From Patiria pectinifera (taxonomy: Eukaryota; Echinodermata; Asteroidea; Valvatida; Asterinidae), in contig CM057136.1 of NCBI GenBank assembly GCA_029964075.1, positions 12,400,001 to 12,464,000 on the forward strand: a DNA stretch of 64,000 nt. The letters run 5' to 3'. The notes under the pieces were generated by a model that was not told the origin of the DNA, did not search any database, and saw only the letters and a list, made by a program, of their open reading frames with translations. Numbering within the stretch: position 1 is the stretch's first letter; each line of letters opens with the position of its first letter. Both the position numbers and the translations under genes were made by a program. Shown here one piece after another: positions 1-64,000 of the stretch.

Positions 1-736
1 GGTAACTCGGATGTAGCCATATATTACTGCTGTGCATCAGTGTCGGGGATCCCGAGTACCTAACTGTTAATGTCAGAACTGGTTCTAGATTTTGGGATCG
101 GGTACCCGTAACCAACTTTACAAACTGCTGAGTTACTTCTCAGACAATGAAAAAGCAAGGATTTCAAGTCATTTGTGGAGAATTTTCAAAATAAAAACCA
201 GGCCACATGGGAAAACAAAACATATTTCCCGTTTATGACGCTTGTGAAAGCTGCAGTTTACACCGTAAAGCTATAAAGCTCACTGTACACACTTGTATCT
301 TGCTGTATTGATGCGCCGATGCCGTAGCATTATCGTGCAGACCTTTGTAAACAATCTCTACAGCAACTTCTGAGATTTGAATTTTGGCATGTTTGGCGTT
401 GGCTTTCTTTAACGGGTAGCCGGGTACCTGTGTCTTTTCAATCGGGTACCCGGTTTCTGTACTATTCGTAAATGCATATACCCCTACCACATATCCAGAG
501 AAATTGGGATTTTTTGCATAAAACTTTAGGAAATCCCATGCAAATCCAAATAAGAACACGAGCTGTAATTCTGCCACAACTGTCTCTGTCACCCCGTAAC
601 TACAACTGCCATTTCGCCCTTCCACTTATAATGCTACACAACAGCTTGGCCACAACAACTTGACCACAACAACTTGACTACTGCAGGTGCTAAATGGGTT
701 AATACACGTAACACAATAGATGAAAGAGTAACTTAC
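1..736. other. presumed intron of the PIWI-like gene, no exon recognised
   Basis: This stretch lies downstream, on the minus strand, of the second recognisable PIWI-like exon and should be intronic. A 130-codon minus-strand reading frame at 233-625 has no motif I recognise and no convincing splice context. The left end contains repeated GGGTACCCG-like words, which suggests an old repeat. Confidence 0.4.
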
Positions 737-2112
737 ACATTGCCTGCTGTTCCCGGTTCAGGTATAGTCACTTGTACTTCGGGCTTATCATCCCTGGCTG
801 CTCGTGCCGCGGCAGGCTGCTCAGGCGGCGTCTGAGGCGTGGCGGTACCCGTATCCACTGGGGACATGGGCGACTGGGCCGTGTGCGGGCTTAGGTGTGC
901 TGGGCTCTGGGTTAGGGGGGAAGTCTTCTGCTTCAGGCCTGCAATCCCTCTGCCTAATGCGGATGGGCTGCTACGGGAGGCCAGACCGGCAATACCCCGA
1001 CCCAGTGGCGTACCGGTGCCCGAGGATGGGGGTGTGGGTGTGCCCGCTGGCGTGGCTGGATAACATGGGAAGACAAACGAAACAAATTTAGTTTGAAAAG
1101 GTTCGTCAAGTTAACTACATGTAGGAGCTCTGAGCTGTTACCGTTGATGACATTTTGCAGCACGCTCATGTGAACTAAACAAAGACATCACCTTTACAAT
1201 TACTGCTCATACATGTACACTATGCTTGCACAAGATATGTCTTATGTCAAGATATACGCAGACATACATTTGAATGCTCAGCAGCACAATGAACTTAAAG
1301 TCACCCATAGAGCCAGTGGTTTGTGGGGGGTGTTCGAAACATCAGCTTCAGCTTTTGATTCACCTTAAACTCCAGAACATTTTCAGAGTTTTCAATAACC
1401 AAACCAAAGACACATTTCCCATCATTTAATCTTGATTTGATTTTCAGTCACAGGAAATAGTACCTGAGCCTGAGCCTCTGTTTTCCACATCAGGGACCTA
1501 AAATCATACAAATGGAGTCCAAGGGCGAATCACTTGGCTACGGCTGAGAATAGCATGTTCACCTATGGAAGCCACTGCTGGCTAGCGGCTGCAGCCTCTT
1601 CCCATATACTTGTGTGATATTTCCATCTGTAGTATTGATTTCGAAATGGACTGAGGCTAAAGCTTCAGGTAAAAAGGAGGTTTAGAACACCTTCTTAGAT
1701 TCAGTCAAAATGGAAGAAACTAGAACAAGGAACTGCCAACCACACCAGACTCACCAGTGCCTGATTTGGGTGAGGATGATCCTGACCCTATTGGTGAGTT
1801 GCCCCTGCTTATCTGCATTTGCTGGTACAAACCAGCCAGGCCCCTCCCGACGGATGGCTGAGGCTTGGCCGCAGCTGCCTCCCCATTCTTTAATGGGAGA
1901 GTCCCATTGTGTCCGTTCTGCGATGGGTGGGTGGTGGCACCCGGGACAGCCGACTGCGCAGCCGGGGGTGAAGGTGAGGATCTCTCGGGAGGGAAGTGGC
2001 CGTTTGTGCTCTGCGTTGCAGGCACCTGTCCTGGGCGCCGAACGGGATTCTCCAACAGAGCCTTGAGGGCGGCACCGCGCCCCCCGCGGCCAAAGCCCGG
2101 AGGGGCTGACAT
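737..2112 (-). CDS. PIWI-like Argonaute, N-terminal exons only (gene runs off the left edge)
   Basis: Two minus-strand exons join in frame: 2112-1755 (ATG at 2112, donor GTGAGT) and 1055-737 (acceptor CCAG, donor GTAAGT). They give about 226 residues of a low-complexity N-terminus. It opens MSAPPGFGRGGRGAALKALL, followed by a P-V-R-R-P-G stretch. The heptad GRG[L/I]AGL then occurs three times, near residues 89, 138 and 154, amid Ser/Pro/Gly-rich sequence. Invertebrate PIWI proteins typically begin with such Arg-Gly motifs, which are methylated on arginine and bound by Tudor proteins in the piRNA pathway. The PAZ, MID and PIWI domains would lie beyond position 1, so the call rests on the N-terminus only. 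The first ATG was chosen because no upstream in-frame start is visible and the exon ends on a strong donor. PCNA lies divergently 3 kb away. Another GRG-rich RNA-binding protein is the main alternative. Confidence 0.6.
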
Positions 2113-2527
2113 CTTCAAGGGCTTGTCTCAAGTAGCAATAATTCCAGACTCGGAGGTCTACATGTGAAAATGAAGCTGTCGAAGAAACATGGGGAAAATA
2201 AACAAATTCAGCATCTGCTCTGGAGAACACACATAATATCCCTAAACATGAGAACCACAAAATCAAGTTATCTGCTTGATATGCATTAACCCTAACTCCC
2301 TAGTGTCTTTTACTAGTGACTGTGTAAAACCATGGAGCACATGTAGACAGTCGTGACAGTTTTGTAAATGATACAAATTATTACACAATGTAGTTAGTAG
2401 TGAAGCTACAGTTTGAGTGAGTTAGTCAACAGGTGGTCAATGTTGTTTTAACTTGTGTAATATTTATGGTCGACGTCATGCTCATGACATGATGTGTGCC
2501 GGTGCAAGACTGAGCTAGTATAAAAAA

Positions 2528-3104
2528 GGCAGTGGATATTTTGCCGGAGACGGCAAACCTTTAGTAAACGTTAGTTTGCCGGATATGCACTGAACATGCG
2601 CAGTTACTGTGTTTTTGTACTTAAAACATTTTCCGGTGACAAATTTTAGTCTGGCTCCATGCCAATATTATCGTTGCAACCTCGTATTCACAAGATGGGA
2701 TTCAGACCATTTTATAATTTCGGACTTTATTTCCCTTTAAAAAAAAATCCTCCAGAGCCACAAATCTGAAAAAGAAAATGTAATAATATTCTGCAATAAA
2801 ATGTTTGAGACATGTTAAAATAATAAAAGAAGAATATTCTTATTTAATTGGGGATGGGAAAAAAACACTTTAAAATGTGGCGGGGATCGGGAGCGAACCC
2901 AAGTCATCCTTTGCTTAACCACTGCCATGACTGCACCAAACGTGCTACATCTAGTTCTACACACGTTTGGTGGGAATTTAATACATCTTATAATTCAGCC
3001 CTATCTTAAAGAGTACAGCGCCCTCTGTTGATATGAATTGCCGCCGGCAAACCTTTAGTAAACGTTAGTTTGCCGTCATTACCTCCGGCAAAATATCCAC
3101 TACC
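2528..3104. mobile_element. MULE-like MITE with 9-bp target duplication
   Basis: The ends are inverted copies: left GGCAGTGGATATTTTGCCGG, right its complement with one mismatch. A perfect 9-bp direct repeat, TATAAAAAA, flanks the element at 2519-2527 and 3105-3113. A second inner motif (GGCAAACCTTTAGTAAACG) occurs in the same orientation near both ends. No coding capacity is seen. A 9-bp duplication fits Mutator-like elements. It contains a minus-strand tRNA-like relic at about 2885-2935 with a B-box-like GGTTCGCTCCC. It lies about 0.4 kb upstream of the PIWI-like start. Confidence 0.75.
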
Positions 3105-3426
3105 TATAAAAAATTGCTAAGCATGCACTGCTGCGCCAGGCTGAGACAGTTGCGACTCGAGTCAAGCCTGTCAATTCAAGTGACACTGACAGTGCACTCC
3201 AAAAAGTTGCTGAAACATTATAAAAAAAAACAAATATTGCACATTTAATTCATTTTTGAATTGTACAGATACTGAACTTACTTTCTGGTCAATAAGAAGC
3301 ATTGATCAGGGTTCGATTTCAAATAAATCAGAATTTTACGAACGCCAAACACAACTCATGATCGGATACGAACCCCACGTAAGCGCAATGCATGCGATGT
3401 GAGAAATCAAATGTGCGCACTGGTAC

Positions 3427-3914
3427 CACTGATCTCTATATAAAGACTGGATAGCGGATATGCATACAACATTCACACAGAAGACTTTGCATATTGACCA
3501 ATTCGCCCCCGGTCTCACGAAGATGGCCGCGTATAATACGAACGTTCTACGCGTAAATACGCGCGCGTTGTATCAATTGATCAACAGTTGACGCGCATTT
3601 TGGTCACGTACACATATTATGATGTTCTAAAAGGGACACATTTCCGTAGTGATTATCATTGCAAAACGCCGAAAAAGTGATATTTGTGGTATTTTAGTAA
3701 CCACGACGTTAAAAAGAATTGTAGTTAACCTTGGTCAGTGGTGGTGGTCAAAATATAAGTCAAGTGAACCGCGACGTTACAAAAGAAATCATGCTGTCTA
3801 TAAAAACGGCAACTTGTCCTTTGTAGATCACCAGCCGGTCTCACCAATATGGAGTCAAATTCGTACATTGTGCGGCTCTTTATTAGCTATCCAGTCTTTA
3901 TATAGAGATCAGTG
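3427..3914. mobile_element. palindromic MITE with 8-bp target duplication
   Basis: The terminal inverted repeats of about 33 bp start CACTGATCTCTATATAAAGA. Perfect 8-bp direct repeats (ACTGGTAC) flank the element at 3419-3426 and 3915-3922. There is no open frame of note. An 8-bp duplication is typical of hAT elements but also of P-like elements, and the terminal CACTG does not settle it. It lies between the divergent PIWI-like and PCNA genes. Confidence 0.7.
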
Positions 3915-4869
3915 ACTGGTACACACGTCTAAATATTCAGTGTTAATATGTTGTCTTGCGATGACGGGTTGGTAACCAGCGAAATTGTGTTCTCGCGTAT
4001 TCTCGGAGACTCGGACACTCAGTCGTTAATTCTCGAGACTTTTCACATAACACACACGCAATAACCTGTGGCTGCCTGGGATGGGCCAGGGCCAGACCAC
4101 GATGATGGGAACTTTCATGTTAAATGGCTTTTATACCCCAAGTCAAAACACACTGCGGAACTGAAACTGAAATACATACAACTGTCAATCATATTTTAAC
4201 TTAAATAATGTCGCAAAAAGTCGGTTGCTTCTCCAAATTGTTCAAAGAACTCAGGGTATGGTGTTTGTCCCCCCAAAAATCCTCCCACTTTGCCAGTCGT
4301 TTAATTCGTGACTTCGTGTATATTTTAATAAAATTGTAGCTAAAGCTAGGGCGTTGAGCTCTGCGAAATGCATTTGGAAGAATTCTTGCGGGGGGGGGGG
4401 GTCAAGCTCGTCATAATGTTTTTGTATGTCCTATTGTTGTGGACAGGCGGACAGAAGTAATTGGTATTACCATGGGGAGGATAATTGTTATAAAACACAT
4501 TTGGTGTCAGAGCAGGGGGAGGGGGGGTCGAACCCCCCCCCCCCCTATCCGCCCCTGATACTATCGGAAGGCAGGGGGAGGGGGCTGTGGATAGTGCAGA
4601 GGGCCAGAGCCTAGGGGGGATTGGGAGTGTAGCCCTATTATAACTTAACGGTATCCCCCTATTTCAAAGGTCATTATGGGAGGTCCAGCCGGGACAAAAG
4701 ATACAGCAGTGGTCAGCTACCCAGTCAGTACCAAAAACCTTTCTCTCAGAGTGTTAGTATACGTTGAGTCATGTGTTTACGTCACACGTACACACATACA
4801 GGGAACGAGAATGCACGCCACGACATGTCCACTCATTTGCAAGTCTAATCACCGTATCTCGCGCGCTGT

Positions 4870-4924
4870 GACCAATCAGCAATCTTCCCGCGGTTTGACG
4901 CTACTCGCGCGAAAAATTTCGCGC
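4870..4924 (+). promoter_or_regulatory. PCNA promoter: CCAAT box and palindromic E2F-type site
   Basis: A CCAAT box lies at 4872-4876 within GACCAATCAGC. The 18-bp stretch GCGCGAAAAATTTCGCGC at 4907-4924 holds two E2F consensus half-sites (TTTCGCGC on each strand) as a near-perfect inverted repeat, about 195 bp before the PCNA ATG. No TATA box is evident. E2F control of PCNA at the G1/S transition is established in animals. The function of this copy is inferred from motif and position. Confidence 0.7.
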
Positions 4925-5117
4925 AATATTTCAGTCGCCTTTGCAGCTTCGACAAGAGCGGACCTGTGCTGAATCTTCTCTTCACTTCCTCTTCTTTTGT
5001 GCATCAAAGTTACCCGAAAAAGCCGAATTATTTCCAACAGCAGTCAGCTTTTGTCCTGAGAAACTCAGTTGTGTTATTGTGGTCTCAGTTTTATTCGAAA
5101 TAACTAAAATCTTCAAT

Positions 5118-10047
<4,930 letters not shown>

Positions 10048-10166
10048 CTTATTATTAGTTCATCGTTTTAGCTTAGGTGAACAATTGTACAAAATTTGAT
10101 ATTCGAGTATAACACAAAAGTAGATATTGTTAATGTTTTTTGGGCAGATAACTGAGAGACGGTTGG

Positions 10167-10172
10167 AATAAA
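10167..10172 (+). terminator. PCNA polyadenylation signal candidate
   Basis: An AATAAA hexamer lies 120 nt after the PCNA stop codon and is the first canonical one in the 3' region. Confidence 0.5.
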
Positions 10173-10935
10173 AATGCCACCTGCTTGTAGGTCACATTGT
10201 GCGGTTCAAAACTTTCCCATTAATGAATAGTCGTTATATGGAGTGCACACTTTTAAAAAGATCCATTTTCTGTGTACAAATTGTCCAGATTCCTTAAGCC
10301 TTATTTATATTTGACTATTCCAAAAAAACATAAGGTAACGCAGCCAAAAACATGGAATATTGTAAATATTAAAGTGCTGGTTGTTTCTCTTGTGTTGTAA
10401 TATCATATATACCCCCATAAGCATAAAGGAAGACCGAAAAACAAGATGTAATTATCAAGGCTTTAATAACATCTTCACTAATTGTTGATTCATTTACAGG
10501 ATATAGAAGCATATTTTTTTGTAAGTAATCAACACAAAATTATTCATAAATAATGTGTTCTTTCATGACAACTTTACTGGTTACTTCAGTGACTTTGTTT
10601 CATAACAAACCAAAAAAGACACTCCAGTTTTAAAAATGAGTTGATCCATATTCTTAGGCTAAAGTTCTTCCTCCATGGGCTTAGCTAACCTACATCATGT
10701 AATGGTCAGTTTGCATGTACACTTTATGGTGTTTTGGGTTGTCACAGAAGTGAATAAAAACACAAGATTATACTGTCCAAAATAAATAAGCAAATTCCTT
10801 TCTCTGCCTTTCGTTTTTATAAGTATCCATAGAGACATTTGTAGAAAAAAACCATACGATTCCAGCTGCAAAATAAAAAAATATATACATTTTTATTTTA
10901 TCCATCCACAAAAATACAGACGGCCTTTGAATACA
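10173..10935. other. PCNA downstream region, nothing recognised
   Basis: AT-rich sequence without open frames of note, inverted repeats or RNA-gene motifs that I can see. A longer PCNA 3' UTR could extend into it. Confidence 0.4.
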
Positions 10936-12986
10936 TGTACACGCACTTGCAGCACCAAAAACGCACTTCAAATGGCGGCCAGTTTATTTATCAAAACCTC
11001 GATGGATGAGGGCGCCCTCTCTGGCGCACATAGAATGTGGACAAACGTGAAAGGCTCCCCCCACACACACACACACACACGCACCCCCGCTTACCCAGAA
11101 AAAAAAATTCTTGAGGGTATTAACGAAGCGATTTGCATTGCTTTTTTCAGGCATTTATGCAGACGTCTACAGATTATACCATTTTTTTGCCATGGTTTTA
11201 TGGAGGTTTTCCCTGTATCCCTACTAAACTGAAATGATTCAATTAATTTGATTTTTTTTTTTATTAAACTATGTTATCCAGCAGGCCTAATTATTGAATT
11301 GTGCATCGATTACAAGTACTTTTTTTTAGACATTTGTTTTACATTTTAATGATTCCGGGATGCAAGATTTAAAGACAAAAAAAAAACCCAGTAAAATTAA
11401 AACCTCATCATAAATAATATAAAACGGTTATGGGCGTCGCCAGGAGAGGGCAAGCCCCCCTCCCCATGGAAAAGCAAAAAAACAAAGCAAAACACGAGAA
11501 AAAAGGGGGAAAATGTCCCTCACCCACCGTCGAAAAAAAAGATAAATTGAGAATATGCTAGAGAAAGTAAATGACTTGGCCAAAAATTTGGGGAAATAAT
11601 GTGCTTTACCCCCTCTGGAAAAAAATCCTGGTGACGCCCATAAGGAAAAAGTAAAAAGATGACACATAATTCCCAAGTGTAAATATTTTTCACGGGCAAT
11701 AATGGAAACCTCAATACAGATCACATCATTAATTACGTTTTTAATAATTACGGATGAGTGTCAAGGATGCTGTGCGTCCTCGAGGGTTTAAAAGCCACTT
11801 AATATTATTATGCCGTCCATAAATCTCTAGCCAATCGACCAAAACAGTAACATTTAAACTTTTTTTTCTGCAACAAGAAATCTAATTGCATGGGCGCGGG
11901 CCCGAACTGCATGTTAAAGGGAATGTACAACATTTGCTTTTGCTGAAATTTTCAGAAATACTGTACACGCATAATTATGCACTTGCAGTACCAAAAACGC
12001 ACCTCGACTGGCGGCCAGTTTATTTATCAAAACCTCGATGGATGAGGGCGCCCTCTTTGGCGCACATAGAATGTGGACAAACGTGAAAGGCTCCCCCTCC
12101 CACACACGCACATACGCTTACCCAGAAAATTTTTTTCTTGAGGGTATAAACGAAGCGATTTGCATTGCTTTTTTTCAGGCATTTATGCAGACGTCTACAG
12201 ATTATACCACTTTTCTTCCATGGTTTTATGGAGGTTTTCCCTGTATCCCTACTAAACTGAAATGATTCAATTAATTTGATTTTTTTTTATTAAACTATGT
12301 TATCCAGCAGGCCTAATTATTGAATTGTGCATCGATTACAAGTACTTTTTTTAGACATTTGTTTTACATTTTAATGATTCCGGGATGCAAGATTTAAAGA
12401 CAAAAAAAAAAAACAAGTAAAATTAAAACCTCATCATAAATAATATAAAACGGTTATGGGCGTCGCCAGGAGGGGGCAAGCCCCCCTCCCATGGAAAAGC
12501 AAAAGACAAAGCAAAACAAACGAGAAAAAGGGGGGAAATGCCCCCCACCCACCGTCGAAACAAATGATAAATTGAGAATATGCTAGAGAAAGTACATGAC
12601 TTGTACTAGGCCAAGGATTTTGGGAAATAATGTGCTTTGTCCCCTCTGGAAAAAAATCCTGGTGACGCCCATGGAAACAGTAAAAAGATTACACATAACT
12701 CCCGGGTGTAAATATTTTTCACGGGCAATAATGGAAACTTGATCACATTCATTCATTACTTTTTCAATAATTACGGATGAGTACCAAGGATGCTGTGCAT
12801 CCTCAAGGGTTTAAAAGCCACTTAATATTATTATGCCGCCCATAAATCTCTAGCCAATCGACCAAAACAGTAACATTTGAAACTTTTTTTCTGCAACAAG
12901 AAAATCTAATTGCATGGGCCCGAACTGAATGTTAAAGGGAATGTAGGCCTACAACATTTGCTTTTGCTGAAATTTTCAGAAATAAC
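10936..12986. repeat. 1.03-kb direct tandem duplication
   Basis: Segment 10936-11962 is repeated head to tail as 11963-12986 with scattered substitutions and small indels. Both begin GTACACGCA and both end in the same 50 bp, TTAAAGGGAATG and onward, which is the left end of the Kolobok-like element at 12936. Only the second copy continues into the rest of that element. Each copy holds a small MITE with ends ATGGGCGTCGCCAGGA (11430-11641 and 12456-12672). The first copy has a CA microsatellite near 11062-11080. Confidence 0.8.
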
Positions 12987-13443
12987 TGGATTTAGAAGAT
13001 TAGTATGTTATAGCAAATACATGTATTGTTAAACTGATTTGTTTCACTTTTTGGGCTTGTAGATGCTGGAAAATTCAAGAAAACTAATCATGTTCTTGTA
13101 GTCTGGTCCCTGACCCCTTAAGATGAAACGGAGCAAAATTGGGATATTGTAAGGCATAGAGAATCCGTCTAGAAGGCTTGTACCCCTTTACTTAACAAAA
13201 TGCGGGATAACTAAATATGAAAAATTGGAGCAGTTTTTCAAAAAAAGCCAGCTTTTTTCCAATGCTGGTCGGCCGACCAGCATTGGAAAAACACAATTTT
13301 TCTTGAAAATGTCGGTACACCAGGAGCCATGATTTTACAGGATGCTTTAGACTGTCAATCCCTATCAATTCAGTAAGATATTCCATGATAATTTGATCAT
13401 TTCGTTTTGTTTTTTTGATGTTTGCAAATGTTGTATCTCCTCT
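12936..13443. mobile_element. Kolobok/T2-like MITE, TTAA duplication
   Basis: TTAA flanks the element on both sides (12932-12935 and 13444-13447). Its ends are the inverted AGGGAATGTA(GGCCTA)CAACATTTGC and GCAAATGTTGTATCTCCTCT. A near-complete second copy is at 46396-46910. A TTAA duplication with AGG termini is typical of the Kolobok superfamily. A central palindrome GGTCGGCCGACC is shared by both copies. Confidence 0.65.
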
Positions 13444-13590
13444 TTAATTCTCATAATGCGCCAGGTAGTACACTTCTATTATTTGTAAAGGCCAATTTAA
13501 GTGATGTACATGATTTCATGGGGATGCATGGCCCCCGTTGCCCCCCCCCCCTGGATCCGCCCCTGCATGACAGTCAGTACCAGACCCAGC

Positions 13591-14694
13591 TCATATGATT
13601 TGGAGATTGAACACTGCAGGTTTGTTGACCGGCTTTGGGTGACGCAAGCAAGGCATGAAGGCATCCCAGAATCCCTGCCTGTATGACTCATTGGTTAAGA
13701 CGTACACCAGCGGATTGATGCTTGAGTTGAAGAGCAGCAAGGCATAGGAATAGACGGTGGCCTGGTCGTCTTCAAGAAATCTCAGCTCGGTGCCCAAGAC
13801 GTTTTGGATGTAAGAAGCTATTAACAGCACTGCCATCATGAGATTGCAGCTGAAAAACACGATCGTGTTGATTGCCAGCATCCTTGTGATCCGGACTCGC
13901 GATCTCCGAATGTTCTTTATCCACCGGGGACTTGATATGACTTGCTGCCGGTTGGACTTGGAGTGACGGATCAAGAAGCTTCTTCGGAGTGCTCTGATGA
14001 TCCGCGAGTACACCACAACGTTGAAGATGAGCAGAATAAAGAAGGGGAGAACTTTGACCAGGTCACTGTGAAGAAGGCGCCGGGGCTCTTGGTAGACTAG
14101 CAAGCATATTTCAGCACTAGTCTCGCTGTTCACCAGCTTCCGCGGTGGTTGTAGCATCCGACATCCATCCCCTGATAAGATACTCTCTATATTTGTCAGG
14201 AAACTGTACAAAACACTCAATGCCCACCCGGCAGCAACGAGCTTCGTGTTTCGTGCCTTGCTGGATACAACTCGGTGCCTCAACGGTCGACATATCGCTA
14301 AGTATATATCCCATGTTACCAGCGACACCATAGACAGACTAGAAAAGTACGAGAGGGTGATCGCCACTTGGTAAGCGCAGCCGACCCATTCAACCGGTCG
14401 GTAAGACGAAGTGTTGAGGATCGTTGCAACCACGGCAAAAACCAGTACCATGATGTCGGCAACAGCCAAGTTGGCGAGGTATATGTTGGTGATGTTGTGC
14501 AGTGGCTTATGTCGGTAAACCACGAAGAGGAAAGCCGAGTTGACAAGTATACCGAACGCCTCAACGCACAAGCAAAGCGTCCGCGTACCAAAACGCCCCT
14601 CGGAAGAAGACGTGGAAAATGTCTCCGTGATGTTTGTTACTCCGACACAATCATTCCAAGAATTTTGTGGGAAAGATGTGGTGAATGAAGCCAT
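13591..14694 (-). CDS. rhodopsin-class (class A) G protein-coupled receptor, single exon
   Basis: An uninterrupted 367-codon frame encodes seven hydrophobic segments. Class A landmarks: glycosylation sequon N21-I-T before TM1, N52 in TM1, NLAVAD with D80 in TM2, C106 at the top of TM3, W157 in TM4, P217 in TM5, and N327-P-L-V-Y331 in TM7, followed by an amphipathic tail with C349. The TM3 motif is D129-I130-Y131 instead of D-R-Y; the codon is ATA. TM6 lacks the usual C-W-x-P, having F-F-S-C-N. Overall shape resembles peptide receptors of the thyrotropin-releasing hormone or FMRFamide type, and the intronless form fits lineage-specific receptor expansions known in echinoderms. The ligand is unknown. 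Loss of the TM3 arginine suggests altered coupling or, with the otherwise intact frame, a recently degenerating copy. Confidence 0.85.
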   Translation of the reverse strand: MASFTTSFPQNSWNDCVGVTNITETFSTSSSEGRFGTRTLCLCVEAFGILVNSAFLFVVYRHKPLHNITNIYLANLAVADIMVLVFAVVATILNTSSYRPVEWVGCAYQVAITLSYFSSLSMVSLVTWDIYLAICRPLRHRVVSSKARNTKLVAAGWALSVLYSFLTNIESILSGDGCRMLQPPRKLVNSETSAEICLLVYQEPRRLLHSDLVKVLPFFILLIFNVVVYSRIIRALRRSFLIRHSKSNRQQVISSPRWIKNIRRSRVRITRMLAINTIVFFSCNLMMAVLLIASYIQNVLGTELRFLEDDQATVYSYALLLFNSSINPLVYVLTNESYRQGFWDAFMPCLRHPKPVNKPAVFNLQII

Positions 14695-15055
14695 TCTTAA
14701 GTCGTTTTATATTCGGTTTTTATTTTATGCTTATATCTTAATCGTACGCACCCTCAATTTTTAATGGTACATTGTAGCATGTTAAACTTGCACTAGTAAA
14801 TCATACAGCACATTAATGGTTTTCGACATGCACCACTTGTCAACTAATGCCACAAAAGGTCCCAACAAAAACAAGTGTCTAACGTATATTTTAGGCCTAC
14901 AAAGAATGAGATTTATCAAAATGCACGCCAACCGGGGGGTAGCGAGTGTACTAGTTTCCAAGTCTGACTGAGCACAGGCAGAAAAGTTAAGAGGAAATTA
15001 CATCTCATGTCACGTAGGCCCACCATTAATAATATTCCAGCGAATCACTAAAATG
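14695..15055. other. GPCR upstream region
   Basis: AT-rich sequence. On the minus strand an ATATAAAA word lies about 15-20 nt before the GPCR start codon, too close to serve a transcript beginning upstream of that ATG. Nothing else was recognised. Confidence 0.35.
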
Positions 15056-15061
15056 ATAAAC

Positions 15062-16606
15062 TACGAAAGCCCTGTAGTGCCATAGAGATTTTTTTCTCGA
15101 AGTTCGTTTTGAGGAGATTTTTTTTTCTCGAAGTTCGTTTTTAGGAGATTTTTTTTCTCGAAGTTCGTTTTGAGGAGATTTTTTTTCTCGAAGTTCGTTT
15201 TGAGGAGATTTTTTTTCTCGAAGTTCGTTTTGAGGAGATTTTTTTTCTCGAAGTTCGTTTTGAGGAGATTTTTTTTCTCGAAGTTCGTTTTGAGGAGATT
15301 TTTTTTCTCGAAGTTCGTTTTGAGGAGATTTTTTTTCTCGAAGTTCGTTTTGAGGAGATTTTTTTTTCTCGAAGTTCGTTTTGAGGAGATTTTTTTTCTC
15401 GAAGTTCGTTTTGAGGAGATTTTTTTTCTCGAAGTTCGTTTTTACGAGATTTTTATGAAGTTTTATGAAGTGACGTAGCCCCTAAAGGGACATCCAAAAT
15501 TATTTTTTTATCTCGTGCGCACGACATAATATCTCGTGCGCACGAGATAATTATCACGTGCGCACGACATATATCTCGTGCGCACGACATATCTCGTGCG
15601 CACGACATACATCTCATGGAATGTCGGACGCTTCGCCCCTTTTCCACGTCGCCCCATGTCACTTCGCCCCTAACCACATCGCCCCATCCCCACTTCGCCC
15701 CATCCCCACATCGCCCCATCCCCACTTCGCCCCATTCTCACTTCGCCCCATTCTCACTTCGCCACATCCCCACTTCGCCCCAGCTTTTACATGTAAAAAA
15801 AAATCTCATCTAAATGTATTTTATTGGCTTAAAAACAATTCCAACAGATTCACTAATTGCTAAGCAACGGAAAGAATTAGCCCACCAATATTGACCAAAT
15901 GAACAATTCATAACAAACCTCTCAAGCTATCACTCTCCGCTACCGAGAAAAAAAGCTTGAAGTAAAAGATCCAACTTTGTTCCCAACCCGGCTATACCAA
16001 CCCGTCTCCCACTTATCTGAGAACGACAATACCAATCTACATGGGGCGAAGTGGGGATGGGGCTAAGTGGGGATGGGGCGAAGCGGGGATGGGGCGAAGT
16101 GGGGATGGGCGAAGCGGGGATGGGGCGAAGTGGAATTGGGGCGAAGCGGGGATGGGGCGAAGTGATTAGGGGCGAAGTGACATGGGGCGACGTGGAAATG
16201 GGGCGAAGCGTCCGACACCCATCTCATGCGCACGAGATATATGTCGTGCGCACGAGATATTATGTCGTGCGCACGAGATAAAAAAATAATTTTGGATGTC
16301 CCTTTAGGGGCTCCGTAACTTCATAAAACTTCATAAAAATCTCCTAAAAACGAACTTCGAGAAAAAAAATCTCCTCAAAACGAACTTCGAGAAAAAAAAT
16401 CTCCTCAAAACGAACTTCGAGAAAAAAAATCTCCTCAAAACGAACTTCGAGAAAAAAAATCTCCTCAAAACGAACTTCGAGAAAAAAAATCTCCTCAAAA
16501 CGAACTTCGAGAAAAAAAATCTCCTCAAAACGAACTTCGAGAAAAAAAATCTCCTCAAAACGAACTTCGAGAAAAAAAATCTCTATGGCACTACAGGGCT
16601 TTCGTA
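15062..16606. mobile_element. 1.5-kb fold-back element with tandem-repeat arms (TU/FB-like)
   Basis: Terminal inverted repeats begin TACGAAAGCCCTGTAGTGCC and the insertion is flanked by a perfect 6-bp duplication, ATAAAC, at 15056-15061 and 16607-16612. The left arm (about 15088-15450) is some twelve copies of a 30-bp unit (GTTTTGAGGAGATTTTTTTT then CTCGAA); the right arm (about 16340-16580) has about eight copies in inverse orientation. Inside are self-complementary TCTCGTGCGCACGAGA clusters (15513-15613 and 16222-16282). A second inverted pair of G/C-rich repeats (ACTTCGCCCCATCCCC) follows at 15640-15785 and 16038-16215. The non-inverted core of about 250 bp is AT-rich. Apparent reading frames are repeat artefacts. 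Arms of tandem repeats are the hallmark of FB (Drosophila) and TU (sea urchin) elements. Confidence 0.8.
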
Positions 16607-17016
16607 ATAAACAAACAAAATGGTAAGGAGTCCCGAAGGACCGGTTTCTTTTCCTTAATGCTCGTAAACCTCCGGCTTGTACGCAAACAAGGGATTTGGG
16701 GATTTGTCATGTGTTTAGACCGCTAGGCCTACTGGCCATTTTTTTTCCGGTAGGGATTACATTTCAAGTTTTATTTATTTCCTTCTTTTGATATCTTACA
16801 GTAATTTGAATAGAAACGGCTTTACAAATAGTGCGGCCTATATGGGCTATAATGCCAAGCGCTATATCCATGCAGAAACTTTTGCAAATTTACTCAATAA
16901 TACTAGCAGAGCAGAGCAGAGGTAGGCCTACAGGTACAAAGTACCTTGATTATAAAAGGTCTATAAAACCGGGGAATTAAGGTCGATTGAGAAAACAAAA
17001 CCAACAGCGATATGAA

Positions 17017-17189
17017 CACTGTTATTTCGGTTGTGTAAAAATCAGACGGTTGTGTGCTATTATGAACCTAGCAACCCGTTGTGTAAACTGTTGTTTATAC
17101 AACTTGTGTAAAATATTACACAACTTGTTCAATTTTTTTTTACGCAACTGGTTGCTAGGTTCATATAGTACACAACTGAAATAACAGTG
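17017..17189. repeat. 173-bp palindromic MITE
   Basis: CACTGTTATTTCGGTTGTGT at the left is matched inversely by the right end, and inner words GAACCTAGCAACC and GGTTGCTAGGTTC also pair. No clear target duplication was found. The flanks (16613-17016 and 17190-18067) hold nothing recognisable. Confidence 0.55.
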
Positions 17190-18067
17190 AAGTATTAACT
17201 CGCCACGTCGTAAAAGAAAAATTGTTATCTTTTTAGTGTTTGGAAACATCTTTATAGGATTAATTTCAACTCAGTGGCAACTTCAGTGTGGGAGCATTTA
17301 TTTAATTGCTTGAAAAAAATGAGTCTGAATTCATAGGCCTATTCGTTCAAAAGGCCATGGTCAACGCGGCCTGGAAAGTATGTCGGCTTTCCAAATAATG
17401 TGGAAGAAATAGAAAACCTATGCCCACGGTTGACTTGCTACGGATACAGTGATTGATTGGCTTGTTTGAAGAAAAAATACAAATGATCAGTTGTGTTCTT
17501 GCATTATGAAGGCATAGAATTAATTTCAAATACAAATTTTTGATCGCCACTTCTGTATATGTGCACTTCCTGAATGAAATGGTAACACATTATATACATT
17601 TATGTGATTTCATCCTATTATTACATTCAGAATAAAAAAAAGAAAAAGATCCCAAAAGAAATATCCCGCAATAATAAAACGTTGAACATTTTGTTCACAT
17701 ATTGTGGTCACGTGATTCCAACTTTCAGCAAACTGTTCAGTGTCTTCTGCACTTCAGGTGTGTATCTCTTGAAATGCGATTGGTGTAAAAGTGGTGACGT
17801 AAACTGTTTAATGTGCGCAACATTACATGTAACTTAATGTAGCCCGTTGGTATGACGTCACAGGTAACAAAATAACCATCACTAAGATTTATTTCTAATT
17901 TTACATGGCGCTTCATGACATTAAGTCTTGAATAGGCTGTTTCGTGGATTTTATTGCTATATTAGATTGAAATAAAAGATGAAAACCCTCGGAGATTCAT
18001 GTAAAGCGTAAAGTCTTTATCAACGTTGCCCGATCGAGGCTTGCCTAAAAATTTTTTTTTTTTAAAT

Positions 18068-18150
18068 CCAAAGCTTTACACGGGTTGGACTCGAACCCAC
18101 GACCTTTTGCTTGTTGGTGCAAACGTCTTACCACTCAACCACCGAGATTG
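18068..18150 (-). repeat. tRNA-like / SINE head fragment
   Basis: On the minus strand a B box GGTTCGAGTCC (18087-18097) matches the consensus exactly, preceded by an A-box-like GTGGTTGAGTGGT about 50 nt upstream. The acceptor stem does not pair well, so a functional tRNA is unlikely. Confidence 0.5.
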
Positions 18151-19084
18151 ACAATAGAATGTTGGTTTGAATTTCACAACAAATTATTTAGAATGAATTT
18201 TTTTTTATCGGGAGATGTAAATTCAATACAAAGTATTGTTTTACCCTTCACCGACGTATTTTTGTAAACATTGTCTACTCAGTGGTTCACAGGAGGGCTT
18301 GCAAGCAGAACAAAAATACGTGGGGTAAGGGATCGGGAAAAAATGAAGTTTATCTCCCGTCCCATTAATTGTGTTTAGTTTTCCATTGAGGAAAGTGCCC
18401 TAACAATGAAGAATTCGGCCCTGTATCACTATTGAGTAGTGTGTTTCTTTTCAGGAAGCGGTCTCCATGCTCGGTTTAGATGCACTCTCTTCTTATAAGA
18501 ACAAAGGAGAAAAGTATTCATTTGAAGCGCGTGTGGTATGCGCGCGCGCTTCCCTGCCTATCCTACGCACGTACACGTGTACGAGCACGCACAGCACCTT
18601 TAGCAAGAACCAAAAGAGAGACAGGATGGAGACGCCATGATGTTATACTTCAAGCTTCACTTCTTCGTACTTTGGAGCAACAGGAAAACCACTGGACTTC
18701 AGCAAGGTAGGCCTAAATATGGGCAAATTCTGGGTAAAAAAAATGCTCTGTGACGACCGTAAAAGAAAAACATATCACTATCAGAAGGTCCGTAGGCCTA
18801 AATCCAGACTAACACGTTATCCGACGTTGGCGGCCATTTTTGTAACGCGTGCTGAAATTGCCAACGACAGGCCCTACTCTAACAAAGCAAAGTTTTGAAA
18901 CTGGTATAAAACAAGAATACAGTCATAAGTCTGAGAAATAGTCCATTGCCTGTTATGATTCATAAACATAGGCGTACAGTTTTGGATAATTATTAAATCT
19001 CGTCTCGAAACTCGAAGCTTTTTGTGGGCATTTCATTGGTGGTAAGTTTGGTCGAATTTGGGCGATTGTGTAGTTGGGCCTGCC

Positions 19085-19250
19085 AATTGTTTCCCCCCCC
19101 CCGGGCTGCCCCCCCCCCAAGACGTGGGGATTGTCACTTTTGAATTAAGTGACAAAATCCCCACCCCTCGGGCAAAAGTTATGTAACAATCCCCCAACCA
19201 TGCCCCATACATACGTGGGGCAAACTAGTGATTGCCTTTCCATGTAGTAC
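19085..19250. repeat. dispersed repeat with GTGGGGAT motifs
   Basis: C-rich block with inverted words GTGGGGATTGTCACTTTTGA and TTAAGTGACAAAATCCCCAC. An inverted, diverged copy lies at 60455-60600, sharing CGTATGTATG, GGGGATTGTCACT and the end GGCAATCAC. It is probably a MITE family. Confidence 0.5.
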
Positions 19251-20389
19251 GGCAATGGTAACAATGTAATTTCAGTGACCAAAATCCCCACCCTGGGGCA
19301 TGAAAAAACGTGACCAAATCCCGACGTCGGCCCTGGGGCAGTGAGGGGGGAGGGGGAACATTTGATAGGCGCATAACGTGGAGCATTTCGACGCTTACTT
19401 TCCGATCCTCATGCTGGGTTTCCAAACTCCTTTGTTGACAAACTTCAAATTCCTTTAGTGAAATACTGGTACATTACGGACCACATTCAAAGGGTTCACT
19501 GTGCACTTCGAAATATAATCGGAAGATCACGCCGATATGAATTTTTCTTTTTACTTTGTAATGGAAGAAAAACTCGTGATTTATGAACGGGAGTGTTTAG
19601 AACGTGATGAAATTTCACTTTCTGTGAAATTTCAGTTAAAACTGTTCTTCTTGCTGGGCGCTACAAGCGAAATCAAAGTGCGCCACATTAGGGGCCGCAC
19701 CACGTTAGGGTACATCAACAGTATGGGTTCCTCTTCAGTTTTAATCAAGTTAGAGTCACTGAGTGTTATAATCATTCAAAATGACTTCTTTATTCCAATA
19801 CAGCCTTCTACTAATTTTAACGACTCTATTGTTTTTCATGTTTTAACATTATCTTTCGGGGACTGAAAAATGCGATGTTCGTACGCATTTTACAGTTGAT
19901 GCTATGCGATCTATTTCAATGCGATTTTGCATGTTCATTGTGCTTCGCGCGGTGGTCGCCATGTTTACTGTTGTGATGGTTCTTCATCGTCGTTTTAATT
20001 AGGCCCTATATACCCAAAAATTACCTTTAACAAATTTAAAACCTCTCTATCCACGACACTCCTGTTGGTTTAGAATGACGTTAATAGTTTCATTAGTCCT
20101 ATAACCTAAAGGTGGATTTTTTTTGTTTTCTTATAGGATAGAACCCGTAACCGCAATTCGCCTCAATTTGCAGGGGGAACTGAAATGGGAGGGGTATCTC
20201 ATTGTGTGCAGAGGGTATACTCCGTGGATTTTTGACCAAAAATTAAAACAATCAAAACACTACATATATCTTGCCTTCCTCCGAGCGAAAGGGGGCGGGG
20301 GAGGGTGTTATACCACCGTTAGTTCAAGAAAAGATTCAGATTGTTTTCAGGTAGTGTGAGTAAGGGTTTCAAATAGGAAAGGACGGATT
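19251..20389. other. spacer between repeats, nothing firmly recognised
   Basis: A 109-codon plus-strand frame at 19537-19866 resembles no family known to me and has AT-driven composition; I do not call it a gene. The stretch ends where the 229-bp satellite begins. Confidence 0.35.
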
Positions 20390-23300
20390 TCATGGAGAGC
20401 TAGCTAGTCTGGCAACAACGTCCCACAAGTTTGAAGTCCGTAGACCCAAAACTCGTGGAGAAAATGTGACATAAGCAAGAATATTTTTCTTGTTTCTGTG
20501 TGTAAATTGCCATAGAGTAGGCTGTCAGCGGGCTTCACTCCGTGGTGTGCTTACTTGCTATATCTCGCCTTGACGGTATCTTGTTATGAGAAATTCCTGA
20601 TTTTTTTGACATGTATGGAGAGTTAGCTAGTCTGGCAACAACGTCCCACAAGTTTGGAGTCCGTAGACCCAAAACTCGTGGAGAAAATGTGACATAAGCA
20701 AGAATATTTTGCCCGAGTTTGTTTCTGTGCGTAAATTGCCATAGAGTAGGCTGTCAGCGGGCTTGAATCCGTGGTGTGTTTACTCGCTATATCTCGCCTT
20801 GACGGTATCTTGTTATGAGAAATTTCTGATTTTTTTGACATGTATTGAGAGCTAGCTAGTCTGGCAACAACGTCCCACAAGTTTGAAGTGCGTAGACCCA
20901 AAACTCGTGGAGAAAATGTGACATAAGCAAGAATGTTTTACCCGAGTTTGTTAGTTTGTTTCTGTGCATAAATTGCCATAGAGTAGGCTGTCAGCGGGCT
21001 TCACTCCGTGGTGTGCTTACTTGCTATATCTCGCCTTGACGGTATTATATCTTGTTATGAACAATTCCTGATTTTTTGGACATGTATGGAGAGCTAGTTA
21101 GTCTCGCAACAACGTCCAACAAGTTTGAAGTCCGTATACCCAATACTCGTGGAGATAATGTGACATAGGCAAAAAGATTTTGACCGAGTTTGTTTCTGTG
21201 CGTAAATTGCCATTGAGGCTGTCAGCGGGCTTCACTCCGTGGTTTGTTTACTCGCTATATCTCGTGTTGACTGTATCTTGTTATGAGAAATTTCTGATTT
21301 TTTTTGACATGTATTGAGAGCTAGATAGTCTGGCAACAACATCCAACAAGTTTGAAGTCCGTAGATCCAATACTCGTGGAGAAAATGTGACATAAGCAAG
21401 AATATTTTGCCCGAGTTTGTTTCTGTGCGTAAATTGCCATAGAGTAGGCTGTCAGTGGGCTTCACTCCGTGGTTTGTTTACTCGCTATATCTCGTCTTGA
21501 CGGTATCTTGTTATGAGAAATTTCTGATTTTTTGGACATGTATTGAGAGCTAGTTAGTCTGGCAACAACCGTTCCAACAAGTTTGAAGTCCGTAGATCCA
21601 ATACTCGTGGAGAAAATGTGATATAAGCAAGAATATTTTGCCCGAGTTTGTTTCTGTGTGTAAATTGCCATAGAGTAGGCTGTCAGCTGGCTTCACTCCG
21701 TGGTGGGTTTACTTACTGTATCTCGTCTTGACGGTATCTTGTTATGAGAAATTCTTGATTTTTTGGACATGTATGGAGAGCTAGTTAGTCCGGCAACAAC
21801 GTCCAACAAGTTTGAAGTCCGTATACCCAATACTCGTGGAGAAAATGTGACATAAGCAAGAATATTTTGCCCGAGTTTGTTTCTGTGCGTAAATTGCCAT
21901 AGAGTAGGCTGTCAGCGGGCTTGAATCCGTGGTGTGTTTACTCGCTATATCTCGCCTTGACGGTATCTTGTTATGAGAAATTTCTGATTTTTTTGACATG
22001 TATTGAGAGCTAGCTAGTCTGGCAACAACGTCCCACAAGTTCGAAGTCCGTAGACCCAAAACTCGTGGAGAAAATGTGACATAGGCAAAAAGATTTTGAC
22101 CGAGTTTGTTTCTGTGCGTAAATTGCCATTGAGGCTGTCAGCGGGCTTCACTCCGTGGTTTGTTTACTCGCTATATCTCGTGTTGACTGTATCTTGTTAT
22201 GAGAAATTTCTGATTTTTTTGACATGTATTGAGAGCTAGCTAGTCTGGCAACAACGTCCCACAAGTTCGAAGTCCGTAGACCCAAAACTCGTGGAGAAAA
22301 TGTGACATAGGCAAAAAGATTTTGACCGAGTTTGTTTCTGTGCGTAAATTGCCATTGAGGCTGTCAGCGGGCTTCACTCCGTGGTTTGTTTACTCGCTAT
22401 ATCTCGTCTTGACTGTATCTTGTTATGAGAAATTTCTGATTTTTTGGACATGTATTGAGAGCTAGTTAGTCTGGCAACAACCGTTCCAACAAGTTTGAAG
22501 TCCGTAGATCCAATACTCGTGGAGAAAATGTGATATAAGCAAGAATATTTTGCCCGAGTTTGTTTCTGTGTGTAAATTGCCATAGAGTAGGCTGTCAGCT
22601 GGCTTCACTCCGTGGTGGGTTTACTTACTGTATCTCGTCTTGACGGTATCTTGTTATGAGAATTCTTGATTTTTTGGACATGTATATGGAGAGCTAGTTA
22701 GTCTGGCAACAACGTCCAACAAGTTTGAAGTCCGTATACCCAATACTCGTGGAGAAAATGTGACATAAGCAAGAATATTTTGCCCGAGTTTGTTTCTGTG
22801 CGTAAATTGCCATAGAGTAGGCTGTCAGCGGGCTTGAATCCGTGGTGTGTTTACTCGCTATATCTCGCCTTGACGGTATCTTGTTATGAGAAATTTCTGA
22901 TTTTTTTGACATGTATTGAGAGCTAGCTAGTCTGGCAACAACGTCCCACAAGTTCGAAGTCCGTAGACCCAAAACTCGTGGAGAAAATGTGACATAGGCA
23001 AAAAGATTTTGACCGAGTTTGTTTCTGTGCGTAAATTGCCATTGAGGCTGTCAGCGGGCTTCACTCCGTGGTTTGTTTACTCGCTATATCTCGTGTTGAC
23101 TGTATCTTGTTATGAGAAATTTCTGATTTTTTTGACATGTATTGAGAGCTAGCTAGTCTGGCAACAACGTCCCACAAGTTCGAAGTCCGTAGACCCAAAA
23201 CTCGTGGAGAAAATGTGACATAGGCAAAAAGATTTTGACCGAGTTTGTTTCTGTGCGTAAATTGCCATTGAGGCTGTCAGCGGGCTTCACTCCGTGGTTT

Positions 23301-23645
23301 GTTTACTCGCTATATCTCGTCTTGACTGTATCTTGTTATGAGAAATTTCTGATATTTTTTGACATGTATTGAGAGCTAGATAGTCTGGCAACAACGTCCC
23401 ACAAGTTCGAAGTCCGTAGACCCAATACTCGTGGAGAAAATGTGACATAAGCAAGAATATTTTGCCCGAGTTTGTTTCTGTGTGTAAATTTCCATAGAGT
23501 CGGCTGTCAGCGGGCTTCACTCCGTGGTGTGTTTACTCGCAATATCTCGTCTTGACGGTATCTTGTTATGAAAAAAAATCCTGATTTTTTTGACATGTAC
23601 GAAGAGCTTTTTAGTCTGGCAACAACGTCCAACAAGTTTGGAGTG
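20390..23645. repeat. 229-bp satellite array, about 14 monomers with higher-order structure
   Basis: The word CTAGTCTGGCAACAACG (with variants) recurs near 20405, 20630, 20857, 21097, 21327, 21558, 21785, 22016, 22244, 22470, 22701, 22929, 23157, 23386 and 23615, spacing 225-240 bp. Monomers contain the sequences around AACTCGTGGAGAAAATGTGA and GCTGTCAGCGGGCTTCACTC. Two adjacent blocks of 912 bp (starting near 21462 and 22374) match each other better than neighbouring monomers do, so four-monomer units have been duplicated. The minus-strand frames in it recur because the repeat recurs; they are not genes. Confidence 0.9.
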
Positions 23646-23647
23646 AT

Positions 23648-26600
23648 TTTTTTCAAAATGGCGATGAGTGATCATATTCGGATGGAAATTTCTCCCAACT
23701 TTTTACGACCGGCCGAAGTCGCTGGCCCGATTTTTCTTCGCACATCCCCGCCTGGCTCGCTCTTCAAATCTGTAGCTAGCAGTTTGCAGTTTGCCACTCT
23801 GCAAACACCCCTCTACCGCTGTGCCACTGGCCAGAGGTGGATGAAATTAGTGGCGCACCCGGGGGGGGGGGGTGTTGACCCCTCCCACTCGTAGAGGTTG
23901 TTAATATTTTTATATTTTTTTTCGGGGGCGGGGTTTCATTTTTGTGGTCTACGAATTGACCGATATGTATGTGGAATATTTTCGAGTATTATAATAGGGG
24001 TGTATAAGTGGCGCCACCAACGTCAAAATATTTTCCCCTCCCACAAAAAAACACCCAATTTGTTTGGAAAAAAAACCCTCAAAATTGTGAGCACCCCCCC
24101 CCCCCCAGCTAAATCCTGGGTGCGCTATACTGGGTAAAATAGGCGCCAAAGATATCGGGAAAGTAGGAACAAAAATTTCCAGATAGTTTGCAGGCCTTTA
24201 CACAGTTTGAAAAGTTTGTTTTAAATTGCGCGCTCCAGTTCTGAAATTGCGCACACTATTCAAAACGAATAAGGATTCGAGCATCCCGCTCTTCAATCGA
24301 AAATCCAAATTAATTAATTGAACCAAAAAATCAGCTCATGTCGATGTCAAGCATTAAAAAAAAACCTTTTTTTTCTGATGCCAAAATTTCGGGCGAATTT
24401 CTTTGGATTCTTTTTAACTTCTACAAAATTTACCAATTGACGTAAAATGAACGGTTACCGTAGTCAAATTGATCGAACGAAACTTAATTTTGATAATAAT
24501 CAATTATTTAATATTGATAGATTCACGACGTATACCTTTGATTCCTTTTTAAATACTACCGGAGACCTGCCGGGCAGATGTAAATATCCAACTTAAGCAA
24601 AGTTAAAAAAAAATAATTAGAGGATAAAAACAAAATCAAAAAGTTATGTGCTAGCCAAGCTTTCAGGGGTCGGTCTGAGCCATAACAATGCCCCAGCCAA
24701 CCCCTTAGTTCTCTTCCGGGGTCTCGGTGTCCCCGACCAATACACACTTCCTTCCCTGTCCATCCATGTAACCCCGGAGGGCCAGGCGCCATGTAAAAGC
24801 AAAGAGCTAAGGGAGGAACAGGGCGGCACCCTAAGCCCTGATCCTCCGAGTGGACCACATGCCCTGAACCTGTACGAAGACGCCAACCTGGAACTCACGG
24901 ACAGTACCAGCCGCAGAGCTTACCGATTAAGCTAAGGTACCGTTGGTGTTTGACAACGGGAAATTAACCATCTTGTGCTCAATGTACTTAGAGTTACGCA
25001 ACAGTGAACACTATTATTATGCAGGCTTTTTTGAGCTATCGGGTGCGTCCAGGGGCGGATCCAGGATTTTGCGGGGGGGGGGGTCCGGGCACCTTGGATA
25101 TTTATATCCGATTATTGAGGACAGGGCGGACCGTGTTATTATTATATTTGATTAAAAATTATTTATTTTTCGTGTGTGTTTGACCGGTGGGGGGGGGGGG
25201 GGGGTCGTCCCCCTCTGGATCTGCGCCTGACTTCTACTATTTGTATTTGGACAGATACAGATTTTCAACTCCGTCACGACTATTTCAACATTATCACGTC
25301 TTCAGAAAATGAAACGATAATTTGTTTTGACGGATTTGTTTCCTCATCCTTAATTCTATCAACAACCAAAAACAAACATTTAAACGTAGATGAAAACAAC
25401 ATTAACCAGGACACCACATTACACTAGGGGGCCCTGTTCATGGTGTCCATATTTTATGTTTCGTACGATAACGCTTCTCTCGTAACCCCGCCTTGCTAAC
25501 AGGGACTAGGGCGCTGGGCCGGGAATTAAGGGCTGATGCCATTCACAGAATCTTGTGAAGGAAGTGGGGATGGCATTCTGGGTAAGATATCATGTCCTAT
25601 TATAGCCTTACATTTTTGATGAAATTTGGCCCCAAAATGACTTTCCTCAAAACGATGCAGAAATTCCTTTAGAGGTAAAAGGAGCATCAACCAACCTGCA
25701 AACACCCAATATTTTGCAGATTCGGGTAAAAATCATAGTTTTTTTGAGAAAAAAATCCTAATTTTTGACTGCTTTCACCCCATATTTTCGTCCAAATTTC
25801 ATTTTGGAAAGCACATCTGTCCAGAAATCGCATTGAAATAAGTTCTAGGGTCCTATGGGCATCTTTCCAGCAAGTTTGAAGAAATTTGATTTTTCGGCCA
25901 ACATTGGAAAAAATGCAAGGGGTTAGCCTTACTTTTTTGATGAAATTTGGCCCAAATATGACTTTTCTCAAAACGATGCAGAAATTCCTTTAGAGGTAAG
26001 ATGAGCATCAATCAACCTTCAAATATCCAATATTTTGCAGATTTGGGCAAAAATCATGAATTTTTAGAGGAAAAAAAATCTCAGTTTTGACCAATTTCAC
26101 CCCAAATTTTCGTCCAAATCTCATTTGAAAAGTGCATCTATCCAGAAATCGAATTGAAATGTGTTCTAGGGTCCTATGGGCATCTTTGCTGCAAGTTTGA
26201 AGAAATTGGATTTTTTGGGCCAAAATTTGAAAAAATGCAAGGGTTAAAGTCAAAATTATAGCTGCGGCTGTTTAAAGGGTTGAGGCGGTAAAATGGGTCC
26301 GAAGTAGCATACGCCGGCCAAATCACGATTTGCATGCCCTCAAATTCTTCAGTACTTGAGCATATTGTGGGCCATGCACTTGAGGGTTCGTAAACAGTGA
26401 GGGTGGAAGCCGTGCACAGGAACGTGAGCTTGTATTTGTGTGCAATCCGCATACAATTGGGGCTCTAAAAGCGCTCTATTTTGCATTGGAGTGTAGGCGC
26501 CGTTTTTCAAAATGGCGATGAGTGATCATATTTGAATCTCCCAACTTACAATCAGATTACCACCAAAAAATGAGGAAAAATAGAAAGACGATCCAACTAA

Positions 26601-29600
26601 GCTTTAATTTTAATGCATGTTTCGAACACCTGATAGAGAGCAAATTGTGATTATTTTCTTGAATTTCTAAAGTGGGGAAATTTATCATTGGAGTCGATGG
26701 CAATTCATTGCACCTATAGGGGCACTGTTGAAAGCGGACACTCATAGACTCTCTTTGGCAGTAGGTGGCGCTCTTCATCCCTGCCGACTGACGAGACAAG
26801 CTTTTTACGACCGGCCGATGTCGCTGGCCCGATTTTTCTTCGCACATCCCCGCCTGGCTCGCTCTTAAAATCTGTAGCTAGCAGTTTGCAGTTTGCCACT
26901 CTGCAAACACCCCTCTACCGCTGTGCCACTGGCCAGAGGTGGATGAAATTAGTGGCGCACCCGGGGGGGGGGGGGTTGACCACTCCCATTCGTAGAGGTT
27001 GTTAATATTTTTATATTTTTTTTTTCGGGGGCGGGGTTTCATTTTTGTGGTCCACGAATTGACCGATATGTATGTGGAATATTTTCGAGTATTATAATAG
27101 GGGTGTATAAGTGGCGCCACCAACGTCAAAATATTTTCCCCTCCCACAAAAAAAACACCCAATTTGTTTGAAAAAAAACCCAAAATTGTGAGCACCCCCC
27201 CCCCCCAAGCTAAATCCTGGGTGCGCTATACTGGGTAAAATAGGCGGCAAAGATATCGGGAAAGTAGGAACAAAAATATCCAGCTAGTTTGCAGGCCTTT
27301 ACACAGTTTGAAAAGTTTGTTTTAAATTGCGCGCTCCAGTTCTGAAATTGCGCACACTATTCAAAACGAATAAGGATCCGAGCATCCCGCCCTTCAATCG
27401 AAAATCCAAATTAATTAATTCAACCAAAAAAATCAGCTCATGTCGATGTTAAGCATTAAAAAAAAACCTTTTTTTTCTGAGGCCAAAATTTCGGGCGAAT
27501 TTTTTTGGATTCTTTTTAACTTCTACAAAATTTACCAATTGACGTAAAATGAACGGTTACCGTAGTCAAATTGATCGAACGAAATTTAATTTTGATAATA
27601 ATCAATTATTTAATATTGATAGATTCACGACGTATACCTTTGATTCCTTTTTAAATACTACCGGAGACCTGCCGGGCAGATGTAAATATCCAACTTAAGC
27701 AAAGTTTTAAAAAAATAATTAGAGGATAAAAAAAAATCAAAAAGTTATGTGCTAGCCAAGCTTTCAGGGGTCGGTCTGAGCCATAACAATGCCCCAGCCA
27801 ACCCCTTAGTTCTCTTCCGGGGTCTCGGTGTCCCCGACCAATACACACTTCCTTCCCTGTCCATCCATGTAACCCCGGAGGGCCAGGCGCCATGTAAAAG
27901 CAAAGAGCTAATGGAGGAACAGGGCGGCACCCTAAGCCCTGATCCTCCGAGTGGACCACATGCCCTGAACCTGTACGAAGACGCCAACCTGGAACTCACG
28001 GACAGTACCAGCCGCAGAGCTTACCGATTAAGCTAAGGTACCGTTGGTGTTTGACAACGGGAAATTAAACATCTTGTGCTCAATGTACTTAGAGTTACGC
28101 AACAGTGAACACTATTATTATGCAGGCTTTTTTGAGCTATCGGGTGCGTCCAGGGGCGGATCCAGGATTTTGGGGGGGGGGGGGGGTCCGGGCACCTTAG
28201 ATATTTATATCCGATTATTGAGGACAGGGCGGACCGTGTTATTATTATATTTGATTAAAAATTATTTATTTTTCGTGTGTGTCTGACCGGTGGGGGGTTT
28301 CGTCCCCTCTGGATCTGCGCCTGACTTCTACTATTTGTATTTGGACAGATACAGATTTGCAACTCCGTCACGACTATTTCAACATTATCACGTCTTCAGA
28401 AAATGAAACGATAATTTGTTTTGACGGATTTGTTTCCTCATCCTTAATTCTATCAACAACCAAAAACAAACATTTAAACGTAGATGAAAACAACATTAAC
28501 CAGGACACCACATTACACTAGGGGCCCTGTTCATGGTGTCCATATTTTATGTTTCGTACGATAACGCTTCTCTCGTAACCCCGCCCTGCTAACAGGGACT
28601 AGGGCGCTGGGCCGGGAATTAAGGGCTGATGCCATTCACAGAATCTTGTGAAGGAAGTGGGGATGGCATTCTGGGTAAGATATCATGTCCTATTATAGCC
28701 TTACATTTTTGATGAAATTTGGCCCAAAAATGACTTTCCTCAAAACGATGCAGAAATTCCTTTAGAGGTAAAAGGAGCATCAACCAACCTGCAAACACCC
28801 AATATTTTGCAGATTCGGGTAAAAATCATAGATTTTTTGAGAAAAAATCCTAATTTTTGACTGCTTTCACCCCATATTTTCGTCCAAATTTCATTTTGGA
28901 AAGCACATCTGTCCAGAAATCGCATTGGAATGTGTTCTAGGGTCCTATGGGCATCTTTCCAGCAAGTTTGAAGAAATTTGATTTTTCGGCCAACATTGGA
29001 AAAAATGCAAGGGGTTAGCCTTACTTTTTTGATGAAATTTGGCCCAAATATGACTTTTCTCAAAACGATGCAGAAATTCCTTTAGAGGTAAGATGAGCAT
29101 CAATCAACCTTCAAATATCCAATATTTTGCAGATTTGGGCAAAAATCATGGATTTTTAGAGGAAAAAAAATCTCAGTTTTGACCAATTTCACCCCAAATT
29201 TTCGTCCAAATCTCATTTGAAAAGTGCATCTATCCAGAAATCGAATTGAAATGTGTTCTAGGGTCCTATGGGCATCTTTGCTGCAAGTTTGAAGAAATTG
29301 GATTTTTTGGGCCAAAATTTGAAAAAATGCAAGGGTTAAAGTCAAAATTATAGCTGCGGCTGTTTAAAGGGTTGAGGCGGTAAAATGGGTCCGAAGTAGC
29401 ATACGCCGGCCAAATCACGATTTGCATGCCCTCAAATTCTTCAGTACTTGAGCATATTGTGGGCCATGCACTTGAGGGTTCGTAAACAGTGAGGGTGGAA
29501 GCCGTGCACAGGAACGTGAGCTTGTATTTGTGTGCAATCCGCATACAATTGGGGCTCTAAAAGCGCTCTATTTTGCATTGGAGTGTAGGCGCCGTTTTTC

Positions 29601-32600
29601 AAAATGGCGATGAGTGATCATATTTGAATCTCCCAACTTACAATCAGATTACCACCAAAAAATGAGGAAAAATAGAAAGACGATCCAACTAAGCTTTAAT
29701 TTTAATGCATGTTTCGAACACCTGATAGAGAGCAAATTGTGATTATTTTCTTGAATTTCTAAAGTGGGGAAATTTATCATTGGAGTCGATGGCAATTCAT
29801 TGCACCTATAGGGGCACTGTTGAAAGCGGACACTCATAGACTCTCTTTGGCAGTAGGTGGCGCTCTTCATCCCTGCCGACTGACGAGACAAGCTTTTTAC
29901 GACCGGCCGATGTCGCTGGCCCGATTTTTCTTCGCACATCCCCGCCTGGCTCGCTCTTAAAATCTGTAGCTAGCAGTTTGCAGTTTGCCACTCTGCAAAC
30001 ACCCCTCTACCGCTGTGCCACTGGCCAGAGGTGGATGAAATTAGTGGCGCACCCGGGGGGGGGGGGGTTGACCACTCCCATTCGTAGAGGTTGTTAATAT
30101 TTTTATATTTTTTTTTTCGGGGGCGGGGTTTCATTTTTGTGGTCCACGAATTGACCGATATGTATGTGGAATATTTTCGAGTATTATAATAGGGGTGTAT
30201 AAGTGGCGCCACCAACGTCAAAATATTTTCCCCTCCCACAAAAAAAACACCCAATTTGTTTGGAAAAAAACCCAAAATTGTGAGCACCCCCCCCCCCAAG
30301 CTAAATCCTGGGTGCGCTATACTGGGTAAAATAGGCGGCAAAGATATCGGGAAAGTAGGAACAAAAATATCCAGCTAGTTTGCAGGCCTTTACACAGTTT
30401 GAAAAGTTTGTTTTAAATTGCGCGCTCCAGTTCTGAAATTGCGCACACTATTCAAAACGAATAAGGATCCGAGCATCCCGCCCTTCAATCGAAAATCCAA
30501 ATTAATTAATTCAACCAAAAAAATCAGCTCATGTCGATGTTAAGCATTAAAAAAAAACCTTTTTTTTCTGAGGCCAAAATTTCGGGCGAATTTTTTTGGA
30601 TTCTTTTTAACTTCTACAAAATTTACCAATTGACGTAAAATGAACGGTTACCGTAGTCAAATTGATCGAACGAAATTTAATTTTGATAATAATCAATTAT
30701 TTAATATTGATAGATTCACGACGTATACCTTTGATTCCTTTTTAAATACTACCGGAGACCTGCCGGGCAGATGTAAATATCCAACTAAAGCAAAGTTTAA
30801 AAAAATAATTAGAGGATAAAAAAAAATCAAAAAGTTATGTGCTAGCCAAGCTTTCAGGGGTCGGTCTGAGCCATAACAATGCCCCAGCCAACCCCTTAGT
30901 TCTCTTCCGGGGTCTCGGTGTCCCCGACCAATACACACTTCCTTCCCTGTCCATCCATGTAACCCCGGAGGGCCAGGCGCCATGTAAAAGCAAAGAGCTA
31001 ATGGAGGAACAGGGCGGCACCCTAAGCCCTGATCCTCCGAGTGGACCACATGCCCTGAACCTGTACGAAGACGCCAACCTGGAACTCACGGACAGTACCA
31101 GCCGCAGAGCTTACCGATTAAGCTAAGGTACCGTTGGTGTTTGACAACGGGAAATTAAACATCTTGTGCTCAATGTACTTAGAGTTACGCAACAGTGAAC
31201 ACTATTATTATGCAGGCTTTTTTGAGCTATCGGGTGCGTCCAGGGGCGGATCCAGGATTTTGCGGGGGGGGGGGGGTCCGGGCACCTTAGATATTTATAT
31301 CCGATTATTGAGGACAGGGCGGACCGTGTTATTATTATATTTGATTAAAAATTATTTATTTTTCGTGTGTGTCTGACCGGTGGGGGGGGGGGGGGTTTCG
31401 TCCCCCTCTGGATCTGCGCCTGACTTCTACTATTTGTATTTGGACAGATACAGATTTGCAACTCCGTCACGACTATTTCAACATTATCACGTCTTCAGAA
31501 AATGAAACGATAATTTGTTTTGACGGATTTGTTTCCTCATCCTTAATTCTATCAACAACCAAAAACAAACATTTAAACGTAGATGAAAACAACATTAACC
31601 AGGACACCACATTACACTAGGGGCCCTGTTCATGGTGTCCATATTTTATGTTTCGTACGATAACGCTTCTCTCGTAACCCCGCCCTGCTAACAGGGACTA
31701 GGGCGCTGGGCCGGGAATTAAGGGCTGATGCCATTCACAGAATCTTGTGAAGGAAGTGGGGATGGCATTCTGGGTAAGATATCATGTCCTATTATAGCCT
31801 TACATTTTTGATGAAATTTGGCCCAAAAATGACTTTCCTCAAAACGATGCAGAAATTCCTTTAGAGGTAAAAGGAGCATCAACCAACCTGCAAACACCCA
31901 ATATTTTGCAGATTCGGGTAAAAATCATAGATTTTTTGAGAAAAAATCCTAATTTTTGACTGCTTTCACCCCATATTTTCGTCCAAATTTCATTTTGGAA
32001 AGCACATCTGTCCAGAAATCGCATTGGAATGTGTTCTAGGGTCCTATGGGCATCTTTCCAGCAAGTTTGAAGAAATTTGATTTTTCGGCCAACATTGGAA
32101 AAAATGCAAGGGGTTAGCCTTACTTTTTTGATGAAATTTGGCCCAAATATGACTTTTCTCAAAACGATGCAGAAATTCCTTTAGAGGTAAGATGAGCATC
32201 AATCAACCTTCAAATATCCAATATTTTGCAGATTTGGGCAAAAATCATGGATTTTTAGAGGAAAAAAAATCTCAGTTTTGACCAATTTCACCCCAAATTT
32301 TCGTCCAAATCTCATTTGAAAAGTGCATCTATCCAGAAATCGAATTGAAATGTGTTCTAGGGTCCTATGGGCATCTTTGCAGCAGGTTTGAAGAAATTGG
32401 ATTTTTTGGGCCAAAATTTGAAAAAATGCAAGGGTTAAAGTCAAAATTATAGCTGCGCCTGTTTAAAGGGTTGAGGCGGTAAAATGGGTCCGAAGTAGCA
32501 TACGCCGGCCAAATCACGATTTGCATGCCCTTAAATTCTTCAGTACTTGAGCATATTGTGGGCCATGCACTTGAGGGTTCGTAAACAGTGAGGGTGGAAG

Positions 32601-35600
32601 CCGTGCACAGGAACGTGAGCTTGTATTTCTGTGCAATTCGCATAAAATTGGGGCTGTAGAAGCGCTCTATTTTGCATTGGAGTGTAGGCGCCGTTTTTCA
32701 AAATGGCGATGAGTGATCATATTTGAATCTCCCAACTTACAATCAGATTACCACCAAAAAATGAGGAAAAATAGAAAGACGATCCAACTAAGCTTTAATT
32801 TTAATGCATGTTTCGAACACCTGATAGAGAGCAAATTGTGATTATTTTCTTGAATTTCTAAAGTGGGGAAATTTATCATTGGAGTCGATGGCAATTCATT
32901 GCACCTATAGGGGCACTGTTGAAAGCGGACACTCATAGACTCTCTTTGGCAGTAGGTGGCGCTCTTCATCCCTGCCGACAGACGAGACAAGCTTTTTACG
33001 ACCGGCCGATGTCGCTGGCCCGATTTTTCTTCGCACATCCCCGCCTGGCTCGCTCTTAAAATCTGTAGCTAGCAGTTTGCAGTTTGCCACTCTGCAAACA
33101 CCCCTCTACCGCTGTGCCACTGGCCAGAGGTGGATGAAATTAGTGGCGCACCCGGGGGGGGGGGGGTTGACCACTCCCACTCGTAGAGGTTGTTAATATT
33201 TTTATATTTTTTTTTTTCGGGGGCGGGGTTTCATTTTTGTGGTCCACGAATTGACCGATATGTATGTGGAATATTTTCGAGTATTATAATAGGGGTGTAT
33301 AAGTGGCGCCACCAACGTCAAAATATTTTCCCCTCCCACAAAAAAACCACCCAATTTGTTTGGAAAAAAAAACCAAAATTGTGAGCACCCCCCCCCCAAG
33401 CTAAATCCTGGGTGCGCTATACTGGGTAAAATAGGCGGCAAAGATATCGGGAAAGTAGGAACAAAAATATCCAGCTAGTTTGCAGGCCTTTACACAGTTT
33501 GAAAAGTTTGTTTTAAATTGCGCGCTCCAGTTCTGAAATTGCGCACACTATTCAAAACGAATAAGGATCCGAGCATCCCGCTCTTCAATCGAAAATCCAA
33601 ATTAATTAATTCAACCAAAAAAATCAGCTCATGTCGATGTCAAGCATTAAAAAAAAACCTTTTTTTTTCTGAGGCCAAAATTTCGGGCGATTTTTTTTGG
33701 ATTCTTTTTAACTTCTACAAAATTTACCAATTGACGTAAAATGAACGGTTACCGTAGTCAAATTGATCGAACGAAATTTAATTTTGATAATAATCAATTA
33801 TTTAATATTGATAGATTCACGACGTATACCTTTGATTCCTTTTTAAATACTACCGGAGACCTGCCGGGCAGATGTAAATATCCAACTTAAGCAAAGCAAA
33901 AAAAAATAATTAGAGGATAAAAAAAAAATCAAAAAGTTATGTGCTAGCCAAGCTTTCAGGGGTCGGTCTGAGCCATAACAATGCCCCAGCCAACCCCTTA
34001 GTTCTCTTCCGGGGTCTCGGTGTCCCCGACCAATACACACTTCCTTCCCTGTCCATCCATGTAACCCCGGAGGGCCAGGCGCCATGTAAAAGCAAAGAGC
34101 TAAGGGAGGAACAGGGCGGCACCCTAAGGCCAAAAAAAAAAGTCTCCGGTTTCTGGTATGCGCGCGCGTCGCCGTAGCCATGCGCGTCGGCAAAATGAAA
34201 AAGTTTTTTTTTTCAATACAAGATGATGTTTCAAAACCGCCAAACTCACTGGTTTGACTGGAATTCTGCTGCTGCACAATTTTAACGTGTTTTTAGATGG
34301 GGTTATGATCGAGAATAAGATTTATGTGGCCTCTCTGGACTCCCATATATTTGCACTAAGTTTAGTCGGGCACCATTTGCAGTCATCAGCCGACATTTGA
34401 AGCCAAAAAAAAAAACAGGTAAAAAAAAAAAAAGCCGCGTCGCCGCACCACTTTTGGGGCAAGCTCCATACCAGAAACCGGAGACTTTTTTTTTTTGGCC
34501 TAAGCCCTGATCCTCCGAGTGGACCACATGCCCTGAACCTGTACGAAGACGCCAACCTGGAACTCACGGACGGTACCAGCCGCAGAGCTTACCGATTAAG
34601 CTAAGGTACCGTTGGTGTTTGACAACGGGAAATTAAACATCTTGTGCTCAATGTACTTAGAGTTACGCAACAGTGAACACTATTATTATGCAGGCTTTTT
34701 TGAGGTATCGGGTGCGTTCAGGGGTGGATCCAGGGTTGTTTGCAGGGCGGGGGGGGTGGGGGTCCGGGCACCTTGGATATTTATATCCGATTATTGAGGA
34801 CAGGGCGGACCGTGTTATTATTATATTTGATTAACAATATTTATTTTTCGTGTGTGTCTGACCGGTGGGGGGGGGGGGGGGGTTCGTCCCCCTCTGGATC
34901 CGCGCCTGACTTCTACTATTTGTATTTGGACAGATACAGATTTTCAACTCCGTCACGAATATTTCAACATTATCACGTCTTCAGAAAATGAAACGATAAT
35001 TTGTTTTGACGGATTTGTTTCCTCAAAAATAATGTGAACAGTACGTTCTCATCCTTAGGCCTAATTCTATCAACAACCAAAAACAAACATTGAAACGTAG
35101 ATGAAAACGACATTAACCAGGACACCACATTACACTAGGGGGCCCTGTTCATGATGTCCATATTTTATGTTTTGTACGACAACGCTTCACTCGTAACCCC
35201 GCCCTGCAAACAGGGACTAAGGCGCTGGGCCGGGAATTAAGGGCTGATGCCATTCACAGAATCTTGTGAAGGAAGTGGGGATGGCATTCTGGGTAAGATA
35301 TCATGTCCTATTATAGCCTTACATTTTTGATGAAATTTGGCCCAAAAATGACTTTCCTCAAAACGATGCAGAAATTCCTTTAAAGGTAAAAGGAGCATCA
35401 ACCAACCTGCAAACACCCAATATTTTGCAGATGCGGGTAAAAATCATAGATTTTTTGAGAAAAAAATCCTAATTTTTGACTGCTTTCACCCCAAATTTTC
35501 GTCCAAATTTCATTTTGGAAAGCACATCTGTCCAGAAATCGCATTGAAATGTGTTCTAGGGTCCTATGGGCATCTTTCCAGCAAGTTTGAAGAAATTTGA

Positions 35601-38600
35601 TTTTTCGGCCAACATTGGAAAAAATGCAAGGGGTTAGCCTTACTTTTTTGATGAAATTTGGCCCAAAAATGACTTTTCTCAAAACGATGCAGAAATTCCT
35701 TTAGAGGTAAGATGAGCATCAATCAACCTTCAAATATCCAATATTTTGCAGATTTGGGCAAAAATCATGGATTTTTAGAGGAAAAAAAATCTCAGTTTTG
35801 ACCAACTTCACCCCAAATTTTCGTCCAAATCTCATTTGAAAAGTGCATCTATCCAGAAATCGAATTGAAATGTGTCCTAGGGTCCTATGGGCATCTTTGC
35901 AGCAGGTTTGAAGAAATTGGATATTTTGGGCCAAAATTTGAAAAAAATGCAAGGGTTAAAGTCAAAATTATAGCTGCGGCTGTTTAAAGGGTTGAGGCGG
36001 TAAAATGGGTCCGAAGTAGCATACGCCGGCCAAATCACGATTTGCATGCCCTCAAATTCTTCAGTACTTGAGCATATTGTGCGCCATGCACTTGAGGGTT
36101 CGTAAACAGTGAGGGTGGAAGCCGTGCACAGGAACGTGAGCTTGTATTTGTGTGCAATCCGCATACAATTGGGGCTCTAAAAGCGCTCTATTTTGCATTG
36201 GAGTGTAGGCGCCGTTTTTCAAAATGGCGATGAGTGATCATATTTGAATCTCCCAACTTACAATCAGATTACCACCAAAAAATGAGGAAAAATAGAAAGA
36301 CGATCCAACTAAGCTTTAATTTTAATGCATGTTTCGAACGCCTGATAGAGAGCAAATTGTGATTATTTTCTTGAATTTCTAAAGTGGGGAAATTTATCAT
36401 TGGAGTCGATGGCAATTCATTGCACCTATAGGGGCACTGTTGAAAGTGGACACTCATAGACTCTCTTTGGCAGTAGGTGGCGCTCTTCATCCCTGCCGAC
36501 AGACGAGACAAGCTTTTTACGACCGGCCGATGTCGCTGGCCCGATTTTTCTTCGCACATCCCCGCCTGGCTCGCTCTTAAAATCTGTAGCTAGCAGTTTG
36601 CAGTTTGCCACTCTGCAAACACCCCTCTACCGCTGTGCCACTGGCCAGAGGTGGATGAAATTAGTGGCGCACCCGGGGGAGTGTTGACCCCTCCCACTCG
36701 TAGAGGTTGTTAAGTTTTATATTTTTTTTCGGGGGCGGGGTTTCATTTTTTTGGTCCACGAATTGACCGATATGTATGTGGCATATTTTCGAGTATTGTA
36801 ATAGGGGTGTATAAGTGGCGCCACCAACGTCAAAATATTTTCCCCTCCCACAAAAAAAAACACCCAATTTGTTTGGAAAAAAAAACCAAAATTGTGAGCA
36901 ACCCCCCCCCCCCCAAGCTAAATCCTGGGTGCGCTATACTGGGTAAAATAGGCGGCAAAGATATCGGGAAAGGAGGAACAAAAATATCCAGCTAGTTTGC
37001 AGGCCTTTACACAGTTTGAAAAGTTTGTTTTAAATTGCGCGCTCCAGTTCTGAAATTGCGCACACTATTCAAAACGAATAAGGATCCGAGCATCCCGCTC
37101 TTCAATCGAAAATCCAAATTAATTAATTGAACCAAAAAAAATCAGCTCATGTCGATGTCAAGCATTAAAAAAAAACCTTTTTTTTCTGAGGCCAAAATTT
37201 CGGGCGAATTTTTTTGGATTCTTTTTAACTTCTACAAAATTTACCAATTGACGTAAAATGAACGGTTACCGTAGTCAAATTGATCGAACGAAACTTAATT
37301 TTGATAATAATCAATTATTTAATATTGATAGATTCACGACGTATACCTTTGATTCCTTTTTAAATACTACCGGAGACCTGCCGGGCAGATGTAAATATCC
37401 AACTTAAGCAAAGTTAAAAAAAAATAATTAGAGGATAAAAAAAAAAATCAAAAAGTTATGTGCTAGCCAAGCTTTCAGGGGTCGGTCTGAGCCATAACAA
37501 TGCCCCAGCCAACCCCTTAGTTCTCTTCCGGGGTCTCGGTGTCCCCGACCAATACACACTTCCTTCCCTGTCCATCCATGTAACCCCGGAGGGCCAGGCG
37601 CCATGTAAAAGCAAAGAGCTAAGGGAGGAACAGGGCGGCACCCTAAGCCCTGATCCTCCGAGTGGACCACATGCCCTGAACCTGTACGAAGACGCCAACC
37701 TGGAACTCACGGACAGTACCAGCCGCAGAGCTTACCGATTAAGCTAAGGTACCGTTGGTGTTTGACAACGGGAAATTAAACATCTTGTGCTCAATGTACT
37801 TAGAGTTACGCAACAGTGAACACTATTATTATGCAGGCTTTTTTGAGGTATCGGGTGCGTTCAGGGGTGGATCAAGGTTTTTTTTGCAGGGGGGGGGGGT
37901 CCGGGCACCTTGGCTATTTATATCCGATTATTGAGGACAGGGCGGACCGTGTTATTATTATATTTGATTACAAATTATTTATTTTTCGTGTGTGTCTGAC
38001 CGGTGGGGGGGGGGGGGGGGGGTGGTCCCCCTCTGGATCCGCGCCTGACTTCTACTATTTGTATTTGGACAGATACAGATTTTCAACTCCGTCACGACTA
38101 TTTCAACATTATCACGACTTCAGAAAATGAAACGATAATTTGTTTTGACGGATTTGTTTCCTCAAAAATAATGTGAACAGTGCGTTCTCATCCTAAATTC
38201 TATCAACAACCAAAAACAAACATTTAAACGTAGATGAAAACAACATTAACCAGGACACCACGTTACACTAGGGGGCCCTGTTCATAATGTCCATATTTTA
38301 TGTTTCGTACGATAACGCTTCGCTCGTAACCCCGCCCTGCAAACAGGGACTAGGGCGCTGGGCCGGGAATTAAGGGCTGATGCCATTCACAGAATCTTGT
38401 GAAGGAAGTGGGGATGGCATTCTGGGTAAGATATCATGTCCTATTATAGCCTTACATTTTTGATGAAATTTGGCCCCAAAATGACTTTCCTCAAAACGAT
38501 GCAGAAATTCCTTTAGAGGTAAAAGGAGCATCAACCAACCTGCAAACACCCAATATTTTGCAGATTCGGGTAAAAATCATAGATTTTTTGAGAAAAAATC

Positions 38601-38768
38601 TTAATTTTTGACTGCTTTCACCCCATTTTTTCGTCCAAATTTTATTTTGGAAAGCACATCTGTCCAGAAATCGCATTGAAATGTGTTCTAGGGTCCTATG
38701 GGCATCTTTCCAGCAAGTTTGAAGAAATTTGATTTTTCGGCCAAAATTGGAAAAAATGCAAGGGGTTT
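23648..38768. repeat. 3.1-kb tandem repeat array, about five units
   Basis: Using TTCAAAATGGCGATGAGTGA as anchor, units start near 23650, 26505, 29597, 32696 and 36217. Unit 1 lacks about 260 bp next to its anchor, joined at a short CTT identity. Units 2 and 3 are about 3.09-3.10 kb and nearly identical, unit 4 is 3.52 kb because of an insertion, and unit 5 stops at 38768. Within each unit are: a MITE-like segment with GTGGCGCACCCGG ends (about 23852-24127 in unit 1), a 255-bp GC-rich segment open on both strands (24644-24898), a MITE with CAGGGGCGGATCCAGG ends (25050-25229), and an imperfect 320-bp direct dimer (25600-26260). G-runs and A-runs vary in length between units. I see no credible gene in it. 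Confidence 0.9.
34128..34500. mobile_element. Harbinger-like MITE inserted in array unit 4
   Basis: The other units read CACCCTAAGCCCTGATC at this place; here 373 bp bounded by GGCC and flanked by TAA (34125-34127 and 34501-34503) interrupt it. The termini are inverted, GGCCAAAAAAAAAAAGTCTC then CGGTTTCTGGTATG. The TWA duplication and GG-starting ends fit PIF/Harbinger. Comparison with sister units gives the empty site directly. Confidence 0.8.
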
Positions 38769-39163
38769 AAGATGTATTTTTTTTTTTTTTTTTACAGTTT
38801 TAGGCGGAATACATTTAACGGGTATTTCGTACCATCCCTATTATCTTCACATTAATTAAGCTATCTTTTTTTCTGGTTGTGTTCCTACGATTGTGAACAG
38901 CCGGGAAATCATTCCAAAATAAGCAGAGAGGGCGCTATTTGTGACCTATCTAGCTCATTACACGATCCGCTATGCGCGCATACGTACGTACGTAACTGTG
39001 TACGGAGCTTGTATGGACATCGACAGGACCGTCAATGCATGTTGTTGAATGTTGTTCTTCATTCTTGCCGACTGCTGGGTATTTTCCTTTGGTATATAGC
39101 GTTAATTTTGCAGTTTCTTATAGGATAGATGACCAACAACAACCAGCCATCGTGGCGTCGAAA
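38769..39163 (+). promoter_or_regulatory. MOB1 5' flank
   Basis: Only 395 bp separate the end of the 3.1-kb array from the MOB1 ATG, so the promoter and 5' UTR must lie here or within array sequence. A T-run (38777-38793), CATACGTACGTACGTAAC (38980-38997) and no TATA box are seen. An upstream 83-codon frame here has no recognisable product. Confidence 0.4.
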
Positions 39164-42100
39164 ATGAGCTTTCTGTTGTGAGTATTAAGCCTTAAGGTGG
39201 AGTTTTTTTTTGAGTTTTTGACACTGGTTTGATCGTCAGACTGCAGTGCCATGACCAGTGCAGGAACCAAGGTAAACCATGGTCAAACCATTGGCGATTG
39301 TGTAGTGTAGGGCCCCTGTTTTGTTTTGATCAAATTAGAGTCAAAAATATTGGAAAAATTCTGCTAACCGGACACCACTTTTTTCAATTAATTTTCTAGC
39401 GCCAAAAGTTACCTCTTTTATAGTCCGAGTAACTTGGACCCAACTTATCGCCTTTTTTAACATTTGGACATGGTCTGGCGATAGTAAGGTCCAAGCTAAT
39501 ACCGCGACCTCGACAACACAATACCAAAAACCAACATTTTCCAACAAAAAACATCAGATTTCACCTTTAAAACGGCCTCCAAATGACTACATATGCCACC
39601 TGAGGTACAAGTAGACATCGATAATTAAGATGGTTGTACTGAAGTTTACTTACGATCCGGAAAAAAAGTGAAATTTTCCGTTCATTTCGGAGAGCTCCCC
39701 TCGCGATCTTGAACACGTTAAATTTCCGATCGTGTTTAATGTTTGAACGACGCGATTTCTTCTACATGCCCAGCGTACATTCGATGGTCCCCGTATCCCG
39801 AGTGTGATTCCGTTACCGAGCGCGCGATGCACCATTATGATAATGAGTAGACTGGATCACGTTTGTAAACACATGTGCATTTCAAACGATAATAGGGAGT
39901 CGGGAACTAGCGCAGCTTTTATGGCGGGTACCAGTTCAAGCTGGTTCCCGATTCCCTTTTACAGTTCGAAATGCACATGTATGTTTACAAACGTGACTCA
40001 TTATCATAATCGATGCATCGCGCGCGCTCGGTAACGGAATCGCACACGGGATACGGGGACCATCGAATGTACGCTGGGCATGTAGAAGAAATCGCGTCGT
40101 TCAAACATTAAACACGATCGGAAATTTAACGTGCTCAAGATCGCGAGGGGAGCTCTTCGAAATGAACGGAAAATTTCACTTTTTTCCGGATCGTAAGTAA
40201 ACGTCAGTACAACCATCTTAATTATCGATGTCTACTTGTACCTCAGGTGGCATATGTAGTCATTTGGAGGCCGTTTTGAAGGTGAAATCTGATGTTTTTT
40301 GTTGGAAAATGTTGGTTTTGGTATTGTGTTGTCGAGGTCGCGGTATTAGCTTGGACCTTACTATCGCCAGACCATGTCCAAATGTTAAAAAAGGCGATAA
40401 GTTGGGTCCAAGTTACTCGGACTACCTCTTTTATGGTTAATTCCCTCCACTTTCCCTCCTCTACTCTCACCCCGTCCTTTCCTTAATTTCTATTTATCAA
40501 TCAATCGCTCACTTCCTCAAGATTCGAACCTCGGACGCTTGCTTGATACACGAGTCTCTTAACCGCTAGGCCGCGCACGATCGCTGTTGCAATGATCAAT
40601 CTTTGGACGTATTTGAAGTATCCATTGAAATAAACTAAATATTCGGCAGGATTACCATATGCGAAGTTCACTAATTTCCCTCTGTATTGACTAACAAGCC
40701 CCCAGATAGCAATTTCATGTCATCAAAGTCAATTTGAGCAGTGAGAAAATACAAGCATTTTCTTAGAAAACACTTAGAATTTTTCAGTCCACTCTCATAT
40801 GGTTTGTACACAGAGTGTTGAGTGAACTTCGTATATGGAAATCTTTCCTTTATTAAATATCGGAACAGAATCCACTCGGGATGTTTGGGTGCAGTATACC
40901 TGAGTATGTCAAGAAGTACCATACGGAGTTTAGGGGAAAACTGTGCAGCGGTTTTCTGGCAATAGAATACAATTTGATGTACATTTTTGTACTTAGTAGT
41001 CATTTCGTAAAAGTCAAAAAATTTGTCAACATAGCATATCAACGCGAACTACACAGTACACTATTACCACATCAACATATGTAAATGATTTCGTTATACA
41101 TTTTGCCCCTAAATTCTGTGAGTAAATGCGATCAATGGTGCTGTCAGAAGAGCCCACCTCGGAGCACCTAGCTGTGTACTCATGTACAGCTAGGCACCCT
41201 GTGATTGGCCTGTCTGACACCACCATTGATATGAACTATAGTCACCGCATTTACTCTGTTTCCCGGGGTGAGTGGAACAAACACTTCCAAACATATTAAT
41301 CTAACACATGCACAGATGGGGCTTGAGCCCCTCCGCGGCCTGCGTCTGTGGTACCCCTGAACAGACTGCACACCACATCCTGTTTGAGTGCCCGGACCTC
41401 GGACCGCCTGGAGATCTCCATATAGATCTTACCAACCCAACCCCAGAGACTGTCACATGGCTACATCAGCTGCACGAAATTGTATAGTGGTCAGCAAATC
41501 ATACGAAAGAAGAAGAATCTAACACATAATACTGCAAAAGCAAGTATTACTTAGACAAAACTAAAATCAATAAATAAAGGGATAAATAAAGTCGTAAAAA
41601 TGTTTTTTAGTAAAAAATACGCAGGAAACCTTCAATAGTAAAAAATAAAAATGTGAGTCGCAAGAAAAGTCAAAGTGGGCTTATTATGAAATTAAATGAA
41701 ATGAAATGTTAAGTACAGATCTAAACGTGTAACTTCCAACTGCCAGAAAAATAAAAATAATTAACTTAAATAAATAGCATGTGAAAGGCAAAAAAAAAAA
41801 AAAATGTTTAGCATCCCCGCCTGCTTCCTTTTTGGAGGCTGCCTCCTTTTTTTTTTTTTTTTTTTTTAAACCCCAAAAATGCTACATTTTTAACAGTGAC
41901 ATCATTTTGGCCTCATTATCTGTTGGATCTAGCCCATATAAAGCTGCTATTTCATTTCCTGACAGCAATGGCAGCAATCTTAAGGAAGCCCAGTGGGGTG
42001 GCCATTTTGGAGGGGAAAAAAAAGGGTCTCCCCGCTTCCTTTTTTTTCAAAAAGGCAGGACACTAAACACGTTTTTAAAATTTTGCCTACATGTAATATT

Positions 42101-45100
42101 AAAAAAAAAAATTAAAAAAAAAATTGAAAAAAATTACGACCTGACAAGCACCATTGCCTACACTTTAAATTACACAAATAAAAATCAAAGTTCCAAATTG
42201 AATAACAAAAAACAAGGAGCACATTCAGAAAAAGAATATATTATTTCACCAAGCAACAATTTATACAACTTCGTAATATGAAAAAACCCGACACTACCAA
42301 CAATGATGATTCAGTCATTGTTGGGTCCAAGTTGGTCATGGTTGGGTGCCGGTTGGCATGGGTGCGAGACTCCGAGTTGGTGGTGAATATTTCTATAGTT
42401 TATTCACCTTCTGAAATTACAAATAATTGATCATCCCTGGGACATGAAACACAAACTGAATCAATTTTATACCAGAACCAGAACCTTCAGCAACAGTTCC
42501 TTCCCCTAGGACAATCAAGGATTGGAACACCGGGAACAGTCTCCTGCCTAGTAATCACTGAATCTGGGAACACGTCTTACTCAACGCTTAGAGCGGAATT
42601 TCTCAATCTGTTCCAAAAATGTTGTTGAAAATACGTGCAGCTTCAGGCCCAAACTAACCAACAAATTGGTGTGCTGTTTCCTGATGGATGCTTTGCCAAC
42701 TATACCATTCAGTTTCAGATTTAGATTCAGAAAACATTTGTTTTCCCCTTCATGGTAACAGTGCCATTGATAATAATGATGGGCCGGTTTCGTTTGTTGT
42801 ACGCATGACTCATGCTTGTTACGAATATTTGTGAAAATTATATCAGGTGTGGTCAGACAAGGAGAATCTATTTATATCCTTCAAAACAGTTGGTTGTCAA
42901 TGACTGAGTGGGATGGATTTTATTACCTATGTCATAAATGCAGGCTTTATATTGCACAGTAAAGGGATTCTTCCTGTGTATAGTGTATTATGGACTGAAG
43001 GTAAATGCCGTAGAATAGAATACAATAGAATGGAAAGAGTTTGACAAGCTTTTGTCGCGTTATGTTGTTCTTTGTTTAGAGAGTTCCATTGCTTACATTG
43101 TGCAAGTTTTCAGCTTACTGTTGTATCATTTTATTGACACGGACCATCAAAACTGTGACTTGGCTAATCCTTAACATGGTAACGTTAAATAACAAAGGAG
43201 TGACCCTATGCCCTGAAAGTAGATAAAAGTGTGTACATGTGCACAGAGTACATGTGTACATGTACAAATGTACTTTAATGATGTACATATTACCACAGTT
43301 GCAAAGAATCTACATGTATGTACCAACAGTTAAATATTTAGCCATACACAAAGTAACTTGACATGGGGAGTGATGTCCAGGTTTGTTTTAAGTTTGAAGA
43401 AAAATATCATTGGATTTCTATTTGGATGGAGACAAACTTCAGTGTTGTGGGGTAGTGGATACAGTGTTTATCAAAGACAAAATGTAGACTATTCCTAGCT
43501 AAAAATATGTATGGCCTACTCCAAGCCATAACAGATCTATGCATATCATCAATCTAGCAGAAACTGCAAACCCTGGGTTATAGACCTACGGGCCTTTCAC
43601 ACTATCGAAAATCTCAGTGTTTGACCCTGGTCCAGTGCGGAGATATTTACAAAAAAAAATCTGTTCACACTAGCAAGAATCGAACACAGCTTCCATACGA
43701 GTCCTGCGCTCTGAGGGTTGAGAGGCCCTCCACAAGTAGAAAATCCAAAATTCACAGTTGACCCATGTGTGTTTCATAGCTCCATGGTGAAAATGAATGA
43801 TACACCTTGCTTTAATTACCGGTGTTCGACTTATCCTGGGCCCAATTTCATGGCCGAGCTAACCACGGAAATCCGCGCTTACGATCACCATTTTTTGCTT
43901 ACATCGATGGCAGGAAAATTCTGCGCTGACTGTGTAAGCGCAGAACCCTTAGTTACGGGATGTACGCATACATGTGCAGAAGCCAAAATTCCTGTGCAGT
44001 GAAATATGCTTACAATAAGCACAGAATTTCTGCTACAAGTAAGGCCAAAAAAAAAAAAATTGGTCTCTGGTCAGACCAAAGTTCCGGAATTGACGCGGCC
44101 ACGCGGCTTTTTTTTTTTTTTTTTTTTCTTCAAGCTTGGAATGTACAGACAAGGTGGGGTACTATTTTTTTTTTTTTGGTGCCCTCATGTACATTGGTGT
44201 CCTCCATAATTTGCCTTGGTGCTCTCGATCATTTGCCTTGGTGCAATTTTCCATTCCTTGGTGCTCTTTGGTAAAAAAAATTGAGGAGGTGCGGCAATAG
44301 AGGGCGCTGTTGGAGCTACCTGAGAACATTTTGGGGAAAAAAAAGATTGACGCGCATGATTAAAATTGACGCGCACGCTGACCAGAGACCGACTTATTTT
44401 TTTTTTGGCCTTACAGTAAGCACAGAATTTCTGCTACAAGTAAGTAGGGATTTTTTGCTAATGGTAAGCACTTAGCAGAGCCATGAAATTGGGTCCTGTT
44501 TCCACTTCAGATTGACCCGTGTTGATTTCAAAAGGGTAGACAAGAGAAAGTGTGAAATGGCCTATTGTTCTTTGATCAACCTTTCTGTACCAGTACATTG
44601 TTCCTTGCTCTACCGGTACATGTATGTTCTGACAAGTCTGTGTAAAACAGGTTTTACATTATGAGGTTGTTAATCTGGGCGTGACAAATGGGATTTGTTT
44701 TAAAATTAGGTTTAAGTGGATGACTGGATAGTGTTGGTTTAACGGTTAAACATTAATGATCCCATGGGGTGAGGTACTGCTGTGGCTGCATCAGCTCATC
44801 TCAGACTTCATAATGTATTTCAAGATTAGCATAAAATGCTTCAGTTGTGTAATTATGTTTGGCTCCTCTGCCCGGCATAAATTGGATAGAACATGTAGAA
44901 GGGCGTAGAGTGCGTAGTTTACAATGTATATGTTTTCTCCCAGAACTTCAAATAGAACGTATACATGTACGTGTACATAAATTATTTGTATGTACAGCAA
45001 TGGTCTGGTCACATGTTAGTTTAGTTTCGTTTTCATTATTGTACCGGTACTACATGTTTAATATTATATGAATCTGTGGTCATTTGGGAAATATGTGAAA

Positions 45101-48100
45101 CAATGTTACTGTTGTAAGTTGGTCGAGCACTATAAAATATTGTGGTCACATGTAAATATTTCATGTGGTTTCAAGACAAAAAGTTCAAAATCAAATTGTT
45201 GCCACAAGGCTAAATAGAAATGAAAAGAAAAAAAAACCTTTTGAGAATCAGCATCAGATGTTGGTGGAAGTACACAATGTAGCATAGATGCAGACATAGA
45301 TCAGTGAGAGAAAAAATATCTACAAGTCTGCGTGTGTATTGTTTTGTGTAGTTCTGTGTTGATTTTTTTTTATCGACAGAATTAGGTTGTTCGTTCAAAT
45401 GCACAATTGTAAAACGTGGATGAATTCTTTTTTAAAACAGATATAGAATTTGTGTACTGTCTTAAAAAATTCCATCGAGCACTGATAAAGTGATATGCAA
45501 GGATGTGTGATATCTGAGAATTCTTTTCTATTCAATTATTCATCAAATTGAACTGCCAGGTTTGGTTACCATAGACTTAGAGTCACTGTGTGGGTCAAAA
45601 GAACACCCAACCACCAGCCTGAGGCAGAATAACAGATCAGGGTCAAAGGTCAACATCAGGTCACCTTATACAATGTACATGTCTCTATAAGGCCATCGCT
45701 TTTAACGAAACTGAATTTCCTTTGTGGAAATCACGCTGAGCTTTGAAATAAGAAACTGCACTCTTGTTTCTATCGTGTTGACCTTGATACAATTGAAATT
45801 CCACATCTGAAATATCTTGGAATCATTCATTAAATATCTTTAAATTCAGGGGCCAATTTCATAGAGCGGCTTAAGCACAAAATTTGCTTAAGCACAAAAA
45901 CGTCTTGTTTAATAAAATCAGGTTACCGGCCAAACTCCATGCGATTGTTATGCTAAGTAGACAACAGCTAAATACCAGTCACAAGCAATGTACATCACAT
46001 GGAGTTTTGGCCGGTAACCTAATTTTACTAAGCAATGTTTTTTCGTGCGTAAGCAAATTTTCTGCTTAAGCAGCTCTATGAAATTGGGCCCAGATTGAAC
46101 CTTGGGCAAGATGGAAAGGATGGGAAACTATTTATAGAAGCAGTATCCCAGTTTCGATTAGGCAACATGTAGATATTGCCAGCTTGAAATTGATATTGAA
46201 AGCGCTATAGTGTACACGACATGTAAATGAAACTCTCAATCCAAAATAAGTACAAAATATATTCATGGATATGCTATTTTGTGTTGCAATCCCATCATAT
46301 TTTTTTTCTTGGAAATCAAGATACGCTTTGTTATTTTCACAAGTACATGTAAATTTCCCCTCCTGCCTTTCTGTTTTCTATGAATCTTGTATTAAAGGGA
46401 ATGTACAACATTTGCTTTTGCTGCAATTTTCAGAAATAAATGGATTTGGAGGATTAGCATGTTATAGCAAAAATTGTTAAACTGACTTGTTTCACGTTTT
46501 GGGCTTGTAGATGATGGAAAAACCAAGAAAACCAATCATGTTCTTGTAGTCTGGTTCCCTGACCCCACTTAAGATTAAACGGAGCAATTCATAGACTGGG
46601 GGAATTGTAAGGTCAGAGAGTCAGTCTAGCAGGCTTGTACCATTTCGCAGGTGTGTAGACAATTGCAAAGTAAATGCGAAATAACTAAATAGGAAAAATA
46701 GGAGCAGTTTTTGAAAAAAACCAGTTTTTTCCAGCGCTGGTCGGCCGACCAGCATTTGGAAAAATACAAGTTTTCTTGAAAATGTCAGCTCACCAGGAGC
46801 CACGATTTTAATGGATGCTTTGGACTGTCATTCCCTAACAATATAGTGAAATATTTCGTGATAATTTGATCATTTCGTTTTTTGATGTTTGCAAATGTTG
46901 TATCTTCCCTTTAAAAGGTATCTGTCATCTTCATACAGAATCCAGATAAAAATAATCAGTGAAAGACGTCAGTACTTTGTACATGTACATGTACGCTAAA
47001 AAAAAATAATAATCAGGTTCAATGTACAAAATGTACTAGATCCTGATTAAAATCCAGATTGTTTTGTACATGTATCAGATCAGAGTTAATGATTTGAAAA
47101 AGAGGTCACGAAGGTTCATTCAGCAGAAATGATATTCAGGTTGACCCTTGACATGTGTTTTAATTTAATGTGTACATGTAAATAAAGTACATGTAAATGA
47201 ATATTACGTTTTGCCCTTCACCGACGTATAAACACTGTATACTTACATGAACGTCCCGAGTGAAAGTAGGAAAAATAATGTAAAACGTACATAAACAAAA
47301 ATGTTTTTTGGGGGCATGTCTTTGGTAATGGCATGGGTAACAAAAGAACACAAATAAGTTGGTCCTAACCTTTTTGGGGCCCTGAAAATTATTCTCAATT
47401 TTTTAACATCCAAAAGCTCAGGCACTGAAAGCCACCATCAAAAGTGTCTTTTTGCAATTCTGTTGTGTAAATAGTATTTTGGGGTTTCTAGACATTGTTA
47501 CGCCTTTGGAAGCCACCTCACAATCCTCGCACTCATTAGAAACTCATTGCTTTTTTCTTTAATTTTCTCGGCTCATCTGACCAGCGGCGGGAGGTCGACC
47601 AAGACATTCAAGCCAAAGAAGAACATTCCAGAGGGGACACATCAGTATGAGTTGATGAAACATGCCGAGGCCACCTTGGGCAGTGGCAACCTCAGGCTAG
47701 CCGTGGTCCTACCGGACGGGGAGGATCTGAACGAATGGGTCGCCGTCAATAGTGAGTAGCGGGAGGATCTAGCTGCTTTGTGCAGCTACCATTGAGGGCG
47801 CTGAAATATGGAGATTTGCTCATCCAACTGTAGACTTTTTCAAATCTTGACCTGACATTTCTGAGCTTTTACGTTGTGTTTTTCCGGTGTAGCATGAATT
47901 TATGTTTTATGAAATATGGACGCATTGATGGTATTGCGCACGCTCATGCATAGATAATTAGGAGAGGGACCGGTCACGTGAGAGGGTTTAACCAATAAAA
48001 GGAACAAGAGTCCCATTTTCATACGAGTCCGATTTTCATATGACACCGGCCCCAAAACGCTGTGTCCTTCAACCATGGCAGATAAGCCATGTGTTACAAG

Positions 48101-50147
48101 TCCAAAATCCACCAGTACAATTGGTTGATTTAAAAAAATTTGGTCCTGAAGCATTATGTGAAGCAGTGAGAGTGATGGATTTTGATGGACATGGTCATCT
48201 ACTTAGTTAAAATAAGTAGGGAATTAGGGTTAATGTTGATTGTTTGGTCCATCTTTGGTCTAACCTCTAAGGAAAGTCTTGACTTTTCCCGGCCTCGTTA
48301 ACCAAGGTATAAGATTTCTCACAATTATTTTCGTTTTAGCTGTGGACTTCTTCAATCAGATCAACATGCTGTATGGCACCGTCACAGAATTCTGCATGGC
48401 AGACACGTGTCCTGTGATGTCTGCAGGCCCAAAGTAAGTCATTGAGGGCCCCAAGATGGTCTCATAACACAGTCAATTTTTTTTGTTTTGCTTAATTTTT
48501 TCTCTGTAAGGCCAAAAAAAAAAAAATATTCGGTCTCTGGTCAGACCAAAGTTCCGGAATTGACGTGGCGACGCAGCTTTTTTTTTTCTTTTTTTTTTTC
48601 TTCAAGCTTGGATTGTACAGACAAGGTGGGGTACTATTTTGCTTTTTTGGTGTCCTCATGTACACTGGTGTCCTCCATAATTTGCCTGGGTGCTCTCGAT
48701 CATTTGCCTTGGTGCAATTTCCCATTCCTTGGTGCTCTTTGGTAAAAAAAATTGAGGAGGTGCGGCAATAGAGGTCGCTGTTGGAGCTACCACGGAACAT
48801 TTTGGAAAAAAAAGATTGACGCGCATGATTAAAATCGACGCGCGCGCTGACCAGAGACCGACTTGTTATTTTTTTTTGGCCTAACAAGGCTTAACATGGT
48901 GAAGGCTGGTCAGGTTTGTGCTGAAACCAGAAAAAAAAAAGAAACATACAGGTCAAGTGAAAGGGCAATTGACATGCCTGAATTGTGGTGATGTAAAAGC
49001 AGAGTTCTGGTAATGAGGTCAGAAGTGACGCAGTTCGAGGGAAGAAACTTAATGAAGAAACTCTCACTCTGTAGATGATAGGAGGCAGGGAATTGTCTAC
49101 AGCAGATAAAAATAACCAATGGGAGATGAATGTGAAAGTCCTCAGCAAATTCATTGCCAATACTTGTAGAACAATATCAAGAATGCTGGAGTATCTAACA
49201 GCAAGAAGTTCTTGGGATGCTGCCAAACCCAACACATTTACTCCAATGTAACTTATAAATTTCGAATAGCATTTGATTATGATGTCTATACTTACAGATA
49301 TGAGTACCACTGGGCTGACGGGCAGACGGTCAAGAAACCCATCAAGTGCTCAGCCCCCAAATACATAGATTATCTCATGACGTGGGTACAAGATCAGCTC
49401 GATGATGAGACGATATTCCCATCAAAAATCGGTAAAGTAGATTCCGTAAAGATATCCCCAAATATGGCGGCATCAGAATTACTGTCTATGGCACGCACGC
49501 ATGTGCCTATGGTAGCGGCTGAAGACACTTCTAACTGTTGTGCTACCGCCTGCCATAGTTGAGTTAATTTGGCACAGCCTGTATTTTGTTAGTTTGGCTG
49601 TTCCTATAGACCCCTCTCATAGACAGCCATCTTTGTTGGAAAATAACAACTACGTGTTCAATGCAATCAGGAGTGTGCGCGCAGTGTGCAAAATGTTTTA
49701 AACATGCATGCATGTTGGTCCAAATGTCTTCAAAAGCAATTGAAAGTAGTAAAAATCCGTGCTTACCAACTTCATGAAAGCGGCCAAACACATTGAATTT
49801 AAGAGGTTTCAGCTTCATTGAAAGGCTGATCTTAAGCTGATAATATTTATCTTTTTTTAGCAGCATCTCACAATTTGTTCCCCAATCCCCTTTTCTTCCA
49901 CTCATAAGGCGTGAGTTTTCCGAAGAACTTCTCCACCATTGCCAAGACGATACTCAAGCGTCTGTTCCGGGTCTACGCCCACGTCTACCACCAGCACTTC
50001 ACAGAGATCGTCAAACTCGGGGAGGAGGCCCATCTCAATACCTCCTTCAAGCACTTCATCTACTTCGTCCAGGAGTTCAACCTCATCGAGTCCAAAGAGT
50101 TGGCGCCCCTCCAGGACCTCATTACATTATTTAACGGCAAACCCTAA
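39164..50147 (+). CDS. MOB1: MOB1 kinase activator, five exons
   Basis: MOB1 is the Hippo-pathway scaffold that binds and activates LATS and NDR kinases in the cytoplasm and at the cortex. Coding exons are 39164-39177, 47585-47751, 48340-48433, 49298-49431 and 49909-50147; together 648 nt, 215 residues plus stop, one residue shorter than human MOB1A. The first coding exon is just ATGAGCTTTCTGTT before a GTGAGT donor; it joins phase-perfectly to CGGCGGGAGG to give [15 protein letters not shown], the family N-terminus. Zinc ligands C79, C84, H161 and H166 are all in place, as are the MST-phosphorylated threonines T12 and T35. The C-terminus ends [12 protein letters not shown], different from the vertebrate tail. 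Intron 1 is 8.4 kb and filled with mobile elements; intron 3 holds a Harbinger-like MITE. Confidence 0.97.
39422..40423. mobile_element. 1.0-kb near-perfect fold-back element in MOB1 intron 1 (11-bp duplication)
   Basis: The element is a single palindrome with arms of about 480 bp starting AGTCCGAGTAACTTGG and a short centre near 39925. Perfect 11-bp direct repeats ACCTCTTTTAT flank it at 39411-39421 and 40424-40434. The arms differ only by occasional substitutions, so the insertion is young or the arms are kept alike by gene conversion. No protein is encoded. Confidence 0.85.
40517..40582 (-). repeat. tRNA-like fragment
   Basis: Minus-strand A-box-like GGCCTAGCGGTTAAGAG and B-box-like GGTTCGAATC, spaced as in tRNA genes. 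The acceptor ends do not pair convincingly, so it is probably a SINE head or tRNA pseudogene. Confidence 0.45.
41305..41487 (+). pseudogene. non-LTR retrotransposon, 3' end of the reverse transcriptase ORF
   Basis: The frame ending in TAG at 41485-41487 gives a 59-60 residue C-terminal remnant: [19 protein letters not shown], then [12 protein letters not shown] and a short tail. The C-x-C, H-H, C pattern is the cysteine/histidine motif after the RT domain of I/Jockey-type LINEs. A stop at 41302-41304 closes the frame upstream and no RT catalytic core is seen nearby, so this is a 5'-truncated copy inside MOB1 intron 1. No long A-tail is preserved. Confidence 0.7.
41787..42087. mobile_element. 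MITE, relative of the copy at 63542
   Basis: Ends are GGCAAAA and TTTTGCC. The inner inverted repeat contains TGTTTAGCATCCCCGCC and its complement-like CGCTTCC...AAACACG. The same layout, including CTCCTTTTT and GGCGGCCAT words, recurs at 63542-63864. Target duplication is not clear. It lies in MOB1 intron 1. Confidence 0.6.
42088..43835. other. MOB1 intron 1 spacer
   Basis: AT-rich intronic DNA with repeated GTACATGT words near 43235-43320. I see no coding segment or RNA gene. Confidence 0.4.
43836..44498. mobile_element. MITE with CTGGGCCCAATTTCAT ends, carrying a nested insertion
   Basis: Inverted ends CTGGGCCCAATTTCATGGC and GCCATGAAATTGGGTCCTG. A Harbinger-like element occupies 44043-44410 inside it. 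Sister copies are at 45847-46091 and 53471-53960. Confidence 0.7.
44043..44410. mobile_element. Harbinger-like MITE nested in the preceding element
   Basis: Ends GGCCAAAAAAA and TTTTTTTGGCC with inner inverted GGTCTCTGGTCAG and CTGACCAGAGACC. It is closely similar to 48510-48881. The flanks are TAA on the left and TTA on the right, with a longer direct repeat (TAAGCACAGAATTTCTGC and onward, 44016-44043 and 44416-44443) on each side. Confidence 0.7.
44499..45846. other. MOB1 intron 1 spacer
   Basis: AT-rich intron sequence without recognisable exons, RNA genes or inverted repeats. Confidence 0.4.
45847..46091. mobile_element. MITE with GGGCCCAATTTCATAG-type ends
   Basis: Inverted ends (left CAGGGGCCAATTTCATAGAG; right the complement of CTGGGCCCAATTTCATAGAG) and inner inverted GGTTACCGGCCAAACTCCATG. 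No coding sequence. Confidence 0.7.
46396..46910. mobile_element. Kolobok/T2-like MITE, TTAA duplication
   Basis: Flanked by TTAA at 46392-46395 and 46911-46914. Ends AGGGAATGTACAACATTTGC and GCAAATGTTGTATCTTCCCT are inverted repeats. It is collinear with 12936-13443 and shares its central GGTCGGCCGACC. Confidence 0.75.
46915..47584. other. end of MOB1 intron 1
   Basis: Intronic sequence with ACATGTAC words. The polypyrimidine tract and CCAG acceptor at 47582-47584 precede MOB1 exon 2. Confidence 0.5.
48510..48881. mobile_element. Harbinger-like MITE in MOB1 intron 3
   Basis: TAA duplications at 48507-48509 and 48882-48884 flank GGCC-bounded DNA with inner inverted GGTCTCTGGTCAG. It matches 44043-44410 nearly throughout. 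Confidence 0.8.
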
Positions 50148-52745
50148 TTCTATATTTAATTTTTTTTTAAAATTTTTAATTTATGTTTTAGGATGCGGAT
50201 AACTGTTTTCAGGACTAATGACAGAAATGGCTTAAAGGCATCAGAGTTGAGGCAATATAGTTTGAAACGGCCCAAGCCTAGGAGTATCTTTTTCAAGACG
50301 TTAAAAAAAAATTGGGGACATGGTGAGACCAATAATAAGGGTTTATTGTTACCTTGTCCTTTTCAGTCTGCACTTAAAGATGAAAGATAGCACAGTTTGT
50401 GACACATCCAATTGATGTTGAGTTCTCGGTCAGTTGCTTTTTTCTGGTACTCATTAGATGATGGCCGCTGAGTTTCTGACCGTGAGTTCTCCGAGTTGTA
50501 GTGAGTCATGTTTGTCCAGCTCTCATCCAATCACCATTGAGTTTCTGACCGTGAGATCTCAGCATTGGAGTGAGTCATATATTACTCTGCACTCATCACA
50601 TGACCAACAAGTCTCTGATTTTGAGTTCTTCAAACGGGACTTGGTCATATTTTTAATTTCACTTGCCTACTGATAATTTTTCAGTGGATTTTTTTGTTGG
50701 CACTTCAGTCATGGTATAGACTCTTTAAGGCATTGGTTGGCACATACTCTATTTGGGCTTTTATGTGTTGTGCACGAAGTCAGCTTTCTTACACATTGAA
50801 GTCCAACTTCTGCCTGTGTGTACATTTATTCAAACGTCCTGAGAGACTAGCTGATTATCTAGTGCTACACACACCTTGGTAGTAAAATTGCTTCATTGCG
50901 CAAAAGTAGATATTATAATACCTCATACACATTATCAAAAGCCAAGTTCTCACTGGTCCGTTCACCATCCCGTATCAGCCGCTAGTTTTGCTGTTTACCA
51001 AACGCGCACACGAGGTTGCACGCACAGGTTTATTCTACTATGACTGCGCTTTACGAAGCAATCGTGGAACTTAATCGTGGCACGGGATAGTGCGCTCGCA
51101 TGAACATCCCCAGAGCTACATGAAAAGATGGGGCACACGCACAACAATGTTTTGCCAAGAAAAGTGAAATTTTGGTGAATATGTGCGAGGTATAGTAGAA
51201 CAAATAAAACATGGTTTATTTTGGGTGGATAGTCGATATTACCTCCCCTCCGTATTGGAAGTTGACAAACTAGTTCCCTTAGCTTTGCCTGGGGAACGTG
51301 TTTGTCAACTTTTAATATCTCGAGGGACTAGTATCAACAACCAACTGGCAAACTATGTTTTATTTGTATATTAGCACACGAGCAACCACAAACATGAGCT
51401 CAGTGTTGATATATTGCTACATCTTCATATATGCCAATATCTTTAACCCTCCTGCTACATTTAAAGCTATAGTCCATCATTTGCAGCCATCCGAAAAGTA
51501 ACTGGCGTAATTATTGTTGAAAAACATACTTGGTTGAAAGATAGTAAGGGGACTAAACTCCCTGTGAAATTATTCTTTCTGGCAAGCTGTCATTATGAAA
51601 TAATCAACGAAAGAAGGCTTTTCCAACGGTGCGTCTTAAGACGCACCGTAGGAAAATTCAAACTAGTAGTTCGTTTTGTTATTCGGCGAAGCGCGTGCAA
51701 GCATTGGCACGACGCGCGCACGGTTGCTATAATTCGTCGGATCAGTGCGTGACATCGCGTATAGCTGCAATCGGCTCAGTGAGAACGCGTCTCGGACGCT
51801 GAATTCAGGCCCAGTTCAAAACATGATTCAGCAACTTTTGATTTGAAATTGAGATCCTAGAATGCTGTTTTTCTCGGAATATACAGCTGAAGCTGAGCTG
51901 AAACTTCATCAGGTTAGTTGTTAAGTATCCTTCATTAGATTTTGAACACTTTTGTTGCTTCAAACGAACAAAATGCACATATTACAAATGATGGACTATA
52001 TCTTTAAACAGTCACAGATCACAGTCCAAATTTCCACCCACTTCCCCTGCTATACTTTTAACACACTACAGGCTATTCACCAACAGTCAGATCATATGTC
52101 AAGCAAGCACTGTGACTAGTCAAACTCAGTCAACAGACCATGAACAGACAAAGCAGGCAAGTTGTGGTCACAGCTTTTTTATCACGTACCTGGAGTCAAA
52201 GCATAGCTGTATCAAGTTACTTAAACAGTCCCAGCCAGTCAATCCTGCCTTATGTAGCCTGGGAATTCTTAACTGTTGAAAACAGTCACTTGTTTGATTT
52301 TGACTTGAAGGACTACTTGGCCAAGAATGTATGTTTGCATAGGAGGGTTAATAGTTGTTATTCCAAGTTCAGAAAGTGTTTTTGTTTTGTGAAAATGTCG
52401 CAGCAGAATTGAGCTACAAGTAGTTGGCACTCATCTTTTACTTCATGCACAGTTTGTTGACCGGTGGTTTTATATTTCTTTCACTTGAGAACAAATTTTT
52501 TTGGCATCATTTCAGGCACGAACCAAGAGTATGTTTTCATGAAAGTTCAAACAAATGCAATCATCAAGTGCCTTTAAAAAAAAAAAATCAAGCCATTGAT
52601 GTCACATTTTAAATGTTCTACGATCCAGTATGAGTAATAATGTGTGTGATAAGTTGCTCAAATTGTTTTAATCATGCTACATTCAATCTCCTTTTTTATC
52701 TCTTTTTTTTTGCAGAATTGTACAGTTTTTGCATTTTTAAATAAA
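50148..52745 (+). other. MOB1 3' flank / possible long 3' UTR
   Basis: AT-rich with no recognisable ORF product. AATAAA-type signals occur, for example near 51203 and at 52740-52745; which one is used cannot be decided here. Short CACATGACC-like repeats are the only structure I see apart from the tandem copies at 50452. Confidence 0.35.
50452..50655 (+). repeat. three degenerate 70-bp tandem copies in the MOB1 3' region
   Basis: The word GAGTTTCTGACCGTGAG followed by TGAGTCAT and CACTCATC recurs near 50469, 50539 and (degenerate) 50610. The three-fold frame over it is a by-product of the repeat. Confidence 0.6.
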
Positions 52746-53470
52746 TGCTCTTAACCATTTCGTTGGGCTCAGATCTTGCTTGTGTAACAAAGATTTACAT
52801 GTATAAAAAAAAAGCTTTGTATTTGACGTAACTGCCAAAACCTTCCATTTTTGCAGCCTAATGATACAATGAATGTGTCTCTTTGTAACGTGCGTTTCAA
52901 ATTAACGTTTCTAGGTCGTTAAAAGTTTGTGGATTGGTAAGTGGAGACTAATCAAGTTAGGTTGACGGATACTAAAAACCACTGTGAAATTACCAATCAT
53001 GTATTTATCGAAATATCAAAATTATTGAATGACAGTTTAAAACAAAGAACAGTCTTAATGATACCATGTACATAGCAATTATTACAACCCAACTTAAAAA
53101 AAAATTCTAGCAAAATTAACTTTTCCTGTCCTTATTGAAAAGAATCCAAGACATTGGAAGCCTGTTTAATTATTTCCACATTTTGATGCACATGTCAGCA
53201 TGTGTGTAGCAACCTGCTACTGGTACAAAAAAATACCCTGTTTTTAGTATCTGTTGCCCTCTGTTTTGAAAATGTCACATTGCATACAGGAAGCAACAGA
53301 TACTGCAACTCTTCTGAACATATTCCGAAGCATTTCTAGACTGCTTTAATAACCCGTTTATGTTTCTGTTTTTTATAAAGTGTATGTAGTTTTTAAGATT
53401 GGTTTTCTTTGCTTCAGGTGCAGTTTTCACGAGGTGCAGTTTTCTGTGCGCCTGAAACTATGCACAAATC
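52746..53470. other. intergenic, nothing recognised
   Basis: AT-rich sequence between MOB1 and the next MITE, with an inverted pair of CAGATACT/AGTATCTGTTG words around 53250-53305 only. Confidence 0.35.
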
Positions 53471-53960
53471 CTGGGCCCAATTTCATAGCGCTGCCAAGCA
53501 CGCGGTTTTGTGCTAACAGAGTCTCCGTCCATTTCATGCAGACCGTCAGTAGTGAGCACAACAAAAGACTGCTTACCATAGAAAAAGTTGCTTAACCCAA
53601 TAATCAGTTCACGTCGGATGATGTTTTGCAGTATTTGGAATGGATGACGGATAAACACGCAACGAGCGAGGTCGGAAATGTCTGTGCGCGACCCGTTTGC
53701 AGCGAGCGAGGCCGGAAATATCCGGGTGTGCTACCCGCAGATGACGGCCTGAACCCGTCCTGCATCGAGGTTCGTGAAAAAAACCCCATGCCTGGGTCCG
53801 GTCAATGTCAAAATGATCCCGGCGTGAACTGGTTAAAATGAGTGACTTAACATTTGAAATCTCCATGTGCGCGCAACTATTAGCACATTCGCGCCATGAA
53901 ATAGTGCAGTTAGGACAAATGTTCTGCTTACCGATAAGCAGCGCCGTGAAATTGGCCCTT
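53471..53960. mobile_element. MITE with CTGGGCCCAATTTCAT ends
   Basis: Inverted ends CTGGGCCCAATTTCATAGCG and the complement of AAGGGCCAATTTCACGGCG. The inside has a further nested-looking inverted block around GCGAGCGAGG. No coding evidence for the overlapping short frames. Confidence 0.6.
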
Positions 53961-54951
53961 GGTTTGTTTAATGACTATAGACCCAAGATTGAACATTGTA
54001 TCTCTGTTGCAAACAATCTATTTTACCAGCATAATTAATTAACCTCTTTCATGAGCCAGGAAGGAGGTCGCAAACAACTCACTGTTTAATTTTAATAGAT
54101 TCAAAACATTTACTTTTGTTTGACAAAGGGTATCTGATCAGAGATGTAGAGATTGGCTTCCCTCAAGTAAGAGCGGAAACTACTTGGTCTGCTAATACTG
54201 AGTTTTTATGAGTTTCTGATCTTTATTTAACCAATTATTTACAGGTCAGAGTCTGTCAAATTGCTAGTGTTGTAGTCCAGTCGAGCACCCTATTGAGGAA
54301 GAACTCCATACATGAACATCACTTAAATTCCCTGCAGTGACCTATCAGCCATAAGAAAGCGATAAAATGTCCTAAAAAGTCAAATTTAGCAGGGAAACAT
54401 ATTGAAACATTTACTGAGAAAACATGTTGACCGGGTCCTGGCTGCTGACCGAGGAGTGGTCATTGCGGGACGAGCGGTTGTCCCTGACAGACGCAGATTT
54501 TTCAGACCAATCTCATAGGGTTTGTTAACAGGGTGTCAAGCGATGTCCAGGTATGGAAGTCTTTCCCAATTCTGTACGAGTTCTCAGAGGTCCAACACAA
54601 GTCCTCCAGCTCCAAGTCAAGTCACAAGCTATTCAGATGAACTTGATTATTACTCACCCCTTGTTATTCGTGACTTGTGAAACGACTCTTGCACGATCTA
54701 CGGACTTGTGATGGACCGTACCACAACACTGCAATTTATTGACCAAAAATATTTCAGCCTGCTTATAATTTTCTGTGTACACTAACGCTTACCAGAGAGG
54801 TCTGTCAATTGCAGTGAAAAAGTTAAACCTTAAGCACTTCCTATCATTGCAGATAAACTTGTCTATGTAAAAATCATGATATTTAATCTGTAAAACTGTA
54901 GGCCCCCTCCCCCTTGTATAAGTCATGACATAATGGGGAACCGCCATCATA

Positions 54952-55032
54952 GGGCTTGATAGCTCAGCTGGTAGAGCACTGGATCGGCAATCCGGAGGTC
55001 GCAGGTTCAAACCCCACTCCAGTTGGTCAAGT
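54952..55032 (+). repeat. tRNA-like / SINE head
   Basis: TAGCTCAGCTGGTAGAGC is a perfect D-arm/A-box, and GGTTCAAACCC resembles a B box. The anticodon stem CTGGA/TCCGG pairs, but the loop has C instead of U before the would-be GGC anticodon, and the T-stem has mismatches. This argues for a tRNA-derived repeat and not an active tRNA. Confidence 0.5.
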
Positions 55033-56905
55033 CCTTTAACTTTTTTTTTGTTTAATCGGTAAAAATGTAGTTACTACTCGGATGCTTTTTTGACAAATTG
55101 GATTTTGTATCCGTTTTTGCTGGCAAAATTTCTACTAATTTCTTGAATGGTATTCATTTGACGGATGAACATTGGCAACAGTGACAAAGTGTGTTGAATT
55201 AATTAGAGTTTACGAAACTTGTTATGTATATAGTTTGCTAGAGAATTTATGGAGGTACTGCTAGTGTTTGGCTCGTCCAGAAATTAATTTTGTTGTTGTT
55301 GAATATTTATGTACGTATTTATTTTTGGTAATTTACCTGTTAAAGAGTAATTAAGTTTGAAATAGTTAGTCAACAGCATCAGATATTGGGTTAAATTCGG
55401 AACTGCTTGTAGGAGAAGGGTTCCCAGGTTCTCTGAGAAACAGTTGCAAGTTTTAAAAATCTGCAGTGCAGATGCTTTTTATTGACTTGTTTTAAGTCAC
55501 CGGTGCATCTAGATATCTCACCTTGTTAGTCTAATTATGGAATAATGTTTAATTAATAAAGATTACAAATAAAGGAAATGTCTGTAAAATCTTGATTACA
55601 TTGATCTTTTGTTGATTTATTTTTTTGTTGGCCAATTTTTGCAATGGAGACATTTTGATGGAATTTTGTATCAAAGTGATTGATGATTTCATTTTAATGG
55701 GGTTTTACCCTTCACTACCAAAAAATTGTAGAATTTGCATTTGCACTACAGAGGGCAGTATTTATCCAGCATCTTTTCAAACTGAAAACCAGGGCAGTAG
55801 AAACCCATACAAAAGCCAGGTAAGCTTCATTCTCCAAAATTTATGCATTTTCAAAGATTAGATCCAGAATATTTCACCACACGAAGTTAAGGTGTCAAAA
55901 GCAAATTAACTTTGGTCTCTGTGAACTTTTGAACAATTGGGTGAAACTCCTTCAAATATGGGACATCAAATGATCTGGTGCACGATTTCGCCTGTGGAGG
56001 TAATGCACACAATACAGACTGATCGAGACTGGGTACCAGTCACATTTTTTTGCAAGCACATGTGCAGGACTTCTGTATTTTTTTATGTGCAAATCTGTTT
56101 TCTTGAAGGTCTTCTGACATCAGTGTACACTGTAGAGTGACCCGACTGTTTGGACTGTTTGAAACATTCCAGTCTTGTCTTTATTTGTTACATGTATGTG
56201 GTTGATCTAGGGTTGGAAGAGTGATGAGGTTTGCATGGCCAACCTGTACGAGGTCTTTTTCAAGCCTCCAATTAATGACTGAGGGCATTTCATCAGAACA
56301 TGGAAAAAAGCTCCATGATCAGAAGCACCATCTTGATTCTAGCAACATTGTGATTATTATTTTGGAACAGGTAAGTTCTTACTTTGTTCTCTTCAAATGG
56401 GATTGAGTGGTGTTGAAGTCCATTTTGGAAAGATTGTTGCATCTTGACGCCACTTTTTTCTTCAAATATAATCTCAATAAAAGTCAGTCATGTCATGTCA
56501 GTCATGTGAAAAATGTTCAAAATACTAGAATCTGGGACAGAATCATTTCCAATAGTCTCCATAGATTTGCACACAACTGCTGAAGTGGCGTCTGGATACT
56601 ACATTCTTTCCGTACTTCAAATGTTTATAAGGTTTTCGGGATTTAGTGATGTTGGGGTACCCAATAAGCCGTTGTGCGGATATCGCCATCTTTGTGATTT
56701 GGGGGGAGGGAGGGGGCATTAATACATGTACAATAAAAAATATGCCCAGTTTTGCAAATGTAGCTTTGTGATAAAGTGCCAAGGAACTTTTGCCACCCAG
56801 CACTGACTTAATTTGAGAGAAATTTGAAATTGTTCAAGATTTTTTGGCAGCTGTCAATCACAGGATATAACATGTATGCTTGCAATGCATGTCTTTCGGA
56901 GCCGT
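55033..56905. other. intergenic, nothing firmly recognised
   Basis: AT-rich. Two short plus-strand frames (55625-55861 and 55937-56140) run into GT donors or end randomly, and I recognise no product. No RNA genes or inverted repeats were seen. Confidence 0.35.
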
Positions 56906-57512
56906 ATCATAGGTCCGACGTCTCATTAAGTCCAAAATTTCGGTCTTATGATGCATCGGACTTATGAAGCATTAATCTACCTCATAGGTCCGACGCCTCA
57001 CAAGGGCGGATCCAGAACACAATTTTGGGGGGGGGCCAAAAAAAATTTGGTCCCCCAAAAAAGTGGGTCAAAAAAATTACGGCGTGGGGTTCGGGGCCCG
57101 CTTAAGGGCCCCGAAATTTTTTTGGAATCTAGATGCTCTGTGGTGCGATCTGAGGCAATTTCTGACCACTTTAACCAATGTTTTTTTGAGGAAAAGATGG
57201 TGGTGTACTCATTGCCTGCCTTTATTGCGATGTCACATAAAAAAAAAAAAAATTGGTTTCGTTTTGGAGGGGCCATGGCCCTTTGGCCTGGATCGCTTGA
57301 CGCCTCATAAGTCCGACAATGGACAAACGCTGTTTCGGACTTGTGAGGCGGCGGAGCTATGAGGCGTCAGACTTATGCGACGTCGGACCTATGAGACGGA
57401 ATAAATAAATTGTATGCCTCATAAGCCTGACGCCTCATAAGTCCGACGCCTCATAAGTCCAAAATTTCAGACTTATGAGACGTAGGACCTATGAGGCATC
57501 GGACTTGAGAGC
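56906..57512. repeat. repeat island of CCTCATAAGTCCGACG words with a nested MITE
   Basis: The word TCCGACGCCTCATAAG and its complement (CTTATGAGGCGTCGGA) occur many times on both strands at 56908-57000 and 57290-57512. The block between begins AAGGGCGGATCCAGAAC, the same end type as the CAGGGGCGGATCCAGG MITEs in the 3.1-kb array, so it is an insertion into the repeat island. Confidence 0.55.
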
Positions 57513-58772
57513 GGACCCCTATCATTCCATGTAACCTCTTAATGGGATTAATCTTTGCATTTGCCACAGACCTATAATTGCTTTTAAAAACTTTACCTCT
57601 ATGGACTAACAATCATCAAATAAAAGACCAACCTTTTTTTGTTAGTATTTCAGTGTTGTTATTCAGAATGGATATATCATTCAAACGTTATGTCAATATT
57701 CAGTCAATATCAACACAAAAAGTTTTCATGAAAATAGTGAACATGTACATGTATACTGTTTCTAAATATTCAACTTGGCTATTTACAATTCCCTGGAATT
57801 GATAAAAATGTTGTCTTTCAAAAATACTTTCAAGTGTTGACTTTGTGAAGAAATATTTTAACAGACAATAAGATAAGTATTGACTGACTCGTGATTAACG
57901 AGTCATTTCACTTGAGAGCCAAGAACTATTTGTTTTGCATATAGACCTTTCTTTTGTTTGTAAACATTGGCGCCATTTTATATGGGCTGCCGCAAGCGCA
58001 TATATTGAAGCCATGGTTGGCAACATATTTTTCCCAAAAAAATCCCCCAAACGCCCTCAATACAAAGTAAAAAGGCATGTTTAGGAATTATGTTGTAGCT
58101 TTGTTGACAATGTTGTATTTCCAACAATCAAATAATATTTTGGTTATCTGTAATAACTCTTCTTTATTTTTGCAGTGTTGGGCCTTCCATAGTTTTTCAA
58201 CCCGTGGTTGGCAAAAATGCAGTTTGCCAACCAAGCGTAGAAAGGTATATACCAGTTTTTGTCAATAGAGGGCGCTTTGCTGATCCATCAAAAATATAAT
58301 TTGATTTTATACATAGCTGCATAGGTTTTATGCTGTTTTGGCCAAATTTGACTTGGCCATAAAAACATGTTTTAGTAGAAGTTGGGATACTTGAATGCTT
58401 TTGTCTTATATCTTAATAGGTGGTTTATATTTTTCCTGTGAGAAACAACGAAAAGTACTTCTTATAACGAAGTTGCTATTTTTAAGGAAGCCATTACAAT
58501 ACATTTTTCAACTGCAATACTTACATGTATGTAATTACAACTTAACATTGCAAATATGGGGTTTCAAATTCCTACAGAGATTGAACTGCTTTGGTAGGAT
58601 AAATGTGCACATTCCCCCACCCGGCCCCACCCCCCAAAAAGCGTTTTTATAGAGCATCCAAAATGGCATGATATGCCAGTTTATCGATTGGACAAGTGAG
58701 CCCCACTATATTTTTCTGCTGAGCATCTCTTTGTCATTCCTTGATGTGTCAACAATTGAAGAACACAGCTTA
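57513..58772. other. intergenic, nothing recognised
   Basis: AT-rich sequence without coding, RNA-gene or repeat signals strong enough to name. Confidence 0.35.
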
Positions 58773-59071
58773 GGCCAAGTTCGGGCAAGGACCATTAGTC
58801 GACTAGTGGTTGATTTGTGACGTACCTTACGCCTGCGCACTGATAGCAACGTGCGAACGTCTCTAGTCAAAATGTCATCGCAAAACTTCTGGATCCTGGC
58901 TCTCTGCTAGCGTTATGAATGCGCGCGGCTATTGGTTACCAGCGAAGCAACCAACCCCAGTAGGCTGGTTCCAAATAGTCGACTAGCGTAGTCAACCACC
59001 GTTGACTAGACAGAGTTCGGGCAAACGTTAGTTAACCATTGGTCAACTATAGTCCTTGCGCGAACTTGGCC
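58773..59071. mobile_element. Harbinger-like MITE, TTA duplication
   Basis: Ends GGCCAAGTTCGGGCAAGGAC and its inverted, diverged partner are flanked by TTA (58770-58772 and 59072-59074). Inner words TAGTCGACTAGTGGTTGA and GGTTGACTA recur inversely. It lies 40 bp downstream of the UBX-gene stop codon. Confidence 0.75.
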
Positions 59072-59113
59072 TTATTAGCTCTGGTCAATTCTTGAATAAC
59101 TAGACTTGTTCCA

Positions 59114-62100
59114 TCAGTCTCTCTCCTCAATCACAAGCATGATATCCTTGACCACCTGCACGTCTTCCAGTGTCTGGTCAGCATGCTGGGACAAGTCCCT
59201 TCGCGGGAACGTTGTGCAGACGGTGTAAAGTTTAGGGTGGTAGCCTTGCTTGGTCATCCAATCTAACAAAACCTGCAAATAGCAATAAGAACCGTGGAAC
59301 ATTTAAGAACTTTACAAATGGGTATGTCATTAAACACAGTAGTAGAAACACAAACAGATTTTTGTTGTTCAGAATTTAGAAAAAGGGCTCTATCCTCAAG
59401 TTGTGAAAATGAGAAAATTTAAGCTTGCAAGGACCAAATACTGTTGTCGTGAATTAGGGGGCAACCTTAATTCCCCTGGATCCAGAGTTGTAATGACTCG
59501 AGTCAATGACTCGACTTGAGTCCGACTCGAGTCACATTTTTTGGCGACTCGACTCGACTCGAGTCCCGACGGGTAAATGACTCGACTCGACTCGAGTCAC
59601 TGCGAGCAAATGACTTGACTCGACTCGAGTCCCTCATCAGAATGACTTGACTCGACTCGAGGAAGGCTAATAAGACTCGAGTCCCAAAATAAAAGCAAAA
59701 TTTACTTGCGAAAAATATTTGCAATGACTTACGCTGCGCCGTTCGCGTTGCCAGTTTTTGTTCACGTCACGTTAATGTTCGCGAATAATGTACGTTTATA
59801 TACAGCGGCAGTCTGTTTCCTTCCTCCATAATGAAACAACAAACATACATCGTGTCGCGGACTCCCACCTTGTGGTTCTATAGCATGTAATGCTAAACCC
59901 GGAACCAGACTTAAAACGCATTTCTCAATCCGTGGTTTCATCATTGGTTTAGGGCGATTTTGAAGTTCTTGGTGGAACGCTGGCTAAATTCATGTCCCAA
60001 TTTCACACACAAAAATGGATACGGACGGGCCCACCTTTAAATAATCAGAAACAGTTTTGTATAATGCAATTAGGTTTTAACGTTGTCAGCCATCAGCGAA
60101 CAACAAAATCTAGACCCGAAGCCAAACCAGTTATAAGACCGAAGTTTCACATCTTCTTATCTGTGACGTGAGCTAGCAATGGAAACTGTTGGTTGGGTAC
60201 CATACAGCATACTTTATGTCTTTGGATTTCCGTAATAGACTGGTGCCTTGTATTCTTTCTCTCTTGTGTTTGTTGCTTTTTATTGTAATTTAGTGTTCAA
60301 ATATTTGTGACTCGAATTGACTCGAGCTAAATACTTGACTCGACTCGACTCGACTCGACCACACTCTGTGACTCGACCTTGTTGACCTAATGACTCGACT
60401 TGACTCGAGTCACTTCTTTATAATGCCAACCTTAATTCCCCTGGATCTAGGTATTGAAAGGCAATCACTTGTGCGCCCCACGTATGTATGTCAGGGCATG
60501 GTCGGGGATTGTCACTGAAATTTTGCTCGAGGTGTGGGGATTTTGTCACTTCAAAAGTGACAAGGGGGAAGGGGGGAGGGGAAACAATTGGTAGGTGCAT
60601 TAGGTTCACTGAAAAGTGTTGTCATATGAAAAGTCAAACTTCACTCTCAACCAAACTTGGTGACAATAATCTTTGGGTAGGGGGACTTCAGATGACTTGA
60701 GACATTTGAGGTCAAAGGTAATCTAGGGGTCAAGTGAGGTCATTTTTGATATTGGTTAGGTGCACTGAAAAGTGTGCTTACTGGCAAATACTGCCAGTAT
60801 GCCAGGGAGGGGGATACTGCCAGTATGCCAGAGGGATCGCGCAAGTTTATCTTGCATTTTTATTTCAATATAAAATCAGGGAATCAAAATTACGCTATAA
60901 AGCAGTACCTCAAAAATCTGCTAAGAGTTATTTTACCTTCCGATTTTTCTCATAAATTTAGGGTTTTGAACCAATGTTGTCTCCAGCCCCACCCTTTTCT
61001 GCACCCCTACCTAAACCTTTCCATCCTCTGTCCTTGAAAGATGTTGTATCGCACCTGGACTTTTTCGGTGTAAAGAAATCGCCTTTTCTTGACTGTGCTT
61101 TGTAGACCTCTCATTGCAACTGTAATGCCCTGTTGAAAAAAAAAAATGGAATCCGACATGAAGTTTTACACCTTGCCGGACATGAGAGCGAGCGTTTGAT
61201 GTTGCAGTTCTCATTGCGCAAAGCGATAGCGTGCCAGCAGGTTCCACACGCGTTCAATGAACGCAGTGCGATATCACCCTCAGTGTGTGACATGCATTGT
61301 ATAGACCAGACACTTCCATTCTAGACCAATACAATTACAGTATCCAAGCACACAATATAACAAAACACTTTCTTGGATGCATGAGAAACAATATCTGACT
61401 TTACAAGAACACTTCAAGTTAAAACGTTAACATGTGCAAAAACAGTCCATCTCTAAAAAAAGGAAACTTACCACTCCTTTGCCTCATCACGACAGCGAAA
61501 CTCTACACTTAAATGTCCGATGACGGAAAATGTGTGATATTATTTACAAATTTCCAAATGATTTTGTCAAATGTTCACCTTTTTGTCTGCAACATCTGGT
61601 TCATCTGGAAGCACTATTACCTGGCGATTTAAAAAACACATAGACTTGTTATTTAAGTGTTGAAAACGCGTATCTTGCTTGCTTTTTATGAAACTAAAAA
61701 AAACCTCCAAAAACAAAAACGTTATTTTGGACTCGACAGAGCTAGCAAAGAAGGGATTGTCAAACAGTACGGAAACTATGTTGAGAAAAATCCAAACAAT
61801 TTTTTTTTTTTTTTTTGCAAAAGAATGAGGTGCTACCTCACATTTGTTTCAATGGGCTGAAGAAATTACAGTTCAAAATAAATCTCAAGAGTTTCAGAAA
61901 TTATGCTCGATGTTCAAAAATGGAAATCTTTCTCATCACTTGAAAGTGCACAGGCTCCTAATTAAGATCATAAGATAACTGTACTAGGTCTCACCCTTTT
62001 TTCTTGTTTAGGCTGTTCGGGCACAACTGGAGGAGGTCTGGTTGCGGACTCAGGAAGCTTCCTGTTGGCAGCGGCATCTTTGCTTGACCCTTGTACTCGT

Positions 62101-63344
62101 CTCCTGGGCAACGGCTTCTTGGACTCAGAACTGGTATCTTCTTTATTGTCTTCATTATCCTGGAAAAGACACAAACCTTTTTCAGTCGTACAAGTTTGAA
62201 ATTATATCAATGAAACCATGGTATGGTATTGTACAAATCAGTTGACAAATGGATTTCAAGTTTTAGAAAGGTTATCATTATTAATTTAATCAATTGGTTA
62301 CCCATTGATTAAATTAATAATGTTGCCCTTTCTCAAATTTGGGGAAACACATGTCAAATGCACGATTGAGCATTAATTTCTTTGAAAATGCTTCAACACC
62401 ACAGCATGCGTTTCTACTGGTTATGCATACTGCACTGGCAGTGTACATGTACTTAATTTCAGGCAGTGTCAAATTTGGATGAATTTGACTTGTGACAATG
62501 TTGCTTAAAATGTCTTGAACTCTTGCTAGTAAGAACAATATGGCTAAAGTTCAAACAACTTTGCCTTGGGCAGTTCCTGTCTAATGTAATAATGGTGACA
62601 GAGTTTTTAAGAGCTGGGTGAATAAACCCCAAATTGTATACATCCATCATCTAGTAAAGGTCAAGGAGATTACACACCGACTTTTGAATCATTTCTCTGA
62701 ATCATTAATTACATATTTTATGGTTAATTGGCTCTGTCATGGACATTACACTTAATCTCATCTAATCCTGGAATTGTCCCTTTTGTTTTAATTATCAATT
62801 GCATGTGGTGTCAATTTGGACAAATAAGGAAATGTCATCTTGTGGATGGCCCCCTTTATATTTGCTTTGTTAACTCAAAACCCATAATATTCACTAACAT
62901 GTTTGCATTCACACTTTAATTTAAATGAAGTTGACATCGTCTTTTGTAAACACTGGCTTGCCAATATCGCTATGGCAACTGAGCATCATCATCTGTTCCT
63001 CCCTTGTAATTGTGTGCTTTGAAGAAATCAATGCCACTGTTTGGCTGTGGGGTCCAGACGTTGTTGGCTGCTAAACCGTTCAATATTTGTACCAGTATAC
63101 AGATAACATACGTCCTCAACATGCATTTAGACATACTAACATCATCAGATTCTGTGTTCGTTCTTCGCGCAAATTTAGTGCGAAGCCAATTTGTTAGAGT
63201 AACGGTGCATGTCACGATGAAGTACTGAAGACGGGCAGAGAAAACCATCCACAACTTTGAGTTGCCCCCGATTCTTTTCGGAACCTCACAAACTAACAAA
63301 AGAGATTTGCCAATCTTGATCTTATTCCTATTTTCACCATGCAA
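59114..63344 (-). CDS. UBXN8: UBX-domain protein of UBXN8/REP8 type
   Basis: UBX proteins recruit the AAA ATPase p97/VCP; UBXN8 is an ER-membrane member. The UBX domain is assembled from minus-strand exons 61502-61472, 61092-61055 and 59272-59114. It reads FAVVMRQRS, VKKRRFLYTEKVQ, VLLDWMTKQGYHPKLYTVCT then TFPRRDL, with stop at 59114-59116; the FPR motif is the p97-binding loop. Upstream exons are 61620-61579 (VIVLPDEPDVADKK) and 62159-61995 (acidic, Lys/Pro-rich linker). A probable first exon is 63344-63141, with a hydrophobic segment near residues 31-55 serving as membrane anchor. Joins are in frame and total 212 residues, shorter than the roughly 270 of vertebrate UBXN8. A coiled-coil exon may be missing between 63140 and 62160, or absent. 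The UBX end is firm. The donor at 61054 is weak (GTGCGA), and the first exon is tentative. Confidence 0.7.
59486..60427. mobile_element. TCGAC-repeat element with 23-bp flanking direct repeats, in the last UBX-gene intron
   Basis: The sequence AACCTTAATTCCCCTGGATC plus three bases occurs at 59463-59485 and again, with one mismatch, at 60428-60450. The DNA between starts and ends with arrays of GACTCGACTCGAGTC (59491-59690 and 60309-60418), which are self-complementary. The middle has no recognisable coding sequence. The direct repeats look like a target duplication, though 23 bp is unusually long. Confidence 0.6.
60455..60600. repeat. inverted copy of the 19085-19250 repeat
   Basis: It shares, in opposite orientation, GGCAATCAC, CGTATGTATG, GGGGATTGTCACT and TGTGGGGATTTTGTCACTT with the earlier copy. 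A short duplicated phrase TACTGCCAGTATGCCAG follows at about 60788 and 60815. Confidence 0.5.
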
Positions 63345-63541
63345 ACCTTTAAATCTAATCTAAAAGTTAACTTCTTGACGTCATGAAAGTTGCTTTGCTT
63401 TGCTTTCGTGTGAGGTATCCTTGAGGATGTAGCCATGAAAAGATGGACATTGGGAGAAATGTGAATTTAGGACATTTGGAGAGAAAAAAAAGACCCACAC
63501 ACAAACAATGAAACACTAGCAGCTATAAATTTAACCTGCTA

Positions 63542-63864
63542 GGCCAAATAAAAAAAAAAGCATGTTTAGCATCCCCGCCCGCTTCCTTTTTTGGAGGCCG
63601 CCTCCTTTTTTTTTCTTAAACCAATGAAAAATGTTAAATTTTCAACAGTGACATCATTTTGGTCTCTTTATCTGTTGCATCTAGCCCATATAAAGCTGGT
63701 ATGTCATTTCCTGAGTCCAATGGCGGCCATTTAAAAAAAAGTGGCGGCCATCTTGAAAAATAGCCCGGTCGGGCGGCCATTTTGGAGGGAAAAAAAAGGG
63801 CCTCCCGCTTCCTTTTTAAAAAAAAGGCACGATGCTAAACATGTTTTTTGGGTTTTATTTGGCC
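63542..63864. mobile_element. Harbinger-like MITE, relative of 41787
   Basis: Ends GGCCAAATAAAA and TTTTATTTGGCC are inverted; inner TGTTTAGCATCCCCGCCCGC pairs with the right side. The flanking triplets are CTA and TTA, close to a TWA duplication. It contains several GGCGGCCAT words. The remaining sequence to 64000 shows nothing recognisable. Confidence 0.65.
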
Positions 63865-64000
63865 TTATTAACACAAATCAAAACATACAAAACTACAATA
63901 GTTAATATATTACCACTCTGGACAGAAAATCAATGCAAAATTTGTGGATTTCCTTTTTCAGCTTCATGTTTGTTCAAGGTTTTGTTTTCAGCGATTTTTC

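Follow-up and report, generated by a model that had tools for sequence, protein, structure and literature searches.

A transposed one-kilobase near-palindrome in Patiria pectinifera belongs to a dispersed family whose outer arms change together

Long palindromes are usually thought unstable. How, then, did a palindrome of about one kilobase come to lie in the genome of Patiria pectinifera, and what keeps its two arms alike? We analysed a window of 64,000 nucleotides (GenBank assembly GCA_029964075.1, contig CM057136.1, positions 12,400,001 to 12,464,000), in which an earlier note, made from the letters alone, had placed a giant near-palindrome. Self-comparison of the window sequence revealed a near-palindrome of approximately 1.0 kb at that place, in agreement with the arm alignment and with folding against shuffled sequence. 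The span of the mobile element was determined to be 39421-40424 (1,004 bp) from the arm alignment and from the ends compared over copies, because its terminus is TAGTCC..GGACTA; it starts with TAGTCCGAGTAAC at 39421 and finishes with GTTACTCGGACTA at 40424. The features, in window coordinates, are as follows.

39164..39177, plus strand: coding start of the putative MOB1 exon 1, with a donor GTGAGT at 39178 (MOB1A query); host gene, outside the element.
39352..39420, no strand: left part of the repeated sequence hit by the insertion, 69 bp including the duplication (match to 904-632 of locus L005).
39412..39420, no strand: left target-site duplication CCTCTTTTA, 9 bp (sequence; ends compared over copies).
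39421..39847, plus strand: left outer arm, beginning TAGTCCGAGTAACTTGGACC (direct arm alignment; same arm in 40 scored loci).
39848..39996, no strand: centre, 149 bp, asymmetrical and partly palindromic (arm alignment).
39848-39856: left-only insert TAGACTGGA within the centre (arm alignment).
39897-39924: 28-mer of the centre, counted in the genome.
39997..40424, minus strand: right outer arm, finishing GGTCCAAGTTACTCGGACTA (direct arm alignment).
40425..40433, no strand: right target-site duplication CCTCTTTTA, 9 bp (sequence; ends compared over copies).
40434..40624, no strand: continuation of that repeated sequence to the right of the element (joined-flank query 132-391, junction at 200).

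The outer arms of the window copy were approximately 428 bp long and 98.4% identical, with seven one-arm substitutions in 425 compared columns and a few small indels. The arm length of about 480 bp given earlier was not uniform, as the outer arms are followed by the unequal centre. The two sides of this centre are only partly alike, and one 41-nt stretch was 85% complementary. As RNA, the plus strand (998 nt) was predicted to fold as one long hairpin of -866.5 kcal/mol, compared with -265.5 kcal/mol (standard deviation 8.6) for 20 shuffles; the window palindrome is far beyond chance. No open reading frame of at least 130 aa overlapped the element, all 1,004 bp of which are arms and centre.

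The duplication around the element had been read as 11 bp. The T before AGTCC and the A after GGACT recurred in copies with different flanks, indicating that both letters are part of the element and that the duplication is 9 bp. Comparison of the ends over copies thus ruled out the 11-bp target duplication, a reading that arose because an A/T happened to match at each side. As for the host gene, a human MOB1A query matched the window at 47556-50141. The ATG at 39164 and the donor at about 39178 fit the first MOB1A residues, and the next coding match after this putative exon 1 was at 47556, so that the element would lie approximately 240 bp into a large first intron. To judge from these matches, it looks as if the element sits in intron 1 of a putative MOB1 gene.

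Exact matches in the 613.5-Mb host genome numbered 932 for an end 20-mer, 179 for an arm 28-mer, and 117 for the centre 28-mer, and the reversed control of each gave 0. The end count exceeds the arm count at least partly because short members carry the same ends. Two of these, in loci L006 (112 bp) and L098 (125 bp), each had its own 9-bp duplication; the centre was symmetrical throughout in the latter and not in the former. L098 lies on contig C1 (G000; 29.8 Mb), and the other end of its hairpin carried a one-base change; on this contig, 53 of the 80 listed exact end 20-mers were within the first 3.1 Mb, many of them without an exact partner, and L098 is the one that was fetched. The arm query, by which copies were selected for similarity to the window's left arm, gave 92 matches at the best 40 of 1,685 first-look candidates. 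Full elements of 984-1,058 bp were identified at 29 loci with different flanks, and the 11 of the 40 loci that had no end pair 960-1,060 bp apart were left out of this set. Copies with one damaged arm were common. For example, L022 and L025 represent one duplicated site (flanks 99-99.5% identical), and approximately 320 bp of one arm present in L025 are missing from L022.

Both ends were recognised in 34 of the 40 fetched loci, and an exact 9-bp duplication was present in 27 of them, which stand for 25 sites since L022/L025 and L039/L040 share sites. The remaining seven comprised L014, L020, and L021, read by eye as 10, 10, and 8 bp, respectively, and L004, L010, L031, and L034, with none. At loci with several ends the script chose the pair with the best-matching flanks, so that lengths there were 705 to 1,905 bp. 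Fourteen further loci gave eight exact 9-bp duplications, one with a single mismatch, and five without, in some of which the fetched stretch did not take in both flanks. A tally of 33 duplications indicated a weak G..CWG..C preference, the symmetry of which arises by construction, as both strands were counted.

Joined flanks were also compared with the fetched loci, and related sequence running across the junction was found for 10 of 28 full copies, including that of the window. Eight of these unoccupied sites were 85-96% identical and two were 68% and 75% identical; the joined flanks of the window copy matched the element-free 904-632 of L005 at 93.4% over 274 columns. The earlier note had called for a search for other copies with target duplications, and many were found, with clean duplications. 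The palindrome is therefore a real mobile element. Its family is dispersed, and is marked by common ends, duplications of 9 bp, and related sites without the element. A preference for inserting beside other palindromes was rejected, as no excess was observed at the insertion point: palindrome coverage was 0.07 in the first 100 bp from the insertion and 0.10-0.17 further out (window background 0.03), and another palindrome lay within 60 bp in 6 of 35 copies.

What moves this element? We consider it a good deal likelier than any other reading that a non-autonomous DNA transposon of the cut-and-paste type, most likely Mutator-like (MULE), has here been reduced to its terminal inverted repeats (TIRs) as a foldback or hairpin, with arms that are homogenised by conversion. 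The 9-bp duplication and the long TIRs fit MULEs, whose duplications are 8-10 bp, usually 9, and many families of which have long TIRs. No transposase-bearing partner was found over the stretches searched, and MULE membership, which is likely, is judged from the architecture and from the length of the duplication; a 9-bp duplication is typical of MULEs and no proof. A MULE transposase supplied in trans would act on the TAGTCC..GGACTA ends and move the whole palindrome. New copies come from transposition of the whole element.

The partner was sought at MULE-domain loci, of which a search of the genome gave 30 from 63 scored candidates. Within approximately 1.5 kb of these 30 loci, blastn yielded no significant palindrome match except at L041, and it gave no further match in the seven loci that were extended to approximately 4-5 kb. 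No pair of TA.TCC..GGA.TA ends with identical 9-bp flanks was found around a MULE domain, and a search of the seven extended loci for end pairs with duplications gave one A-rich pair at L066 and nothing convincing. When up to 3 errors were allowed in the 13-letter end, many MULE loci were hit, without pairs. In addition, the extended stretch of L048 contained a loose TAGTCC..GGACTA-like pair approximately 135 bp apart, 4.7 kb from the MULE domain. The earlier picture of a non-autonomous hairpin served by an autonomous MULE thus holds in that the element is transposed, non-autonomous, and nearly all hairpin, but a MULE with these ends was not found over the stretches searched.

Two kinds of candidate were rejected. 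The L041/L071 locus (G000 C4:15723400-15731300) is a MULE of Rehavkus-like type; its open frame covers 605 aa, its PHD-finger match stays below the Pfam cut-off, and its inverted ends are minisatellite-like. The match at L041 is a 95-bp hairpin of the family that lies outside the MULE's ends as a separate neighbour, and the MULE's own ends differ: the inverted ends in L071 are ACTCGTACCTTGGACA-like minisatellite repeats with no match to the palindrome. Single perfect 80-bp ends were also considered as autonomous candidates, and all 11 that were fetched held parts of both arms in inverted order.

The failure to find a MULE with these ends among the 30 loci would also be expected if the same mobile palindrome were moved by a transposase of another superfamily with 8-10-bp duplications, or by an unrecognised one, and the three loci that read 8 or 10 bp point the same way. 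We regard this as unlikely, since a duplication of exactly 9 bp, found in 27 of 34 loci, and the foldback architecture fit published MULEs.

We then turn to the arms, for which counts were made over 28 copies, L017 being left out for its poor alignment. The consensus arms agreed at 429 of 429 paired columns, the exception being one A-run of differing length. Changes matched in the two arms numbered 99, compared with approximately 1.6 expected for independent arms; the cases are non-independent through shared descent and go back to 23 distinct changes, of which 8 were confined to a single copy and 15 occurred in two or more. One-arm departures numbered 292. The 8 private matched changes compare with 181 private one-arm changes, 67 in the left arm and 114 in the right; left arms appear more conserved here because the copies were picked by left-arm similarity. 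The mean distance between arms was 2.5% within a copy and 3.7% between left and right arms of different copies, and no re-pairing out of 2,000 reached a value as low as the former. Left arms of different copies differed by 2.9%, hardly above the within-copy value, and right arms by 4.2%, a comparison subject to the same choice of copies. These results indicated that the outer arms change together, as is shown by the matched changes. Ongoing arm conversion is modest, as the private counts show. Against a strong effect of this kind, the right arm of the same copy was the nearest, alone or jointly, to the left arm in no more than 6 of the 28 copies. The outer arms would be homogenised by arm-to-arm gene conversion or by mismatch repair of the folded-back hairpin, presumably for the most part in source copies but sometimes in copies already inserted.

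Matched changes could also arise without any conversion, if each subfamily had made its own palindrome by inverted duplication of a single arm that differed from those of the others; the 15 of 23 distinct matched changes that are common to at least two copies are in line with this. Nevertheless, the two unequal halves of the centre were kept in 28 of 28 copies; the family therefore spreads by movement of the whole element and not by re-making the palindrome from one arm. Matched states also arose inside a lineage, in L039 relative to L040 and in L008 within its group. Independent construction is accordingly quite improbable.

L039 and L040 were compared closely. They have a common target site, and their flanks, compared over 700 bp to the left and to the right, are 98-99% identical, which indicates duplication after insertion. 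At positions 175, 179, and 357, the arms were mismatched in L040 and in L036, a copy at another site, and matched in L039. The pattern in L039 was as if the right arm had served as template for the left at 175 and 179, and the left arm for the right at 357. At 175 and 357, the new base of L039 was found in the changed arm of no other of the 28 copies, which favours L039's own other arm as the donor. The base gained at 179 is that of the consensus and may therefore stem from back-mutation or from conversion by another copy. Overall, the two copies differed at 11 paired columns, 8 of which were one-arm changes. The right arm of L039 carried at 270 a base otherwise present in nine copies of the window's group, so recurrent mutation or between-copy conversion also occurs. 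One more matched site, 381 in L008, arose within its group. The L039/L040 pair suggests arm-to-arm conversion after insertion, and short two-way arm-to-arm conversion would be the simplest reading of its matched sites together with that of L008.

Arms so alike can attract mis-mapped reads, and such mis-mapping during polishing could imitate arm conversion. An assembly artefact in the wider sense, with the palindrome or its arm identity a product of inverted duplication or of polishing, is nonetheless very hard to credit in view of the 29 full-length copies with different flanks, the 9-bp duplications, the unoccupied related sites, and the private one-arm changes. It is just as far-fetched that selection keeps the window copy in MOB1 as a functional source of long dsRNA or as a regulatory hairpin, for although its plus-strand RNA is predicted to fold as one long hairpin, the family's ends are at hundreds of other places and nothing was found that singles out this copy.

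Transposition with homogenised arms thus being the preferred reading, the centre has still to be accounted for. Long palindromes without an unequal centre are more easily broken or deleted, which is probably why the unequal centre persists. Together with its escape from homogenisation, this instability suggests that the unequal centre lets kilobase members persist. We tentatively extend this to the whole lineage, in a proposal that we hold possible but doubtful: the arms would be matched, also after insertion, by short two-way conversion tracts, and the unequal centre would escape these and let kilobase palindromes survive and spread, while short members would do without it; of the two short members examined in detail, one was symmetrical through its centre and the other was not. 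If the proposal is true, this family and a second one in the window form a natural experiment on how a genome tolerates long palindromes.

The second family is represented at 6471-7205 by a 735-bp palindrome of the same design, with a 9-bp duplication CTGTGCTTT, 300-bp arms that are 99% complementary, and a centre that is again less symmetrical. Its ends (TACTCCTAG) resemble those of the TAGTCC..GGACTA family (TAGTCCGAG). Its arm gave 41 listed matches at the best 40 of 1,295 first-look candidates, some of them the two arms of one copy; 40 were at 99-100% identity and one was partial at 93%. As only the best candidates were scored, this shows many near-identical copies and not the age of the whole family. 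A further copy, with a 9-bp duplication, was present in L010. An arm of this family near a MULE on contig C697 was rejected as a partner, the palindrome there being cut off on one side.

Several other repeats were observed in the window. A large foldback at 15085-16583 has arms made of mirrored tandem arrays of 30-bp, approximately 20-bp, and 16-bp units, and its outer ends TACGAAAGCCCTGTAGTGCCATA reach slightly beyond. A 249-bp inverted-repeat element (45846-46094) has arms that are 85% complementary. An array of approximately 14 copies of a 229-bp unit occupies 20395-23644, and the same 321-bp unit occurs in two tandem copies each at 25603-26243 and 35314-35955, approximately 10 kb apart. 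A tRNA-Ala (ggc) was predicted by two programs at 54953-55025, and 18081-18144 gave a weak tRNA-like match just above the Rfam cut-off.

The main family provides more than 100 kilobase-class copies in one genome, some truncated, in which the homogenisation and the loss of arms can be read. It allows palindrome tolerance, conversion within palindromes, and the load of hairpins in introns to be studied by counting. Among open-access titles and the opening parts of abstracts, we found no plain report of arm conversion in foldback or hairpin elements, which is weak evidence of absence, and the text of a paper on arthropod MULEs (PMC13359780) is without the words palindrome, foldback, MITE, and hairpin.

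Galileo and Foldback of Drosophila are likewise long-armed, foldback-like DNA transposons, but they belong to the P superfamily and have internally repetitive arms. Rehavkus-type MULEs (PMC6446971) share the 9-bp duplications, and the Rehavkus-like MULE of this genome, L041/L071, differs from the palindrome in its minisatellite-like inverted ends. Muta1 of Aedes aegypti and its derivatives (PMC5225508) are animal MULEs with long TIRs, 8-9-bp duplications, and more than 300 non-autonomous copies; in contrast to our element, which is only arms and centre, Muta1 has a 145-bp TIR with subterminal tandem repeats and a coding interior. The nearest systems found were Tm1 and MuTAnT. Tm1 of root-knot nematodes (PMC3169594) is an animal Mutator/Foldback element with mostly 9-bp duplications and with MITE-like as well as longer members; its arms are largely 13-15-bp tandem repeats, unlike those in the window, and some of its members encode a putative transposase. 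MuTAnT of Medicago truncatula (PMC4486113) comprises MULE hairpins of widely varying size with near-identical arms; their duplications are 9 nt long wherever these could be determined, and many copies are defective, missing part of an arm. It differs in that 90% of its copies are 200-300 bp and that most copies lie in TA microsatellites, whereas the window element is 1.0 kb long and has no such target, and in that it has a related putative autonomous element, which was not found for our family. The suggestion that the family is undescribed may hold for this species; as a kind it is known, since hairpin and foldback MULEs, such as MuTAnT and Tm1, are already in print.
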